A stretch of 64,000 nucleotides of DNA from Kribbella pratensis (GTDB lineage: Bacteria; Actinomycetota; Actinomycetes; Propionibacteriales; Kribbellaceae). A program made the position numbers and the translations under genes. Location: assembly GCF_004365355.1 (NCBI RefSeq), contig NZ_SODP01000001.1, positions 1,743,473 to 1,807,472 on the forward strand, in the 5' to 3' direction. Position 1 is the stretch's first letter, and each line of letters starts with the position of its first letter. Under the pieces are notes generated by a model. The model searched no databases, was not told the DNA's origin, and was given only the letters and a program-made list of their open reading frames with translations. Below are positions 1 to 64,000 of this stretch, one piece after another.

Positions 1-147
1 CAGCCGTGTGCTGTCACCGATGACGGCGTCGGCTGCGCGCTGGAATACAACCTCGACGGACCGCCTCAGGCAGGTCTCGCCGTCTTCGAACGCGGCACGG
101 ACGGCCTCCTCGCAGCGGTCCGCCTGTACGACGACATCACGCGTTAG
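1..147 (+). CDS. NTF2/SnoaL-like protein, C-terminal fragment
   Basis: Open frame from base 1 to a TAG at 145-147, giving the last 48 residues of a protein that begins before the window. The ending LAVFERGTDGLLAAVRLYDD resembles the last two strands of NTF2/SnoaL-fold proteins of actinobacteria (family knowledge). The fold is used by small enzymes and binding proteins, so no specific function can be given. Its stop lies inside the end of the convergent peroxiredoxin gene, an 11-base overlap. The call rests on a short piece and is tentative. Confidence 0.5.
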   Translation, partial: QPCAVTDDGVGCALEYNLDGPPQAGLAVFERGTDGLLAAVRLYDDITR

Positions 148-715
148 GCCGCTTGTTCCACCCGTGGAAGGCGCTGAGGTCGCCGCTGTCCCATGCCTCG
201 CGCAGCCCGGGCTTGCTGAGATCCCAGTCCGGACGTACTTCGCTGCTCGCGGCCCGGAGGTCCTGCCACAGCTCGGCGATCGACGGCCGTCCCCAGAACC
301 AGTAGCCGTTGTAGATGCTGTGCACCACCAGCCCGGGCTTGAGCACGAGCGTGTACGGGATCATCGGGTCGTTGTCGGGATCGGTGTACTCCTGGATGTC
401 GAGATCCCGCTGCACGATCCGCCCCGGGTCGGACAGGAACGGCCACTGCGCGCCGACCGACGCCCGGAACTCCTGCAGCGTGTGGTGCTCGTCGGTCGCG
501 ATCGTCACGATCTGCGTGTAGCTAACGGCGATCTTCGGGTAGAACGCCGCAAGCTCCAGATGCTGCTGGTGCTCCTTCGGACAGTAGTGCCCGCGCGCGA
601 GGGTGAGGATCATCGGATCCTCGCCCTGGAGGTCGCTCAGCTTCCGCGGTACTTCCTCCTGGTCGGGCAGCTCGTAGTCGGGGAACACGGCGCCGGGCAC
701 GATGTCAGCTCGCAT
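137..715 (-). CDS. AhpC/TSA-family peroxiredoxin-like protein
   Basis: 192 residues of thioredoxin-fold, AhpC/TSA type. The signature RGHYCPKEHQQ places the presumed peroxidatic cysteine at residue 45, where typical peroxiredoxins carry a PxxCxxE-type motif. It probably reduces hydroperoxides or acts as a redox protein in the cytoplasm. There is no signal peptide. No second cysteine aligned with a classical resolving cysteine is obvious, which suggests a 1-Cys-like or atypical mechanism (inference). The start is the ATG at 713-715; an open frame continues upstream but lacks typical protein sequence. It is divergent from the formamidase gene across 161 bp. Confidence 0.8.
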   Translation of the reverse strand: MRADIVPGAVFPDYELPDQEEVPRKLSDLQGEDPMILTLARGHYCPKEHQQHLELAAFYPKIAVSYTQIVTIATDEHHTLQEFRASVGAQWPFLSDPGRIVQRDLDIQEYTDPDNDPMIPYTLVLKPGLVVHSIYNGYWFWGRPSIAELWQDLRAASSEVRPDWDLSKPGLREAWDSGDLSAFHGWNKRPNA

Positions 716-783
716 GCTCGTCACTGTAGACCTGGGTCGTGCCGGCGCGGTGGGCGTTGACCGACTGGTGTGGGTTCCGCGGA

Positions 784-804
784 CCCTGGTGAGTGAGACC
801 AGGG
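784..804. promoter_or_regulatory. Inverted repeat upstream of fmdA
   Basis: Perfect 7-bp inverted repeat CCCTGGT-N7-ACCAGGG in the divergent region between the peroxiredoxin and formamidase genes, about 75 bp before the formamidase start. The same half-sites recur upstream of the exporter gene at 40.4 kb. It looks like a dimeric-regulator operator; the regulator is unknown. Confidence 0.4.
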
Positions 805-876
805 AGTGACCCGGGTCCGGTGGACCGGTGGCGCGGAGCATCGTCGGTGCGGAACCCATCCGGGAGGAGAAGACCT

Positions 877-2145
877 ATGTGTTTCGCTCACTCGGCGACC
901 GCCAGCGACGCCGTGCACGTTCAGGCAGGGGTCGGTCCCGAGGCCGCCGCCAGCTTCGCCCAGTTGGCCGGCGAGGGCGGCCTCGGCACGGTAGACGTTG
1001 CCGGATCGGGTACGCCGGAGACCGTCGCCGCTCCCCGCGGGGACCGGGTCCTGGACGGGTACGGGCAGGTCCTGCACAACCGCTGGAACCGCGACCTGGA
1101 GCCGGCCGTGACCGTCCGTCCCGGTGAGGAGATCCAGCTGCTCTGCCGCGATGCGCTGGACATCGGTGACCAAGCACAGACTTTGACGCCGGACGGATCG
1201 ATGACGCTCGACCTCGGCCGGATCCATCCGCTCACCGGCCCGGTGCATATCGAGGGTGCCGAGCCGGGGGACATCCTCGAGGTCGAGGTGCTCGATGTCA
1301 GCCCGCTGGTCGACTTCGGCTACACGACCGTCAGTCCCGCTCTCGGCCTGTTCGGAACCCTCCGTCCGGACGTCCTCGGCGTCTTCGCCCCGTGGATCGA
1401 GGCGGCACAGCTGAGCGATCCGAGTCCCGGGCGGGTGCCATCGGCGATCCCCGAGGACCAGCCGTTCGGCACCGGAGCGGCGTACGTCCAGCTCTACCGG
1501 TTCGAACGCGGGCAGTCGTCGGGCTACGCCACGTTCGTCGGTTCCGACAGCGGGAAGCGTGCGCAGATCCCGATCGCGCCGTTCCTGGGGATCATGGGCA
1601 ACGCGCCGATGCGCAAGGGTATGTACCGGACGTTCCCGCCCAGCTTCAGCGGCGGGATGGGCGGCAACATCGACGTACGCCAGATCACCACCGGCTCCCG
1701 GCTGCAGCTTCCGGTGTACGCCGAAGGCGCGCTGTTCTCGGCCGGCGACGGGCACATGGCCCAAGGCGACGGCGAGATTTCCGGGACTGCCATCGAGACG
1801 CTGATGTCGGCGACGCTGCGGTTCCAGGTCATCAAGAACACGGTGATCAGCGCACCGCGGGCGATCGTTCCCGCCGCGGACCCGACCCAGCGGGCGATGT
1901 CCGCCGAGATGGCCGCGCAGGGGTACTACATCACCACCGGCGCCGGTCCCGACCTGATGGAGGACGTGAAGAACGCCGTCCGCGACATGATCGACTGGCT
2001 GGTCACCGACCAGGGCGTGAGCATGCATGAGGCCTACGCGCTGTGCAGCGTCGCCGGGGACCTGAAGATCAGCGAGCTGGTCGACCTCCCGAACTGGCTG
2101 GTCTCGATGACCGTCCCTCGCGGAATCTTCGAAGAAGCCGCATGA
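877..2145 (+). CDS. fmdA: Acetamidase/formamidase (FmdA/AmdA family)
   Basis: About 422 residues of the acetamidase/formamidase family, which hydrolyses formamide or acetamide to ammonia and the acid in the cytoplasm. Family landmarks visible are the HNRWNRDLEP region, the GAEPGDILEVEVLD strand segment, GIMGNAP and the Gly-rich GGMGGNIDVRQI segment. The ATG at 877 follows a GGAGGAG ribosome-binding site at 7-bp spacing; the frame stays open further upstream but has no comparable site. The stop overlaps the poxB start, so the two are probably cotranscribed. Product acetate or formate next to a pyruvate oxidase suggests a C1/C2 and nitrogen scavenging role (inference). Whether the substrate is formamide or acetamide cannot be told. 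Confidence 0.85.
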   Translation: MCFAHSATASDAVHVQAGVGPEAAASFAQLAGEGGLGTVDVAGSGTPETVAAPRGDRVLDGYGQVLHNRWNRDLEPAVTVRPGEEIQLLCRDALDIGDQAQTLTPDGSMTLDLGRIHPLTGPVHIEGAEPGDILEVEVLDVSPLVDFGYTTVSPALGLFGTLRPDVLGVFAPWIEAAQLSDPSPGRVPSAIPEDQPFGTGAAYVQLYRFERGQSSGYATFVGSDSGKRAQIPIAPFLGIMGNAPMRKGMYRTFPPSFSGGMGGNIDVRQITTGSRLQLPVYAEGALFSAGDGHMAQGDGEISGTAIETLMSATLRFQVIKNTVISAPRAIVPAADPTQRAMSAEMAAQGYYITTGAGPDLMEDVKNAVRDMIDWLVTDQGVSMHEAYALCSVAGDLKISELVDLPNWLVSMTVPRGIFEEAA

Positions 2146-3872
2146 TGACCGTCGCCGACCTGCTGGTGGCTACGCTCAAGGCGTCCGGTGTCCGGCGCGT
2201 CTACGGTCTGCCGGGCGACTCGCTCAACGGCCTCACGGACGCGCTGCGCCGTGACGGCGGACTGAGTTGGCAGCATGTCCGTCACGAGGAGGCGGCCGCG
2301 CTGGCGGCGGCGGGAGAAGCCGCGACGACCGGCGAGCTGGCCGTGTGCGCGGCGAGCTGCGGGCCCGGCAATCTGCATCTGATCAACGGTCTGTTCGACG
2401 CGCAGCGCAGCCGGGTGCCTGTGCTCGCCATCGCTGCGCACATCCCGTTGGCGGAGATCGGGAGTGGGTACTTCCAGGAGACCCATCCGCAGGAGTTGTT
2501 CCGCGAATGCAGCGTGTACGCCGAAATGGTCAGCGCCGCCGAGCAGTTCCCGCGGATCCTGCGGGTGGCGATGCGTACGGCGATCGAGCGGCGCGGTGTC
2601 GCGGTGGTCGTCGTACCCGGGGAGGTATTCAAGGCGGCTGCACCTGACGACGCGGTGCACGCCGTACGGGCGGCGTCGGCGCGGGTGCTGCCCGCCGAGG
2701 CGGATCTGGTGGCTGCGGCCCAGGTGCTGAACTCGGCCGGCGCGGTCACGATCCTGGCCGGGGCCGGGTGCCAGGGCGCGCATGGCGAGGTCGTCGGGAT
2801 CGCCGAGAGGCTGAAGGCTCCGGTGGTCCATGCTCTGCGTGGCAAGGAGTTCGTCGAGTACGACAATCCGTACGACGTGGGTATGACAGGCCTGCTCGGC
2901 TTCGTGTCCGGTTATCGCGCGATGGAGCACTGCGATGCGTTGCTGATGCTCGGCACCGACTTCCCGTACCGTCCGTTCTTCCCCGAGAACGCCCGGATCG
3001 TGCAGGTCGACGTCCGCGGTGAGCAGATCGGCCGCCGGGTGCCGGTCGACGTACCCTTGGTCGGGACGGTGAAGGACACGGTCGAGGCCCTTCTTCCGCA
3101 TCTCGCCGCACGGGCCGATGTGAAGCATCTCCAGACGATGACCGCGCACTACCGACGGACTCGTCGCCGGTTCGACAAGCTGGCCGAACCCGGGCGGCGC
3201 AGGGGTCCGCTGCATCCCGAGACGGTCGCAGCGGCGGTCGATCGACTGGCCGACGACGACGCCGTACTCATCCCTGATGTCGGTACGCCGACGCTGTGGG
3301 CCGCGAGGTACTTCCGGATGAACGGCCGACGGCGACTGATCGGCTCCTTCACCCACGGCACGATGGCCAACGCCCTGCCGCAGGCTCTCGGTGTGCAATC
3401 CGCCTTCCCGGATCGTCAGGTCGTTGCCTTCTCCGGCGACGGCGGGCTGGCGATGCTGATGGGGGAGCTCCTGACGCTGCGTCAGCTCGATCTCCCGGTG
3501 AAGATCGTGATGCTCGACAACGGCGCGCTCAGTTTCGTCGAGCTCGAGATGAAGGCCGACGGCATCGTGAACTACGGCACGGATCTCGACAACCCGGATT
3601 TCGCCGCGGTGGCTCGGGCCGTCGGCGTGCACGGCATCCGGGTCGACAACGCGAAGGACCTGGACGGCGCGTTGAAGGACGCGTTCTCGCATCGCGGGCC
3701 GGCGCTGGTCGACGTACGGACGTTGCGCCACGAGGTCGCCATTCCGCCGAAGATCGCGTTGAACCAGGCTGCGGGCTTCACTCTGTGGGCAACCCGGAGC
3801 GTGCTGAACGGCGACGCCAGCGCGGTCCTCGAGGTCGCCCGGACGAACGCGAGACAACTCGCGCGCGAGTGA
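2142..3872 (+). CDS. poxB: Pyruvate dehydrogenase (quinone) / pyruvate oxidase
   Basis: 576 residues, matching the ~570 of E. coli PoxB. Thiamine-diphosphate enzyme that decarboxylates pyruvate to acetate and CO2, passing electrons to membrane quinone. Seen are the N-terminal catalytic Glu segment (RHEEAAALA), the PoxB-like IGSGYFQETHP region, an FAD-binding middle domain, and the ThDP/Mg motif GDGGLAMLMGELL...LDN in the C-terminal third. Other ThDP enzymes (acetolactate synthase) are less likely because of the IGSGYFQE segment and FAD-domain spacing. The start ATG overlaps the fmdA stop (ATGA). It ends one base from the convergent kinase gene. Together with pta-ackA at 57-60 kb it gives two acetate routes in one window. 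Confidence 0.88.
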   Translation: MMTVADLLVATLKASGVRRVYGLPGDSLNGLTDALRRDGGLSWQHVRHEEAAALAAAGEAATTGELAVCAASCGPGNLHLINGLFDAQRSRVPVLAIAAHIPLAEIGSGYFQETHPQELFRECSVYAEMVSAAEQFPRILRVAMRTAIERRGVAVVVVPGEVFKAAAPDDAVHAVRAASARVLPAEADLVAAAQVLNSAGAVTILAGAGCQGAHGEVVGIAERLKAPVVHALRGKEFVEYDNPYDVGMTGLLGFVSGYRAMEHCDALLMLGTDFPYRPFFPENARIVQVDVRGEQIGRRVPVDVPLVGTVKDTVEALLPHLAARADVKHLQTMTAHYRRTRRRFDKLAEPGRRRGPLHPETVAAAVDRLADDDAVLIPDVGTPTLWAARYFRMNGRRRLIGSFTHGTMANALPQALGVQSAFPDRQVVAFSGDGGLAMLMGELLTLRQLDLPVKIVMLDNGALSFVELEMKADGIVNYGTDLDNPDFAAVARAVGVHGIRVDNAKDLDGALKDAFSHRGPALVDVRTLRHEVAIPPKIALNQAAGFTLWATRSVLNGDASAVLEVARTNARQLARE

Positions 3873-3873
3873 C

Positions 3874-4965
3874 TCAGGTCTGGTCGGCGGGCAGTGCCAC
3901 GGTGACGTGGAGGCCGCCGCCCAGGCGGGCCATCAAGGTGAGCGTGCCGTTGTGGGCCTCGGTGATGCTTTTGACGATCGCCAGGCCCAGGCCCACGCCC
4001 GGCTGATGGGTGCGGGCGCCGCGCTGGAACGGCTCGGTCAGGGTGGAGACCAGTTGCCGGCTGAGGATCTCACCGGTGTTCTCGACGGTCAGTACGACGG
4101 AATCGAAGCGTGCCGCGGTGGTGACGGAGATCGTGCCGTGCTCGGGCAGGTTGTGGACGATCGCATTGTGGATGAGGTTCGTCGCGAGTTGGAGCAGGAG
4201 CGTGTGGGAGCCCTTGGTCGGCGTGAGCTCGCCGGCGGTCTCGATGGTGATGCCGCGCTTCTCCGCGAACGGGAGCAGGGTCTCGGTGGCCTCTTCGACG
4301 ATGAGCGAGAGGTCCACGCGTTCCTGGGTGAAGGACCGTTGATCGGCGCGGCTCAGCAACAGGAGCGCTTCGGTCAGGTTGATCGCCCGGGTGTTGATGG
4401 CGCGCAGGCGTTCGTCGAGGTCGCCGCTGTCGCGGTTCGGGTCGTTGATGGCGACGTCGAGGAGCGTCTGCGTGATGGCCAGCGGCGTACGCAGTTCGTG
4501 GGAGGCGTTGGCCGCGAATCGTTTCTGTTCGGCGACGTGGGCCTCGAGTTGCGCGAGCATCCGGTCGAAACCGTCGGCGAGTTCACGGAACTCGTCGGTC
4601 GGTCCTTCGAGTTCGATCCGGTGCGACAGCGAACCGTTCTCGGCAAGACGCGTGGCGTTGGTGATGCGAGTCAGCGGCGCGAGCATGCGGCCCGAAAGGA
4701 TCCAGCCGCCCAGCAGGCCGAAGATCAACAGCAGCATGAATACCGCGGCGGCCCGCGGCGCGAACACATCCAGCAGGCGCGACCGGACCGGGAAGACATC
4801 GCTGCCGGCGGTCCCGTTGGGCACCGTCAGTACGGCCTGCTCGGGGACGTAGCGCAGGAGGAACAGCCACACCGCCGCGAGGAGCAAGGTGCCCGCGAGC
4901 ATGAGGAAGGCGGCGTAGCTGAGGGTGAGCTTGAGGCGGACGCTCAACCCGGGCTGCCTATGCAT
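3874..4965 (-). CDS. vanS: VanS-type sensor histidine kinase (second copy, outlying)
   Basis: 363 residues. TM1 about 18-39, extracytoplasmic loop of about 30 residues, TM2 about 70-92, HAMP, then HisKA with the phospho-acceptor His156 in ASHELRTPL and an HATPase with the N box NLIHNAIVHN and G box GVGLGLAIV. Its opening GLSVRLKLTLSYAA is the same as in the kinase at 16.6 kb, and as I recall it resembles the VanS of Streptomyces coelicolor. No response regulator is adjacent, so it presumably signals to VanR at 15.9 kb (inference). The ATG at 4963-4965 is used; a promoter element shared with the van cluster lies directly upstream. The sensor loop differs in length and sequence from that of the 16.6-kb kinase. 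Confidence 0.85.
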   Translation of the reverse strand: MHRQPGLSVRLKLTLSYAAFLMLAGTLLLAAVWLFLLRYVPEQAVLTVPNGTAGSDVFPVRSRLLDVFAPRAAAVFMLLLIFGLLGGWILSGRMLAPLTRITNATRLAENGSLSHRIELEGPTDEFRELADGFDRMLAQLEAHVAEQKRFAANASHELRTPLAITQTLLDVAINDPNRDSGDLDERLRAINTRAINLTEALLLLSRADQRSFTQERVDLSLIVEEATETLLPFAEKRGITIETAGELTPTKGSHTLLLQLATNLIHNAIVHNLPEHGTISVTTAARFDSVVLTVENTGEILSRQLVSTLTEPFQRGARTHQPGVGLGLAIVKSITEAHNGTLTLMARLGGGLHVTVALPADQT

Positions 4966-5015
4966 GACCTGCTTCCCCAGTGAGCACACACATACTCGCG
5001 ACGCTACCGGGCTGC

Positions 5016-5076
5016 GCATATCGTTCGCATATCCAAAACCGCATACGTTCCGACAACATCGGTCCAGCTTGACTGG
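5016..5076 (-). promoter_or_regulatory. Van promoter element, copy 1 (vanS2/vanZ)
   Basis: Read on the minus strand this 61-base stretch aligns without gaps to the elements at 12368-12428 and 15799-15859; 45 of 61 positions equal copy 3 by my count. Conserved blocks are CCAGTCAAG, TGTTG-CGG, CGTAT, GATAT and ACGA. It lies between vanS2 and vanZ, which diverge. Probably the VanR-dependent promoter/operator. Confidence 0.7.
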
Positions 5077-5160
5077 AAGGCCGGAGCAGACGGAGGTAGT
5101 GCGATCATCAGAGGCTGGCACGGCTGGCTCGGTACGTTCACGGGCGTAGCCGTCATAACG

Positions 5161-5643
5161 GTGCTCGCGCTGCCATTGGCCGCGCTGCTCGTGTGCGTGC
5201 TCGCACGCCGCCGGCGTACGTGGCGCACAGCGCTGGCCGACGTCGGCCTCGTCTACGGCACGGTGCCGTGGGTGTGGATGACCCTGTTGCCGGGCAGTCG
5301 CGCCGGTGTCGCGCCCGCTCGGGTGAGCCTCGTGCCGCTGCATGACCTGGTGACGATGCCGGCACCCGAGATCGTCGGCAACCTGCTCGTGTTCGCAGCG
5401 GTCGGGTTCCTCGCTCCGCTGCGATTCGCGGCCTTGGCGTCCGTACCGCGGATCCTGGCGCTCGCCGGGAGCTGTTCGATCCTGATCGAGGTCTCGCAGT
5501 ACGCCTTCCAGTTGGACCGGGTGACCTCTGTGGACGACGTACTGCTCAACACCGCCGGCGCCGGACTGGCCGCCGTCGCATCACGTCGCTGGTGGCTGGT
5601 CAGGACCGAGGAGCCGGAAGCTGCACAGTCTGTCCGGAACTGA
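5161..5643 (+). CDS. vanZ: VanZ-family membrane protein
   Basis: 160 residues from the GTG at 5161, a small multi-pass membrane protein with the VanZ features PLHDLVTMPAPEIVGNLLVF, ILIEVSQYAFQL and SVDDVLLNTAGAG. VanZ proteins confer low-level teicoplanin resistance by keeping lipoglycopeptides from the cell surface (family knowledge). The frame is open upstream: residues encoded from 5104 (IIRGWHGWLGTFTGVAVITV) complete the first membrane helix, and a GGAGG at 5092-5096 sits 7 bases before an ATC at 5104, with no ATG, GTG or TTG in frame there. The true start may therefore be the rare ATC. The 3' end overlaps the convergent oxidoreductase by 44 bases. It shares the van promoter element. Confidence 0.8.
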   Translation: MLALPLAALLVCVLARRRRTWRTALADVGLVYGTVPWVWMTLLPGSRAGVAPARVSLVPLHDLVTMPAPEIVGNLLVFAAVGFLAPLRFAALASVPRILALAGSCSILIEVSQYAFQLDRVTSVDDVLLNTAGAGLAAVASRRWWLVRTEEPEAAQSVRN

Positions 5644-6610
5644 TCGACTCCTCGATCGCGCAGATGAGCTCCGTGACCAGTACGCCGTGATCGATACCCG
5701 GCCCGAGGTCGCCGCCGTCGACGAGCCCGGCAGCGAAGTCCTGAACCATCCACACTGCCGGGCCGACCTGCGACCGGCCGATCCGGCCGGCCACGGGCCA
5801 GGTCGACCGGTACTTGTCGCTGACCACAGTCAGGCCCTGGTGCGACAGGTCCGCCGTCACCGATCCCTCGGTGCCAACCACCTGGAACCGGAAGTCCACG
5901 ATCCCGTCACCCGCATCCGGCAGCGTCCATGCCGACGAGAGCGTCGCAGTCGATCCGTCCTCGAAGCTGACCAACGCGTGGACGACGTCCCACGTGTCGA
6001 GACCGCGCTTGGCCAGCACACCACGAGATCCGACCGCAGTCACCGATACGGCCCGACGGCTGGTGAGGTAGAGGATGAGGTCGACGGTGTGCGGCATAAG
6101 GAACCACGCCGGCGACGACTTCGCGGCCCACGACAGCATGGTGGTCGGCACGAAGTACGAGTTGCTCAGCGTGGCTGATGCCGTGATCGGATCGCCGATG
6201 GAGTCCATCGCGGCCTTGGCCTGCACCACGTGCGGATTCCACCGGTTCTCGAAGCCGACGAGGCAGCGCACCCCTGAGCGATGAACCGCCGCCGCGATGG
6301 CCTGGGCGTCGTCGAGATTCATGGCGACCGGCTTCTCGATCAGCAGATGCTTACCGGCCTCGGCCACATCGACGGCGACCTCGCGATGGGCGAAGTCCGG
6401 CGTCGCAACGATCACCGCGTCCGGGTCGAGGCTCTCGAGCAACTCGGCGTGGGACGAGACGACGGGCAGGCCCGTGGCCGCCCGCGCTTGGGAGGCCACC
6501 TCTTCCGAGGGCTCTGCCAGACCGACGACATTGACGTCCGGCCGGTTGTGGAGTGCCTCGGCGAACAGTCTCCCGCGGAGCCCGGCGCCGACGATGCCTA
6601 TGGTGACCAT
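5600..6610 (-). CDS. Gfo/Idh/MocA-family oxidoreductase
   Basis: 336 residues. The N-terminal Rossmann fold has GIVGAGLRG at residues 4-12 for NAD(P), followed by the EKPVAMNLDDAQA segment whose Lys is the usual catalytic residue of Gfo/Idh/MocA enzymes. The C-terminal half is the alpha/beta domain (VVGTEGSVTADLS). Such enzymes oxidise or reduce sugars, inositols or their derivatives; the substrate cannot be read from sequence. The ATG overlaps the stop of the upstream SDR by one base (TGATG), so it is the third gene of a tetR-SDR-oxidoreductase operon. The stop lies inside the end of convergent vanZ. Confidence 0.85.
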   Translation of the reverse strand: MVTIGIVGAGLRGRLFAEALHNRPDVNVVGLAEPSEEVASQARAATGLPVVSSHAELLESLDPDAVIVATPDFAHREVAVDVAEAGKHLLIEKPVAMNLDDAQAIAAAVHRSGVRCLVGFENRWNPHVVQAKAAMDSIGDPITASATLSNSYFVPTTMLSWAAKSSPAWFLMPHTVDLILYLTSRRAVSVTAVGSRGVLAKRGLDTWDVVHALVSFEDGSTATLSSAWTLPDAGDGIVDFRFQVVGTEGSVTADLSHQGLTVVSDKYRSTWPVAGRIGRSQVGPAVWMVQDFAAGLVDGGDLGPGIDHGVLVTELICAIEESISSGQTVQLPAPRS

Positions 6611-7377
6611 CAGAACAGTGTGAAGCCGCCGTCGACCTTGACGATAGAGCCGGTCATGAAACTGGACGCCTCGCTCGCCAGGAAGATTGCCACCGGCCCC
6701 AACTCCGGCGGCAGCCCGTAGCGCTTCATCGCCGCCGGATCGACGCACCACTGTTTGAACTCGGGCTGGTCGACCGGTGACATCTCGGTCAGGAAGTACC
6801 CCGGCGCCATCGCGTTGACGCGGATCCCGTGCGGCGCCCACTCCGCCGCGAGCGCCTTGGTCAGCTGATGTACGGCGGCCTTCGACGACAGGTACGACGC
6901 CTGCCAGCGCGGCTGGTTCACGATCTCCGCCGACATCGACCCGACGTTGACGATCGTGCCGCCGCCGCGCTCGGCCATCCGGCGGGCGACCGCTCGACTG
7001 CAGTACCAGAGGCCGTCGACGTTGACCGAGAACACTTCGTGCCACGCGGTATCGGGCGTCTCGAACGCGCGACCGGCGACTCCGATCCCCGCGTTGTTGA
7101 GCAGCACGTCGATCTCGCCGAACTCGCTGCTCACCTGCTCGACCGCGCGTTCCACGTCGTCGACGTCGGACACCTCGAGCTGGACGCCGTACGCCCGGAT
7201 GCCGAGTGCGGAGAGCTCCGCCGCGGAGGCTTCGGCCGCGGCGAGGGTCCGCGCGGTGACCGCGACCGCGGCACCGGCATCGCCGAGCGCCTCGGCCATC
7301 GCGCGTCCGAGACCCCGGCTGCCACCGGTGACGAGAGCGACCTTGCCCTCGAGGGAGAACTTCTGCATCGCGTTCAT
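6610..7377 (-). CDS. SDR-family NAD(P)-dependent oxidoreductase
   Basis: 255 residues, classical short-chain dehydrogenase. The cofactor motif TGGSRGLG is near residues 17-24, NNAG near 93, the catalytic Ser is in VGSMSA and the Tyr-x-x-x-Lys is YLSSK. The closing VKVDGGFTLF is typical of the 3-ketoacyl/gluconate 5-dehydrogenase-like group. A ketone/alcohol conversion on a sugar or polyol is plausible because its downstream partner is a Gfo/Idh/MocA enzyme (inference). The start ATG overlaps the stop of the TetR gene (ATGA); MQKF four codons later is an alternative start. Confidence 0.85.
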   Translation of the reverse strand: MNAMQKFSLEGKVALVTGGSRGLGRAMAEALGDAGAAVAVTARTLAAAEASAAELSALGIRAYGVQLEVSDVDDVERAVEQVSSEFGEIDVLLNNAGIGVAGRAFETPDTAWHEVFSVNVDGLWYCSRAVARRMAERGGGTIVNVGSMSAEIVNQPRWQASYLSSKAAVHQLTKALAAEWAPHGIRVNAMAPGYFLTEMSPVDQPEFKQWCVDPAAMKRYGLPPELGPVAIFLASEASSFMTGSIVKVDGGFTLF

Positions 7378-8015
7378 GGTGACCCTTCTGTGGTTGGCCA
7401 GAGCGGAGCCAGGCCGGCGGAGAGGAGGGCGAAGCCTTGGTTGGCGGCTTTCACTGCGGTGGGCAGAGCTTTCGGGGCGGAGGTGCCGGACGCGCAGCGG
7501 TCGAAGTTCGACATCGCCAGGGTCCAGTGGACCGAGACGATCTGGGCGGCGGCCAGGCGGGCGGTGAACTCGGGGGTTCCGGCGGTCTCGTGCAGAGCCG
7601 AGGCCAGTTCCCTTTCAGAGGTCTCGTTGAACTGGAGCAAGCGCGCCATCAACGCCGGCGTACTGCGGAGAAGCCGGTAGAGGTCGAGCACCTGGGGGAG
7701 ATCGGTGAGGCCGGTGAACGGGTCGTGGGCGCGGAGGCGCTCGATGAAGTGGGTGTGGAGTGCGACCAGCGGTGACTGGTCGGCGGGGCGAGCGCGGACG
7801 ACACGGGCCGGCTCGTCTTCATGGTCGGCGAAGCGGTGGACGACGAGGTCTTCCTTGGTCGGGAAGTACGCGAAGAGCGTACGCCGGGACACCTCCGCGG
7901 CCTCCGCGACCTGGGTGATCGACACCTGGTCGAAGCCGTGCTCGACGAACAGCTCGATGGCCGCCGTCGAGATCGCCTCCCGGGTCCGGAGCTTCTTCCG
8001 TTCACGCAACGCCAC
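7374..8015 (-). CDS. TetR-family transcriptional regulator
   Basis: 213 residues from the GTG at 8013-8015. The N-terminal helix-turn-helix is clear (REAISTAAIELFVEHGFDQ, then VSRRTLFAYFPTKEDLV). The C-terminal ligand domain is of the MftR-like type that sits in many actinobacterial regulators. It heads the operon with the SDR and Gfo/Idh genes and is divergent from the FAD monooxygenase, so it probably represses both its own operon and the monooxygenase (inference). A GTG at 8048 would extend it by 11 residues, but this would run through the likely operator, so I prefer 8015. Confidence 0.8.
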   Translation of the reverse strand: MALRERKKLRTREAISTAAIELFVEHGFDQVSITQVAEAAEVSRRTLFAYFPTKEDLVVHRFADHEDEPARVVRARPADQSPLVALHTHFIERLRAHDPFTGLTDLPQVLDLYRLLRSTPALMARLLQFNETSERELASALHETAGTPEFTARLAAAQIVSVHWTLAMSNFDRCASGTSAPKALPTAVKAANQGFALLSAGLAPLWPTTEGSP

Positions 8016-8026
8016 GGCGGGATCGT

Positions 8027-8039
8027 AGCACCGGGTGCT
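8027..8039. promoter_or_regulatory. Possible TetR operator (AGCAC-CGG-GTGCT)
   Basis: Perfect 5-bp inverted repeat with a 3-bp centre in the divergent region between the TetR gene and the FAD monooxygenase, followed by a GTGC-N6-GCAC repeat and a TGCACT repeat up to about 8060. This is the only place from which a regulator could control both directions. Confidence 0.35.
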
Positions 8040-8079
8040 AATCTGCACTTAGTCTACTTTTGCACTGAGGAGAGGTCGG

Positions 8080-9471
8080 ATGGACGTACTGATCGCGGGA
8101 GCCGGCCCGACCGGGCTGATGCTGGCGTACGAGCTGGCGCTCGCCGGCGTCGACGTGACCGTCCTCGAACGGCTGGACACACGGATCGAGCAGACGAAGG
8201 GCAGCTCGCTGCAGGCCCGCACGGCCGAGGTGCTGGACCTGCGCGGGCTGCTCGGACCGATCCGGGCGCGTGAGCTGCCGCGCGAGGAGGTCGGCGGGCA
8301 TTTCGCCGGGCTGCCGGTGCCGCTCGACGCGTCGCCGTGGAACACCCCGCACCCGTACCCGATCTCGGTGCCGCAGTGGATCGTCGAGGAGGAGCTCGAG
8401 CGGGCCGCGGCCGCCCGAGGAGTTCAGGTACGTCGTGGTGCCGAGGTCAGTGCGGTCTCGCAGGACTCCGACGGCGTGACTGTCACGGCGGATGGCGAGC
8501 TCTTGCGGGCTCGGTATCTCGTGGCGTGCGACGGCGCACACAGCACGGTCCGCAAACTGCTCGACGTACCGTTCCCCGGTCGGTCGGGGACGTTCCGTGC
8601 GGTGCTGACCGACGTACGGCTGTCGTCGGTGTCGGACGAGGTGCCGACGAGCGTGGGTCACTTCAGCACGATGACGAAGCAAGCCGGTGAGTACTGGGGC
8701 ATGCTCGTACCGGTCGGCGAGGGGAAGTATCGCTTCACCTTCGGCCGGGACGGAGTCGCTTCCGCGGATGAGACTGCGGAGGCGCTCAGTGTCCTGTACG
8801 GCGAGGAGACCCTGATCGCGGAGGTGCTGAACTCGTCCGAGTTCGGTGACGCGACGAGGCAGCTGGAATCGTATCGGTACGGGCGGATCCTGTTCGCGGG
8901 GGACGCTGCGCACATCCACCCGCCGTTCGGTGGGCAGGGGCTGAATCTCGGCATACAGGACGCGTTCAACCTGGGCTGGAAGCTCGCGGCCGCAGCGCGC
9001 GGTACGGCGGACGTGCTCGACACGTACCAGGTCGAGCGGCATCCGGCGGCGGCCCGCGTACTGCGTCATACCGCGGCGCAGCGGGTCTTCGCCCTCCCTG
9101 GGCCGAGCGAGGACGTCGTCGAACTGCGGGAGATCTTCACGGACCTGATGCGGCTTCCGGACACCAACCGGTACCTCGCCGGCATGATGTCCGGACTCGA
9201 TGTAGCGGACCGGATCGCCGACTTCGAGCTGGTCACCGGTGAGGGGCCGGTCTGGCTGTCGACGCTCCTGCACTCCGACCGCGGTCTACTGCTCGACTTC
9301 GAGGGTCGGACCTGGCCGGACGGTTGGGCCGAGCGCGTCGACGTACTGCAGGTCAAGCCGGACGGGGAACACGACGCGTTGCTGATCCGCCCGGACGGAT
9401 TGCTGTGCTGGTCGGGAGGGACGGATGTCACCGTCGCGCTGACGCAATGGTTCGGTGTCAGAGCGGGGTGA
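8080..9471 (+). CDS. FAD-dependent aromatic monooxygenase (PHBH fold)
   Basis: 463 residues, class A flavoprotein hydroxylase. Dinucleotide motif GAGPTG at residues 7-12, the DG motif in CDGAHSTVRK, and the second FAD motif in GDAAHIHPPFGGQGLNLG. The C-terminal domain (from about residue 380) is the thioredoxin-like domain of the phenol hydroxylase/polyketide hydroxylase/rifampicin monooxygenase group. It would insert one oxygen into an aromatic substrate using NAD(P)H. The ATG follows a GAGGAG site. It is divergent from a TetR gene, an arrangement common for inducible xenobiotic or antibiotic-modifying monooxygenases. It lies between two van segments, but no direct link to glycopeptides is visible. 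Confidence 0.85.
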   Translation: MDVLIAGAGPTGLMLAYELALAGVDVTVLERLDTRIEQTKGSSLQARTAEVLDLRGLLGPIRARELPREEVGGHFAGLPVPLDASPWNTPHPYPISVPQWIVEEELERAAAARGVQVRRGAEVSAVSQDSDGVTVTADGELLRARYLVACDGAHSTVRKLLDVPFPGRSGTFRAVLTDVRLSSVSDEVPTSVGHFSTMTKQAGEYWGMLVPVGEGKYRFTFGRDGVASADETAEALSVLYGEETLIAEVLNSSEFGDATRQLESYRYGRILFAGDAAHIHPPFGGQGLNLGIQDAFNLGWKLAAAARGTADVLDTYQVERHPAAARVLRHTAAQRVFALPGPSEDVVELREIFTDLMRLPDTNRYLAGMMSGLDVADRIADFELVTGEGPVWLSTLLHSDRGLLLDFEGRTWPDGWAERVDVLQVKPDGEHDALLIRPDGLLCWSGGTDVTVALTQWFGVRAG

Positions 9472-10195
9472 GGAGACAGAACTCGTTGCCCTCGGGGTCG
9501 GCCAGCACTGTCCAATGGACGTCGCCTTGGCCGATGTCGAGCCTCGTGGCACCCAGGGCTTCGAGTCGGGCAACCTCTGCCGCGGGGTCGTCGCCGGGAT
9601 ACGGGCGAAGGTCGAGGTGGATGCGGTCCAGCCCGGTCTTCGGGTCGGGGGAGCGGAGGAACTCGAGGTACGGGCCGACGCCCTTGGACGAGCGCAGCGA
9701 GGCGGAGTCGTCGGTCTCCTCTTGCAGGGTCCAGTCCATCGCCTGGCTCCAGAACCGGGCCATGGCGTGCGGATCCACACAGTCGACCACGATCGCGGCG
9801 ATCGGGCCGGTGTCGCTGTAGATCGGGCGCGGCTCGAGTACGCAGAACTCGTTGCCCTCGGGATCGGCGAGGACCGTCCACGGCACGTCACCCTGGCCGA
9901 TGTCGGCGGGGGTCGCGCCGAGCTCCTCGAGGCGCGCGACCAGGTCTGCCTGGTGAGTCGCGGAGGTGGTCGCCAGGTCGATGTGCACGCGGTTCTTGGC
10001 CGGCTTGGGGTCCGCGCCCGGAATCAGGTCGACGCACACGGCGCTCGGATCCGGGTACGTGACACCCTCAGGCTCGAGGTTGGTCTCTTCGGGTTTGTCG
10101 CCGGTGACCTTCCACCCCAGGGCCTCCGCCCAGAACGCCCCGAGCGCAGAGTTGTCCCGAGCCTTGATCACCGCCTGCACAAGTCGCGTCGCCAT
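9458..10195 (-). CDS. Tandem VOC (glyoxalase-fold) protein
   Basis: 245 residues forming two vicinal-oxygen-chelate modules, about 5-122 and 130-245, each ending in the same segment TVLADPEGNEFC. The modules are clearly homologous, so the gene arose by internal duplication. VOC proteins include dioxygenases, isomerases and antibiotic-binding or thiol-transferase resistance proteins; the double form common in actinomycetes has no assigned reaction that I know. Its stop overlaps the 3' end of the convergent monooxygenase by 14 bases. It lies directly downstream of vanA and the small membrane ORF, on the same strand, 16 bases away, so it could be read through from the van operon. Confidence 0.8.
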   Translation of the reverse strand: MATRLVQAVIKARDNSALGAFWAEALGWKVTGDKPEETNLEPEGVTYPDPSAVCVDLIPGADPKPAKNRVHIDLATTSATHQADLVARLEELGATPADIGQGDVPWTVLADPEGNEFCVLEPRPIYSDTGPIAAIVVDCVDPHAMARFWSQAMDWTLQEETDDSASLRSSKGVGPYLEFLRSPDPKTGLDRIHLDLRPYPGDDPAAEVARLEALGATRLDIGQGDVHWTVLADPEGNEFCLLTPL

Positions 10196-10211
10196 ACCGG
10201 GATCTTATGTC

Positions 10212-10304
10212 TCACGGCGAGTGGTATTTGAGAAGGCCGATCAACACCAGACTGGCAACCACGATCACCACGAGCATTACCGGTCGGGGCGGCCGTTCGT
10301 TCAC
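10212..10304 (-). CDS. 30-residue membrane microprotein coupled to vanA
   Basis: Short frame beginning with a GTG whose TGA overlap (GTGA) is the stop codon of vanA, so translation would be coupled. The product VNERPPRPVMLVVIVVASLV... has a charged, proline-rich N terminus of about 8 residues, one hydrophobic helix at about 9-25 and a short KYHSP tail. It is not a shadow of a gene on the other strand, because this stretch is otherwise unused. Single-helix microproteins often modulate membrane enzymes or sensors; a role beside VanA or the VanS sensors is speculation. I do not recognise it as a named van gene. Confidence 0.55.
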   Translation of the reverse strand: MNERPPRPVMLVVIVVASLVLIGLLKYHSP

Positions 10305-11332
10305 GGTGCCTTGGCCGCCGATGCCAGCGAGAGCATCCGGTCGATCACCTCGGTGCGGGACAGGCCGGTGGCGTCCATCATGCGCGGATACCGGCTGTAC
10401 GACGTCATTCCGGGCAGGGTGTTGACCTCGTTCAGTACGACGGTTCCGTCGTTCGTGAGGAACATGTCTACTCGTGACAGACCGCGGCAGCCCAGCGCGC
10501 GGTAGATCGCCTTCGCCGTTTCCTGGACGAGGGCGCGCGACTCGGCCGGGATGTCTGCGGGCACGATCACCGTCGAGTTGTCGGAGCCGCTTTCCGGCGT
10601 ACTCTCCTGGTGGATCTTGAAGAAGCCGTGCGAGAGCGCGATCTGGTCGACCTCACCCGCGAGCAGCTCCGGATCGTTGCCGAGGATCGCGCAGCCGATC
10701 TCGCTGCCCACAACGGCCTCCTCGATCAGCACCTTCGAGTCGAACTCCCGGGCGGCCTCGACCGCGGCCGGCAGTTCCTCTTTGCCTGCGACCTTGCTGA
10801 CGCCGAAGGACGAGCCCGAGCGGGCCGGCTTCACGAAGATCGGATAGGTGAACTGGTCGGGATCGATGACCTGGCTCGCCGTGAACGTCCAGAACTTCGG
10901 CGTCGCGATCCCGGCGCTCGCGGCGACGGTGTAGGCGAGGGACTTGTCCATGCACAGCACGGAGCTCTGGATGTCGCAGCCGACGTACGGAAGACCGGAT
11001 AGTTCGAGCAGACCCTGGATCGCGCCGTCCTCGCCTTGTTTGCCGTGCAGGACCGGGAAGAGGACGTCGAGGCTGATCGTCTCGTACTTCCCGTCGTCCA
11101 GGACGAGCAGCCCAGGAGTCGTCCTGTCGGATGACAGCATGACCGGGCGGCACGCGCCGTTCTCCCAATCCGTGGCCGGGCCGTCGCACAGCTTCCACGC
11201 GCCGTCCTGGGTGATGCCGATGTAGAACGGTTCGTACTTCGCGGTGTCGATGTTCTCCGCGACCTGTTGGGCGGACTTCACCGAGATGGGGTGTTCCTCG
11301 GAGCGGCCTCCGAAGATGATGCCGATCTTCAT
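10301..11332 (-). CDS. vanA: VanA-type D-alanine--D-lactate ligase
   Basis: 343 residues from the ATG at 11330-11332, the same length as enterococcal VanA. ATP-grasp ligase that makes D-Ala-D-Lac for peptidoglycan stems to which glycopeptides bind poorly. VanA hallmarks are VLHGKQGEDG, YVGCDIQSSVLCMDKS, the omega-loop segment FFKIHQE with His241 (equivalent to the His244 of VanA that favours lactate over D-Ala), ALGCRGLSRVDMF and VNTLPGMTSYSRYPRMM. These separate it from housekeeping Ddl. The start ATG overlaps the vanH stop (ATGA); a GTG two codons upstream is possible but fits less well. It forms an operon with vanH, driven from the element at 12.4 kb. Confidence 0.95.
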   Translation of the reverse strand: MKIGIIFGGRSEEHPISVKSAQQVAENIDTAKYEPFYIGITQDGAWKLCDGPATDWENGACRPVMLSSDRTTPGLLVLDDGKYETISLDVLFPVLHGKQGEDGAIQGLLELSGLPYVGCDIQSSVLCMDKSLAYTVAASAGIATPKFWTFTASQVIDPDQFTYPIFVKPARSGSSFGVSKVAGKEELPAAVEAAREFDSKVLIEEAVVGSEIGCAILGNDPELLAGEVDQIALSHGFFKIHQESTPESGSDNSTVIVPADIPAESRALVQETAKAIYRALGCRGLSRVDMFLTNDGTVVLNEVNTLPGMTSYSRYPRMMDATGLSRTEVIDRMLSLASAAKAP

Positions 11333-12363
11333 ATCCACTGCTGCTTCCTGTTCTCGAATTTCCGGCAGTTGATGATCGAGTTCTCGACCGTGTCGCTCAG
11401 GGCGTGATCGGTGTAGTAGGCGGTGTGCGGGCTGACGATCACGTTCGGCAGTTCCTGGAGTCGCAGCAGTTGTTTGCTTTCGACGGGCTCGTTGCTGCGG
11501 TCGGCGTAGAAGATGCCGTCTTCGCCTTCGAGGACGTCCAGCGCGGTGCCGCCGAGACGCCCGTCTTCCAACGCCGCGAGAAGCGCCTCGGTGTCGAGGA
11601 GCGGGCCGCGTCCGGTGTTGACGACGTACGCGCCAGGCTTCAGCTGCTCGATCCGTCGACGGTCGAGCAGATGGTGGGTGTCGGGGGTGAGTGGCGTGTG
11701 CAGCGTCACGAGGTCGCTGACGCGCAGCAACTCGTCGAGGGGGACGTAGTCGGCCGAGGTCGCAGGACGGTTGTCGTAGGCAACGGTGCGGCAGCCGAAG
11801 CCGCGCAACCGGTCGATCACGGCTGCACCGATGCGTCCGGTCCCGACGACTCCGACTGTCAGATCGCGCAGTTCTTTCCCGCGTACATCGTTGAGCCGGT
11901 AGTCGTGAATGTCGGCTCGGCGGATCATCGACTTCGCGTTCCGTATCGCCATCAGCATCAGCATCAGCGTGTAGTCGGCGACGCTGTCGGGGGAGTAGGC
12001 AACGTTCTCGACGGTGATGCCGACGCTGTCCGCGTAGTCGACGTCGAGGTGGTTGTAGCCGATGCTCCTGGTTGAGATGTACGCGACGCCGGCTCGGGCG
12101 AGAGCCAGCAGCGTTTGGTTGGTGATGTGTGTCTTATGGCCGACACTGATACATCTCTTGCCGAGGGCAAGTTCGATGGTGGCCTCGGATACGGGTTCCT
12201 CGGTGATGGTCGGTACGACGCCGAGGCGAGGCGCGAGCTCCCGGAACAGAGCGGCCTCGTCCGGCCCGCACCCGTAGATCGTCATCGCGACGTCCGGCGG
12301 GGTCGCAGACGACAACCAGGACGCCAGCGATTGCGTACGGCGTACCGGTTCGCTGTAGGTCAT
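11329..12363 (-). CDS. vanH: VanH D-lactate dehydrogenase
   Basis: 344 residues, D-isomer-specific 2-hydroxyacid dehydrogenase that reduces pyruvate to D-lactate for the ligase VanA. NAD motif GVVGTGRIG, substrate/catalytic residues in STRSIGYNHLD (Arg), ALDVLEGEDGIF (Glu) and VSPHTAYYTDHA (His). The IFYADRS and DTVENSIINCRKF segments are VanH-like. The ATG is preceded by CTGGAGG at 4-bp spacing, inside the shared van promoter element. First gene of the vanH-vanA-microprotein operon and divergent from murF. The presence of VanH, VanA and a VanY/VanXY enzyme makes this a functional-looking D-Lac pathway. Confidence 0.93.
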   Translation of the reverse strand: MTYSEPVRRTQSLASWLSSATPPDVAMTIYGCGPDEAALFRELAPRLGVVPTITEEPVSEATIELALGKRCISVGHKTHITNQTLLALARAGVAYISTRSIGYNHLDVDYADSVGITVENVAYSPDSVADYTLMLMLMAIRNAKSMIRRADIHDYRLNDVRGKELRDLTVGVVGTGRIGAAVIDRLRGFGCRTVAYDNRPATSADYVPLDELLRVSDLVTLHTPLTPDTHHLLDRRRIEQLKPGAYVVNTGRGPLLDTEALLAALEDGRLGGTALDVLEGEDGIFYADRSNEPVESKQLLRLQELPNVIVSPHTAYYTDHALSDTVENSIINCRKFENRKQQWI

Positions 12364-12367
12364 ACCT

Positions 12368-12428
12368 CCAGTGAAGGAGGAGTGGTGTTGCCGGCGCGTA
12401 TCGGAATTTCGATATGCCGACGAAACAC
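12368..12428 (+). promoter_or_regulatory. Van promoter element, copy 2 (vanH/murF)
   Basis: Ungapped match to the element at 15799-15859 (46 of 61 positions by my count) and to 5016-5076. It fills most of the 86-bp gap between divergent vanH and murF. The CCAGTGAAGG end forms the ribosome-binding region of vanH on the minus strand. The core has CGTAT and GATAT blocks expected of an OmpR-family response-regulator site. Probable VanR-controlled bidirectional promoter. Confidence 0.7.
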
Positions 12429-12449
12429 TGCGGCTTCTTTACTGGGCGG

Positions 12450-13793
12450 ATGATCCCGCTCAGCCTCGATGAGATCGCCAAGGTCGTCGGCGGCACGGTC
12501 GCCGGAGACGGCTCCGTGAAAGTGACCGCCTCCGCAGTACTCGACGGTCGCGAGGCCGAGCCAGGGGGCCTGTTCGTAGCCTTTGCCGGCGAACACTCCG
12601 ACGGCCACGACTACGCCACGCAGGCCGGCCAAGCCGGTGCGGTAGGTGTGCTCGGCTCACGTCCCACGGCACTGCCCACGGTCGTAGTCGAGGACGCGCA
12701 AGCGGCACTACAAACGCTCGCCTCTCACGTCGCCGCGCGGCTACGCAAGGGGCTGACTGTCGTAGGCCTCACCGGCTCCCAGGGCAAAACCAGCACGAAG
12801 GACCTGCTGACGGCGGCTCTCTCCAAGGTGGGGCCAACGGTCGCAACGATCGGTTCGCTCAACAACGAGCTCGGCGTACCGCTCACGATCCTGCGCGCCG
12901 ACCCGGCCACCCGCTTCCTTGTCATCGAGATGGGCGCGCGACGGATGGGCGACATCGCTCACCTCGCCGGCCTGGTCCCACCCGATGTGGCGGTGGTGCT
13001 GAACGTCGGCCGGGCGCACCTCGGCGAGTTCGGCTCACGGGGCGCGATCGCCAAGGCGAAGGGCGAACTCGTGCAGGGCCTCGCGCCGGGCGGTACCGCC
13101 GTACTGAACGCCGACGATCCCCGGGTCGTCGCTATGCGCGCCCTCACGGACGGCCCGGTGCTCACCTTCGGCCGGGCGGAGCACGCCGACGTACGGGTGC
13201 TGGACCTGACGCTCGATCGCCTCGGACGGCCGTCGTTTACGCTGCGGTCCGCCGACGCTTCGGCTCCCGTCGTACTGCCGCTCATCGGTGCGCACCAGGC
13301 GTTCAACGCGGCAGCAGCCGCAGCGGCCGGGTTGGCGATCGGCGTACCGCTCGAGCTGACTGCGACTGCCTTGGCCACCGCGTCATTGTCGAAGTGGCGG
13401 ATGGAGCTGTGCGAGCTGCCCGGCGGCATCACGCTCCTGAACGACTCCTTCAACGCCAACCCCGACTCCACCCGTGCGGCACTGGACGCGATGGCGGTGA
13501 TCGAGGGCAGCCGCCGCATCGCCGTACTCGGCGAGATGCTCGAGCTAGGCGAGGAAAGCGAGTCCGAACACCGCATCATCGGCCAGTACGCCGCCACCCG
13601 CGCCGACATCATCATCGCCGTCGGCGAAGGTGCACGCGCGATCGCGGCGGGCGCGGGGGAGCACGCCGTGGCGCTGCCCGACAACAACGCAGCAATCGAT
13701 TGGCTCCGCCGAACCCTCGCCCCTGGAGACGTGGTCCTGGTCAAAGCCTCACGGGACTCCCGCCTGGACGAGGTAGCCGCCGCGCTCACCTAG
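12450..13793 (+). CDS. murF: MurF-type UDP-MurNAc-tripeptide--dipeptide ligase in the van cluster
   Basis: 447 residues. Mur ligase that joins the C-terminal dipeptide or depsipeptide to UDP-MurNAc-tripeptide with ATP. Three domains: N-terminal UDP-binding, central ATPase with GSQGKTSTK near residues 121-129 and the [12 protein letters not shown] segment, C-terminal domain with [11 protein letters not shown] cluster-borne MurF suggests an enzyme tuned to D-Ala-D-Lac (inference; MurF-like genes are known in some actinomycete van clusters). The ATG at 12450 is chosen because the upstream in-frame ATG at 12414 lies inside the conserved promoter element. The 3' end overlaps the convergent GNAT gene by 4 bases. 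Confidence 0.88.
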
Positions 13794-14257
13794 CGTCCGC
13801 GTCCGCTGTATGAGCTCGGCTGCGGCAAGGAGCGGAGGAAGCGGGTCGAGGTATCGGTTTGGTCGGCATAGCCGTGGTGCTGGTAGAAAGCGTGGGCGTC
13901 ACGGCGGTGGTTGGCGCTGTTGAGGTCTATGCGGACGCAGCCTTGGGTGATGGCGAAGGATTCCGCGGCGGCCATGAGCTGGGTGGCGATGCCCTGGCGG
14001 CGGGCCTGGGTGGAGACGACCAGGGCGACAACGCGGGCCCATGAACCGTCGCGTTGGAAGAACGGAGCCACGTGGACGGCGACCAGGCCCAGCACGTCGC
14101 CGGCCGACTCCGCGACGTACGCCGCCAGGGCTGGATCGTCGGCCCAGACCTGGATTCGATCGGCTGTCGCGCCTGCTCCGTCCTGGGGATAGCCCAGCTG
14201 ACCGAGGAGCTCGTTGATGGCGATCGCGTCGGCGCGGGTTGCAGGTCTGATGTTCAT
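13790..14257 (-). CDS. GNAT-family N-acetyltransferase in the vanY-vanK operon
   Basis: 155 residues with the GNAT fold: [21 protein letters not shown] at the N terminus, the acetyl-CoA segment [19 protein letters not shown] (Q/RxxGxG/A type), and the closing HAFYQHHGY. Target unknown. Its ATG overlaps the vanK stop (ATGA), so it is the third gene of the vanY-vanK-GNAT operon and should be induced with them. It could acetylate a peptidoglycan precursor, an amino acid or the antibiotic, but nothing in the sequence decides. A GTG-led upstream frame extension falls inside vanK and is not used. Confidence 0.8.
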
Positions 14258-15330
14258 CGGCGCCGCCGCTTCATGTAGAGGTCGAAGGCGCGATACACCA
14301 GCGGACGCAGCGGGAAGTCCCACTCGCCGACGTACCGCACCGCTTGCCCGCCGGTGCCGACCTTGAACTGGATCAGCCCGACATGCGAGTCCTGCAGATC
14401 GAGAGTCGGCGTGATGCCGCGCAGGTCGTACACGTCGCAGCCGGCGGCCAGCGAGTCGCGGATCATCGCCCACTGGCACGCGTTCGACCCGCGAACGTCG
14501 CGCTTCGAGGTGGACGAAGCGCCGTACAAGTACCACGCATGCGCGCCGATCTGGACCAGGATCGTCGCTGCGACCAGCTCACCCTGATGGTGCGCCAGAT
14601 AAAGCTTGGCCGAACTCATCGCGGCGAGGAGGTTCTCGAAGTATTGCACTGGCCGCGGCGTGAACCGATCGCGCTCAGCAGTATGAACGTAGAGGTCGTG
14701 GAAGGCCTTCACCTCCGTGCCGACCGAGACCTCCACACCCTCCTTCGCCGCCTTCTTGATGTTGCGCCGCCACTGCTGGTTCATCCCCTGGAGGACGTCG
14801 TCCTCGGTACGCCCGGCCAGCGGAAGCTCATAGATGTACTGCGGTTGCCCGTCGCCGAACCCGTCCTCCGGACTCTGCGGCAGCCACCCTGCCTCCTCGA
14901 GCCACCGCGTCACCCGATCCCCGCCTCGCCCGGTGAGCCGCTTGACCTCCGGATCGGCGATCCCCGCCTTGACCTCGGCCGCGCTCCAGACGTCCGTACG
15001 CACCGGCGGCCCGAGCCGGACAGCGAACGCTCCCTGCGCCTTCAGGTACTCCGCGAGCGGGTCGATCCACTCGTCGAGCGACCCGCTCCAGTCGATCACC
15101 GGCCCTTGCGGCAGGTACGCCAGCGTGTAGCGCTCCAACCGCGGTACGGGCCGATGCAGCACAAGGCCCGCGCCGACGAGCCGGCGGCCGTCGTACCAGC
15201 CGAGTGACTCGCTGCGCCACTCGGTCTTCACCGCGCCCCACTCGGGTATCTGCAGGAAGCTGACCGATCGCTGGGCTTCGACGAACGCCTGATGGTCGCC
15301 GGCGCTGATGCGAGAGACGGTCAGCTTCAC
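14254..15330 (-). CDS. vanK: VanK, FemX/FemAB-family peptidoglycan bridge aminoacyltransferase
   Basis: 358 residues from the GTG at 15328-15330, of the FemAB family with the usual double GNAT-like domains. Landmarks are FLQIPEWGAVKTEW, NQQWRRNIKKAAKEGVEV, ERDRFTPRPVQYFENLL, LYGASSTSKRDVRGSNACQW and DLRGI. In S. coelicolor, VanK adds the bridge glycine to D-Lac-ended precursors that the housekeeping FemX cannot use (established knowledge). The same need would exist in an LL-DAP/Gly organism. The GTG overlaps the vanY stop (GTGA), and its stop overlaps the GNAT start. Confidence 0.9.
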   Translation of the reverse strand: MKLTVSRISAGDHQAFVEAQRSVSFLQIPEWGAVKTEWRSESLGWYDGRRLVGAGLVLHRPVPRLERYTLAYLPQGPVIDWSGSLDEWIDPLAEYLKAQGAFAVRLGPPVRTDVWSAAEVKAGIADPEVKRLTGRGGDRVTRWLEEAGWLPQSPEDGFGDGQPQYIYELPLAGRTEDDVLQGMNQQWRRNIKKAAKEGVEVSVGTEVKAFHDLYVHTAERDRFTPRPVQYFENLLAAMSSAKLYLAHHQGELVAATILVQIGAHAWYLYGASSTSKRDVRGSNACQWAMIRDSLAAGCDVYDLRGITPTLDLQDSHVGLIQFKVGTGGQAVRYVGEWDFPLRPLVYRAFDLYMKRRRR

Positions 15331-15794
15331 CGCTGCATCCTCGGATCGTGCGTGGGGTCGGCGTACATCGGCCCACAGCCGTCCGGCCGAAGCTCGTAGT
15401 GCCACGGCTCGTTGCGATAGATCTGGCACAGCCCATACGCCGAGCCGTGCTCCGCCAGCCACGCCTTCGCCTCGGAGTGCCCGATATCGACGGCCGCGCC
15501 GCGCACGTGCTGCGAGGTCTCAGGCGTAGCGACCCAGCGGGCCGCCTCCTCCTCGGAGCCGTACTTCACAATCGCTTCGCGCAACAGTTCATTCTGGTAC
15601 TGCGGAGAACGCCAGCCACTGTTCACGTAGAAGGTGACCCCGTCCGCCAAGGCATCCGAGGCGGCCTTGCGCAGCGCCGCGAGCAGCGCCGGATCGAGGT
15701 TGGCCACGGCCGGGTAGTCGTCGTCGAACACCGTCACCCCGGCCGGGACGGCGCCGTCATCTTTGCTGGGCGCACCAATTGCCGCTCGAGTCAT
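15327..15794 (-). CDS. vanY: VanY/VanXY-type M15 D,D-peptidase, apparently cytosolic
   Basis: 155 residues of peptidase family M15. Zinc ligands are His96 and Asp103 in SQHVRGAAVDIG and His132 in NEPWHYE, with Glu129 as the likely catalytic base. The EPWHY motif is VanY/VanXY-like, as opposed to the VanX EWWH. There is no signal peptide or membrane anchor, unlike classical VanY, and no vanX lies in the window. It may thus act inside the cell like VanXY, removing D-Ala-ended dipeptide or pentapeptide (inference). First gene of vanY-vanK-GNAT; its start is four bases from the shared promoter element. The ATG has a TGGGAG site just before it. Confidence 0.88.
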   Translation of the reverse strand: MTRAAIGAPSKDDGAVPAGVTVFDDDYPAVANLDPALLAALRKAASDALADGVTFYVNSGWRSPQYQNELLREAIVKYGSEEEAARWVATPETSQHVRGAAVDIGHSEAKAWLAEHGSAYGLCQIYRNEPWHYELRPDGCGPMYADPTHDPRMQR

Positions 15795-15798
15795 GCTC

Positions 15799-15859
15799 CC
15801 AGTCAAGGCAGCGCGGTGTTGCCGGTACGTATGGGGAATTCGATATACGGACGATACGG
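15799..15859 (+). promoter_or_regulatory. Van promoter element, copy 3 (vanY/vanR)
   Basis: Reference copy of the 61-bp element, between divergent vanY and vanR. Blocks in order: CCAGTCAAGG, GTGTTGCCGG, ACGTAT, TTCGATAT and GACGATAC. The paired ATAT-type blocks at about 11-13 base intervals suit a dimer of an OmpR-family regulator. Presence upstream of vanR-vanS implies autoregulation. Confidence 0.7.
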
Positions 15860-15881
15860 AGAACCTCGTAGCATCGGGAGT

Positions 15882-16554
<673 letters not shown>

Positions 16555-16562
<8 letters not shown>

Positions 16563-17634
16563 GGAGCCGGGGCTGAGCGTTCGCCTCAAGCTCACCCTCA
16601 GCTACGCCGCGGTCATCATGGTCGCGGGCGCCGGGCTGCTCGCGGTCGTCTGGGTCTTCCTGCTGCGCTACGTTCCCGCGCGAATGGAGCGCGCACCCAT
16701 GAGCGGCCCGGACCGTGCCGACCTGCTCGCCGCGTTCGTGCCGAAGGCGATCCTGATGCTGACGCTCCTGCTGATCGCCGCTCTGGTGGGAGGCTGGATC
16801 CTGGCCGGCAGCATGCTGGCTCCGCTGACCCGGATCACCAACGCGGCCCGCCTGACCACGAACGGATCGCTGTCCCACCGGATCCAGCTCGAAGGCCGCC
16901 AGGACGAGTTCCGCGAGCTCTCCGACGCGTTCGACACGATGCTCGAGCGGCTCGAAGCCCACGATGCCGAGCAGCAGCGGTTCGCAGCCAATGCCTCTCA
17001 CGAACTGCGTACTCCGCTCGCGATCACCCAGACCCTGCTCGAGGTGGCCCGCAAGGATCCCAACCGCGATCCTGCCGAGCTCGTCGACCGACTCGACTTC
17101 GTCAACAGCCGGGCGATCGACCTCACCGAAGCCTTGCTCCTGCTCAGCCGCGCCAACCAGCGGACCTTCACCCGCGGCGACGTCGACTTGTCCCTCGTCG
17201 CGGAGGAGGCGGTCGAGACTCTCCTCCCACTCGCGGAAAAGCGTGGTCTGACAGTAGAAACCTCGGGTGACGTCGCCCCGACCGTCGGATCGCACACCCT
17301 GCTGCTGCAGCTGGCGACGAACCTCGTCCACAACGCGATCGTCCACAACCTGCCCGCGGACGGCGCGGTGTGGATCACCACGACCGTCCACCCGAAGACC
17401 GTGGTGCTCACGGTCGAGAACACCGGTGAGATCCTGCCCGCGACCGTGGTTTCCACGCTGATCGAGCCGTTCCAGCGCGGCAGCGGACGTGTCCGCACCG
17501 ACCACGCCGGCGTCGGCCTGGGTCTCGCGATCGTCAACAGCATCACCCAGGCGCACGACGGAATCCTGATCCTCGCCGCCCGCCCGTCCGGCGGCCTCCG
17601 CGTCACGGTCCAGCTCCCCGCCGTACGTCGCTGA
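16555..17634 (+). CDS. vanS: VanS sensor histidine kinase (partner of VanR)
   Basis: 359 residues from a GTG overlapping the vanR end by 8 bases, so translation is coupled. TM1 about 17-38, an extracytoplasmic loop of only about 20-25 residues (ARMERAPMSGPDRADLL), TM2 about 61-84, HAMP, His149 in ASHELRTPL, N box NLVHNAIVHN and G box GVGLGLAIV. Paralogue of the kinase at 3.9-5.0 kb, with almost the same cytoplasmic domains but a different loop. VanS kinases respond to glycopeptides or their lipid II complex. In the absence of a signal the kinase usually acts as a VanR phosphatase (known for S. coelicolor). Confidence 0.92.
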
Positions 17635-17686
17635 CCGACTCGTAGCTGTCAGTCCACCGGGGGACAGTGCTACCTTGTGTCCGGAA

Positions 17687-17705
17687 TGGTTTTCATTATC
17701 AATTG
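17687..17705. promoter_or_regulatory. Probable Zur/Fur box before the zinc importer
   Basis: AT-rich island TGGTTTTCATTATCAATTG in otherwise GC-rich DNA, immediately before the binding-protein gene. Its complement contains TGATAATGAAAAC, close to the actinobacterial Zur/Fur pattern TGAAAATGA-type repeats. Its place ahead of a zinc-type ABC importer supports Zur, but Fur-family sites cannot be told apart by eye. Confidence 0.6.
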
Positions 17706-17726
17706 GCGATGAGAGACGGGTGCGCT

Positions 17727-18641
17727 GTGAGGCTGCGTAGTTCTGCTGGATTCCTGGCCGGCGCGGCGGCGGTGGCGCTGCTGGCGGCGTGTAGTTCGTC
17801 GGCGGCCGACACTGCCGTGTCGACCTCCAAGGCCGGGGTGCAGGTCGTGGCGTCGACCAACGTGTACGGCGACATCGTGCGGCAGATCGCGGGGGACAAG
17901 GCCGAGGTGACGTCGATCATCTCCGACCCCGACCAGGACCCGCACTCGTACGAGGCGAACGCGCAGACGCAACTCTCGCTCTCGAAGGCGAAGGTCGTGA
18001 TCGAGAACGGCGGCGGCTACGACGACTTCGTGGACACGATGCTCAAGTCGTCGGGCAACACCTCGGCGAAGGTAATGAACGTGGTCAACATCTCCGGCCA
18101 CCAGGCACCCGCGGGCGGCGAGCTCAACGAGCACGTCTGGTACGACTTCCCGACCGTCGAGAAGCTGGCTGCCCAACTGGCCTCCACCCTGTCCGAGGTC
18201 GACTCCGCGAACAGTTCGACGTACGCCGCGAACGCTGCCGCGTTTGCAGGCAAGGTGAAGCAACTGGAGGCGACCGAGGCCTCGATCAAGGCAGCTCATG
18301 ACGGCGCCGGTGCCGCGATCACCGAACCGGTGCCGCTGTATCTGCTGACCGCCTGCGGGCTGGTGAACAAGACGCCGGGCGAGTTCAGCGAGGCGATCGA
18401 GGAGGGGACGGACGTTCCGGTAGCGGTGCTGCAGGAGACGCTCACGTTGTTCAGCGCGAAGCAGGTCAAGTTGCTGGCGTACAACGAGCAGACGTCCGGC
18501 CCGGAGACGGAGAAGGTGCTCGCGGCGGCGAAGGCGAACGGCATCGCTGTGGTACCCGTGACCGAGACGTTGCCCGACGGCAAGGATTACCTGGGCTGGA
18601 TGACCGCCAACCTGGACGCGATCCGCTCGGCCCTGGCGTGA
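17727..18641 (+). CDS. Zinc/manganese ABC transporter substrate-binding lipoprotein
   Basis: 304 residues from the GTG at 17727, which has a GAGACGGG site; an ATG at 17709 would add six residues. Lipoprotein signal: RLRSS, hydrophobic stretch and lipobox LLAAC. Cluster A-I (ZnuA/TroA) features are VVASTNVYGDIVRQIAG, the metal ligand His in DPDQDPHSYE and the second His in NEHVWYDFP. No His-rich loop like that of E. coli ZnuA is present. It binds zinc or manganese outside the membrane and delivers it to the two downstream proteins. The upstream Zur-like box favours zinc. Its stop overlaps the ATPase start by one base. Confidence 0.88.
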   Translation: MRLRSSAGFLAGAAAVALLAACSSSAADTAVSTSKAGVQVVASTNVYGDIVRQIAGDKAEVTSIISDPDQDPHSYEANAQTQLSLSKAKVVIENGGGYDDFVDTMLKSSGNTSAKVMNVVNISGHQAPAGGELNEHVWYDFPTVEKLAAQLASTLSEVDSANSSTYAANAAAFAGKVKQLEATEASIKAAHDGAGAAITEPVPLYLLTACGLVNKTPGEFSEAIEEGTDVPVAVLQETLTLFSAKQVKLLAYNEQTSGPETEKVLAAAKANGIAVVPVTETLPDGKDYLGWMTANLDAIRSALA

Positions 18642-19435
18642 TGAACGTCCTGAGCTTCGAGAAGGCGTCGTTCGGATACGGAGGGCGGCGGTTGTGGGGC
18701 GGCCTGACGATGAGCCTGCAGGCAGGGGAGTTCCTCGTGATCCTCGGCGCCAACGGATCCGGGAAGACCAGCCTGCTGAAGGCGGTTCTCGGGCTGCATC
18801 CGCTGATGTCCGGGACCGTCGAGGTCGCCGGCGCGCCACCCCATCGGGGCAGCACGCAGATCGGGTACGTGCCGCAGCACCGGCGGATCGACACGCTCAC
18901 ACCGCTCCGGGCCCGGGATGTCGTCGGCCAGGGCCTGGACGGCCACCGATGGGGGATCGGCCGGCCCGACCCGCGGCGTCGTCGGCGGATCGACGAGCTG
19001 CTCGAGTCGGTCGGCGCCGACGCCTTCGCGGATCGTCCGATCGGGCAGCTGTCCGGCGGCGAACAGCAGCGGGTGCGGATCGCGCAAGCCCTGGTCTCCG
19101 ACCCGAAGCTCCTGCTCTGTGACGAGCCCTTGCTGTCGCTGGATCTCAACAGCCAGCGCACGATCTCCGGCCTGGTCGATCGCCGCCGCCGTACGCACGA
19201 CACCGCGATCGTCTTCGTCACCCACGACATCAACCCGGTGCTGCCGTACATCGACCGCGTGCTCTACTTGGCCAACGGACGCTTCCGGACGGGGACGGTC
19301 GACGAGGTGATGACGTCGGCGACCTTGAGCGACCTGTACCAGTCACCGGTCGACGTGGTCCGTTCCCGTGGCCGGGTGCTGGTGGCCGGTGTTCCCGAGG
19401 GCACGCATCACACCTCGGTGCCGCGGGCGGGGTGA
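18641..19435 (+). CDS. Metal ABC transporter ATP-binding protein (ZnuC-like)
   Basis: 264 residues. Walker A GANGSGKTS near 36-44, Q loop around YVPQHRR, signature LSGGEQQRVRIAQAL, Walker B LLLCDEPLLSLD and the switch His in FVTHDINPV. The ABC ATPase of the zinc-type importer. ATG overlaps the preceding stop (TGATG), and its own stop overlaps the permease GTG (GTGA). A second ATG-like start two codons upstream (GTG ATG) is less likely because the overlapping arrangement is standard here. Confidence 0.88.
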   Translation: MNVLSFEKASFGYGGRRLWGGLTMSLQAGEFLVILGANGSGKTSLLKAVLGLHPLMSGTVEVAGAPPHRGSTQIGYVPQHRRIDTLTPLRARDVVGQGLDGHRWGIGRPDPRRRRRIDELLESVGADAFADRPIGQLSGGEQQRVRIAQALVSDPKLLLCDEPLLSLDLNSQRTISGLVDRRRRTHDTAIVFVTHDINPVLPYIDRVLYLANGRFRTGTVDEVMTSATLSDLYQSPVDVVRSRGRVLVAGVPEGTHHTSVPRAG

Positions 19436-20292
19436 AGTCGATGCTCACGGCAACTGTCTGGCACGAGATCTTCAACTTCACCAACTACGGTGAACTGCTG
19501 GCGCTGGTCCGCAACTCGATCATCGCCGGTGTGGCGCTCGGTATCGTCGGCGGTCTGATCGGCGTGTTCGTGATGATGCGCGACCTGCCGTTCGCGGTCC
19601 ACGGCATCAGCGAGCTCTCGTTCGCGGGCGCCTCCGGTGCCCTGTTGCTGGGCGTGAACGTGGTCGCCGGCTCGCTGACCGGGTCGATCATCGCCGCGGT
19701 CCTGATCGGCGTACTGGGAAGTCGTGCTCGTGACCGCAACTCGATCATCGGGGTGCTGATGCCGTTCGGGCTGGGGCTCGGCGTGCTGTTCCTTGCGCTC
19801 TACAAGGGTCGTGCGGCCAACAAGTTCGGCCTGTTGACGGGGCAGATCGTGGCGGTGGACACGCCACAGTTGTCCTGGCTGATCGTCACCGGCGTCGTCG
19901 TACTGCTCGGGCTCCTGATCATCTGGCGGCCGTTGATGTTCGCCAGCTCCGACCCGGACCAGGCCGCGGCCCGCGGTGTGCCGGTGCGGGTCCTCTCACT
20001 GGTGTTCATGGTGCTGCTCGGCCTGGCGGTCGCCATCTCGGTCCAGATCGTGGGCGCATTACTGGTCCTCAGCATCGTGGTCACCCCCGCAGCCGCCGCC
20101 CTCCGAGTCGCCACCTCCCCATGGCTGGTCCCAGTACTGAGCGTGACCTTCGCGACCGTCTCCCTGGTCGGAGGAATCCTCCTCGCACTGGGCGGCAGCC
20201 TCCCGATCAGCCCCTACGTGACCACAATCTCGTTCCTCATCTATCTGATCTGCCGGAGCATCCCCGGCTGGAGAGTGGCGGTTCGCACGTAG
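19432..20292 (+). CDS. Metal ABC transporter permease (ZnuB-like)
   Basis: 286 residues, ABC-3 family integral membrane protein with about eight helices. Typical features are FVMMRDLPFAVHGISELSFAGASGALLLG near residues 43-72 and the later ALLVLSIVVTPAAAALRVA. It forms the channel of the importer with the two preceding genes. The GTG at 19432 overlaps the ATPase stop; ATG at 19441 is an alternative. The last codons include the start of a direct repeat that may belong to the next promoter. Confidence 0.87.
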   Translation: MKSMLTATVWHEIFNFTNYGELLALVRNSIIAGVALGIVGGLIGVFVMMRDLPFAVHGISELSFAGASGALLLGVNVVAGSLTGSIIAAVLIGVLGSRARDRNSIIGVLMPFGLGLGVLFLALYKGRAANKFGLLTGQIVAVDTPQLSWLIVTGVVVLLGLLIIWRPLMFASSDPDQAAARGVPVRVLSLVFMVLLGLAVAISVQIVGALLVLSIVVTPAAAALRVATSPWLVPVLSVTFATVSLVGGILLALGGSLPISPYVTTISFLIYLICRSIPGWRVAVRT

Positions 20293-20311
20293 GTGTTAGA
20301 GAGGTGTTAGA
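20291..20311. promoter_or_regulatory. 11-bp direct repeat AGGTGTTAGA upstream of the APC permease
   Basis: AGGTGTTAGA occurs at 20291-20300 and 20302-20311, an 11-base period as in OmpR-family sites. It overlaps the importer stop codon and lies about 40-60 bases before the permease start. Regulator unknown. Confidence 0.4.
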
Positions 20312-20339
20312 AACGGCCGGTCCAGGTTCTCCGGCTGGC

Positions 20340-20355
20340 TAGGCTCCGAGCGGTG
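20340..20355 (+). promoter_or_regulatory. Possible leaderless promoter of the APC permease
   Basis: A -10-like TAGGCT at 20340-20345 ends 7 bases before the GTG start at 20353, and no ribosome-binding site is visible. The geometry fits a leaderless mRNA, common in actinomycetes. Confidence 0.4.
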
Positions 20356-22311
20356 ACAGAAACCCGTGAGAACGAGACGGTCGGGCTACCACCCCCGGTC
20401 CGTGGCCGGTTCGTCGAGTGGTTGCTGCACGACCGCCCCGCCGGACACGCTGGGCCCCACCGGCCGGCGCCGCACCCCACGCACCGCTGGTGGAAGGTGA
20501 TGTGCCTGACGGGTGTCGACTACTTCTCGACGCTTGGCTACCAGCCCGCCATCGCTGCCGCCGCGGTGGGCCTGCTGTCACCGGTCGCCACGCTGGTCCT
20601 CGTCCTGCTCACCCTGCTCGGCGCCTTGCCGGTCTACCGGCGCGTGGCGGCCGAGAGCCCGCACGGCGAGGGCTCGATCGCGATGCTCGACCGGCTGCTC
20701 GGCCGCTGGAAGGGCAAGTTCACCATCCTGGTCCTGCTGGGCTTCATGGCGACGGACTTCATCATCACGATGACGCTGTCGGCTGCCGACGCCACCGCGC
20801 ACGTCATCGAGAACCCGTATGTGCCGCACTGGTTCGAGGGCAAGGAGGTGATCATCACCCTCCTGTTGCTGGCACTGCTCGCGGGCGTGTTCCTGCGCGG
20901 CTTCGGAGAGGCGATCGGGATCGCCGTCGTTCTGGTCGTCGTCTACCTCGGACTGAACGTCATCGTCGTCGGCAACGCACTCTGGAACGTCATCACCGCA
21001 CCCGAGCTCGTGACGAACTGGCGCGGCATGCTGACCACCGAGCACTCGAGCATCTGGGTGATGATCGGCATCTCGCTGGTCGTGTTCCCCAAGCTCGCCC
21101 TCGGCCTGTCCGGGTTCGAGACCGGGGTCGCGGTCATGCCGCAGGTCGACGGCTCACCCGACGACGATCCTGCCCATCCGGCGACCCGGATCCGGAACAC
21201 CCGCAAGCTGCTCACCACCGCCGCACTGATCATGAGCGGCTTCCTGATCACCAGCAGCTTCACCACGATCGTGCTGATCCCCGAGAACGAGTTCAAGGAC
21301 GGCGGCGCGGCGTCGGGCCGGGCCCTGGCCTATCTCGCGCACGAGCACCTCGGCAGCGTTTTCGGGACCGTGTACGACGTGAGCACGGTCCTGATCCTGT
21401 GGTTCGCCGGAGCCTCGGCGATGGCCGGTCTGCTGAACATCGTCCCGCGCTACCTGCCCCGCTACGGCATGGTCCCGGACTGGGCCCGCGCGACCCGTCC
21501 GCTGGTGATCGTGTTCGGCGTGATCGCGTTCGTGATCACGGTGCTGTTCAAGGCCGACGTCGACGCCCAAGGTGGTGCGTACGCGACCGGCGTACTCGTG
21601 CTGATCATGTCGGCGTCCATCGCGGTCACGTTGTCGGCGCGGCGGAAGGGGGAGAAGGCCAGGACGGTCGGCTTCGCCGTGATCAGCCTGGTGCTGCTGT
21701 ACACGACGATCGCGAACATCATCGAGCGTCCGGACGGCGTGCAGATCGCCTCGTTCTTCATCGTCGCGATCATCCTCACCTCACTGATCTCGCGGGCCAC
21801 GCGCTCCCTCGAACTCCGGGCGACCGAGGTGCGGTTCGACGAGGAGGCCTGCCGGATCATCTCCGCGGCCGCCGTGGCGGGCGAGCTGCGGATCATCGCG
21901 AACGAGCCCGACGATCGCGACGAAGCGGAGTACCAGGAGAAGGAGGCCGAACAGCGCGAGGTGCGGAACCTGCCCGAAGGCCTGCCGGTCGTGTTCCTCG
22001 AGGTGACTCTCACCGACGCGTCCCAGTTCGAGACCGAGCTCGACGTTCGCGGCGACGAGCGGTTCGGGTACCAGATCCTGCGCGTCGACAGTCCGAGCGT
22101 GCCCAACGCGATCGCCGCGTTGATGCTGAAGATCCGGGACGACTGGAAGGTCATGCCACACATCTACTTCGCCTGGGCCGAGGGCAACCCGTTCCACTTC
22201 CTGTTCCGCTACCTCATCTCCGGCGAGGGCGACGTACCGCCCGTCACCCGCGAAGTACTGAGACGGGCCGAGCCCAAGCGTTCCAACCGCCCCTGGGTGC
22301 ACGTCGGCTGA
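20353..22311 (+). CDS. APC-superfamily permease with C-terminal cytosolic domain
   Basis: 652 residues. Residues about 50-480 hold roughly 12 membrane helices ([20 protein letters not shown] opens the first), and about 170 soluble residues follow ([20 protein letters not shown] onward, with an acidic stretch [14 protein letters not shown]). The fold is amino acid/polyamine/organocation-type; related actinobacterial proteins are annotated simply as APC permeases. The soluble tail recalls the cytosolic domains of KUP-type potassium transporters, but the KUP signature VYGDIGTSPLY is absent. Substrate unknown. A direct repeat and leaderless promoter lie upstream. Confidence 0.75.
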
Positions 22312-22333
22312 TCCGCGACACCCGTACAGAGCA

Positions 22334-22369
22334 CGATCGCCTCCGGGCCACAGGCAACGGAGGCCATCG
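22334..22369. terminator. Hairpin between convergent APC permease and MMPL genes
   Basis: CGATCGCCTCC and GGAGGCCATCG form an 11-bp stem with one mismatch around a 14-base loop, centred in the 76-bp gap between two convergent genes. No U-run follows, which is usual for high-GC actinomycetes. Probably a bidirectional terminator. Confidence 0.55.
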
Positions 22370-22387
22370 CGTCCAGCCGAACGTGAC

Positions 22388-24523
22388 TCACACAGACGTC
22401 AGTTCTTCCTCGCGTTCTTGTTGTTCGCGTCGGTGCTGCGTGTCGGCGTGGCCCGGCCACCAGGCGCGGTGGCCGATCAGGGCTGTGAGGGCGGGGGTGA
22501 AGAACATCGCCATCACGAAGGCCGCGATCGCGATTCCCGCGGAGATCGCGAAGCCCATCTGCGAGAGCACGGTGTTGCCCGCCAGCATCATCGACGCGAA
22601 CGTGCCGGCAAGGATCAGACCGGCAGCGGCGATGGTCGGGCCGGTGTGGTGCAGGGCCAGGGCCGCGGCCCGCTTCGGGTCGTGTCCCTCCCGCGCCTCC
22701 TCGCGCAGTCGGGCCACCATCAGGATGTTGTAGTCGGTGCCGAGAGCAACCACGAACAGGTACATGATCACCGGCAGCGTGAAGATCAGGCCCGAGTTGT
22801 GCTGCAGATGCTGGAAGATCAGCACCGACGCACCGAGCGTCGACCCGAATCCGAGGAACACCGACGCCATCAGGTACCACGGCGCGACCAGACTGCGCAG
22901 GAGCAGCGCGAGCACGATCATGATCAGGATCGCCGCGATCGGGAACACGATGCGGTAGTCGTGGTTCATCGCGTCCTGGAAGTCGACGAACACCGAGGTC
23001 AGGCCGCCGACAACCGCCGTCGTACCGGCCGGAGCGGCCGTGTGCGCCGCGTCGCGGAGCGGGCCCCGGACCGTGGCGATCGCCTGGTCCGATTCAGGCG
23101 CGGACTTCAGCGTGACCTTGAAGTCGGCGACCGTACTGTCCGGAGACAACGTGGCCTGCGAGACGTCACCGACCCCGTCGACCTTGGTCAGCGCGGTGCG
23201 GTAGGTGTCGAGCTGGTCCTTGCTCAGCGGGCTCGAAGACCGCAGCAGTACGTCGGACGGCTGCGTGACGCCAGCGGGCAGGCTCTTGAGCAGTTCCTTG
23301 CTGTAGACGGTGGACTCCGACGTGTCGGAGGTCGAGCCCGAGGTCAGGTCGAAGGTCGGGTTGAAGCCGATCGCGAACGCGCTCAGCACGACCAGCAGCC
23401 CACCCGCGGCGATGGCGAAGACAGCCGGCCGGCGGCCGAGGCCGCCTCCCAGCGACGCGAACTTCGCACCCTTCGGCTCGACCTTCCACGCCTTCGACGG
23501 CCAGAAGACCTTGGTGCCGAGCAGCGAGACGATGGCCGGTACGAGCGTGAGCCCGGCCAGCAGCGCCACCGCGACCGAGATCGCGAGCGCCGGTCCCATC
23601 GCGCGGAACATGCCGAGCGTCGACAAGGTCAGCGCCATGAACGCGATGATCACCGCGCCGGCCGCGGACGCGATTGCCTCACCGACCCGGGTGACCGCGC
23701 TGACCATCGCGGTCTTTGCGTCCTCGCCGGCCCGCAGGCGCTCGCGGTACCGGAACATCAGGAACAGGATGTAGTCGGTGCCGACGCCGAACAGCACCAC
23801 CAGCAGGATCGACGTGATCGAGCTGTCGATCTTCAGGTCGAAGGCCTTGCTCACGATCGCGATCAGGCCGTTGACCACCGTGGAGACCGCACCGATCACC
23901 ACGATCGGCAGCAGCGCGATCACCGGACTGCGGAAGATCAGCAGCAGGAGCAGCAGGATCAGGCCGACCGTGGCGATCCCGATGATCGCGAGACCCTTGG
24001 TCGACGACTCCTGCGCGTCGAGCGCCTGCGCGGCCGATCCGGTCACACCTGCCTTCAGTGACGTCCCGTGCAGCTTGTCCTGCAGCGCCGTACGGAGTGC
24101 TTTGACGGCGTCGTTCTGCCTGGTGTCGCTGGGGTTGGTGATCTTGGTCAGCTCGACCGCGGCGATCTGGATCAGCCGGTTGCCGGTCGGCGGGACTGCC
24201 TGGATCCCGGTGACGTCCTTGAGCTTGGCCTGGTTCAGCTGCCCGGCGATCGTTGCGACCGTTGCCGCGTCGGCGGCGCTGATCGGAGCGCCGTCGCCGC
24301 GTTCGAACACCACGATGGCCGCGGGCGTGGTGGCGTTGGGGAAGGCCTTCTCCTGCAGTTGTGCTGCCTGGATCGACTCGTAGTGCGACGGCAGGAAGGC
24401 GGATTGATCCGTGGTCGCGGTCAGTTTCGGGGCCGTCGCGGCCACCGCGGCGATGATCAGCACCCAGGCGCCGATCGTCCACCACGGCCGCCGTACGACC
24501 AGCGACCCCAGTCGTGCGAACAT
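22388..24523 (-). CDS. MMPL-family RND transporter
   Basis: 711 residues with two-fold RND architecture: one N-terminal helix (15-33), a soluble domain to about 175, five to six helices (about 180-370), a second soluble domain (about 400-530) and five to six helices to the end. The helix segment FGVGTDYILFLMFRYRERL and its second-half equivalent VALGTDYNILMVARLREEA carry the Asp-Tyr pairs typical of proton relay in MmpL proteins. The polar tail TQHRREQQEREEELTSV ends the protein. MMPL proteins export lipids, siderophores or drugs; no accessory lipid-synthesis gene is adjacent. The ATG is preceded by AGGACC. Divergent from the SulP gene. Confidence 0.85.
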   Translation of the reverse strand: MFARLGSLVVRRPWWTIGAWVLIIAAVAATAPKLTATTDQSAFLPSHYESIQAAQLQEKAFPNATTPAAIVVFERGDGAPISAADAATVATIAGQLNQAKLKDVTGIQAVPPTGNRLIQIAAVELTKITNPSDTRQNDAVKALRTALQDKLHGTSLKAGVTGSAAQALDAQESSTKGLAIIGIATVGLILLLLLLIFRSPVIALLPIVVIGAVSTVVNGLIAIVSKAFDLKIDSSITSILLVVLFGVGTDYILFLMFRYRERLRAGEDAKTAMVSAVTRVGEAIASAAGAVIIAFMALTLSTLGMFRAMGPALAISVAVALLAGLTLVPAIVSLLGTKVFWPSKAWKVEPKGAKFASLGGGLGRRPAVFAIAAGGLLVVLSAFAIGFNPTFDLTSGSTSDTSESTVYSKELLKSLPAGVTQPSDVLLRSSSPLSKDQLDTYRTALTKVDGVGDVSQATLSPDSTVADFKVTLKSAPESDQAIATVRGPLRDAAHTAAPAGTTAVVGGLTSVFVDFQDAMNHDYRIVFPIAAILIMIVLALLLRSLVAPWYLMASVFLGFGSTLGASVLIFQHLQHNSGLIFTLPVIMYLFVVALGTDYNILMVARLREEAREGHDPKRAAALALHHTGPTIAAAGLILAGTFASMMLAGNTVLSQMGFAISAGIAIAAFVMAMFFTPALTALIGHRAWWPGHADTQHRREQQEREEELTSV

Positions 24524-24646
24524 GACAGGTCCTTTCAGGAAGTTTTCGTTGACACGACGATCGCGGAGTGGGCTGACACCGGACTGACACGGCGCAGTCA
24601 CCGGCGGATCGGCCGGACCGGCGGCCGCGCAGGCGACACTGTGGGG

Positions 24647-26329
24647 ATGGACAGGGGCCGGGTGCAGATTTCTGGGGTTGAGACGCTGCGGCAGTACCAG
24701 CGGGGCTGGCTGCGGCCGGACGTCGTCGCGGGCCTGACAGTCGCTGCGTACTTCGTCCCACAAGTGATGGCGTACGCCGAACTCGCCGGGCTGCCCGCGG
24801 TGGTCGGACTCTGGGTCGCGCTCGGTCCGCTCGTGCTGTACTTCCTGCTCGGCTCGTCCCGGTTGCTGTCACTCGGCCCGGAGTCGACGACCGCACTCCT
24901 GACCGCGACGGCGATCGGTCCGCTGGCCGCCGGTGATCCGGCTCGCTACGCGGCACTGGCCGCAGTACTGGCTCTCCTGGTCGGTGTGATCTGCGTGGTC
25001 GGGTGGGCGGCCCGCCTTGGATTTCTGGCCGACCTGCTGTCGAAGCCGGTGCTGATCGGCTACCTGACCGGGATCGCGGTGATCATGATGACCGGCCAGC
25101 TCGGGCGGCTGACCGGTGCTCCGGTGGAAGGCGATTCGCCGCCCGCCGAGGTCGTGTCGGCGATCCGGCTGATCGATCAGTGGGAGCTGGCGCCGGTGTT
25201 GTTGTCTGTGGTCGCGCTCACATTGCTGCTTGCGCTGGCTCGGTGGACGCCTCGTCTTCCCGGACCGCTGGTTGTCGTGGCGCTCGCGGCGTTCGTGACC
25301 TGGGCGGCAGGGCTGAGCGACAAGGGAGTGGCGGTGGTCGGTACGGTGCCCAGCGGCCTGCCGACGCCTCACGTGCCGTCGATGTCCCTTCACGATGTCG
25401 GTCTGCTGGCTCTGCCCGCGGTGGGCGTGGCACTGGTCGGCTACACCGACACGGTCCTGACCGGCCGCGCGTTCGCCAATCGCGGCGGCGGGACGACAGA
25501 CCCGGGCCGGGAGCTGCTCGTCCTCGGGCTGGCCAACCTCTCCGCCAGCCTCGTCCGCGGCTTCCCGATCAGCAGTAGCGGCAGCCGCACCGCTCTGGCG
25601 ACCGCATCCGGGGCGAAGAGTCAGGTCTACTCCCTGGTCGCCGCGGCGGCGATCGTCGCGACCCTGGTCTTCGCCGGCCCGCTGCTGGCCACGTTCCCGA
25701 TCCCTGCCCTCGGCGCGTTGGTCGTGTTCGCCGCGATCAGGCTGATCGAGCTGGGCGAGTTCCGCCGCATCGCAGCCTTCCGCCGCAGCGAGTTTTTGTT
25801 GGCAATGGCAACGACCGTCGGGGTGATCGCCCTCGACGTCCTGTACGGCGTACTCCTGGCCATCGCGCTGTCTGTTCTCGACGTACTGCGACGTGTCGCC
25901 CGGCCGCACGACGGCATCCTGGGCTACGTACCGGGCATCGCCGGGATGCACGACATCGACGACTACCCCGACGCCCGCCCGGTGCCGGGGCTCGTCGTCT
26001 ACCGGTACGACTCGCCGCTGTTCTTCGCGAACGCCGAGAACTTCCACCGGCGCGCGCTCGCAGCCGTGGACGACGCACCGACTCCGGTGCGCTGGCTGCT
26101 GCTGAACACCGAGGCGAACATCCAGATCGACGTCACCGCGGTCGACGCGCTGGACGCGTTACGCGAGGAGCTGGCCTCGCGCGGCATCGTGCTGGCGCTG
26201 GCGAGGGTCAAGCAGGAGCTCCGCGACGACCTCGAATCGGCGGGGTTCCTCGATCGTTTAGGTCCTGGCCGTGTCTTCTACACCCTCCCGACTGCTGTCG
26301 AGGCCTTCCGCGCCGAGCAACCCGGCTAG
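24647..26329 (+). CDS. SulP-family anion transporter with STAS domain
   Basis: 560 residues. SLC26/SulP membrane domain about 20-420 (WLRPDVVAGLTVAAYFVPQ, then MAYAELAGLPAVVGLW), signature region GFPISSSGSRTA, and a C-terminal STAS domain about 440-555 (VVYRYDSPLFFANAENF, then AVDALDALREEL). It carries sulfate, bicarbonate or another small anion into the cell; no carbonic anhydrase or sulfur-assimilation gene is adjacent to decide. The ATG at 24647 follows a GTG at 24641 that could also serve. Divergent from the MMPL gene across 123 bp containing the repeated CTGACAC. Confidence 0.85.
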   Translation: MDRGRVQISGVETLRQYQRGWLRPDVVAGLTVAAYFVPQVMAYAELAGLPAVVGLWVALGPLVLYFLLGSSRLLSLGPESTTALLTATAIGPLAAGDPARYAALAAVLALLVGVICVVGWAARLGFLADLLSKPVLIGYLTGIAVIMMTGQLGRLTGAPVEGDSPPAEVVSAIRLIDQWELAPVLLSVVALTLLLALARWTPRLPGPLVVVALAAFVTWAAGLSDKGVAVVGTVPSGLPTPHVPSMSLHDVGLLALPAVGVALVGYTDTVLTGRAFANRGGGTTDPGRELLVLGLANLSASLVRGFPISSSGSRTALATASGAKSQVYSLVAAAAIVATLVFAGPLLATFPIPALGALVVFAAIRLIELGEFRRIAAFRRSEFLLAMATTVGVIALDVLYGVLLAIALSVLDVLRRVARPHDGILGYVPGIAGMHDIDDYPDARPVPGLVVYRYDSPLFFANAENFHRRALAAVDDAPTPVRWLLLNTEANIQIDVTAVDALDALREELASRGIVLALARVKQELRDDLESAGFLDRLGPGRVFYTLPTAVEAFRAEQPG

Positions 26330-26363
26330 CCTGGTCCGTGGATGCCTGACCTGGGAGGCAACG

Positions 26364-26552
26364 ATGACTGTGCTCACGAAAGCCGAGGCGCTGGCGATCA
26401 TTCGTCGCGCTTACGGTCCTGGTGTTGCCGACTCCCTCGAGGACCGGTTGCCGGACCGGATCGACCCGGAGAACGACGCGGACGCCGAGTTCCTGGGGAC
26501 GCTCGGGTTGACCCGCGACGGACTGGCGAACGCTATGGGCGGGGAACTCTAG
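26364..26552 (+). CDS. Small acidic hypothetical protein (62 residues)
   Basis: 62 residues from the ATG at 26364, with a good ribosome-binding site (GGGAGG at 7-base spacing). The sequence MTVLTKAEALAIIRRAYG... is helical and acidic (PDRIDPENDADAEFLGTLGL), with no cysteines, membrane segment or recognised motif. A TAGCCT -10-like hexamer overlaps the stop of the SulP gene, so it may have its own promoter. I do not recognise the family. Real coding is supported by the ribosome site, codon use and the absence of a gene on the other strand. Confidence 0.6.
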   Translation: MTVLTKAEALAIIRRAYGPGVADSLEDRLPDRIDPENDADAEFLGTLGLTRDGLANAMGGEL

Positions 26553-26570
26553 GGGATCTCTGGGGGACCT

Positions 26571-27485
26571 CTAGAGGAGGTCGCCGCAGAAGGAGCGGAT
26601 GGACCGATTGACCAACTGAGGACGTTCCCAGGGCAGGAAGTGCCCGGCGCCTTTGACCCAGAACGGCCCGACTCCCTCCGGGAAGGCCAGCGCGCAGCGT
26701 TCCTCGGCGTGTTCGCCGACGGTGACCTGGTCCGCACCGATCAGCACCAGGGCGCGTTGCCGCACCGGGCGATCGATCAGCTCCGGCGCTGACAGCGGCC
26801 GGGCGCCCATCAGCACCTCGTAGTCGGCGAACGACGCGCGCAGGCGGGCCGCATCGCCGTACGGCTCGGTCAGGAAATTCAGGTCGTCCTCGTCGAAGGC
26901 ATCGGGCGGACACCAGAGGCGATGACCGTAGAACTCGCCGATGTACCGCCGCCGCCGTGCGGGCGTATCCAGCTCGGCGACCAACTCGTCGGCGTGGTGG
27001 CCCTGGCGGCGCTGGTAGTCGTAGACGGCCGGTTTGGGCCGACCGGGTGGGATGCCGGCCGCCGCGAACGCGTCCGGCAGATCGGGCATCGAGTCGTCCA
27101 GGATCACCAGGCGGTCGACCCGCTCGGGGTGCCGGTTGGCCAGGTCGATCGAGATCATCGCGCCAAGGTCGTGCCCGGCGACGACGGCACGCTCCCAGCC
27201 GAGTACGTCGAACAGCCCGGTCAGGTCGCTGTTGAACGCGTTGAAGTCGTAGAAGTCGTCGGGCGCGAAATCGGAATCGCCGTACCCGCGCAGGTCCGGC
27301 GCGACGACGTCGAATCCGGCCTCGGCCAGCGGGATCACGTTGTGCGACCAGATCCGGCTCGTGCACGGGAACCCGTGGATCAGCAGGAGCGGTACGCCGC
27401 CCTGGCCGTGTCGCCGGACCGCGAGCCGATGCCCTGGACGTACCTCGATCCGCTCGGGCGCAACGACTTCAGCAGGAAGAACCAT
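26571..27485 (-). CDS. Alpha/beta hydrolase, epoxide-hydrolase type
   Basis: 304 residues of the alpha/beta-hydrolase fold. Oxyanion segment HGFPCTSRIW, PDLRGYGDSD, and the nucleophile elbow GHDLGA, where Asp in place of Ser places it with soluble epoxide hydrolases and haloalkane/fluoroacetate dehalogenases. The catalytic His is in KGAGHFLPWERPQ near the C terminus. DLRGYGDSDFAP is characteristic of the EH/fluoroacetate dehalogenase group. Substrate unknown. It is divergent from the DJ-1-like gene; an inverted repeat in the gap may control both. Confidence 0.8.
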   Translation of the reverse strand: MVLPAEVVAPERIEVRPGHRLAVRRHGQGGVPLLLIHGFPCTSRIWSHNVIPLAEAGFDVVAPDLRGYGDSDFAPDDFYDFNAFNSDLTGLFDVLGWERAVVAGHDLGAMISIDLANRHPERVDRLVILDDSMPDLPDAFAAAGIPPGRPKPAVYDYQRRQGHHADELVAELDTPARRRRYIGEFYGHRLWCPPDAFDEDDLNFLTEPYGDAARLRASFADYEVLMGARPLSAPELIDRPVRQRALVLIGADQVTVGEHAEERCALAFPEGVGPFWVKGAGHFLPWERPQLVNRSIRSFCGDLL

Positions 27486-27507
27486 GCCTTCGGTCTACAC
27501 GATCGCC

Positions 27508-27538
27508 CGGTCAAGCGGGCCTTGACGGGGCTTGACCG
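27508..27538. promoter_or_regulatory. Inverted repeat CGGTCAAGC / GCTTGACCG
   Basis: Perfect 9-bp arms separated by 13 bases in the 113-bp divergent region between the hydrolase and the DJ-1-like gene, with a third CTTGAC inside the spacer. The CTTGA/TCAAG half-sites recall HspR/MerR-type operators. A stress-type control is plausible but unproven. Confidence 0.45.
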
Positions 27539-27598
27539 TGGTTGGAAGGGAGCAGAGGCTGGCTGGTGGACGGAGAGTCTTCGAGAGGGAGTGGCCTG

Positions 27599-28159
27599 AT
27601 GGCGAAGGTACTGATTCTCACCGGCGACGCGGCGGAGGACCTGGAGGTGTTCTACCCCTATCAGCGCTTGCTGGAGGAGGGGTACGACGTCGACATCGCG
27701 GCACCCGAGGTGAAGAAGCTGCAGTTCGTGGTGCATGACTTCGTTGACGGGTTCGACACGTACACCGAGAAGCTCGGGCACACCTGGCAGGCGGATGTCG
27801 CGTTCGCCGACGTGGATCCGGCGGAGTACGTCGCGGTGGTGATCCCGGGTGGTCGCGCCCCGGAATACATCCGGAACGACGCGGACTGCCAGCGGATCGT
27901 GAAGCACTTCTACGGCGAGTCGAAGCCGGTTGCGCAGCTGTGCCACGGACCGCTCATCCCGGCGGCGGCCGGGGTCCTGAACGGCCGGAAGACGTCGGCG
28001 TACCCGGCGCTCGCACCGGATATCCGCGCCGGGGGAGCCGAGTGGGTCGACGGTGACGCGGTCGTGGACGGCACCGTCGTCTCCGGTCGCGCCTGGCCGG
28101 ACCACCCGACCTGGATGCGGGCGTTCATGGCGATCCTGAAGGAGCACGCTCCGGCGTAG
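27599..28159 (+). CDS. DJ-1/PfpI-family protein
   Basis: 186 residues of the class I glutamine amidotransferase-like fold. The nucleophile elbow carries the conserved Cys in AQLCHGPLIPA; the usual Glu lies in the early strand around EDLEVFYPYQ, and VVIPGGRAPEYIR is the classic PfpI segment. Members act as intracellular proteases, glyoxalases/deglycases or chaperones; I cannot choose. The ATG at 27599 follows GAGGGAG; an upstream ATG at 27542 in frame lacks such a site. A strong hairpin follows the stop. Confidence 0.82.
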   Translation: MAKVLILTGDAAEDLEVFYPYQRLLEEGYDVDIAAPEVKKLQFVVHDFVDGFDTYTEKLGHTWQADVAFADVDPAEYVAVVIPGGRAPEYIRNDADCQRIVKHFYGESKPVAQLCHGPLIPAAAGVLNGRKTSAYPALAPDIRAGGAEWVDGDAVVDGTVVSGRAWPDHPTWMRAFMAILKEHAPA

Positions 28160-28167
28160 TCGGCGGG

Positions 28168-28204
28168 CTCCGACGAGGCTGCAGCCTTTCTGCAGCGTTC
28201 GGAG
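28168..28204 (+). terminator. Rho-independent-like hairpin after the DJ-1/PfpI gene
   Basis: Inner perfect stem GCTGCAG (28178-28184) and CTGCAGC (28190-28196) around a five-base loop, extended by CTCCG and CGGAG at the outside. It lies between the DJ-1-like gene and the aldolase operon, and probably ends the first transcript. Confidence 0.55.
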
Positions 28205-28239
28205 GGGCAGGCTGGACGGAGCTACCGGGAGGAGTGAGC

Positions 28240-29121
28240 ATGCCGGTCGCACCGTTGAAGGAACTCGTCGACGAGGCGTTGGCCAAGGGGTACGCCGTCC
28301 CCGCGATCAACATCGTCGACGAGTTGAGCCTGCGGGCCGTCGTCGACGCGGCCGTGGAACTGCGCTCGCCGCTGATCGTGCAGACGTCGGTGAAGACCGT
28401 GAAGTCGGTCGGACGCGACGTACTCAAGGCGATGTTCGACGCGACCGTCGGGCCCGAGCCCGTCCCGGTCGCGCTGCACCTGGATCACTGCCCGGACCGC
28501 GAGGTGATCAGCTCCTGCCTCGCGGCCGGCTGGAACTCGGTGTTGTTCGACGCCTCCGCGCTGCCGGTCGAGGAGAACCAGCGGCAGACCGTCGAGGTCG
28601 TCGCCGAGGCCCGCAGGTACGGCGCCCACGTGGAAGGCGAGATCGAGGGCATCACCGGCGTCGAGGACGGCGTCGGCTCCGACACCGTGTCGGAACGCCA
28701 GTCCCTGGAGGTCGCCACCCGGTTCGTCGAGACGACTGGGGTCGACGTGTTCGCGCCGGCCATCGGCAACGCCCACGGCATCTACCGCTCGACGCCCGAA
28801 CTCGACTCGCAGCGGATCACCGACCTGGTCGCCGCGACCGGCATCCCGATGGCGCTGCACGGCGGATCCGGGCTGACGCCGGAGCAGTTCCGGGACCTGA
28901 TCGGCCGGGGCTGCGCGAAGGTGAACATCTCCACGGCGCTCAAGGTCGCGTACATGAAGTCGTCGCTGGAGCATCTCGAGCAGGCCCGGGCGCAGGACAA
29001 GTGGGACCCGCCGACGTTGTTCCGGAACATCCACGCCGCGGTGAAGGCGATGGCGGCCGAATACATCGAGATCTTCGGTAGCGGCGGCCACAGCGGCAGC
29101 CCCAGCGGCGGCCACGCATGA
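28240..29121 (+). CDS. Class II (zinc) fructose-bisphosphate-type aldolase
   Basis: 293 residues of the class II aldolase family (FbaA/GatY/KbaY). Zinc and catalytic segments are LHLDHCPD, VEGEIEGITG, GNAHGIY and ALHGGSGL. It would cleave or form a ketose phosphate with dihydroxyacetone phosphate as one half. The C-terminal tail GSGGHSGSPSGGH is low complexity. The ATG at 28240 has GGGAGGA at a good distance. It opens a coupled operon with HAD, DhaL and DhaK, which argues for a catabolic ketose-phosphate aldolase and not the glycolytic enzyme (inference). The aldolase stop overlaps the HAD start (ATGA). Confidence 0.85.
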   Translation: MPVAPLKELVDEALAKGYAVPAINIVDELSLRAVVDAAVELRSPLIVQTSVKTVKSVGRDVLKAMFDATVGPEPVPVALHLDHCPDREVISSCLAAGWNSVLFDASALPVEENQRQTVEVVAEARRYGAHVEGEIEGITGVEDGVGSDTVSERQSLEVATRFVETTGVDVFAPAIGNAHGIYRSTPELDSQRITDLVAATGIPMALHGGSGLTPEQFRDLIGRGCAKVNISTALKVAYMKSSLEHLEQARAQDKWDPPTLFRNIHAAVKAMAAEYIEIFGSGGHSGSPSGGHA

Positions 29122-29906
29122 CCGCGCTGATCTTCGACTGCGACGGAGTGCTCGGCGACACCGAACGCGACGGCCACCTGCCGGCGTTCAACGCGACGTT
29201 CGAGCACTTCGGCCTTCCGGTGCGCTGGTCGGTCGAGGACTACGGTCAGCTGCTGAAGATCGGTGGCGGCAAGGAACGCCTCGCCACCTTGCTCGACGAT
29301 CCCGAGGTGGTGAGAGCAGCCGGCTCGCCGTCGACGGACGAGGAGCGTGCTCAGGTTGTCGCTGCCTGGCACCAGTACAAGACCAAGACGTTCACCGACC
29401 TCATCGCGGACGGGGTCGTGCCGCCGCGCCCCGGCATACGGCGAATCATCACCGACGCGCTCCGGGAGGGCTGGACCGTTGCCGTCGCGTCGACCTCGGC
29501 CGAGCCGTCCGTACGTGCGGTGCTGACCGGAGCGGTCGGCGCTGAGGTCGCGGCGCGGGTGCCCGTGTTCGCGGGGGACGTCGTACCGCGGAAGAAGCCG
29601 GACCCGGCGGTGTACGAGCTGGCCGTGCACCAGCTCGCGCTGGTCCCGGACCACACGCTGGTCATCGAGGACTCGAGCAACGGGCTGCTCGCCGCGTCCG
29701 GAGCCGGACTGTCCACTGTCGTGACCGTGTCGGGTTACACCCGCGACGAGGACTTCACCGGAGCGGCGCTGGTCGTCTCCAGCCTCGGCGATCCCGGCGG
29801 CGAACAGCTCGAGGTCCTCGCGGACCCCTGGAACATCGGCCCTGTCGGCGCGCTCACGCTGACCGAGCTTGCCGAACTGGCCGGTCGCAACGGAGGGCGA
29901 ACATGA
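29118..29906 (+). CDS. HAD-family phosphatase/mutase (CbbY-like)
   Basis: 262 residues of HAD subfamily IA. Motif I is DCDGVLGDTE at residues 7-16 with nucleophile Asp7 and acid/base Asp9; motif II is the Ser/Thr of VASTS; motif III is the Lys of KKPDP; motif IV is VIEDSSNG. The alpha-helical cap (about 18-90) resembles CbbY/beta-phosphoglucomutase-like phosphatases. It probably dephosphorylates a sugar phosphate made in this pathway. Its start and stop are both overlapped by neighbours (ATGA), so it is translated in strict succession with the aldolase and DhaL. Confidence 0.83.
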   Translation: MTALIFDCDGVLGDTERDGHLPAFNATFEHFGLPVRWSVEDYGQLLKIGGGKERLATLLDDPEVVRAAGSPSTDEERAQVVAAWHQYKTKTFTDLIADGVVPPRPGIRRIITDALREGWTVAVASTSAEPSVRAVLTGAVGAEVAARVPVFAGDVVPRKKPDPAVYELAVHQLALVPDHTLVIEDSSNGLLAASGAGLSTVVTVSGYTRDEDFTGAALVVSSLGDPGGEQLEVLADPWNIGPVGALTLTELAELAGRNGGRT

Positions 29907-30547
29907 GTGACAGCTGGAGTGACGTCGACCTGGTGATGACCACGATCATCGACACCTGCCTGACCAACGAGAAGTACTTCGGTGACCTCGACTCGGTCGT
30001 CGGCGACGGCGACTTCGGGTACTCGCTGGCCCGCGGCTTCGAGAAACTCCAGGCGCAGTACGGCGAGCTGGACCGTACCGATATCGGCACGTTCCTGAAG
30101 AAGGTCGGGATGCTGGTGACGTCGCGGATCGGCGGGACCTCCGGACCGATCTGGGGAACGGGATTCCTGCGCGCCGGGATGACGGCCGGCGCGACCACAA
30201 CCCTCGACGGTGCGGCCGTCGTCGCGATGCTCCGGTCCGCGATCGCCGGGATCATGGCCCGCGGCGGCGCCGAGCTCGGTGAGAAGACGCTCCTCGACGC
30301 GCTGGTCCCGATGACGGATGCCATCGAGGAGGCGCTCGCGGCCGGAGTGAGCAGCAACGAGGTCGTGGACCGTGCCGCCGCGGCCGCCCGGTCGGCGGCC
30401 GACGCGACCATCGACCTGGTCGCCAAGCGCGGCCGGGCCGCCTACACCGGTGAACGCAGCCGGGGATCGGTCGACGCCGGGGCCACCGCCGTCGCCGTGC
30501 TGATGGAGCAGATCGCAGAAAAGTGGAAGGGGAGGAACTCCGGATGA
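29903..30547 (+). CDS. dhaL: DhaL-type ADP-binding subunit of dihydroxyacetone kinase
   Basis: 214 residues, all-helical DhaL domain. The magnesium-nucleotide motif is VVGDGDFGYSLARGFEKL, with the aspartates that bind the two Mg ions, followed by GGTSGPIWGTGFLRAG. The C-terminal end has RSRGSVDAGATAVAVLM. In the PTS-type kinase the bound ADP is rephosphorylated by DhaM; no DhaM or EI/HPr gene is adjacent, so this DhaL may exchange free ATP or use a distant DhaM (open). Stop overlaps the dhaK start (ATGA). Confidence 0.88.
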   Translation: MSDSWSDVDLVMTTIIDTCLTNEKYFGDLDSVVGDGDFGYSLARGFEKLQAQYGELDRTDIGTFLKKVGMLVTSRIGGTSGPIWGTGFLRAGMTAGATTTLDGAAVVAMLRSAIAGIMARGGAELGEKTLLDALVPMTDAIEEALAAGVSSNEVVDRAAAAARSAADATIDLVAKRGRAAYTGERSRGSVDAGATAVAVLMEQIAEKWKGRNSG

Positions 30548-31539
30548 AGAAGTTCGTCAACGATCCCAAGGACTACGTGCCGGAGATGCTGCAGGGCATC
30601 GCACTGGCGAACCCCGAGACCTTGAAGTACGTCCCGGAGTACAACCTGATCATGCGGACGGACGCGCCGCGCGAGGACAAGGTCTCGATCATCCAGGGCT
30701 CCGGCTCCGGGCACGAGCCTGCACACGTGATGACGGTCGGCAAGGGCATGCTCGATGCCGCCTGTCCTGGTGACGTCTTCGCCGCACCGCCGATGGACTA
30801 CGTGTACGAGACCACCAAGCTGCTCGCGTCGCCGAAGGGTGTGTTGCTCCTGGTGAACAACTACACCGGCGACCGGATGGCGTTCGACATGTCGCAGGAG
30901 CTCAGTGCCGCGGACGGGCTGAACGTGAAGACGCTGATCATCGACGACGACGTCGCGGTGAAGGATTCGACGTACACGGTCGGCCGGCGCGGTGTCGCAG
31001 GTAACTTCTTCGTGATGAAGGCGGTCGGCGCGGCCTCCGAGCAGGGCGCAGACCTGGACGAACTGGTCCGGATCGGCGAGAAGGTCAACTCGGTTACGCG
31101 CACGATGGGGATGGCGCTCACCGCGTGTACGCCGCCGGCCAAGGGCTCGCCGTTGTTCGAGCTCGGGCCGGACGAGATGGAGATGGGCGTCGGCATCCAC
31201 GGCGAGCCGGGCCGGAGTCGCGAGCCGCTCGCGTCCGCGAACGACATCATCGACCAGATGCTCGAGGCGGTCCGCTCCGACCTGCCGTACGAGTCGGGCG
31301 ACAACGTCGCGCTGATGATCAACGGCCTCGGCGGTACGCCGATCAGCGAGTTGTACCTGCTCTACGGCCGGGCACACAAGGTGCTCACCGACCAGGGCAT
31401 CAACGTACGGCGCAACTACGTCGGGGAGTACTGCACGTCGCTGGACATGGCGGGCGCATCGGTGACGTTGGTGAAGCTCGACGACGAGATCGACAGCCTG
31501 TTGTCAGCGCCTGCGGAGATCGCGATCCGCGTGTTCTGA
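30544..31539 (+). CDS. dhaK: DhaK-type ketose-binding subunit of dihydroxyacetone kinase
   Basis: 331 residues. DhaK fold with the substrate segment GSGSGHEPAH near 53-62 and His219 in GIHGEPG, the residue that binds the ketone substrate covalently as a hemiaminal. Length equals typical DhaK. With DhaL it phosphorylates dihydroxyacetone, or L/D-erythrulose as in mycobacterial LerK/DerK enzymes (family knowledge). The association with an aldolase and a HAD protein argues for a dedicated sugar pathway over simple glycerol metabolism. The 3' end overlaps the convergent regulator gene by 36 bases. Confidence 0.88.
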   Translation: MKKFVNDPKDYVPEMLQGIALANPETLKYVPEYNLIMRTDAPREDKVSIIQGSGSGHEPAHVMTVGKGMLDAACPGDVFAAPPMDYVYETTKLLASPKGVLLLVNNYTGDRMAFDMSQELSAADGLNVKTLIIDDDVAVKDSTYTVGRRGVAGNFFVMKAVGAASEQGADLDELVRIGEKVNSVTRTMGMALTACTPPAKGSPLFELGPDEMEMGVGIHGEPGRSREPLASANDIIDQMLEAVRSDLPYESGDNVALMINGLGGTPISELYLLYGRAHKVLTDQGINVRRNYVGEYCTSLDMAGASVTLVKLDDEIDSLLSAPAEIAIRVF

Positions 31540-32766
31540 CAGGCCGTAGTCCGCGCGCAACCGGCGTACTTCGGACTGCGTCGACGGCCACAGCGGGGAG
31601 GTCGGCGAGAGCAGGGCCATTTGGTGCTCCCAGGCGCTCAGGTCGTTCACGCCGGCGTACGAGCGGGTCCAGGCGACGACGAGATCGACGTCGTGAGTCC
31701 GCAGTACGTCGGCGCGCATCCGGTTCTCGAGCCGGTTCCGGGACGCGACGACGCCGGGCGCATCGGACTGCGGGAGGAGCGGGCCGGCGTAGCGGCGCAG
31801 GGCCGACGAGAGCAGGTGGGAGTCGAGGTCGTCCGCCGTCTCGAGCCAGTCGGCGGCGATGTCGCGGCGGAACCGGTACGGGCGGGAGTCGAGGACGTCT
31901 GCGCCGAGGAGTGCGCGAAGACGGGTCATCTCGCCGCGCAGCGAGGAGCGGTGATCGGCCTCGCCGTACAGCGCGTCGGAGAGTTCTTCGGCGGTGAGGC
32001 CTTCGGGGTGTTCGGCCAGCAGTACGACGATGTCGCTGTGACGCCGGCTGAGCCGCAGGTCGCGGTCTTCGACCCGTAGCTCGGCGTCCGGGCGGCCGAG
32101 CGCCGAGATTCGGATGCGATGGCCGGTGTCGCCGTTCAGTTTGCGGAGGACGGTCAGCCGGCCGAGCTCGGCCTCGGCCATCCGGGCCGCGGCCCGGACC
32201 AGGGCGAGCGACTGCGGTGAACTGGCGTCGGCGCCGCCGGTGATGTCGACGACGCCGAGGACGCGCTGCGTGTCCGGGTCGTAGATCGGGGCCGCCGCGC
32301 AGGACCACGGCTGCACCAGGACCGTGAAGTGTTCGGCCGATCGGATCTGGACCGGCGCGGTCACCTCGAGCGACGTACCGAGCGCGTTGGTGCCGACCTG
32401 GCGCTCGGCCCACCAGGCCCCCTCGCTGAAGTGAATGCCGTCGGCTGCACGCAGTACGTCGGGTCGGCCGCACACCCAGAGCAGGCGGCCGCCGCTGTCG
32501 CCGACAGCCATCACACAGTCGCTGTCGACGGCTGCGCGGCCGAGGACGTCGTACAGCATCGGGAAGACGGCCGACAGCGGATGTTCGGCCCGGTAGGTGG
32601 CCAGTTCGTTGCCTTGGAAGGCAAACGGTGCCGCTGTGTCGGCGTGCAGCCCCGCGGCGACCGAGCGGTCCCAGGACGCCGCGACGAGCCCGCGCACGGG
32701 CTGTTTCTCCCCACCCTCGACGAACTCTTCGTGTCGCCGGTGCAGCCATCGATCGATGGATTCCAC
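31504..32766 (-). CDS. GAF-domain transcriptional regulator
   Basis: 420 residues. N-terminal region 1-60, GAF domain about 75-195 (DCVMAVGDSGGRLLWVCGRP, then GTSLEVTAPVQIRSAEHF and DITGG), and a C-terminal winged-helix-like part about 225-305 (LSRRHSDIVVLLAEHPEGL, then DHRSSLRGEMTRLRALLGADV). It lacks the sigma-54 AAA domain of DhaR/AcoR, but its N-terminal half resembles that family. Related actinobacterial proteins accompany aldehyde dehydrogenases and other inducible catabolic genes. It is convergent with dhaK and probably senses a small metabolite to control the dha operon (inference). The ATG is at 32764-32766. Confidence 0.75.
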   Translation of the reverse strand: MESIDRWLHRRHEEFVEGGEKQPVRGLVAASWDRSVAAGLHADTAAPFAFQGNELATYRAEHPLSAVFPMLYDVLGRAAVDSDCVMAVGDSGGRLLWVCGRPDVLRAADGIHFSEGAWWAERQVGTNALGTSLEVTAPVQIRSAEHFTVLVQPWSCAAAPIYDPDTQRVLGVVDITGGADASSPQSLALVRAAARMAEAELGRLTVLRKLNGDTGHRIRISALGRPDAELRVEDRDLRLSRRHSDIVVLLAEHPEGLTAEELSDALYGEADHRSSLRGEMTRLRALLGADVLDSRPYRFRRDIAADWLETADDLDSHLLSSALRRYAGPLLPQSDAPGVVASRNRLENRMRADVLRTHDVDLVVAWTRSYAGVNDLSAWEHQMALLSPTSPLWPSTQSEVRRLRADYGLSEHADRDLRRR

Positions 32767-32860
32767 CCTCCCAAGACAACTGCCGAACCCGGCGAAAGTC
32801 CAGACGCGCAGCGACGGAGGTCCGACACGCGGAGTAATCGCGCGGGCCGGGGTTGGTTCC

Positions 32861-32877
32861 TAAACTGGGAGCGCGTG
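32861..32877 (+). promoter_or_regulatory. -10-like TAAACT before the copper fusion gene
   Basis: TAAACT at 32861-32866 lies 8 bases before a GTG at 32875 and about 26 bases before the GGGGAGG site of the preferred ATG at 32905. Transcription from it would give a very short leader. Confidence 0.4.
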
Positions 32878-32904
32878 GATGACGGGTCGCCGGGGAGGTC
32901 GCGG

Positions 32905-34059
32905 ATGGCGGGACTGCCGGGTGGCCGTTATGACCGCGCGGCCGCGGCCCGGGTGCTGGCCGAGGCCGCGGGCCCAGTTGCGTTCGGGCAGGTGGGTCTT
33001 GGTGGTCCGCGCCGACTCGAGCCCGAGGTTGTGCCGCTCGACGGTCAGTTGACTGCGCCGCAATTGGAGTATGTGCAGAGCCGGATGCGGCCGTGTCCGC
33101 CTGCCTTGGTGGTGAGTGCCGCCTCGAAGGTCAGTTGGCGAGACAGTGGCGGGGTTGCGAATGTCGCTCACTGCGGTCCGCTCGGGCCGATCGTGCCGGT
33201 GGTCGCCCGGGAGGCGACGCTGGCCATGTGGCAGGCGTTTGCTGGATCGGGTCCCGCGGCGTTGACGGATGACGAGCGCGCGGTGATGGATGCCACGACG
33301 ACCGACAAGGACCCGGTTGAGATCCTGCGGGTCGGGATCGATACGACGTCGCGGGCTCTGGTGCAGCACGCGTACCTCGCGGATCAGACGCCGTACCGGA
33401 GTGCCGCGGAGTTTGCGCGTGGGCTGCGGGATTCGGGGATCTTCTCGGTGGTGGCGAACACCTGGTTCTGGGGGCTGCAGTCGTCGACGTTCCGGCGCGG
33501 GATGATTCCGGTGCGGCTGGTCGCGCAGGACGACGGGACCGTGCGGTACGCCGTGGAGACGGTCGACGTACTGCGGGAGATGAAGCAGACCGCGATCGCG
33601 GACGCGCACGAGACGTTGCGCCGGGCAACGGTCGAGGAGGGGCTGACCGTCGAGGAGGCGTTGCGGAAGTACGACGTACTGCTCGGGCAGATCTCGCGGC
33701 AGTACGCGCTGCTGCCGGCGGGGGAGCAGCCGCGGTGCCTGGCCAACATGTCTGTGGACGGGGTGCGGTTGCTCCCCGGGGTGGTGGACACGTTCGTGGA
33801 GACGTTCGTTCAGTTGCTCGAGTTGGTGGAGATTGGGGAGACCGGGATGAACACTGCTGACGAGGTTTTCGAGGTGCCGGACATGACGTGCTCGCACTGC
33901 ACGAACACGATCACCGGGGTGCTGGAAGCGCTCGGGGTCCGGGTCGCGGGGATCGACCTGGACACGAAGGAGGTCGTCGCGGCGTTCCCGTCCGACGAGG
34001 TCCGCGCACAGAGCTTCGAGGCGATCCGCGGGCGCGGGTACACCGTCGTACCGCGGTGA
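32905..34059 (+). CDS. Unrecognised protein fused to a C-terminal heavy-metal (CopZ-like) domain
   Basis: 384 residues from the ATG at 32905, which has GGGGAGG at 6-base spacing; a GTG at 32875 is a leaderless alternative. Residues 1 to about 312 form a soluble region that I do not recognise. It has two notable cysteines (MRPCPPALVVS and NVAHCGPLGP) and helical stretches such as NTWFWGLQSSTFRRGMIPV and EEALRKYDVLLGQISRQYALL. Residues 315-384 are a complete HMA domain with the metal motif MTCSHC (Cys329, Cys332). An internal ATG at 33847 has its own GGGGAG site. It is convergent with the copper ATPase gene, one base apart, which suggests a copper-delivery or sensing role. Confidence 0.75.
   Translation: MAGLPGGRYDRAAAARVLAEAAGPVAFGQVGLGGPRRLEPEVVPLDGQLTAPQLEYVQSRMRPCPPALVVSAASKVSWRDSGGVANVAHCGPLGPIVPVVAREATLAMWQAFAGSGPAALTDDERAVMDATTTDKDPVEILRVGIDTTSRALVQHAYLADQTPYRSAAEFARGLRDSGIFSVVANTWFWGLQSSTFRRGMIPVRLVAQDDGTVRYAVETVDVLREMKQTAIADAHETLRRATVEEGLTVEEALRKYDVLLGQISRQYALLPAGEQPRCLANMSVDGVRLLPGVVDTFVETFVQLLELVEIGETGMNTADEVFEVPDMTCSHCTNTITGVLEALGVRVAGIDLDTKEVVAAFPSDEVRAQSFEAIRGRGYTVVPR
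33847..34059 (+). other. Possible internal start giving a free CopZ-like chaperone
   Basis: An in-frame ATG at 33847 follows GGGGAG (33835-33840) at 6-base spacing. Translation from here would give a 70-residue protein, the normal length of CopZ, with MTCSHC at its residues 13-18. The longer fusion and the free chaperone could both be made from one mRNA, or an annotator could mistake the start. Experimental proof is absent. Confidence 0.4.
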
Positions 34060-34060
34060 G

Positions 34061-36289
34061 TTACTCGGTGTCGGGCTCGGTGTCGGGCTCGGTGCCGAAG
34101 TCGCGGAGGCGGAGGCTGTTGTAGGTGACGAACAGCGACGAGAGGCTCATCGCGGCGGCTGCGATCAACGGGTTGAGCAGGCCCGCGGCGGCGATCGGCA
34201 CGGCGGCCACGTTGTAGCCGAAGGCCCAGATCAGGTTGCGGTGAATGGTCTGCCGCGTACGCCGAGCGAGCGTGATCGCGTCCGGGATCACCCGCAGGTC
34301 TTCGCGGACGAGGACGATATCGGCCGACTTGAGCGCAATGTCGGTGCCGGTCACGACCGCCAGCCCGAGATCGGCAGTCGCAAGCGCCGCCGCGTCGTTG
34401 ATCCCGTCCCCGACCATCGCCACCCGATGCCCGTCGGCCCGCAACCGCTCGATCACAGCTGCCTTGTCAGCAGGCAGCACTCCGGCCCGCACATCATCAA
34501 TCCCCAACTCGACCGCGACCGCCCGAGCCACCGACTCACTGTCTCCGGTCAGCAGAACGGTCCGCAGCCCCTGCCCATGCAACGCCTCGACCGCAGCCCT
34601 CGCACTACCCCGCAACCGATCCGCAAGCGTGAACCACCCCGCCGCCCGCCCATCAACCCCGACATAAACAATCGAACCCGCGCCGCGTTCCTCCGCGTCC
34701 GGTGCGGTGATTCCCTCGGATTCGAGCAGGGCGAGGTTTCCTACTACCACGCGGTGGCCGTCTACTACGCCTACGGCGCCCTGGCCCGGGCGGACTTCGA
34801 AGTCGGTGACCGGCTCGGGCTTGATCCCTTCGGCTTCGGCGCGGCGTTCTACGGCTCGGGCTATGGGGTGTTCGGAGTTGTGTTCGATCGAGACGACGTA
34901 GCGGAGGAGCTCGGGGTCGATGTGTTCTACGACGAGTTCGCCGGTGGTGAGGGTGCCGGTCTTGTCGAGGACGATGGTGTCGATGACGCCGCTGGCCTCG
35001 AGGGCGTCCTGGCCCTTGATCATGATGCCGAGGGTGGCGCCGCGGCCGATGCCGACCATGAGCGCGGTCGGCGTGGCCAGCCCGAGTGCGCACGGGCACG
35101 CGATGACGAGAACCGCGATGCCTGTGCCGATCGCCTGCTGGAAGGGTGCGCCGGAGGCGATCCACCCGACGGTGACGGCGATCGCGAGGGCGATGACCGC
35201 CGGCACGAACCACACGATGACCCGATCGACCGTGTGCTGGATGCGAGCCTTCCGCTCCTGCGCCTGCTCGGCGACGGCCGCCATCTGCGCGAGCTGCGTA
35301 TGCGCACCGACCGCCGTCGCAGTCAGCACCAACCGCCCGTCGGTGCTGATCGTCCCGCCGATCACGGGATCTCCCGCCCGCACGCTCCGCGGCAGCGGCT
35401 CACCGGTCACGACGCTCGTGTCGACAGCTGCCGCGCCTTCGAGCACAGTCCCGTCGACCGGCACGATCTCGCCCGCCTTGACGACGACGATCTCGCCCTT
35501 GACGACCTGCCCGGTCGGTACGTCGACCTCCACACCATCGCGCAGTACCCGAGCCGTCGGGGTAGCCAACCGGCTCAGCGCACCGAACACGTCAGCAGCA
35601 CGCCGCCGCGACCTCGTCTCGAAGTACCGCCCCGCGAGCTGGAACACGGTCATGCCCGCCGCGACATCGAGATACAGCGCCCCGGTGTCGAGCGGGATCG
35701 ACGACAACCCCGGCCAATGACTACCCGTGCTCGATGCCCCAGGCAACAGCACCGATACCGCCGCCCAGCCGAACGACACGACGATGCCCAGCGATACCAG
35801 CGTGTCCATGCTCACCGCACGATGCCGCAAGTTCCGGATCGTGGCGCGGTGGAAGGGGAACGCCGCCCACGTGACAACCGGCAGCGCCACGAGCAGCGAG
35901 ACAATCTCCCAACCAGGAAAGCGAAGCGACGGTACTGCGGCCAGCACGATCGTTGCGTCCATCAACGGAATCGCGAGCAGGATCGCCACGATCAGCCGAC
36001 GGCGCAGAGCGGTCACGCGCTTGATGGTCAGCTGCTCCGCGAGCTCGTCGGCGGACTCGGGATCGCGCACGGTCGCGTCGTACCCGGCCTTGTCCACCGC
36101 GCTCGTCGCGCGGTCCGCGAGATCCGGCCCGGTCCCGGTGACGATCGCGCGCTCGGTCGCATAGTTGACGCTGGCCGTCACACCGTCGAGCTTGTTCAGG
36201 GCCCGCTCGACGCGGTTGGCGCAGGCCGCACACGTCATCCCGCCGACCAGCAGTTCGACGGAGCTCGTCTCGATCCGGGTCAGAGTCAC
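34061..36289 (-). CDS. copA: Copper-translocating P1B-type ATPase
   Basis: 742 residues from the GTG at 36287-36289. One N-terminal HMA domain with GMTCAAC (Cys20, Cys23), eight membrane helices, the transmembrane CPC in VIACPCALGLATP, phosphorylation site DKTGTLT, the HP dipeptide in EHPIARA, and GDGINDAAAL. The last helix contains YNVAAVPIAAAGLL and MSLSSLFVTYNSLRL, typical of Cu+ export ATPases. The C terminus ends with the repeat EPDTEPDTE. The GTG overlaps the CopD-CtaG stop (GTGA), so both are cotranscribed. It likely exports Cu(I) using metal handed over by the CopZ-like domain of the convergent gene. Confidence 0.92.
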   Translation of the reverse strand: MTLTRIETSSVELLVGGMTCAACANRVERALNKLDGVTASVNYATERAIVTGTGPDLADRATSAVDKAGYDATVRDPESADELAEQLTIKRVTALRRRLIVAILLAIPLMDATIVLAAVPSLRFPGWEIVSLLVALPVVTWAAFPFHRATIRNLRHRAVSMDTLVSLGIVVSFGWAAVSVLLPGASSTGSHWPGLSSIPLDTGALYLDVAAGMTVFQLAGRYFETRSRRRAADVFGALSRLATPTARVLRDGVEVDVPTGQVVKGEIVVVKAGEIVPVDGTVLEGAAAVDTSVVTGEPLPRSVRAGDPVIGGTISTDGRLVLTATAVGAHTQLAQMAAVAEQAQERKARIQHTVDRVIVWFVPAVIALAIAVTVGWIASGAPFQQAIGTGIAVLVIACPCALGLATPTALMVGIGRGATLGIMIKGQDALEASGVIDTIVLDKTGTLTTGELVVEHIDPELLRYVVSIEHNSEHPIARAVERRAEAEGIKPEPVTDFEVRPGQGAVGVVDGHRVVVGNLALLESEGITAPDAEERGAGSIVYVGVDGRAAGWFTLADRLRGSARAAVEALHGQGLRTVLLTGDSESVARAVAVELGIDDVRAGVLPADKAAVIERLRADGHRVAMVGDGINDAAALATADLGLAVVTGTDIALKSADIVLVREDLRVIPDAITLARRTRQTIHRNLIWAFGYNVAAVPIAAAGLLNPLIAAAAMSLSSLFVTYNSLRLRDFGTEPDTEPDTE
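34064..34099. repeat. 12-bp tandem repeat at the end of copA
   Basis: CTCGGTGTCGGG at 34064-34075 and 34076-34087, with a third copy differing at three bases at 34088-34099. It encodes the EPDT tail and overlaps the stop-proximal end. Being a multiple of three, copy-number change would keep the frame. Confidence 0.7.
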
Positions 36290-38319
36290 CGAGGCTCCTT
36301 GGTCCGGTCGGCAGTCCGGTCCGCAGTCCGGTCCGCGGTCCGGTCGGCTGTTCGGTCGGCTGTTCGGTCGGCGAGGCGCTCGAGCATCGCGTTGTAGGCG
36401 TCGTACGAATCGTCGAGGCCGCTGTCGAGGTGGCGATCGATGCGTTTGGCAAGCTTCCCGTCCTGGACCGCCCATTGCAGTGCCAGCACCACGACGACGA
36501 TCAGCAACGGGATCTCGCCGCCGGCCCACGCGATGCCGCCCGCGGTGTGCTGAGTGGCCGCGAGATCGACCTTCCACGGCAGCTCGAGGTGCTGGTAGAA
36601 CGAGTCGCCGATGATCGCGCCGTCGGACATCAGGATGACCCCGAAGAACGCGTGGAACGGCATCGCCGCGAACAGGAAACCGAGCTTCGCCAGCGACGGG
36701 AGCTTCCGCGGCGTCTGGTCGACTCCGATGACGAGCCCGAAGTACAGGCAACCGACGAGCAGGAAGTGGGCGTTCATCAGTTGATGCGCCCAATGGAACT
36801 TCATCAGCGTGCCGAAGGCGTTGGTGAAGTACAGGCCGTAGTACGAGCCGATGTAGATGCCGAAGACAAGCAACGGGTGGTAGAGCGCCTTGAGCGGCCG
36901 GGAGTGCAGTACGGCGACGATCCACTCGTGCGGGCCGGGCTGTGCGTCCTTCGCCGCGGCGGGCAGGGCATTGAGCGCGAGGGTGAGCGGTCCACCGAGT
37001 ACGAGCGGAATCGGGATCAGCATGCTCAGCGCCATGTGCATCGCCATGTGGACCGCGAAGCTTGCGCCGGAGTACTTCCCGAGGCCCGAGCTGGTCACCA
37101 CGACGATCAGCACCCAGCCGAGCGTCCAGGCGATGGTCCGGCCGACCGGCCACGACTCACCACGGCGGCGGAGTCTCATCACGCCGGCGAGGTAGGCGGT
37201 GATGGCAGCGACGGCTGCGGCCACGAAGAGCAGGTTCGGACGCCACTGGCTGACCAGCGTCGCGAACGCCGGCGGCTTGCTGAGGTCGAAACCGAAGAAG
37301 ATCTGACTGATCGACGTCGGCACGAAGAACTGGGGTGGGGGAATCCGGGTCATCGCGATGCCGCAGGCAACGAAGGCCGCCGTGCCAGTGGTGAGGAGGA
37401 CAGCGCCGAGCGGAAGTTTGCTGCCGGCAACGGAGTACAGGCCGACGGCAACCAGCGCCAGAGCCGCCAACCGGGCCAGCGTGAGCCAGCCGGTGGCCGA
37501 GGCGAAGGGCGACGAGCCGGCCAGCTTGAACCACAGCAGAACGGCCTCGGTCACGATCAGCACTGCGGCACCGACCATCGCGACGCTGCGCCAGTGAGCG
37601 CGGTCGAGGGCACGGTTCCGGCGGCCGGTGGCGAGCCTGAGCGTCTGTACGACGGCCAGCCCGAGCAGCAGTTGCGCGACGACTGTCTGGTAGACGGCGG
37701 AATCGCCGGCGAAGTCGTGCCGCGGGCCGACCAGGACCTGGCCGACGACGACCGGGGCGAGCGAGCCGGCGAGCGCGGCCCAGAGCGCGATCAGGTACGC
37801 GACCCAGCGCACGGTCACCACGCTCGTGACCAGGACCACGATCGCGGCCAGGCAGGTGATCATCCAGGCCCGCCCGAAGTCGCCGGAGAACATCGCGAAC
37901 CAGAGCGCGCTCGGGCTGGCGATCCGGCCGAGCGACAGGCCGTTCGAGTCGGCCGAGTCGAATGCGATCAGGAGGCCGGAGCTGATCACCCAGACGGCGG
38001 CAGCCCGGCGTACGACGATCGGCTCGAACCACTCCGCGATCTCCAACTGCCGGCGCGAACCGGACTCGCGCACTGGTCGCGCCTTGCCCGCGACGAGCGC
38101 CGACGTGAGGGCGCCGACCGTCACCAGCGAGGAGAGGTCGGCCACCGCACGGACGAAGGTCGTGACGAGCCCGGTCAGCCGGCCGGGGTAGTCGCGGGCG
38201 ATCGGCAGATAGCTCGCCGAGCCCATCAGTGCGGTGGTGACCAGCGATGCGGCCAGAACGAGTACGCCCAGCAGGACGACGTACCCGATCAGCCACCGCC
38301 GGTGGCGCGTCGTACCCAC
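36286..38319 (-). CDS. Fused CopD-like and CtaG-like copper membrane protein
   Basis: 677 residues from the GTG at 38317-38319. The N-terminal half, about 1-345, is CopD-like with eight or nine membrane helices. The C-terminal half, about 370-640, is of the caa3-type CtaG family with the Met/His-rich helix VHMAMHMALSMLIPIPLV and HWAHQLMNAHFLLVGCLYFG, likely copper ligands. This fusion is known in actinobacteria and is thought to handle copper for cytochrome oxidase assembly or resistance. The C-terminal tail carries about six ADRT repeats, encoded by a 12-bp tandem repeat. It is first in an operon with copA. A putative operator lies upstream. Confidence 0.88.
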   Translation of the reverse strand: MGTTRHRRWLIGYVVLLGVLVLAASLVTTALMGSASYLPIARDYPGRLTGLVTTFVRAVADLSSLVTVGALTSALVAGKARPVRESGSRRQLEIAEWFEPIVVRRAAAVWVISSGLLIAFDSADSNGLSLGRIASPSALWFAMFSGDFGRAWMITCLAAIVVLVTSVVTVRWVAYLIALWAALAGSLAPVVVGQVLVGPRHDFAGDSAVYQTVVAQLLLGLAVVQTLRLATGRRNRALDRAHWRSVAMVGAAVLIVTEAVLLWFKLAGSSPFASATGWLTLARLAALALVAVGLYSVAGSKLPLGAVLLTTGTAAFVACGIAMTRIPPPQFFVPTSISQIFFGFDLSKPPAFATLVSQWRPNLLFVAAAVAAITAYLAGVMRLRRRGESWPVGRTIAWTLGWVLIVVVTSSGLGKYSGASFAVHMAMHMALSMLIPIPLVLGGPLTLALNALPAAAKDAQPGPHEWIVAVLHSRPLKALYHPLLVFGIYIGSYYGLYFTNAFGTLMKFHWAHQLMNAHFLLVGCLYFGLVIGVDQTPRKLPSLAKLGFLFAAMPFHAFFGVILMSDGAIIGDSFYQHLELPWKVDLAATQHTAGGIAWAGGEIPLLIVVVVLALQWAVQDGKLAKRIDRHLDSGLDDSYDAYNAMLERLADRTADRTADRTADRTADRTADRTKEPR
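36302..36373. repeat. 12-bp tandem repeat, six units, in the CopD-CtaG tail
   Basis: Six successive 12-bp units of the form GTCCGGTCSGCA (variants of the last bases), encoding ADRT repeats just before the stop. Variation between units is at silent or near-silent positions, implying selection or slow drift after expansion. Confidence 0.75.
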
Positions 38320-38341
38320 GTCACTCCTGATCGATTGGTTG

Positions 38342-38378
38342 CCACAACCCCCAACTGGTGAATACGAGCGAGTTGTGG
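38342..38378. promoter_or_regulatory. Inverted repeat CCACAAC / GTTGTGG in the copper divergent promoter
   Basis: 7-bp perfect arms at 38342-38348 and 38372-38378, 23 bases apart, between CopD-CtaG and the divergent DUF5134-like gene. It could bind a copper regulator such as a CsoR or CopY type, but the spacing does not match a known consensus. Confidence 0.35.
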
Positions 38379-38429
38379 GAACAGTTCCCGGCAGCGGAAC
38401 TTCTTTGCGACGGCTGGAGTTAGAGGGGC

Positions 38430-38945
38430 GTGGTGACTGGAGCCTGGACGATTGTCCTGACCGCGGTCTTCGCTGCGACGGGTCTGTACGGCGTTTGGCG
38501 GCTGAGCACGAGGCGCTGGCAGGGGATCGAGACCGTCGTCGACGTGAGCCATGCCTTGATGAGCCCGGCCATGCTCGTGATGCTGTGGTGGCCGATGGCG
38601 GCGACCGGCCAGTGGGCGCAGATGGCGGTGTTCAGCGGGCTGGCGGTCGTCTTCTTCTACCAGCTGTCCGGCTTGGACACCATCCCCGAGCGCGCCGGTG
38701 CGATGGCTCATGCCGGCATGAACCTCGGCATGGTGTGGATGCTGGCCGCGATGCCCCGCCTGATGTCCGGCGAAGCCTGGACCACGCTGCTCAGCTGGTC
38801 CGCCGTCGGCCTCCTCGTCATCACCGCCATCTGGTGGCTCGTCCACGCCGCCCGCACCCCTGGCCACCGAGCCCTCTGCGGCTGCCATGGCCTGTCCTGC
38901 GCCGGCATGGCCACCATGCTCGCCCTGATGACACCAGCCCTCTGA
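38430..38945 (+). CDS. DUF5134-like multi-pass membrane protein
   Basis: 171 residues from the tandem GTG at 38430/38433, after a GAGGGG site. Five to six membrane helices rich in Met and Trp: ALMSPAMLVMLWWPM, AHAGMNLGMVWMLAAM and a C-terminal CGCHGLSCAGMATMLALM. The overall pattern fits the DUF5134 family of actinobacterial membrane proteins (moderate confidence). The conserved His/Met in the helices and the Cys-rich end, next to copper genes, suggest metal involvement (inference). It shares the divergent promoter with CopD-CtaG. The 3' end is 12 bases from the convergent reductase. Confidence 0.65.
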   Translation: MVTGAWTIVLTAVFAATGLYGVWRLSTRRWQGIETVVDVSHALMSPAMLVMLWWPMAATGQWAQMAVFSGLAVVFFYQLSGLDTIPERAGAMAHAGMNLGMVWMLAAMPRLMSGEAWTTLLSWSAVGLLVITAIWWLVHAARTPGHRALCGCHGLSCAGMATMLALMTPAL

Positions 38946-38956
38946 GGCGGCGAAGC

Positions 38957-40291
38957 TCACTCGTTGGCTAGTTGGCGGAGGGCTTGGAGGAAGGATTCGG
39001 AGAAGGTGGGGAAGGGCTGGATGACGTCGAGGAGGACGGGGATCGGGATCCTCGCGCGGATGGCGAGGGTTGCTTGCTGGAGCCATTCGCCGGCTTCAGG
39101 GCCGACCGCGTAGGCGCCGGTGATGACGGATCCGTCGGAGACCAGGGTGAGGAAACCGGGCTGCGTGTCGTACGAGCGCAGGTACGTCGCCGTGCGCGGC
39201 ACGCCCGACAACTGGATCGTGCTCGTGTACGGTCCCTCGGCGTCACCTACGGACGCGGCCTGCGGGTAGCTGTAGACGACGCGCGGCACCGCTCGGTAGT
39301 CCGCAGTCCGCGGCTTGCCGAGAATGTTGCTCGCGGCAACACGGCCCTGGTATTCACCGACGTGGGTCAGTTGCCACAGCCCCGTGACGTCACCGATCGC
39401 CCAGAGGTTGGGTCCGGCCGAGAGCCTGTCGTCGACCGCGATACCGCGCGGATTCGCGACGATGCCGACGGTCTCCAGCCCGATGTTGTCGACCCGCGGA
39501 CGTCGACCTGTCGCGACCAGGACGTGGTCGCCCTCGACCTGGCTCCCGTCGCTCAGCTCGAGTACGTACGTCGCCCCGTCGAGGCGCGCGCGCTCCGCAC
39601 CGGTACCCGTCCGTACGTCGACCTTGTCGGCCGTCAGCGCGACCGCGATCGCCTCGCCGACCGCCCGCGGCTCACGAGGCATCAGGTGGTCGTCGAGCTC
39701 GATCAGGGTCACGGTTGATCCCATCCGCGCCAGCGCCTGACTCATCTCGACACCGGTAGCCCCGCCGCCGAGGACGAGCAGCCGGTCGGGTACGTCGACC
39801 AGCCCGGTCACGTCCCGGTTCGTCCACACCCCGGGCAGCTCACGCAGCCCCGGGACAGGCGGGATCACCGGATCGGCACCGCACGCGATCACGATGTGCT
39901 CGGCCGTGTGGGTCCGGTCGTCCACCGCGACGGTATGCGGCCCTGCCAGACGACCGTGTCCGCGCATAACTTCCAGGCCGACGCTCTTGGCCCACGACAC
40001 CGCGCCGGCGTCGTCGTAGTTCGACACCATGAAGTCACGCCAGCCGAGGGCGGCGTGTGTGTCGAGCGATCCGGTGACGGCCTCCCGCGCCCCGGGAACG
40101 TCGCGAACCTCGGCCAGTGCCTCGCCGGGCCGCAACAGGGTCTTCGACGGGATGCAGGCCCAATAGGAGCACTCGCCACCGAGCAGTTCGCGCTCGACGA
40201 TCGCAACGCTGGCACCGCCCTTGGTCAACGCCGCCGCGCAGTGTTCTCCCGGAGCACCGGCTCCGAGGACGATCACGTCGTACTCACCCAT
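38957..40291 (-). CDS. FAD-dependent pyridine nucleotide-disulfide reductase
   Basis: 444 residues, class I disulfide-reductase fold related to dihydrolipoamide dehydrogenase and mercuric reductase. FAD motif GAGAPGEHCA at 10-19, redox pair Cys41 and Cys46 in GGECSYWACIPSK, NAD(P) motif LGGGATGVEMSQAL, second FAD segment NLWAIGDVTG. In the C-terminal dimer domain the usual HxxHPT-x-SE dyad region reads DVIQPFPTFSES, so the catalytic His is not conserved. The substrate is probably not lipoamide or glutathione. The ATG at 40289-40291 is the start. Divergent from the DHA2 exporter. Confidence 0.8.
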   Translation of the reverse strand: MGEYDVIVLGAGAPGEHCAAALTKGGASVAIVERELLGGECSYWACIPSKTLLRPGEALAEVRDVPGAREAVTGSLDTHAALGWRDFMVSNYDDAGAVSWAKSVGLEVMRGHGRLAGPHTVAVDDRTHTAEHIVIACGADPVIPPVPGLRELPGVWTNRDVTGLVDVPDRLLVLGGGATGVEMSQALARMGSTVTLIELDDHLMPREPRAVGEAIAVALTADKVDVRTGTGAERARLDGATYVLELSDGSQVEGDHVLVATGRRPRVDNIGLETVGIVANPRGIAVDDRLSAGPNLWAIGDVTGLWQLTHVGEYQGRVAASNILGKPRTADYRAVPRVVYSYPQAASVGDAEGPYTSTIQLSGVPRTATYLRSYDTQPGFLTLVSDGSVITGAYAVGPEAGEWLQQATLAIRARIPIPVLLDVIQPFPTFSESFLQALRQLANE

Positions 40292-40349
40292 CAGATTCGG
40301 GCTCCCTTCGGATGGATCCAGGCTCGCGCGGAGTACGCCGTGCGCGGGC

Positions 40350-40382
40350 CAGGGAGTGTCCCTGGTCTGGTGCGACCAGGGA
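40350..40382. promoter_or_regulatory. Overlapping CCAGGGA/TCCCTGG palindromes before the exporter
   Basis: Three alternating arms: CCAGGGA (40350-40356), TCCCTGGTC (40359-40367) and GACCAGGGA (40374-40382). The last two form a perfect 9-bp repeat with a 6-base spacer. The region is between the reductase and the exporter. The CCCTGGT/ACCAGGG half-sites also occur before fmdA. Confidence 0.45.
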
Positions 40383-40446
40383 GCGGAACAGTGGCGCAAG
40401 GCGGCCCGTCGGCTCGATCGTGGAGCAGACATGCCAGGGAGGTCGG

Positions 40447-41916
40447 ATGAGTGAGCCTGCGGTGGCCGGCTCGGGGCTGGTCGCGTTGCGGGGGAGAGCC
40501 GGCGTTCTGCTGGTCACCGCGACCGTGCTGGCGTCGATGGTCGGGTTCATCGACGCCTACATGATCAACGTCGCGATCCCGGCGATCGGCCGCGACCTGG
40601 AGATCGGTGTGAGCGAGCTCCAATGGGTGCTGACCGGGTACCTCGTCACCGTCGCGTCGCTGCTCCTACTGGCCGGCGCCCTCGCCGACCACTTCGGCTG
40701 GCGACGCATTCTCGTCGCCGGTCTGATCGTCATGCTGGTCGCGTCGCTGTGCTGCGCGGCGGCCCCGAACGGCGGCGCCCTGATCGCGGCGCGCGTGGTG
40801 CAAGGCGCCGGCGGTGCGCTCGTCGTACCGAGCAGTCTTGCGTTGCTGAACGGGACGCTTCAGTCGGCCGACCGGGCCAAGGGCATCGGCGTCTGGGCCG
40901 GCCTGTCGACCCTCGGTACGACGCTCGGCCCGTACGGCGGCGGCTGGTTGATCGACCACGGCTCGTGGCGGTACGTGTTCCTCCTGAACGTCCCGTTGAT
41001 CGCGGCCGGACTGTGGGTACTGCGCGGCGTACCCGAGGTTGCGCGTGAACGACGTCCTCTGTCGGTCGACGTCGCGGGCGCTTTGCTCACCGCGGTCGGG
41101 CTGGGCGGCGTGATCTACGCGTTGACGGCTGGACCGGCGTCAGGCTGGGCCAGTGCACCGGTCCTGCTGTCGGCTGTCGTCGGCGTGGTCTGCCTGGTCG
41201 CACTGATTCCGGTGGAGAACAGACAGGCGGCGCCCATGCTCCGGACGGCGCTGTTCCGGATCCGCCAGTTCGTCGCGATCAACGCCGCGACCCTGCTGTT
41301 CTACGGCGCGTTGTCAGCCGCCAGCTACCTGGTCGTCCTGCAGTGTCAGCTGCGCCTGGGTTACAGCGCCACCGAGGCGGGTGCGGCGCTGATTCCGGAG
41401 TCGGCTGTGTTCCTGCTGGTCTCGCCGTTCGTCGGCGGTCTGGTCGCAAGGGTCGGCACGCGTTGGCCGATGGCCATCGGCATCCTGATCGTGGCCGGTG
41501 GGTTCGCCTGGCTGTCGGCGGCGCAGCCCGGCCAGAGCTATGTGCAGGCGATCCTGCCCGGCGCATTGTTGTGGGGTCTCGGCATCGGGTTGACGGTCGC
41601 TCCGTTGACAGCCGGTGTCCTGGCCGCTGTCGACGACGCGGATCTGGGAGAGGCGTCGGCGATCAACGATGCCGCGTCGCGTGTCGGCGGGGTCGTTCTG
41701 ATCGCTCTCGTCCCCGCGCTGCTGGGCGTCGGCGGCTCGGACGAGCTGGCCGGGCCGTTGGCCAACAGGTACCAGGCGGCCATGCTCGTGATGGCAGCGT
41801 TGAGCGTCGTCGCCGCGGTGATCACGATGGTGTTCGTCGCCCGTGGTCGCCCGTCCGCCGCTCAGCTTCCGGCGACACCTCGCGTGCACGGTTGCGCCGT
41901 ACCGGTATCCAACTGA
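40447..41916 (+). CDS. MFS drug transporter, DHA2 (14-helix) type
   Basis: 489 residues with 14 predicted helices. Motif A-type loop LADHFGWRRIL between helices 2 and 3, motif C region GTTLGPYGGGWLIDHGSWRYVFLLNVP, and the DHA2 motif D-like opening FIDAYMINVAIPAIGRDL with its membrane Asp. Proton-driven export of hydrophobic or cationic drugs is the usual role. ATG at 40447 follows GGAGGTCGG. An SDR gene follows by 19 bases on the same strand and is probably cotranscribed. No TetR is adjacent; control may come from the palindromes upstream. Confidence 0.85.
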   Translation: MSEPAVAGSGLVALRGRAGVLLVTATVLASMVGFIDAYMINVAIPAIGRDLEIGVSELQWVLTGYLVTVASLLLLAGALADHFGWRRILVAGLIVMLVASLCCAAAPNGGALIAARVVQGAGGALVVPSSLALLNGTLQSADRAKGIGVWAGLSTLGTTLGPYGGGWLIDHGSWRYVFLLNVPLIAAGLWVLRGVPEVARERRPLSVDVAGALLTAVGLGGVIYALTAGPASGWASAPVLLSAVVGVVCLVALIPVENRQAAPMLRTALFRIRQFVAINAATLLFYGALSAASYLVVLQCQLRLGYSATEAGAALIPESAVFLLVSPFVGGLVARVGTRWPMAIGILIVAGGFAWLSAAQPGQSYVQAILPGALLWGLGIGLTVAPLTAGVLAAVDDADLGEASAINDAASRVGGVVLIALVPALLGVGGSDELAGPLANRYQAAMLVMAALSVVAAVITMVFVARGRPSAAQLPATPRVHGCAVPVSN

Positions 41917-41935
41917 TTCGAACTAGGAGAGCACG

Positions 41936-42673
41936 ATGTCTGAGCCAACACCGAGTCTCGCCGGGCAGGTCGTGGTTGTGATGGGTGGGAGTGCCGGTAT
42001 CGGGCTGGAGACCGCGAGGCTGGCGCGTGCGAACGGGGCGCGGGTCGTCATCACCGGACGTGATCGGGAGCGGCTCGAGAAGGCGGCCGTCGAGGTCGGT
42101 GCCGAGAGTGCGCTGACTGTCGACCTGGATGATTCGGCGGACGTCGAGCGGGTGTTCGGCGAGCTGCCCGAGCAGCTCGACCACATCCTGATGGGCGGGA
42201 GCGGTCCGTTCTACGCGCCGCTCGCCGAGCTCGATCTGGGAGAGGCGGAGCGGTTCATCAACCAGCATCTGATCGGCTCGCTGCGGCTCGCGCGGTTGTG
42301 CATCGGCAGGGTTCGTGCCGGCGGGTCGCTGACGTTCATCAGCGGTACGGGCGCGCGGCGGCCGGGAGTCGGGCTGATGCTCGCTGCCATCGCGACGGCC
42401 GCGCAATCCGCGATCGTGGCGAACGCGGCCGTCGAGATCGCTCCGATCCGGGTGAACACCGTCGCCGCCGGCTTCGTCGACACGCCGCTGTCGGCGCGGC
42501 TGCTCGGAGACCAGCTCGAAGAGCGTCGCGCGCAGCTGCGGGCCACGTTGCCGATCGGGAGAGTCGTCGGCCCCGAGGACGTGGCGGCGCTGGTCGTCCA
42601 CCTGATGACGAATACGGCCCTGACCGGCGCGACGTACGACGTCGACGGGGGACAGCAGCTGATCCCGGGCTAG
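41936..42673 (+). CDS. SDR-fold protein lacking the Tyr-x-x-x-Lys pair
   Basis: 245 residues of SDR fold. The cofactor motif GGSAGIGLE is intact near residues 17-25, and the strand/helix order and the ending TYDVDGGQQLIPG are normal. The NNAG region reads MGGSG, and the catalytic YxxxK is replaced by an alanine-rich helix (LAAIATAAQSAIVANAA), although the Ser segment FISGTG remains. It may bind NAD(P) without ordinary dehydrogenase activity, or use another residue. It follows the DHA2 exporter and ends 4 bases inside the convergent LuxR-type gene. Start ATG has AGGAG. Confidence 0.78.
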   Translation: MSEPTPSLAGQVVVVMGGSAGIGLETARLARANGARVVITGRDRERLEKAAVEVGAESALTVDLDDSADVERVFGELPEQLDHILMGGSGPFYAPLAELDLGEAERFINQHLIGSLRLARLCIGRVRAGGSLTFISGTGARRPGVGLMLAAIATAAQSAIVANAAVEIAPIRVNTVAAGFVDTPLSARLLGDQLEERRAQLRATLPIGRVVGPEDVAALVVHLMTNTALTGATYDVDGGQQLIPG

Positions 42674-45429
42674 CCGGCCTCGGGTAGTGCGTCTCGGAGT
42701 TGGCGGCGGGAGCTGATCGAGAGCTTGTCGAAGATCTTCCGGAGGTGCCACTCGACGGTGCGGGGGCTGAGGAACAGGCGGGTGCCGACTTCGGGGTTGG
42801 AGAGGCCGTCGCGGACGAGCAGGGCGATCTGGCGTTCCTGCGGGGTCAGCTCGTCGCCCGCGGTCGAGGCGGCCGCGCGTCGGCGTACCGTCTCGCCGGT
42901 CGCCTGCAACTCGCGGCGGGCCCGGTCGGCGAAGGCGGTCATGCCGATCTCGGAGAACATCTCGTACGCCGTCCGCAGCTCGGTCCGGGCGTCGCCGCGC
43001 CGCGTCTGCCGACGCAGCCATTCGCCGTACAGCAGGTGGGTGCGGGCCAGATCCGGGCGCAGCCGGGTGCCGTGCAGGTGCTCGATCGCCTCCGAATACG
43101 CCTCCTCCGACTTGTGGACCAGCCCGCGGGCGCGTGCTTCGAGGCCGAGTCCCCAGGGCTCGTCGGTGCCGCGTGTCTTCTCCTGCAGGCGGGCGAGGGC
43201 GGCGGCCGCCTCGTCGAGGTGCCCGCTGTGTACGGCGGCTTCGATCTGTTCGCTGAGCGCCCAGGAGGACACGAACAGTTCCGGTGTGTCCTCGGCGGCA
43301 AGAGTTGCCCAGGGCAACGCTTCGTCGTGGTGACCGAGTCCGTTCAGGACGACGGCTTTCGCCCAGCGCGCGTACTGCGCCGCCGTGCCCTGACCCTCGG
43401 CCGTCGTCCGCGCGATGGTGTCGTCGATCAGCGGGAACGCGTCGTCCGGGCGTCCTTGCAACGCGCTCAGCACGAGCGCGCCGTACGGTCCGATGTGGGT
43501 GCCGGTGGCCTCGCGTACGGCGTCCGCCTCGGCGCGGAGCGAGGTCGCTTCGGCGAAGTCGCCCGCCATCGCGAACACCTGCCCGAGCACGTTGACGCCG
43601 ACCGCGAGTACGGCGAGCGCCCCGGCGCGTCGCGCTGTCTCCACCTGCCGGACGGATGCCGCCAGGCAGGCTTCGATGTCCCACGCAGTCGCGGCCGCAG
43701 CCGTAGCCAGCCACCCCCAGCGCAGAATCTCCTCGGCCGAGACCTCCCCGTCGCCGAACGCGCCGGCAGCCTGCTTGAGCAACGGCACCGCCGCTTCGCG
43801 CCCGGTCGCGAACAACAACGCGAACCCATCCAGCAACACATCAGAACTGCGCTCGGGCGCGTCGGGGCGCGGCGCTGCCATCGCGGCTTGGGAGACCTCG
43901 CGGAGGCCGGTGCCTGCCGCCAATTGGCCTGCGAAGAGCGCGGCGCTCCAGGCGTCGAGGTATGTGTCACGGGCCAGGCGGGCGTCGAGGGGCTCGAGCG
44001 TACGGGCGGCGCGCAGCAGAAGGCCCGGGGCGTCGCGGCCGCGTTGCTGGGCGAAGGCCGCCTCGGCGCGGAGCAGGTCGATCCGGGCGCGACCGAGGTC
44101 GTCGAGCTGGCCTGCCTCCGCCGTCGCGAGTAGCTCCCAGGCCGTCCGGAACGCGCCGGCCTGCAGGCTCGCCTGTGCTCCGGCGAGTGCGCGCTCGGTA
44201 CGGCGTACCGGATCACGCGTCAGCGCGACCGCCCGCTGCAGGAACGCCGCGGCCGCCGCGAACCCACCGCGCGCCTGCGCCCGATCAGCGGACCGCTCCA
44301 GCTCCACGGCAACCGCCTCGTCCGGCCCGGTCGCGGCCGCAGCCAGATGCCAGGCCCGCCGATCAGGATCAGCGACCGAATCCGTAGCCCCGGCCAGCGC
44401 CAGATGTACGGCGCGACGCTCCGTCACCGACGCCGAACCGTACAAGGCCGACCGCACCAGCGGATGGCGGAACGTCACCCGCTCACCCAGGCTCAACAGC
44501 CCGTCGATCTCCGCGAACGCAGCATCGATCCCGAGCTGATCGGCGGCCCGGCGTACCAGAACCGGATCGCCCACGGGCTCGGCCGCGGCGACCAGCAGCA
44601 GCTGCCGCGTCGGCGGCGGCAGCGCATCGGCCTGCCGCAGGAAGCTCTGCTCGATCCGCCCCGGCAACTCCTGCCCGCCCAGCAGACCGAACCCGGCCGC
44701 CAACTGGGTCGCCGTCAGCCCCCGAGGCAACTGCAGCAACGCCAGCGGGTTGCCACCGGTCTCGGCCACGATGCGGTCCCGGATCGGAGCGTCCAGCAGG
44801 AACTCGACCGCCGAACCCAGCAATGGGCGCGCCTCGTCGTCCGGCAGCCCGTCGACCGCCAGGTCCGGGAGACCGTTCAGCTCCACCCCGACTTCACGCG
44901 CGCCGAACAGCAGACCGACCGCCTCGTTCCCGATCCGCCGGGCGACGAACCCGAGCGTTTGAGCGGTCGCGGAGTCGAGCCACTGCGCGTCGTCGACGAC
45001 GACCAGCACCGGCTGCTCGGCGGCGAGATCGGAGATCAGACTGAGTACGGCGAGCCCGACCATGAACCGATCCGGCGCAGGCCCGGGAGCAAGTCCGAAG
45101 ACCGTCGCGAGCGCTCGCCGCTGCGGCTCGGGGATCCGCTTCATCCGGTCGAGCAGGGGCATACACAGCTGGTGCAGAGCAGCGAACACCAGCTCCATCT
45201 CCGACTGGACGCCGACCGCACGCAGCAGCCGCAGATCCGGCGCGGAGTCGGTGGCGTAGTTCAGCAGCGCGCTCTTCCCGACCCCGGCCTCTCCGCGGAC
45301 GACGAGCACCTGGCTGCCGCCGTTACGGACATCGGCGAGTAGCTGGTCGAGTACGGCGCGTTCGGTCCGGCGCCCGAGCAGCGCCGTCGGTTGGGGTCGT
45401 CCCGCCTCTGCTCCGCCGCCATGCTCCAC
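42670..45429 (-). CDS. Large ATP-binding LuxR-family (LAL) regulator
   Basis: 919 residues, typical of LAL/MalT-like regulators. N-terminal AAA/NACHT-like ATPase: Walker A GEAGVGKS at about 46-53 and Walker B VLVVVDDAQWLD. The middle, about 350-840, is a TPR-like helical array for ligand or protein sensing. C-terminal LuxR helix-turn-helix about 855-915: LTPQERQIALLVRDGLSNPEVGT, then SPRTVEWHLRKIFDKL. Such proteins activate carbohydrate or secondary-metabolite genes. Targets are unknown; it lies between the SDR/exporter pair and the urease operon. A stop overlap with the SDR gene suggests no terminator between them. Confidence 0.85.
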   Translation of the reverse strand: MEHGGGAEAGRPQPTALLGRRTERAVLDQLLADVRNGGSQVLVVRGEAGVGKSALLNYATDSAPDLRLLRAVGVQSEMELVFAALHQLCMPLLDRMKRIPEPQRRALATVFGLAPGPAPDRFMVGLAVLSLISDLAAEQPVLVVVDDAQWLDSATAQTLGFVARRIGNEAVGLLFGAREVGVELNGLPDLAVDGLPDDEARPLLGSAVEFLLDAPIRDRIVAETGGNPLALLQLPRGLTATQLAAGFGLLGGQELPGRIEQSFLRQADALPPPTRQLLLVAAAEPVGDPVLVRRAADQLGIDAAFAEIDGLLSLGERVTFRHPLVRSALYGSASVTERRAVHLALAGATDSVADPDRRAWHLAAAATGPDEAVAVELERSADRAQARGGFAAAAAFLQRAVALTRDPVRRTERALAGAQASLQAGAFRTAWELLATAEAGQLDDLGRARIDLLRAEAAFAQQRGRDAPGLLLRAARTLEPLDARLARDTYLDAWSAALFAGQLAAGTGLREVSQAAMAAPRPDAPERSSDVLLDGFALLFATGREAAVPLLKQAAGAFGDGEVSAEEILRWGWLATAAAATAWDIEACLAASVRQVETARRAGALAVLAVGVNVLGQVFAMAGDFAEATSLRAEADAVREATGTHIGPYGALVLSALQGRPDDAFPLIDDTIARTTAEGQGTAAQYARWAKAVVLNGLGHHDEALPWATLAAEDTPELFVSSWALSEQIEAAVHSGHLDEAAAALARLQEKTRGTDEPWGLGLEARARGLVHKSEEAYSEAIEHLHGTRLRPDLARTHLLYGEWLRRQTRRGDARTELRTAYEMFSEIGMTAFADRARRELQATGETVRRRAAASTAGDELTPQERQIALLVRDGLSNPEVGTRLFLSPRTVEWHLRKIFDKLSISSRRQLRDALPEAG

Positions 45430-45527
45430 CGTCCGTCCGCCCTCCCAGCGGTGAGACCACGACGAACTTCCGGAACGCCGCAGTTGCCGAACCGATCCAG
45501 ACTAAGTCCGCGGAGCCCCGCTGACCA

Positions 45528-46199
45528 TCACACAGGCGTCTGGACCAGATCGCTCTCGTGTTGCTCGTGCAGCAGTTGCCGGGCGATCGAGCCGGATCCT
45601 TCGAGCTGGAGCGTGTGCGGCGTGTCCGGGAGGCGGAAGCCGAGGGTGGTGACGGTATCGAGGCAACGGGCCGGCCCGAGGATCGCCCAGCCGCCGCGAG
45701 TCTCGGGGGACAGGTCGAGGTCTTCGGCGAGGAGGAGGCCGTCGTCGAGCCAGGCGCGGGTCGCCGTACGGAGTGTGCCGCCGACCTCGCCGTACCGTCC
45801 GAGGACGAGGGACTCGCGCAGCTGGGCGGTGCAGCCGGTCTCGAGGCGTGCGGTCGTCGTACGGGTGACGTCGGCGCCGGCGGAGACGACGAACGGCTCG
45901 GCGTACCACTGGAGGCTGGCGCCGTCGGTGAGGCGGATGTCGACGTCCCAACGGGCGGAGCCGCCGCGCATCGCGTAGGCGACGGTGCCGGCCGTCTCTA
46001 CGATCTCGAGCCTGGTGGGACCGGAGACGGCGACCTCGATGCGTACTTCGTCGCCCGCGAGCAGGAGCGCACCCGCCGCGACGAGCGCGACGCGGACCAC
46101 TCCGGGCGGACCGTGCAGTCGCCGGGGCGACAGGTGGTCGGTCGTCAGCAGGCAGCGGTCCCGGACCGGGTCGGCGGTGACGTCAATGCGTGTGGACAT
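45528..46199 (-). CDS. ureD: Urease accessory protein UreD
   Basis: 223 residues, UreD/UreH scaffold that binds apo-urease and helps nickel insertion with UreF and UreG. Features: [54 protein letters not shown]. Shorter than the ~270 residues of proteobacterial UreD, as is usual in actinobacteria. Last gene of the ureABCFGD operon; its 5' end overlaps UreG by 17 bases. Confidence 0.88.
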
Positions 46200-46890
46200 G
46201 AGTGATCACGCTGCCGTCCTCGCCGATATGAGAGTGCGGCGCCATCGGACCGGGGTCGACCGGGGTGTGATCGCCGGTGCTTACGTGGGCCGTCATGTTT
46301 CGGACCCATTCCTTGAGCCTGGCGACCGAGGCTGGATCTTTCCGGGAGAGCGCGAGGACGGTTTTCCCGTCGCGGGCCGCCTCGGCGTCCTTCACCATCT
46401 GCTCGACATCCACCTCGACGTACGGCGCGAGGTCGGTCTTGTTGACGACGAGCAGATCCGCCCGGGCGATCCCCGGTCCGCCCTTACGCGCGACGTCACC
46501 GCCGCCGGCGACATCGAGGACGAAGATCTGCGCGTCGACGAGCGCGGGGGAGAAGGTCGCGGTCAGGTTGTCGCCGCCGGACTCGACGAGGACGACGTCC
46601 AGCGGGGCGAAGTCGCGCTCGAGATCCTCGACCGCGATCAGGTTCGGGGTGACGTCGTCGCGGATCGCGGTGTGCGGGCAGGCGCCGGTCTCGACAGCGC
46701 GGATCCGGTCCGGATCGAGTACGCCGGCGGAGCGCAGCAGGCGGGCGTCCTCGTCGGTGTAGATGTCGTTGGTGATCACGCCCAGGCGGAGCTCGTCGGC
46801 GAGTTCGCGGCAGATCGTCGCGATCAGCGAGCTCTTGCCGGTGCCGACCGGGCCGGCGACACCCAGCCGGAAGGAGCGGGTCTTAGGCAT
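46183..46890 (-). CDS. ureG: Urease accessory GTPase UreG
   Basis: 235 residues, SIMIBI GTPase that powers nickel delivery to urease. P-loop GPVGTGKSS near 13-21, [13 protein letters not shown], the metal motif Cys-Pro-His in [27 protein letters not shown] and the NKTD guanine motif. The C-terminal end has an HSHIGEDGS...HVHTH His-rich tail that may store nickel. ATG at 46888-46890; it overlaps the end of ureF by 8 bases. Confidence 0.93.
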
Positions 46891-47934
46891 GGAACAACCT
46901 CATTCTCTCGGTCACGTGCTTCTGCGCGTGGATGTCGATCAGCGGAGCGGCGTAGGCGGGGATCTTGTCGACGTCGGTCAGCGGCGCGACCTCGGCGACG
47001 AGCTCTTCGATGTCGTCGTGGAGGGCGGCCAGCCAGGTCGCGGCCTCGGCGGGGTCCACCGGCAACAGCTTCATCGACGCGGACACGACGGTCTGTGCAT
47101 CGTCGTACGCCACAACCCGAGCCAGCTGCTCCGCGGACAAGCCAGTCACCGCCGCCACCACCCCAAGCGCAACGGGCCGAGCGATCTCGCCATCCGCCGG
47201 CAGGTACTCCATAACCCCCGGCCAAACCCGCCCCGCAAGCCGCACCAACAACCGCCCCTGCCGCCGAACCACCCCCCGCACCACATGCGAAGACGTCCGC
47301 CCAGCCCAAGCCCTCTCCACGACCCCCAACCCACCAAGCCCACCCGGCGAGCCCGGCGCGCCCGTGGCGCCCAGCCCGTCCGGCCCGCCCAGTCGAACCG
47401 GCCCGCCCGGGGCGCCTAGCTCGTGCGGCCCGCCCAGTCGAACCGGCCCACCCAGGCCGCCCAGTCCGTGCGGCCCGCCCAGTCGAACCGGCCCGCCCGG
47501 GGCGCCCAGTCCGTGCGGCCCGCCCAGTCGAACCGGCCCGCCCGGGGCGCCCAGCTCGTCGGACCGTCCCAGTCGCCCCGGCCTTCCGCCCGGCGGCTCG
47601 GCCGCCTCGAGCCCGTCGGCGTCGAGTCGTGAGTTGGGGTTGTGATTTGGCGACCAGGTTTCACGATTCGGCGAAGGGGGTGTCGACCAATCCGCACGAC
47701 TCGCTGGTTTGGGGGTGGTGAGGACGACGTGGCGGGCCACGACCGCGACGGCCGCGTCTACGCGGGTGACTGTGCGGAGGCGGTCGCGGGCGTAGGCCGG
47801 GACCTCGTGCAGTTGCTTGCCGTCGGCGCCCAGCCCGGCGCGTACGGCGGGCTCGAGGCCGGCCGACTGGGTGTGGCCGCCGGTCGGCAGGCGTCCGTCG
47901 GCGAGCATCAGCGCGACCAACTCCGGCGTACCCA

Positions 47935-47935
<1 letters not shown>
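46883..47935 (-). CDS. ureF: Urease accessory protein UreF with a large Gly/Pro repeat insertion
   Basis: 350 residues, against about 210-225 for usual UreF. Residues 1-75 ([22 protein letters not shown], then [11 protein letters not shown]) and about 207-350 ([40 protein letters not shown], ending [18 protein letters not shown]) are normal UreF. Between them lie about 130 residues, first a Pro/Asn-rich stretch and then 15-residue repeats of [15 protein letters not shown] type, from a 45-bp DNA repeat. UreF, with UreD, binds urease and UreG. The insertion falls in a helix-to-helix region and may be a surface loop. The ATG overlaps the ureC stop by one base. Confidence 0.85.
47381..47560. repeat. 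45-bp tandem repeat within ureF
   Basis: The segment CGGCCCGCCCAGTCGAACCG recurs exactly at 47381, 47426, 47471 and 47516, a strict 45-base period. Degenerate units continue on both sides (about 47338-47575). The length is divisible by three, so the ureF frame is kept in every unit. Confidence 0.9.
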
Positions 47936-49630
<1,695 letters not shown>

Positions 49631-49638
<8 letters not shown>

Positions 49639-50059
49639 GATCCACCTCGCCGAGACGGTCTACCTCGCCGAGACGATCTACCCCGCCGAGGCTGTCGGCG
49701 CCGGCCGGCTTCAGCTGGATCCCCGGCACCCGGCGGTTGCCCCTCAGCGCCACCAAGTCCACCTCGCGGGAGGCGCCGGGCTCGAACCGCTGCGACGTCC
49801 CGGACGGTATGTCGAGCCGGAACCCTTGTGCGGCCTCCCGGTCGAAGGCGAGCGACGCGTTGGCATCGGGCAGGTGCAGATGCGACCCGATCTGGATTGG
49901 CCGGTCGCCGGTGTTCACGATCACCAGCCGCTGACGCTCAGCGTCCGTGCGGTCGGCGTTCAGTCGGATCGTGCCGGGCGCGACACGAAGTGCACCAGGT
50001 GCGACCGAGCGCCCCGCCGCCCCCTGTCCTTCCGTGCTAAGTCTATCGGCGTCAGCCAT
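49631..50059 (-). CDS. ureB: Urease beta subunit UreB
   Basis: 142 residues, longer than the usual 100-110. The core about 20-124 has [57 protein letters not shown]. An N-terminal extension of about 20 residues and a C-terminal repeat tail ([19 protein letters not shown]) flank it. The tail comes from three 18-bp units. UreB with UreA and UreC forms the structural trimer. The start ATG is 11 bases after the ureA stop; the end overlaps ureC by 8 bases. Confidence 0.92.
49644..49697. repeat. 18-bp tandem repeat at the end of ureB
   Basis: Three successive 18-bp units starting ACCTCGCCGAGACG (third copy partly diverged) encode the GEVDRL tail of UreB. In frame with the gene and next to the start of ureC. 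Confidence 0.7.
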
Positions 50060-50070
50060 GGAATCTGCCT

Positions 50071-50373
50071 TCAGATGATGGGGTTGTGGATAGTCACGAG
50101 CTTCCGGCCGTCCGGGAACGTCGCCTCGACCTGCACGTCATGCAGGAGCTCCGCGACCCCGGGCATCACCTGATCCCGAGTAAGCACCAGGCGTCCGCTC
50201 TCCATCAGCTCGGAGACGCGAGCACCCTCACGTGCCCGCTCGATCACCCAGGTGCTCAGCAACGCCACCGCCTCCGGGTGGTTCAGCAGCACCCCCCGCG
50301 CCAGCCGGTCACGAGCAACCATGCCGGCCACGGAGAGCAGCAGCTTCTCAACATCAGCTGGAGTGAAGTTCAT
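50071..50373 (-). CDS. ureA: Urease gamma subunit UreA
   Basis: 100 residues, standard length. [74 protein letters not shown] are all family signatures. First gene of ureABCFGD. A 54-bp hairpin repeat lies upstream, between ureA and the NCS1 permease gene. Confidence 0.95.
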
Positions 50374-50468
50374 GGTGTGAGGTTGCGGGGTCGCCCGTCG
50401 TCAAGGCGAGATCAACCGCCGCTTGGCTCCCTTCAGAGCTCGGCACTGGCCTGCTGAGACATTCGGGT

Positions 50469-50522
50469 GCAGGTTGGGGAGGATCTTGCACCGAATCGGG
50501 GGTGAAATCCTCCCCAACCTGC
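50469..50522. repeat. Dispersed intergenic hairpin element, copy 1
   Basis: Perfect 15-bp stem GCAGGTTGGGGAGGA (50469-50483) and its complement at 50508-50522 around a 24-base loop containing CCGAATCGGG. The same stem and loop core recur at 61797-61842. It lies between the NCS1 permease stop and ureA, with no other gene there. It may act as a terminator or attenuator, but the repetition suggests an element family. Confidence 0.8.
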
Positions 50523-50552
50523 ATCATGGCAGGCCGCGAGGCGCTGCATGGA

Positions 50553-52202
50553 TCAGGAGTGGGCGGGTAGGACGTGGTCGGAGACCTTGTCCGTGCTCAG
50601 GCATAGGGAGCAGACGGCGGCGGCGTGGGTTTGGCAGGCGGTCATGTCGGGGCGTTCGTAGTCCTGGCGGCAGACGTGGCAGGTGAGTACTTCGCCGGAC
50701 GGGTTGCCGTGTTCGTCGTACATGGGCAGGTCCAGGCCGTCGTCCAAACGGCGGAGGTAGTACTTGCCGCGGGTGATGATCGCGAGGACGGGTGGCAGGA
50801 CCAGGGCCAGGCCGATCGCGACCAGTGGTGAGTACGGCTTGATCGTGTCGCCGAGGCCGCCGAAGAAGACCAGGATCGAGACGCCCGCGGCCGCCGCCAT
50901 CGAGACGAAGCCGACCGGGTTGACGGCGTACAGCATGCCGCGGCGGAATTCAGGCGCCTTCGGGGACAGCTTCAGCAGGTACTTGTTGAAGACGATGTCG
51001 GAGGCAACGACCACGATCCACGCCATCCCGCAGTTCGCGTAGAAGCCGAGGATGGTGTTGAGGAAGTCGAACATGTTCGCCTCCATCAGCACCAGCGCGA
51101 TCACCAGGTTGAACCCGAGGAACACCAGCCGGCCGGGGTAGTGCCGGGTCAGCCGCGTGTACGAGTTCGTCCAGGCGAGCGAACCGGAGTACGCGTTGGT
51201 CACGTTGATCTTGACCTGGCTGATGACGACGAGTACGACGGCCAGCGTCATCGCCAGCCATCCCGGCAGGAAGTCGCGGTAGATCTCCAGGAACTGGTGC
51301 ACCGGCTGGTTCGCGATCGCGGTGCCGCCGTCGACGCGGGCGATGATGTAGACGGCAAGGAACAGCCCGATGATCTGCTTGAGCGCGCCGAAGATCACCC
51401 AGCCGGGGCCGGCGAGCAGTACGGCCGTCCACCAGCGGCGGGAGTTCTCGGGGGTCTTCGGCGGCATGAACCGCAGGTAGTCGATCTGCTCCGCGATCTG
51501 CGCGATCAGCGACAGACAGACACCGGCCGCGAGCAGCATCGATCCGAAGTCGGCGTCCGGACCGTAGTCGAAGAACGTCGACACCGAGGACGGGTGCGAG
51601 ACAACCAGATAGCCGAAAGGCAGCACCATCAGGATCAGCCAGAGCGGCGTCGTCCACACCTGCAGCGTCGACAACACCTTCATCCCGTAGATCACCAGCG
51701 GGAAGATCACGAGGGTGGACACGGCGTACCCGAGCCAGAGCGGCACATGCAGCCCGAGGTGCAGGCCCTGCGCCATGATCGAGCCTTCGAGCGCGAAGAA
51801 GATGAACGTGAACGACGCGAAGATCACGTTCGTCACGACCGAGCCGTAGTACCCGAAGCCGCTGCCGCGCGTGATCAGGTCGAGGTCGATGTTGTAGCGC
51901 GCGGCGTAGTACGCCAGTGGCAGACCGGTCGCGAAGATGACCACCGCGAAGATCGCGATACCCCACAGCGCGTTGGTCGTCCCGTACGAGATGCCGATGT
52001 TCGCGCCGATCGCGAAGTCGGCAAGGTACGCGATCCCGCCGAGCGCCGAGACGGCGACCACACCGGTGGACCACTTGCGGTAGCTGCGCGGCGCGAACCG
52101 GAGCGTGTAGTCCTCCAGGGTCTCGCGCGTCGCGGTGTTCTGACTCGGCGCAGCGGGGCTGCCCTGATCGAGCGCGGGGTCGAGCGAGGGTTCAACAGTC
52201 AT
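50553..52202 (-). CDS. NCS1-family permease with a C-terminal Cys-rich (zinc-binding-like) tail
   Basis: 549 residues. Twelve-helix nucleobase:cation symporter-1 fold about 30-490 (SYRKWSTGVVAVSALGGIAYLADFAIG opens it; ANIGISYGTTNA and FIFFALEGSIMAQGL follow). The tail about 505-549 carries CHVC, CQTH and CSLC, a CxxC/CxxH/CxxC arrangement expected to hold a zinc. Substrates of the family are purines, pyrimidines, hydantoins or allantoin; the position directly upstream of urease favours a nitrogen compound (inference). Start ATG at 52200-52202. It follows a MarR gene on the same strand. Confidence 0.82.
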   Translation of the reverse strand: MTVEPSLDPALDQGSPAAPSQNTATRETLEDYTLRFAPRSYRKWSTGVVAVSALGGIAYLADFAIGANIGISYGTTNALWGIAIFAVVIFATGLPLAYYAARYNIDLDLITRGSGFGYYGSVVTNVIFASFTFIFFALEGSIMAQGLHLGLHVPLWLGYAVSTLVIFPLVIYGMKVLSTLQVWTTPLWLILMVLPFGYLVVSHPSSVSTFFDYGPDADFGSMLLAAGVCLSLIAQIAEQIDYLRFMPPKTPENSRRWWTAVLLAGPGWVIFGALKQIIGLFLAVYIIARVDGGTAIANQPVHQFLEIYRDFLPGWLAMTLAVVLVVISQVKINVTNAYSGSLAWTNSYTRLTRHYPGRLVFLGFNLVIALVLMEANMFDFLNTILGFYANCGMAWIVVVASDIVFNKYLLKLSPKAPEFRRGMLYAVNPVGFVSMAAAAGVSILVFFGGLGDTIKPYSPLVAIGLALVLPPVLAIITRGKYYLRRLDDGLDLPMYDEHGNPSGEVLTCHVCRQDYERPDMTACQTHAAAVCSLCLSTDKVSDHVLPAHS

Positions 52203-52303
52203 GGCGGAACTCCTGCGGCACCTTCGGGCGAGCGGTGCTCCGGCGTACCGGCGACGCTGCCGGCGGGGATGCACCCGAATGGAAGGAACCTAGGAACGCC
52301 GTG

Positions 52304-52705
52304 TTACCTGTGTGTTGCCGATCCGCTACGTTCGTGTATTTCCATCTGGAAGTAATCTGGGAGCTCGGCCTCGAGGGCGTGCTGCGCGGTGCCGAGGCGG
52401 TCGGCGACGGTCGCGCCGACGGGGGAGAGGGCGGTGACGATCCGGCGCTTGTCGTCCGGATGCACGCGGCGCAGCACGAGTCCGCGTTCGACCAGCTTGT
52501 CGACGTGCCGGGTCAGGCTCGCGGCCGGCAGTACGGCGGACTCCGCGAGCAGCGACATCGGCTGACCGGGCTCCTCGTGCAGCGCGGCCATGATCCGCCA
52601 CTGCTCGATCGTCAGCCCGAACTCGTCGAGCAGCGGAGCCAGACCGAGCTCGATCTCCCGCTCGACCCGCTTCAGCAGCAGGAGCAGGCTCGACGCCATC
52701 CGCAC
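52304..52705 (-). CDS. MarR-family transcriptional regulator
   Basis: 133 residues, winged-helix MarR type. Recognition helix about 52-70 (SLLAESAVLPAASLTRHVDKL), wing with RRVHPDDKRRIVTALS. It is the first gene before the NCS1 permease on the same strand and is divergent from the AmiC-like gene. It may repress the permease, the urease operon or the divergent gene; the ligand is unknown. Start at GTG 52703-52705 or ATG 52697-52699. Confidence 0.82.
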   Translation of the reverse strand: MRMASSLLLLLKRVEREIELGLAPLLDEFGLTIEQWRIMAALHEEPGQPMSLLAESAVLPAASLTRHVDKLVERGLVLRRVHPDDKRRIVTALSPVGATVADRLGTAQHALEAELPDYFQMEIHERSGSATHR

Positions 52706-52809
52706 CCCCTCGTCGGTTCAGGTGCTGGGAAATATAGCTGTTCGCTCGAAGTTCCGCCTCCGATTCGTTCACACTGAGGTTTCGCCCGTACGGCGACGAG
52801 GAGGTGATC

Positions 52810-53856
52810 GTGCGGCGTTCCGACGTACTGCCGATCGCTTTCGTGGTGCCGCTGCAGGGTCCGACCGGGATCTACGGGCCATCGTGTCTCGCGTGCGGTC
52901 AGCTGGCTGTCGAGCAGTTGAACGCGCGTAACGGCATCGCCGGACGCCGGGTCGAGCTGGTGCAGGTCGATGCCGGTCGTTCCCCTGAGGTGGTCGCCGA
53001 GGAGGTCGGGCGGCTGGTCGATTCCGGGCGGGTCGAGGCGGTGGCCGGCTGGCACATCTCCGCAGTACGCGTGGCGCTGACGCGACGGATCGGTGGGCGG
53101 GTCGTGTATGCGTTCGCCGCGATGCACGAAGGCGGCGACGACACGCCCGGGGTGTTCATGCTCGGCGAGCGTCCGGTCAACCAGTTGTTGCCGGCAGCGC
53201 GCTGGCTCCGTGAACATCACGGCGCCCGGCGATGGGTTGTCGTCGGCAACGACTACGTGTATCCGCGGGTGACCGGATCCGTTGCGCAGGAAGCGTTGGA
53301 CATCGTCGAGTCGGCTTATGTTGCCCTCGGCACTTCTGACTTCACGGAGGTGATCAACGGGCTCAAGGCAACAAAAGCCGACGGCGTGATCATGCTGCTG
53401 ATGGGTCAGGACGCGGTTCATTTCAACCGTCAGTTCGCCCGCGCCGGGCTGAGTGAGGACCTGCTCCGCCTCAGCACGGCGATCGAGGAGAACACGCTGC
53501 TTGGAGCCGGGCCGGGCGCGAACCATGGTGTTTACGCGGCTGCTGCGTACTTCGACGGTCTGTCGACGGTGGAGAGCAGCGAGTTCGCCCAGCAGTACTA
53601 CACCCGCTTCGGCCCGTTCGCGCCCGCGCTCAACGCGGTCGGCGAATCCTGCTACGAGGCCATCCGCTTCCTGGCTCGCCTCGGCGAGATCAGCGGCTCC
53701 ATCGAAATGTCCGCGGCACTCCCCACCGACCACTTCTACGACAGCCCTCGCGGCTTACTCCGCCTCGACGGCAACCTCGTCGACCAGGACGTGTACCTCG
53801 CCGCCGCCGACGGCCTGCAGTTCCGCATCGAGGAACAGATCGCCCACACGCACTAA
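52810..53856 (+). CDS. Cytosolic type I periplasmic-binding-fold protein (AmiC/UrtA-like)
   Basis: 348 residues. Type 1 periplasmic-binding fold of the branched-chain amino acid/urea/amide group: IAFVVPLQGPTGIYGPSCLACGQLAVEQLN near the N terminus, EALDIVESAYVALGTSDFTEV in the middle and FGPFAPALNAVGESCYEAI later. No signal peptide or lipobox precedes the fold, so it should stay in the cytoplasm, like the amide sensor AmiC of Pseudomonas. GTG at 52810 has GAGGAGG at 5 bases. It is divergent from the MarR gene and near urease, so it may sense urea or short amides (inference). No AmiR-type antiterminator was seen. Confidence 0.75.
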   Translation: MRRSDVLPIAFVVPLQGPTGIYGPSCLACGQLAVEQLNARNGIAGRRVELVQVDAGRSPEVVAEEVGRLVDSGRVEAVAGWHISAVRVALTRRIGGRVVYAFAAMHEGGDDTPGVFMLGERPVNQLLPAARWLREHHGARRWVVVGNDYVYPRVTGSVAQEALDIVESAYVALGTSDFTEVINGLKATKADGVIMLLMGQDAVHFNRQFARAGLSEDLLRLSTAIEENTLLGAGPGANHGVYAAAAYFDGLSTVESSEFAQQYYTRFGPFAPALNAVGESCYEAIRFLARLGEISGSIEMSAALPTDHFYDSPRGLLRLDGNLVDQDVYLAAADGLQFRIEEQIAHTH

Positions 53857-53893
53857 CCTCGAAGCCGGGGCCTCGGCCGACCCTGCGCCCGGC

Positions 53894-53980
53894 GTTTGGT
53901 GGGTGCACCCACCAAACTGGGGGTTGGCCAACCATATTCAGGGTGGCTAACCCCCGCTTTGGTGGGTGCACCCACCAAAC
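53894..53980. repeat. Nested palindrome region with twin 22-24 bp palindromes
   Basis: Two perfect palindromes built on the half TTTGGTGGGTG lie at 53894-53917 (24 bp) and 53958-53979 (22 bp), 64 bases apart from start to start. Between them is a 12-bp palindrome GGTTGGCCAACC (53922-53933) and the imperfect pair GGGGGTTGGCC/GGCTAACCCCC. The whole can fold as two side hairpins within a larger stem. It fills the gap before lhgO. No gene of its own is likely; the long frames through it are shadows. Confidence 0.8.
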
Positions 53981-54098
53981 TGGAACGGGCGATACCAGTA
54001 GATCGGGCTGGACGCTTCGATGGCACTCGCTGGCTTGCCGCGGACTGGCTGTCATCCGATGGATGTATTTCTGGCGACCGGAAGGACCTCTTTACAGC

Positions 54099-55295
54099 GT
54101 GACGAGATCAGCGGTGGTGGTTGGTGGGGGGATTGTCGGGCTGGCGGTGGCGCGTGCCCTGCAGCAGCGTGATCCTGGTACGCCGGTTGTCGTGCTGGAG
54201 AAGGAGCCGTCGGTCGGCGCGCATCAGACCGGGCACAACTCCGGCGTCGTGCACTCCGGCCTGTACTACCGGCCCGGCTCGCTCAAGGCGCGGTTCGCCG
54301 TGGCCGGTGGGGCGGCGCTGAAGGAGTACTGCGAGGAGAAGGGGATCCCGCTCGATGTCCCCGGCAAGCTCGTCGTGGCCACGTCCGAGGCCGAGTTACC
54401 GCAGCTCGATCGGCTGTTCGGCATCGGCCAGGAGAACGGCGTACCGGTCCGCCGGCTGACCCTCGACGAGGTGGCCGAACGTGAACCGCACCTCCGCGTC
54501 AAGGGCGCCCTGGCCGTCGACTCCACCGGCCGCGTGGACTTCAAACTGGTTGCCGCCGCGCTCGCTGAGGACGTCAAGGCCGCGGGCGGAGAGATTCGCA
54601 CCGGAATCTCGGTGACCTCGGTCGAGAATGCGGGCTCCATCGCGCGAGTGCGGACGACGGACGAGGTGATCGAGGCCGAGCGTGTCGCCGTGTGCGCCGG
54701 CTTGCACAGCGACCGGCTCGCGCGTGCGTCCGGGCTCGAGCCGGGGGTGCGCATCCTGCCGTTCCGCGGCGAGTTCAGCGAGATCGTTCCGGAGCGCGAC
54801 TTCCTGGTGAAGGGCCTGGTCTATCCGGTGCCCGACCCCGACCTGCCCTTCCTCGGCGTTCACCTGACCCGCGGTATTGACGGAGGCGTCCACGTCGGCC
54901 CCAACGCGGTACCCGCACTGTCGCGCGAAGGCTACAGCTGGTCGAAGATCGCTCCGAAGGACGTCTGGGAGGCAGCTGCGTACCGAGGTACGTGGCGCCT
55001 GGCCCGCCGGTACGCGCGGACCGGCGCGAAGGAGATCGTCCGCTCGCTCACCGGCCGCGCCCTGGTTCGGGAGGCCCGCCGCATGCTCCCCGAGCTGGAG
55101 GTCAAGGACGTACGCCGCTCCGGCGCCGGCGTCCGCGCCCAGGCCGTCACCCGTGAGGGCAAACTCGTCGACGACTTCCTGTTCCTCCGCGACGGCCGCG
55201 CCCTGCACGTCCTCAACGCACCCTCACCCGCCGCGACCGCCTGCCTGGTCATCGGCAACCGCATCGCCGAGGAACTGTCCGCCGACCGCGCCTGA
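54099..55295 (+). CDS. lhgO: L-2-hydroxyglutarate oxidase
   Basis: 398 residues from the GTG at 54099. FAD-dependent DAO-fold enzyme that oxidises L-2-hydroxyglutarate to 2-oxoglutarate. FAD motif VVVGGGIVGLA, followed by the family-typical GAHQTGHNSGVVHSGLYYRPGS, then KGALAVDSTGRVDF, LPFRGEFSEI, and HLTRGIDGGVHVGPNAV. Length is right for LhgO. An ATG at 54063 in frame is an alternative that would add 12 residues (MYFWRPEGPLYS). It sits downstream of the nested palindromes. The stop lies 25 bases before the P1 peptidase start. Confidence 0.88.
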   Translation: MTRSAVVVGGGIVGLAVARALQQRDPGTPVVVLEKEPSVGAHQTGHNSGVVHSGLYYRPGSLKARFAVAGGAALKEYCEEKGIPLDVPGKLVVATSEAELPQLDRLFGIGQENGVPVRRLTLDEVAEREPHLRVKGALAVDSTGRVDFKLVAAALAEDVKAAGGEIRTGISVTSVENAGSIARVRTTDEVIEAERVAVCAGLHSDRLARASGLEPGVRILPFRGEFSEIVPERDFLVKGLVYPVPDPDLPFLGVHLTRGIDGGVHVGPNAVPALSREGYSWSKIAPKDVWEAAAYRGTWRLARRYARTGAKEIVRSLTGRALVREARRMLPELEVKDVRRSGAGVRAQAVTREGKLVDDFLFLRDGRALHVLNAPSPAATACLVIGNRIAEELSADRA

Positions 55296-55320
55296 CCGCC
55301 TGGTATGCGACGTTGGTGTC

Positions 55321-56187
55321 GTGGCGACGTTCGCGATACCCGGGGTCCGGGTCGGGCATTGGAGCGACTTCGACGGCCGCACCGGCTGCACGGTGATTGA
55401 TCTACCGGAGGGAACGGTCGCGTCGTACGAGGCGCGTGGCGGCGCGCCGGCGTCTCGGGAGCTGGAGCTGCTCGAGCCGGGCAAGGCGGTCAGCACGATC
55501 GACGGCGTCGTACTGACCGGCGGATCGGCGTTCGGCCTGGCGGCCGCGGACGGTGTCATGCGGTACTACCGCGAACTCGGTCGCGGCGTGCAGACGCCCG
55601 CGGGCGCAGTACCGATCGTGCCGACCTTGGCGCTCTTCGATCTGACCGCCGGAGATCCGTCGGCGGCGCCCGATGGTGACGCCGGTTATGCGGCGGCCCA
55701 GGCATGCAAGGGTGAGCAGGTCCTGCAGGGGCAGGTCGGAGCGGGGACCGGGGCGTACGTCGGTCATTGGCGCGGGCCGGACGGTCGGCGGCCCGGTGGG
55801 CTCGGGTACGCCGAACACCGGCTCGGCGAGCTCGTCGTGGCCTGCCTGGCCGTGGTGAACGCCTTCGGCGACGTCGACGACGGCAGGGCGAGCGTGTCGT
55901 TCGATGCCGTCCGGGTGCTGGCGCAGCCGTTCGAGTTCAGCGAGAGCCGGGCGCACACGACGATCGGGATCGTGGTCACCAACGCCCGCCTCGACAAGGT
56001 CGGCTGCCGGGTCGTTGCCCAGGGCGCGCATGACGGCCTGGCCCGGGCGATCACTCCACCTCACACCCAGTTCGACGGCGACGGATTCGTTGCGGCTTCG
56101 ACCGGCCAGGTCGAGGCTCACATCGACATCGTTCGGCTGCTGGCCCTCGCCTGTGTCACCGACGCCGTACGCAGCGTCGCGGGCTGA
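55321..56187 (+). CDS. P1-family (DmpA/BapA-like) aminopeptidase
   Basis: 288 residues from the GTG at 55321. N-terminal nucleophile-type hydrolase of peptidase family S58/P1. Opening PGVRVGHWSD, central GGSAFGLAAADGVMRYYRE, VGAGTGAYVG, and HTTIGIVVTNA, where autocatalytic cleavage would leave Thr as the nucleophile at the beginning of the small subunit. It would cleave D- or beta-aminoacyl peptides or amides. Directly follows lhgO. No signal peptide. A weak ribosome site is consistent with coupling. Confidence 0.85.
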   Translation: MATFAIPGVRVGHWSDFDGRTGCTVIDLPEGTVASYEARGGAPASRELELLEPGKAVSTIDGVVLTGGSAFGLAAADGVMRYYRELGRGVQTPAGAVPIVPTLALFDLTAGDPSAAPDGDAGYAAAQACKGEQVLQGQVGAGTGAYVGHWRGPDGRRPGGLGYAEHRLGELVVACLAVVNAFGDVDDGRASVSFDAVRVLAQPFEFSESRAHTTIGIVVTNARLDKVGCRVVAQGAHDGLARAITPPHTQFDGDGFVAASTGQVEAHIDIVRLLALACVTDAVRSVAG

Positions 56188-56243
56188 GAAAACGTCACAC
56201 CGGGGCAACAGCGGGGCAACGTTCGTCAGTAACGCTGTGTCGT

Positions 56244-57062
56244 ATGGATTCGTTGCGTACGACGCTCACCGGCGGGACAGCCTGTGACGTGTGTGGGCGG
56301 CTGCCTCATCCCCGGCGGCTGCGGTTGACATTGGCGAAGCTCGTCGCGGTTGCTCCGGTCGAGTTGGCGTTGCATGCGGTGGTGCTTGCCGCGCATCCGC
56401 CGTACGTGGTGTCGGTTGCGGTGCTGGCGAGTGTGACGACCGCTTTGGTGATCTGGGTGGTCGAGCCGTCGACGATGCGGTTGCTCCGGTCGTGGCTGCA
56501 TGCGCCGAAGGCGCTGCCGCGACAGGGGATCGGCACGTTGTGGCGGATCCGGGTGACGCTCGACGATCGGGCGGGTTCGCTGGAGAGCGTCACTCGCCGG
56601 CTCGCGGACCTGGACGCCAACATCCTCGGCCTGCACGTCCATCCGATCGACGACGGAGTTCGAGACGAGTTGGTCGTCGCGACGCCGGATGCGATCACCG
56701 CCGCGGACCTGGAATCGGCCGTCGAGGCGGGTGGCGGTCGCAGTACCCACGTCTGGCCGACGACCGCGTTGGCGCTCGTCGACGGCCAGACCAGGGCGCT
56801 GAGCCTGTCGGCGCGGGTCGTCGCGGACCCGGCCGAACTTCCGCACGTGGTCGCCGAACTGCTCGGCGCTCGGCTCGTGACGGACCGGGCCACGTTGGCG
56901 GGCCAACTGCCCGGCGACATCCTGAAGGTGCCCTCGCCCTGGACGGGCCTGTTCGCCTTCCATCGGCCGGGCGAGCCCTTCACCCCGGCCGAGTCCGCCC
57001 GCGCACACCGGCTCGCCGAGCTCGCCGAAGCAGCCCTCACCATCGCCCCGGCGGGACGCTAA
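56244..57062 (+). CDS. Membrane-anchored ACT-domain protein
   Basis: 272 residues. An N-terminal CDVCGRL segment, two membrane helices about 28-52 and 56-74, then an ACT domain about 97-165 beginning LWRIRVTLDDRAGSLESVTRRLADLDANI, and a C-terminal region ending PGEPFTPAESARAHRLAEL. ACT domains bind amino acids as regulators. A membrane-anchored form suggests sensing of a cytosolic ligand by a membrane process; the partner is unknown. ATG at 56244. The 3' end overlaps the convergent ackA by 4 bases. Confidence 0.65.
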   Translation: MDSLRTTLTGGTACDVCGRLPHPRRLRLTLAKLVAVAPVELALHAVVLAAHPPYVVSVAVLASVTTALVIWVVEPSTMRLLRSWLHAPKALPRQGIGTLWRIRVTLDDRAGSLESVTRRLADLDANILGLHVHPIDDGVRDELVVATPDAITAADLESAVEAGGGRSTHVWPTTALALVDGQTRALSLSARVVADPAELPHVVAELLGARLVTDRATLAGQLPGDILKVPSPWTGLFAFHRPGEPFTPAESARAHRLAELAEAALTIAPAGR

Positions 57063-58246
57063 CTCTGGCGTACGACGGTCAGGGCTTCGCGGGCGATCTG
57101 CCATTCCTCGTTGGTGGGGATGACGAGAACAGCGACCGGGCTGTCGTCGGTAGACGCGAAGGTTTCCGAGCGGGCGTTGCGATCGGCGTCGAGGTGGATT
57201 CCGAAGGCGTCCAATCCGCCAACCGCGGCGGCCCGGACTTCGGCGGAGTGCTGGCCGACGCCGGCAGTGAAGACGATCGCGTCGACGGTCCCCAGGACGG
57301 CGTAGTACGCGCCGATGTACTTCTTGATCCGCCGGCAGTAGATGTCGAACGCCAGTTGAGCCCGCTCGTCCCCAGCTGCTCGTCGCCGGGAGATCTCGCG
57401 GAAGTCGTTCACGCCGGTCAGACCCTTGAGGCCGGACTCTGAGTTCAACGTGTAGTCGGTCTCCTCGGCGGATCGTCCCGCGACCCGGGCGAGGAGTCCG
57501 TGGATCGCCGGATCGACGTCGCCCGAGCGGGTGCCCATCACGAGACCTTCCAGTGGCGTGAGGCCCATCGACGTGTCCACCGACTGCCCACCGCGGATCG
57601 CCGCGGCGGAGCAACCGTTGCCCAGGTGCAGCACGATCACGTTGATCTCGTCAGGCGAGCGACCGAGCAGCCGCGCGGCCTCGGCCGAGACGAACGCGTG
57701 CGACGTACCGTGGAATCCGTACCGGCGGACGCCGTACTTCTCCTGCCACTCATAAGGCACCGCATATGTGTAGGCGTGCGGCGGCAGCGTCTGGTGGAAC
57801 GCGGTGTCGAACACGGCGACATGCGGCAGATCCGGCAGTAGCCGACGCGCGACCTTGATGCCCTCGAGGTTGGCCGGATTATGCAGCGGAGCGAGCGGGA
57901 CGAGCTCCGTCACCGCCGCGATCAGCTCGTCGTCGATGAGCGCCGGCGCCGCGAACCGATCGCCGCCATGCACGACCCGATGCCCGACCGCGACGATGTC
58001 CACGTCGGCAAGCGCGGGCCCTTGCGTCTCGAACGCCCGTACGGCGGCCTCGAGCGCGGCCTCGTGGTTGGCGATCGGCTGATCGTCGTTCCACTCACCC
58101 TTCGGCCCGTGGTGCACGTGATGGCTGCTGTCCTCGCCGATCTGCTCCACGAGGCCCGTCGCGGCGGCCTCACCCGAGGCCGAGTCGACGAGGCTGTACT
58201 TGAGCGAGGACGATCCGGCGTTGATGACCAACACGTGCTCGGTCAC
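57059..58246 (-). CDS. ackA: Acetate kinase
   Basis: 395 residues from the GTG at 58244-58246, ASKHA-fold kinase that transfers phosphate between acetyl phosphate and ADP. NAGSSSLKYSL at the N terminus, GFHGTSHAF, HLGNGCSAAA, catalytic Arg/Asp in VFDTAFHQT, and FTAGVGQHSAEVR. The GTG overlaps the pta stop (GTGA). The organism can therefore interconvert acetyl-CoA and acetate. The Pta-AckA route complements PoxB at 2.1 kb. Confidence 0.93.
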   Translation of the reverse strand: MTEHVLVINAGSSSLKYSLVDSASGEAAATGLVEQIGEDSSHHVHHGPKGEWNDDQPIANHEAALEAAVRAFETQGPALADVDIVAVGHRVVHGGDRFAAPALIDDELIAAVTELVPLAPLHNPANLEGIKVARRLLPDLPHVAVFDTAFHQTLPPHAYTYAVPYEWQEKYGVRRYGFHGTSHAFVSAEAARLLGRSPDEINVIVLHLGNGCSAAAIRGGQSVDTSMGLTPLEGLVMGTRSGDVDPAIHGLLARVAGRSAEETDYTLNSESGLKGLTGVNDFREISRRRAAGDERAQLAFDIYCRRIKKYIGAYYAVLGTVDAIVFTAGVGQHSAEVRAAAVGGLDAFGIHLDADRNARSETFASTDDSPVAVLVIPTNEEWQIAREALTVVRQS

Positions 58247-60318
58247 TTCGCGCCGCCCTGCTGGGCCTGGATCGCGGTGATCGCGACCGTGTTGATGATG
58301 TCCCGCACAGTTGCCCCTCGTGACAGGTCGTTGACCGGTTTGCGCAGCCCTTGCAGGACCGGGCCTACCGCGACCGCGTTGGCCGAGCGCTGCACCGCCT
58401 TGTACGTGTTGTTGCCGGTGTTGAGGTCCGGGAAGATGAACACCGTCGCGCGGCCGGCGACGGGGGAGTCCGGCAGCTTGGTGCGGGCCACGGCGCTGTC
58501 GATGGCGGCGTCGTACTGGATCGGTCCCTCGACCGGCAGCCGCGGCATCCGTTCGCGGACGATGTTGGTTGCCTTCGACACCTTTTCGACGTCGGTCCCG
58601 GTGCCGGAGCTGCCGGTGGAGTACGAGAGCATCGCGACCCGCGCATCGACCCCGAACGCGACCGCGGTCTCCGCCGACGAGATCGCGATGTCCGCCAGCT
58701 GCTCGGCGTTCGGATCCGGGTTCACCGCGCAGTCGCCGTACACGAGCACTCGGTCCTGCAGGCACATGAAGAACACCGACGAGACGACCGACGTATCCGG
58801 CACGGTCTTGACCACCTCGAGCGCCGGCCGGATCGTGTGCGCGGTGGTGTGCAGGGCGCCCGAGACCATCCCGTCCGCGAGTCCCAGCTGGACCATCATC
58901 GTGCCGAAGTACGACACGTCCCGGACCAGCTCCCGCGCCCGGTCGAGGTCGACGCCGCGATGCTGCCGCAGCCGGTGGTACTCGGCCGCGAACCGCTCGG
59001 TCAGCTCACTGTGCTCCGGATGGACGACGGTCGCCGCGGACACGTCCACGCCGAGTGACGCGGCCTTCGCGCTGATCGTGGTCGGATCGCCGAGCAGCGT
59101 GAGGTCGGCGACACCGCGTCGCAGCAGGACGTCGGCGGCGCGAAGGATCCGCTCCTCCTCGCCCTCCGGCAGCACGATGTGCCGGCGGTCGGACACGGCG
59201 CGATCGACCAGCTGATGCTCGAACATCAGCGGCGTCACCGCACTGCTCCGCGCGAGCGCGAGCTGGTCGAGCAGAGCCTGCCCGTCGACGTACTGGTCGA
59301 AGAGAGCGAGCGCGGTGTCGATCTTGCGCGGCGCATCCTTGGTCAGACGGCCGCGAACCGCGGTGAGCTTGGTCGAGACGGCCTGCGTGCCGAGGTCGGT
59401 CTCGATGATCGGCAGCGTGACACCGAGGCCCTCGATCAGGCGTTGCACCTGCGGCGGCAGCTCGAATCCACCGTTGAGGATGACGGTCGAGATCTGCGGG
59501 AAGTTGCGCGACGCATGCGCCATCAGTACGCCGAGAACGACCTCCGGCCGGTCGCCAGCCGTCACGACCGCGGCGCCCTCGAACAACCGGTCGAGCACGT
59601 TCGGCATCGTCATGCCGGCGATCATCAGGCCGGTGACCTCGCGGTTCAGCAGCTGCGGGTCACCGCTCACCAGCCGGCCGTCGATCGGAGCCAACAGGTC
59701 GGCGACCAGCGGCTGGTTGAGCAGCGGCTCCTCCGGGATCGCGAACACCGGTGCGCCGACACCGTCCAGCGCGGCGACCAGCGGTCCGCCGTCGCTCGCG
59801 CGGTTGACGATGACCGCGAACAGCGAGCCGTGATTCGCGGCGAGCTCGGCCGCGGCCAGGTCGGCGATCGTGCGTACGTCGTGCGGCGTACGGGTGAAGC
59901 CGTTGAGCACCAGCAGAACCGGCGCGCCCAGGTTGGCCGCGATCTTGGCATTGAACGAGAACTCGGTCGGCGTGCCGACGTCGGTGTAGTCGCTGCCGAC
60001 GACGAGCACCGCATCAGCGTGCTCGGCGACCGCGTGGTACCGCTGCACGATCGTGTCGAGCGCGGCGTCCGGGTCGTTGTGCACCTCTTCGTACGTGACC
60101 CCGACGCCGTCGTCGTACGAGTGCATGACCGCATCCTGCGAGATCAGGAGGTCGAGCACGTAGTCGCGACCGCCGTGGGTCGCGGTGTCGGCGCGGACGA
60201 TCGGCCGGAACACAGCCACCCGCCCGACCCGTCGCGACAGCTGTTGAAGCACTCCGAGAGCCACCGTCGACTTCCCGGTCGTGCCCTCGACCGATGCGAC
60301 GTACACGCTGCTGCCCAT
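58243..60318 (-). CDS. pta: Phosphate acetyltransferase (long form)
   Basis: 691 residues. Long Pta with an N-terminal dethiobiotin-synthetase-like P-loop domain (VEGTTGKSTVALG near 10-22), a central DRTGG domain about 200-330, and the C-terminal PTA_PTB catalytic domain about 365-690 with HIVLPEGEEERILRAADVL, LADGMVSGALHTTAHTIRPAL and FPDLNTGNNTYKAVQRSANA. It interconverts acetyl-CoA and acetyl phosphate. First gene of pta-ackA; the ATG at 60316-60318 is 12 bases upstream of the TetR stop. All domains are intact. Confidence 0.93.
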   Translation of the reverse strand: MGSSVYVASVEGTTGKSTVALGVLQQLSRRVGRVAVFRPIVRADTATHGGRDYVLDLLISQDAVMHSYDDGVGVTYEEVHNDPDAALDTIVQRYHAVAEHADAVLVVGSDYTDVGTPTEFSFNAKIAANLGAPVLLVLNGFTRTPHDVRTIADLAAAELAANHGSLFAVIVNRASDGGPLVAALDGVGAPVFAIPEEPLLNQPLVADLLAPIDGRLVSGDPQLLNREVTGLMIAGMTMPNVLDRLFEGAAVVTAGDRPEVVLGVLMAHASRNFPQISTVILNGGFELPPQVQRLIEGLGVTLPIIETDLGTQAVSTKLTAVRGRLTKDAPRKIDTALALFDQYVDGQALLDQLALARSSAVTPLMFEHQLVDRAVSDRRHIVLPEGEEERILRAADVLLRRGVADLTLLGDPTTISAKAASLGVDVSAATVVHPEHSELTERFAAEYHRLRQHRGVDLDRARELVRDVSYFGTMMVQLGLADGMVSGALHTTAHTIRPALEVVKTVPDTSVVSSVFFMCLQDRVLVYGDCAVNPDPNAEQLADIAISSAETAVAFGVDARVAMLSYSTGSSGTGTDVEKVSKATNIVRERMPRLPVEGPIQYDAAIDSAVARTKLPDSPVAGRATVFIFPDLNTGNNTYKAVQRSANAVAVGPVLQGLRKPVNDLSRGATVRDIINTVAITAIQAQQGGAK

Positions 60319-60330
60319 GGGTGAACCCTA

Positions 60331-60936
60331 CTAACGGGTCAAGGCGTGCAGATGGTCGATCATCGTGTCGACGGCGATCCGCAGTGGAGCGGGATCACGG
60401 CGTACCTGGCTCAGCAGCAGACCGCCCTGCACGGCGGCCAGCATCGCCACGGCGAGCTCGGCCGGGTCCGCGTCCGCGGCGAGCTCGCCCCGGTCCCGCA
60501 TCTGGACGAGGCCGTCGCGGATCAGCCCCTCCCACTGCTCGAACGCCCCGGCGAGCTGGATCCGGGCGACCGGGTCGCTCTCCGACAGATCGCTGGCCAG
60601 CGATCCGAGCGGGCAGCCGCCGGCGCACTGCACATCGGTGAGGATGCCGACCATCAGATCCCGCCAGTTCGTCAGCGAGTCGATGCTGTCGAGGCTGCCC
60701 AGCCCGCTGTGCTGGATCTCCAGGACCTGCGCGGTCTGCTGCTCGATGACCGCCGACACCAGCGCGTCCTTGCCGGGGAAGTAGTGGTAGAGCTGCGACG
60801 GGCTGACGCCGGCGGCGGCCTGAATGTCCTCGATCGTGGTGCGGGCGACGCCCTGCTCGATCATCAGCCGGGCCGCGGCCGAAACGATCCGGTCGCGGGT
60901 TGCCTGGCCCTTCCTGGTCAGCCGCTGGGTCGTCAT
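60331..60936 (-). CDS. TetR-family regulator of the divergent SDR gene
   Basis: 201 residues. N-terminal helix-turn-helix (TRDRIVSAAARLMIEQGVARTTIEDIQ, then VSPSQLYHYFPGKDALV), C-terminal ligand domain with ADADPAELAVAMLAAVQGGLLLSQVRRD. A Cys pair region CAGGCPLG is near residue 106. The ATG at 60934-60936 is the start. Two perfect operators of TTGGAG-N6-CTCCAA type lie in the 91-bp gap to the SDR gene, so it most probably represses itself and the SDR. Confidence 0.85.
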   Translation of the reverse strand: MTTQRLTRKGQATRDRIVSAAARLMIEQGVARTTIEDIQAAAGVSPSQLYHYFPGKDALVSAVIEQQTAQVLEIQHSGLGSLDSIDSLTNWRDLMVGILTDVQCAGGCPLGSLASDLSESDPVARIQLAGAFEQWEGLIRDGLVQMRDRGELAADADPAELAVAMLAAVQGGLLLSQVRRDPAPLRIAVDTMIDHLHALTR

Positions 60937-60954
60937 GCCCCCACCGTAGCGATT

Positions 60955-60972
60955 TTGGAGTTGATACTCCAA
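60955..60972. promoter_or_regulatory. TetR operator 1, TTGGAGttgataCTCCAA
   Basis: Perfect 6-bp inverted repeat with a 6-bp spacer, 18 bases in all, just upstream of the TetR start. Same arms and spacer length as the second copy 34 bases further on. The pair is a strong candidate for the binding site of the adjacent regulator. Confidence 0.75.
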
Positions 60973-60988
60973 TTTCTCCGGCGAACTA

Positions 60989-61006
60989 TTGGAGCAATCA
61001 CTCCAA
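60989..61006. promoter_or_regulatory. TetR operator 2, TTGGAGcaatcaCTCCAA
   Basis: Second perfect copy of the TTGGAG/CTCCAA repeat, centre 34 bases from the first, about three helical turns, so both could be bound on one face. It lies 21 bases before the SDR start and would block its transcription. Confidence 0.75.
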
Positions 61007-61027
61007 CTAACTGGATGGGGAACGGAT

Positions 61028-61777
61028 ATGACGCAGGACTTCGCCGGCCGGACCGCGCTCGTGACCGGTGGTAACAGCGGGATCGGCCGGGCGGTGGCCG
61101 ACCAGCTCGCCCGGCGTGGCGCACACGTCGTGATCAGTGGGCGGGACGTCGCGCGCGGGACGAAGGCGGTCGAGGAGATCCGGGCCGACGGCGGTACGGC
61201 GGACTTCGTCCGGGCCGATCTGGCCCGGCTCGACGAGGTGCGGTCGCTGGCGAAGCAGGCGATCGAGCTCGGCGGCGGGCACGTCGACGTACTGATCAAC
61301 AACGCCGGGATCTTCCCGTTCGGGCCGACGGCCGAGACGGCGGACAGCGACTTCGACGCGGTGTACGCCGTGAACGTGCGCGCGCCGTTCTACCTGGTCG
61401 CCGAGCTCGCTCCGTTGATGGCGGCCCGGGGGTCCGGCGCGATCGTGAACGTCACCACGATGGTCGCGTACTTCGGGATGGCCGGCATGGCGGCGTACGG
61501 CTCGAGCAAGGCGGCCGTGGAACTGCTGACCAGGTCCTGGGCGGCGGAGTTCGGCGCAGCCGGTGTCCGGGTGAACGCCGTCAGCCCCGGACCGACGCGC
61601 ACCGAGGGCACTGCCGGGATGGGTGAGAACCTCAACGATCTGGCCGGGACGACGCCGCTGCAGCGGGTGGGCCGCCCGGAGGAAGTTGCCGCCGGCATCG
61701 TCTTCCTGGCCTCCGACGAAGCCTCGCTGATCCACGGCGCGACCCTCCCGGTCGACGGCGGCCGCCTCGCGGTCTGA
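61028..61777 (+). CDS. SDR-family oxidoreductase under TetR control
   Basis: 249 residues, classical SDR. TGGNSGIGRA near residues 13-22, NNAG near 89-92, catalytic Ser in VNVTTMV region, Tyr/Lys in YGSSK and the end ATLPVDGGRLAV. Substrate unknown; TetR-linked SDRs of this sort often act on xenobiotic carbonyls. The ATG at 61028 has GGGGAA upstream. The gene ends 20 bases before a strong hairpin shared with the convergent VOC gene. Confidence 0.86.
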   Translation: MTQDFAGRTALVTGGNSGIGRAVADQLARRGAHVVISGRDVARGTKAVEEIRADGGTADFVRADLARLDEVRSLAKQAIELGGGHVDVLINNAGIFPFGPTAETADSDFDAVYAVNVRAPFYLVAELAPLMAARGSGAIVNVTTMVAYFGMAGMAAYGSSKAAVELLTRSWAAEFGAAGVRVNAVSPGPTRTEGTAGMGENLNDLAGTTPLQRVGRPEEVAAGIVFLASDEASLIHGATLPVDGGRLAV

Positions 61778-61796
61778 CACCTTCCGGACGAGCACG

Positions 61797-61842
61797 GTTG
61801 GGGAGGATCTTCTCCGGATTCGGGTAGAAGATCCTCCCCAAC
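61797..61842. repeat. Dispersed intergenic hairpin element, copy 2
   Basis: Perfect 17-bp stem GTTGGGGAGGATCTTCT (61797-61813) with its complement at 61826-61842 and the 12-base loop CCGGATTCGGGT. The left arm shares GTTGGGGAGGATCTT with the copy at 50.5 kb, and the loops are also alike. It lies between convergent SDR and VOC genes and may double as a bidirectional terminator. Confidence 0.8.
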
Positions 61843-61856
61843 TTCCTCCTGACGGG

Positions 61857-62246
61857 CTAGGAGGCGGGTGGCGTGAAGATGCCGAACTGGTTGCCGGACG
61901 GGTCCCGGAGGTAGGCGAAGGCCGGGGTGCCGGGGGCGGGGTCGGTGTTCTTGCTGATGAGCGTGCCGCCGAGCTGTTCTGCCTGGGCGCAGGTGGCTTC
62001 GAGGTCGGTGACAAGGATGTAGAAGACGGCGTGGTTGGGCAGTTGGCCGCCCGTGCCGAAGATGCCGCCCATCGGCTGCTGTGCGCCGGAGGCGGTGATG
62101 TTGCGGTAGTCCAGGCCGCCCGAGGTGAGGCTGCCGGACGACTCGAACGTCCAGTCGAACAGGCTGCCGTAGAACTTCTGCGCACCGTCCGGGTCGTCGC
62201 TCGCGACCTCGAACCAGGCCAGCGTGCCGGCTGCGGGATTCGTCAT
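61857..62246 (-). CDS. VOC-family protein
   Basis: 129 residues from the ATG at 62244-62246. One vicinal-oxygen-chelate domain: TLAWFEVASDDPDGAQKFYGSLFDW, GQLPNHAVFYILVTDLEATCAQAEQLGG (broken for length), and the ending YLRDPSGNQFGIF. The glyoxalase-like fold has no assignable substrate. A WYL regulator lies 62 bases upstream on the same strand. No metal-ligand set typical of glyoxalase I is evident by eye. Confidence 0.82.
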   Translation of the reverse strand: MTNPAAGTLAWFEVASDDPDGAQKFYGSLFDWTFESSGSLTSGGLDYRNITASGAQQPMGGIFGTGGQLPNHAVFYILVTDLEATCAQAEQLGGTLISKNTDPAPGTPAFAYLRDPSGNQFGIFTPPAS

Positions 62247-62308
62247 GGGATCTCTCCTTCGTCGAACTGTTTCGGTAGAGCCCACGGTTTCAGCGGTTCG
62301 CGACAGCC

Positions 62309-63043
62309 CTATGTCGGAGTTGGAAAAAGATCCTCGGGATGCAACGCAACGGCCGGCAGTTTGGTCTCGAAGCCGTCGACATGCAGATCGCCGGTCGCCT
62401 GCGGCCGGTGCGGCAGGATCGGCGTACGCTCGGCCTTCGTGATGCGGTCCATCCGGAAGACCCGGTCCTCCCGGCGCAGATGGCACCAGGCCGTCAGGTA
62501 GGAGCCCTTCGGACCGACGACCCAGTGTTGAGGCTCGACCTCGCGGACGGTTTCCACACCGTCGCCATTGGTGTAGAAGATCCGCAGTACCTGGTTGTCG
62601 CGGACGGCGCGCCAGATCTGCTCGGCGACGTCGCCGTCCGGATCGGGCGTCGGCCGGACCAGCAGCCGGACCTTCGCGGCAGCCGCCCGCGCTTCGTCGA
62701 GGGCCTGCTTCGGCATCGCGGCGACGATCTTCTGCAGCGCCGTCCGGGAGTCGCGGGAGAACAGCACGTGGTCGCTGCCGCTCAGGGCGACCGCGACAGC
62801 CATCGCCTCCCGGGCGGTGAAGTTGAGCGGCGGCAGACTCATCGACCGGTCCACGCTGTACCCGCCGGTGCGGCCCTGCTTCGTCGCCAGCGGCACGCCG
62901 GCCTGACCGAGCGCGCTCAGATCGCGCTCGATCGTCCTGACACTGACCTCGAAACGGGCCGCCAGCTGCCGCGCCGTACGCCCCCTCGGCCCTGCTGCCC
63001 GTAGTTCCTCGGCGAGGGCGTACAGCCGATCGATCCGGTTCAT
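62309..63043 (-). CDS. WYL-domain transcriptional regulator
   Basis: 244 residues. N-terminal DeoR-like HTH about 5-60 (LRAAGPRGRTARQLAARFEV, then VRTIERDLSAL), a linker with QGRTGGYSVDRS, and a WYL domain about 140-240 (VLRIFYTNGDGVETVREVEPQHWVV is the WYL-like strand set, with GSYLTAWCHLRREDRVFRMDRI). WYL regulators sense nucleotides or nucleic acids in several systems and are widespread in actinobacteria. It is flanked by two VOC genes on the same strand and probably controls them (inference). ATG at 63041-63043. Confidence 0.85.
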   Translation of the reverse strand: MNRIDRLYALAEELRAAGPRGRTARQLAARFEVSVRTIERDLSALGQAGVPLATKQGRTGGYSVDRSMSLPPLNFTAREAMAVAVALSGSDHVLFSRDSRTALQKIVAAMPKQALDEARAAAAKVRLLVRPTPDPDGDVAEQIWRAVRDNQVLRIFYTNGDGVETVREVEPQHWVVGPKGSYLTAWCHLRREDRVFRMDRITKAERTPILPHRPQATGDLHVDGFETKLPAVALHPEDLFPTPT

Positions 63044-63108
63044 ACGGGCAGGCTAAGGACCTCCATGGACAGTTCCGGTCTCGGTTCCGGGCCGGTTCCT
63101 GCGCGGGG

Positions 63109-63735
63109 CTACTGCGGAAGCTCGGTGCCGGTGCCTTCGGCGAACATGTAGGCGGCGTACCAGGCGGGCCAGTTCTCGTCGGCCTGACCGGTGCGGGCCT
63201 CGTGCTCGCCGTGCGCGGCGGCTGCGCGCTTCAGGGCGGCCTCGAGGTCCTCGACCTTCATGTACGTCGTCTCCTCGACCCGGCCGGGCAGCCGCGTCGT
63301 GACCTCCTGCAGCAGCCAGGTGTTGCCGTCGGGGTCGCTGAACGTCGCGAACGAGCTGTAGCTGGCGTCCTCGTCCGCCCGCCCGTCCACCCGTCCGCTC
63401 CCGTCGGTGACCTCGAACTGCGCACCCGGCGCGCCGGGGTGGAAGACCTCGCTGACCTTGGCGCCGTGCGAGAGCAGCTCGGACCGCGCCGCCTGGACGT
63501 CGGTGACGACCAGGTAGAGCCCCTGCGCCGTGCCGGGGGTGGCCGAGGTGATGTTCGTGCCGAACTGGACCGAGGCCGGCGAGCCCGGCGGCGTGAACTG
63601 GACGACGCGGAAGCCGTTGTCGAACGCGAAGTCGGCGTCGAGCCGCCAGCCGAGCCCGGTGTAGAACTCCTTGGACCGGTCGGTGTCCGCAACCGGGATG
63701 ACGACGGCCTCGAGCTTCAGGTCGGTGCTGCTCAT
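63109..63735 (-). CDS. VOC-family protein, long form
   Basis: 208 residues from the ATG at 63733-63735. One VOC domain in residues 5-140: KLEAVVIPVADTDRSKEFY, GWRLDADFAFDNGFRVVQF, TFSDPDGNTWLLQEV. A helical C-terminal extension about 145-208 (VEDLEAALKRAAAAHGEHEARTG, then WPAWYAAYMFAEGTG) is like that fused to many actinobacterial VOC proteins. Substrate unknown. First of a possible VOC-WYL-VOC group. Confidence 0.83.
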   Translation of the reverse strand: MSSTDLKLEAVVIPVADTDRSKEFYTGLGWRLDADFAFDNGFRVVQFTPPGSPASVQFGTNITSATPGTAQGLYLVVTDVQAARSELLSHGAKVSEVFHPGAPGAQFEVTDGSGRVDGRADEDASYSSFATFSDPDGNTWLLQEVTTRLPGRVEETTYMKVEDLEAALKRAAAAHGEHEARTGQADENWPAWYAAYMFAEGTGTELPQ

Positions 63736-63847
63736 GACTTCCTCCAGAGATGTTCTCGGTTGGTTGACGCCTAATCTGCCGCTCCCGACCCGCATTGACA
63801 CCAGTGAGAATCCCTGGTCATTACCCTGGCGGGCCGGTCGCGGGACC

Positions 63848-63864
63848 TAGACTGCCGTCGCGTG
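63848..63864 (+). promoter_or_regulatory. Possible leaderless promoter of the antiporter gene
   Basis: TAGACT at 63848-63853 ends 8 bases before the GTG start at 63862, and no ribosome-binding site precedes it. Similar geometry is seen at 20340 and 32861. Confidence 0.4.
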
Positions 63865-64000
63865 GACCATCAGTTCGTTCTGATTGCCGGTGGCGGGCTT
63901 GCGATCATGATCGCGGCGTCGGTGTTCGCGCGGCGAACGGGGGTCGCGGCGCCGTTGCTGCTGGTCGCGTTGGGGATCGGGGCGAGCTACCTACCGGGTA
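63862..64000 (+). CDS. Na+/H+ antiporter family (CPA), N-terminal fragment
   Basis: 46 codons from a GTG at 63862 to the window end. The product begins VDHQFVLIAGGGLAIMIAASV, one membrane helix, then FARRTGVAAPLLLVALGIGASYLPG, the second helix with the conserved Leu-rich pattern of cation/proton antiporters (PLLLLLLGLLLG type). The call is based on this short part alone. No ribosome-binding site is seen, and a -10-like hexamer is 8 bases upstream. Confidence 0.6.
   Translation, partial: MDHQFVLIAGGGLAIMIAASVFARRTGVAAPLLLVALGIGASYLPG

Follow-up and report, generated by a model that had tools for sequence, protein, structure and literature searches.

Palindromic repeats that contribute to protein-coding sequence have been described in Rickettsia and, as REPs, in several other bacteria. 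Rickettsia palindromic elements (RPEs) are about 150 bp long; excerpts of their description place nearly half of them inside open reading frames, and in frame within many protein genes, where they add a peptide (PMC10969869). REPs of the GTAG and CGTC super-families are, in the corresponding excerpts, small palindromes found mostly downstream of genes, between convergent or unidirectional genes, with some inside open reading frames (PMC3733652). The case described here lies in a free-living actinobacterium, and the word Actinobacteria is absent from the excerpts of both papers.

By analogy, the Kribbella element is like the excerpted RPEs a dispersed short palindrome, with a copy in frame within a protein gene: it is found in at least 20 places of the same genome and, in frame, in a conserved gene some of whose homologues are without it. 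It differs from RPEs, nearly half of which lie in reading frames according to the excerpted source, in that 84 of the 87 copies classified lie outside genes, with ureF the sole coding locus seen. Its extragenic position on the 3' side of genes (51 of the 84 between convergent genes, 28 of the 84 between tandem ones) recalls REPs, but it is built from three or four half-sites spaced at 33 and 45/55 nt, and a Y1 transposase is missing from six of six genomes searched. MITEs are built of inverted repeats and have no gene of their own. The Kribbella element likewise has inverted repeats, no own gene and an empty site at one locus (L105), but neither a target-site duplication nor a parent transposase was identified for it. 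The array beside it in ureF resembles intragenic minisatellites, with a 45-bp in-frame unit that is a multiple of three and other units in other species; it is unusual only in its host gene and in its growth beside an inserted element.

With RPEs and intragenic REPs as precedents, the kind of phenomenon is thus already known. In the open-licence PubMed Central literature, no report of a Kribbella palindromic element was found by title, and nothing was found on Kribbella together with urease and ureF. Among the matches listed for the wider repeat literature in the same collection Kribbella was absent, among those listed for a UreF insertion, loop or tandem repeat no such insert appeared by title, and among those listed for the half-site sequence the titles were unrelated.

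We analyzed a 64,000-nt window of the Kribbella pratensis genome (G000), which includes a urease operon in the order ureABCFGD (Table 1). The frame of ureF, which lies between ureC and ureG, contains zero internal stops, and its product is the single UreF match in the whole genome. The match to the UreF family (8.8e-14; 52.5 bits against a cut-off of 23.3) is confined to residues 211-306, and many columns show the same residue in all 15 rows of a Kribbella UreF alignment that includes the window copy. An earlier sequence-only reading had called both halves of UreF intact, the insertion in frame and the rest of the operon functional in appearance. The first two points hold, with 350 codons open throughout and no frameshift ending UreF early; the third agrees with family matches of UreA, UreB, UreC, UreG and UreD, each above its own Pfam cut-off.

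Table 1. Features of the ureF region; positions are those of the window
Feature	Position	Strand	Description
ureD	45528..46199	(-)	PF01774 5.4e-18
ureG	46183..46890	(-)	PF02492 6.8e-34
ureF	46883..47935	(-)	350 aa, ATG start, PF01730 match
ureC	47935..49638	(-)	PF00449 + PF01979
UreF linker	residues 67-208		142 residues between two conserved motifs; 16-17 in 8 other species
In-frame dispersed element	47620..47703	(-)	residues ~78-106; profile R1 48.6 bits, E 4.1e-14
Outer half-site GAGTCGTG (coding strand)	47695..47702	(-)	33 nt start to start from next half-site
Inner half-site GAATCGTG (coding strand)	47662..47669	(-)	one change from GAGTCGTG
Inverted half-site CACGACTC (coding strand)	47624..47631	(-)	closes inner palindrome 47624-47669, 46 nt
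45-bp minisatellite	47353..47583	(-)	5.1 copies as assembled, 15-residue repeats, residues ~118-195

The UreF insert consists of two parts, a copy of a dispersed element and, after it on the side of the C-terminal half, a tandem array. The array has the top score (348; period 45, 88% matches) among 29 Tandem Repeats Finder rows in the window, and the 45-bp recurrence reported earlier was recovered, with a 20-mer at 47381, 47426, 47471 and 47516. The attribution of the whole insert to this minisatellite stands for the array and fails for the Pro/Asn-rich stretch before it: this first part of the insert fits a profile of the dispersed element, which rules out the minisatellite as sole source. 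The array does not read as collagen-like Gly-X-Y, as the 15-residue unit breaks register and glycine is not found at every third residue. Strong strand asymmetry marks window positions 47100-47400, which cover the array end and the ureF codons after the array (GC skew to -0.44 and AT skew to +0.57 in 200-base windows). Elsewhere in the window, another array, of 12-bp units, spans 36301-36373 (5.9 copies, 91% matches).

A pseudogene or an assembly artefact, which might be suspected since tandem arrays are prone to misassembly, is very improbable here: the frame is open throughout, many core columns are invariant, the operon genes match their families, other assemblies contain inserts of other lengths, and the units of the array are not identical.

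The insert DNA of several species contains the series GAGTCGTG ... GAGTCGTG ... CACGACTC. A full element has three, at times four, 8-bp half-sites, a direct repeat at 33 nt followed by an inverted one, and its inner palindrome measures 45/46 or 55/56 nt. The ureF copies share this intergenic geometry, with 33-nt spacing followed by a 46- or 55-nt inner palindrome. Of the 38 genomes of the genus, 23 contain the exact pattern GAGTCGTGN{18,48}CACGACTC, with at most 24 matches in each against 0-2 for a backward control; in G001 and G012 (Kribbella jiaozuonensis) the sole match is an unrelated 51-nt coding stretch, and without both the count is 21 genomes. The forward sum over the genus is 223 exact sites, some copies of the unrelated coding stretch included. 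A relaxed pattern gave 20 sites in G000 and none in the control, and one of these, C3:1111159, is unlike the element. Among other genera of the order, the pattern was found in 7 of 207 genomes, with one or two matches each. Two outgroup species, G031 (7 sites) and G008 (3 sites), have pattern sites and no ureF copy, so the element either predates its place in ureF or spread separately.

Since these sites were found via their arms, exact conservation of the 8-bp arms within the site sets is partly by construction. The profile, R1, was made from the sequences of 35 intergenic copies and zero ureF copies, and its best match in the window is the first part of the UreF insert. It also marked at least 20 distinct places in G000 (39 two-strand matches merged; best 150 of ~9,000 first-look candidates scored) and at least nine in G019, K. 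rubisoli (18 two-strand matches merged; best 150 of ~9,000 candidates); the training copies came partly from these two genomes, where they match by construction, and the ureF copies lie outside the training set. None was found in G018 or G030 among the best 150 of ~9,000 first-look candidates per genome. A DNA search with a 136-bp segment of the insert returned 39 matches, none of them a convincing second copy, because the copies share little beyond the half-sites. Sub-families of closely similar copies occur within one species or clade (G033; G022/G024/G029; G000), which suggests recent spread.

We classified 87 distinct copies by position, including the relaxed-pattern sites of G000, using a crude codon-usage gene caller trained on seven genes of the window. 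The starting set was 98 loci, of which 11 were dropped (seven duplicates, three copies of the 51-nt coding stretch and one intragenic 34-nt match); three further ureF copies (G002, G017, G019), already recognised as lying within the gene, were left out of the classified set. Beyond the convergent and tandem copies counted above, the extragenic class contains four divergent copies and one with one neighbour unknown, and the remaining three of the 87 are two at a gene edge and one inside a gene, the ureF of the window. Other adjacent gene pairs from the same loci with gaps of at least 60 bases served as comparison, with 9 of 64 convergent. In the 80 copies that allowed the measurement, the median distance to the closest stop codon upstream was 48 bases. 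By this crude caller, ureF is the sole coding locus among the 87 classified copies; with 223 exact sites in the genus, further coding copies may exist. In-frame copies in many unrelated genes were not found among those 87. Residues ~78-106 of UreF are an in-frame translation of a Kribbella-specific dispersed repeat that is otherwise extragenic or at a gene edge among the classified copies. A further copy in G002 (L119) seems to end the urease operon, 40 bases past the preceding gene, taken as ureD from its distance, and 14 bases from the convergent neighbour.

One locus bears directly on mobility. G019, G034 and G013 lack the L105 copy of G000 (~110 bp): at the corresponding position their flanks are 10, 10 and 11 bases apart, respectively; in G012 and G032 the flank differs. 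This empty site indicates that the element inserts, at one locus. Because in the tree G013 falls outside the other three genomes, a gain in the G000 lineage is simpler than losses. No clear target-site duplication was seen at L105, the one locus inspected, and a terminator-like hairpin sits right at the empty site in G019, G034 and G013. A search for the Y1 transposase (PF01797, RAYT family) found it in 0 of 6 Kribbella genomes and, as a control, in 5 of 14 named genomes, and a RAYT-mobilised REP was rejected on this result. Together, these results point to a genus-specific element family of unusual three-part geometry for which that search, in six genomes, is so far without a mover. Two copies lie ~1 kb apart in G000, G013, G017 and G002 (L107, L122/L123, L134/L135, L159/L160). 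In G019 at L146, ~960 bp between paired copies are missing and one element is left, as if lost via recombination between elements.

UreF was found in 28 of the 38 genus genomes, that of K. pratensis included. The linker between the two conserved motifs has 16-17 residues in eight species, and in the other 20 it measures 18, 21, 24, 25, 26, 32, 39, 41, 41, 41, 51, 60, 60, 64, 66, 80, 93 (G033), 142 (G000), 199 (G002) and 201 (G005) residues. In a tree of UreG and the UreF core, with the root placed at the midpoint for drawing only, a branch with 98/93 support separates the eight short-linker species from the other 20. The earlier suggestion of an expansion that varies among strains is supported by in-frame variation from 16 to 201 aa over 28 genomes, but these genomes are different species, not strains. 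Five species that share one clade (L006, L008, L009, L012, L014) have a second, different palindrome in their ureF linker (~40 nt, GGAACA ... TGTTCC), again read in frame; the loose pattern GGAACAN{18,40}TGTTCC gives 15-25 matches in those five genomes against 2-5 in a backward control, and many of its matches outside ureF are unrelated.

The arrays within the linker differ from species to species. At the matching place a 12-bp unit is repeated 2.8 times in G019, which stands closest to G000 in the tree, G002 has 27-bp and 54-bp arrays, and G005 has a 15-bp array with 98% matches. Because the repeat units differ, the arrays of G000, G002, G005 and G019 most likely arose separately, as independent expansions, and slippage in G+C-rich sequence is the likely route of growth.

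We regard it as quite probable that the UreF insert is composite, an in-frame element plus a separately expanded array in a flexible linker that tolerates them. In the history we prefer, one element would have inserted into a short UreF linker in the ancestor of the 20-species clade, and would have been retained because its length and flanks kept the frame open. Later, the element would have eroded or been lost in some of the 20 species, and the G+C-rich stretch after it would have expanded separately per species via replication slippage. The outcome would be a flexible surface linker tolerated by UreF, with little or no new protein function. Scored by eye, the 20 species comprise nine with recognisable arms, four with remnants (G012, G021, G024, G036) and seven with none (G001, G004, G011, G013, G022, G026, G029). 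On these by-eye labels, ‘no element’ is clustered in the tree (5 changes; 1 of 500 shuffles as low), and ‘intact element’ requires 7 changes (156 of 500 shuffles as low). A single gain at the base of the clade is thus a preference that the tree does not prove. The series, 20 longer-linker species against eight short-linker relatives, would allow one element in one protein gene to be traced through gain, erosion, loss and secondary repeat growth, and the ureF insert clearly exemplifies how stray repeat DNA can become protein.

The inner palindrome could be measured in 10 ureF copies from nine species and is always 46 or 55 nt long (each 1 modulo 3); outside ureF, of the 82 copies with one of the four common lengths, 19 have either of these two. 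In the ureF register, for example, 80 of 94 readings of 45-nt copies and 27 of 28 of 55-nt copies are free of stop codons; since most copies read through, an insertion stays open with little luck.

The same regularity can be read differently: the element may persist in ureF because it functions at the level of DNA or mRNA, as either a protein-binding dyad or a structure tuning ureG and ureD expression, with the amino acids as a by-product. We consider this unlikely, though it has several points in its favour. The half-site codons CCG AGT CGT (present twice, six codons) are identical in seven species wherever the residue is the same, which is more uniform than pure neutrality suggests and counts against a neutral view. 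Across the aligned gene, same-residue pairs agree in codon in 2525 of 3924 cases, and one codon is used in all seven species at 37 of 131 invariant-residue columns; AGT makes up 2.9% of 137 serine codons in seven window genes. The 46- or 55-nt inner palindrome is kept in all 10 measurable ureF copies, and roughly one helical turn separates the spacing class 45/46 from 55/56. The palindrome interior is without clear base-pair covariation, so that conservation is of the arm sequence and not of a fold. An RNA hairpin was rejected, with no clear covariation in sets of 49, 14 and 16 copies and two single columns low in shuffles (~0.02 and 0.005), and Rfam gave no match at gathering score in 14 loci, the ureF locus L098 included. 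One-turn spacing and absent covariation would fit a protein dyad better than an RNA hairpin.

Several points count against it. The seven compared species were picked for recognisable half-sites, shared descent inflates the codon count, and conversion between arms or copies could also keep arms alike. In the remaining ureF of the compared species AGT accounts for 10.7% of 103 serine codons, which weakens the contrast, and element length modulo 3 is fixed by the reading frame anyway. Moreover, the site is dispensable, as the element is eroded in four species and gone in seven, scored by eye. We regard as doubtful the specific form of this idea, in which a putative protein binds the Kribbella half-site array (GAGTCGTG, 33 nt, an inverted one, 45- or 55-nt palindrome), mostly between convergent genes, and the array in ureF overlaps the code and is held by DNA-level selection. 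If true, a chromosome or transcription site would be written into the linker of a metal-delivery helper.

Returning to the preferred reading of a tolerated composite insert, we asked where in UreF the linker lies. An AlphaFold model of UreF from three sequences had a mean pLDDT of 34, was unusable and was left out of fold searches; disorder and surface position are accordingly suggested by composition and by weak alignments between a profile of 15 Kribbella UreF sequences and UreF chains of solved structure (6jc4, 9.6e-06; three Helicobacter pylori chains, 0.02-0.05). These alignments put the insert level with about residue 98-100 in H. pylori UreF. We infer a linker between two helices, in agreement with predicted helices 42-73 and 202-237 of the unusable model. 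Excerpts of the report on the H. pylori UreG/UreF/UreH structure list an F-tail loop among the UreF parts that contact UreG (PMC3792862). Given the many columns that do not vary across the 15 aligned rows, a flexible, tolerated linker is expected.

A long linker could instead be under selection for protein function, as a tether for UreG, UreD or urease. Several species do have long linkers (201, 199, 142 and 93 residues), but no common protein pattern was seen beyond element remnants, the repeat units differ between species, and relatives manage with 18-66 residues and eight species with 16-17. Nothing in favour of the tether proposed by the sequence-only reading emerged beyond length itself, and we judge it improbable. 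Most likely the linker tolerates all inserts, and the insert probably has little effect on urease.

Two side observations concern these genes. The UreF frame of G030 and G027 extends ahead of the conserved PELVA motif, with AGTAGAG-type repeats in G030, and these proteins may have an N-terminal expansion as well. In the operon of K. pratensis, the C-terminal tail of urease beta has a small in-frame expansion of its own, an 18-bp unit present three times at window positions 49637-49690 and read as LGEVDR repeats.
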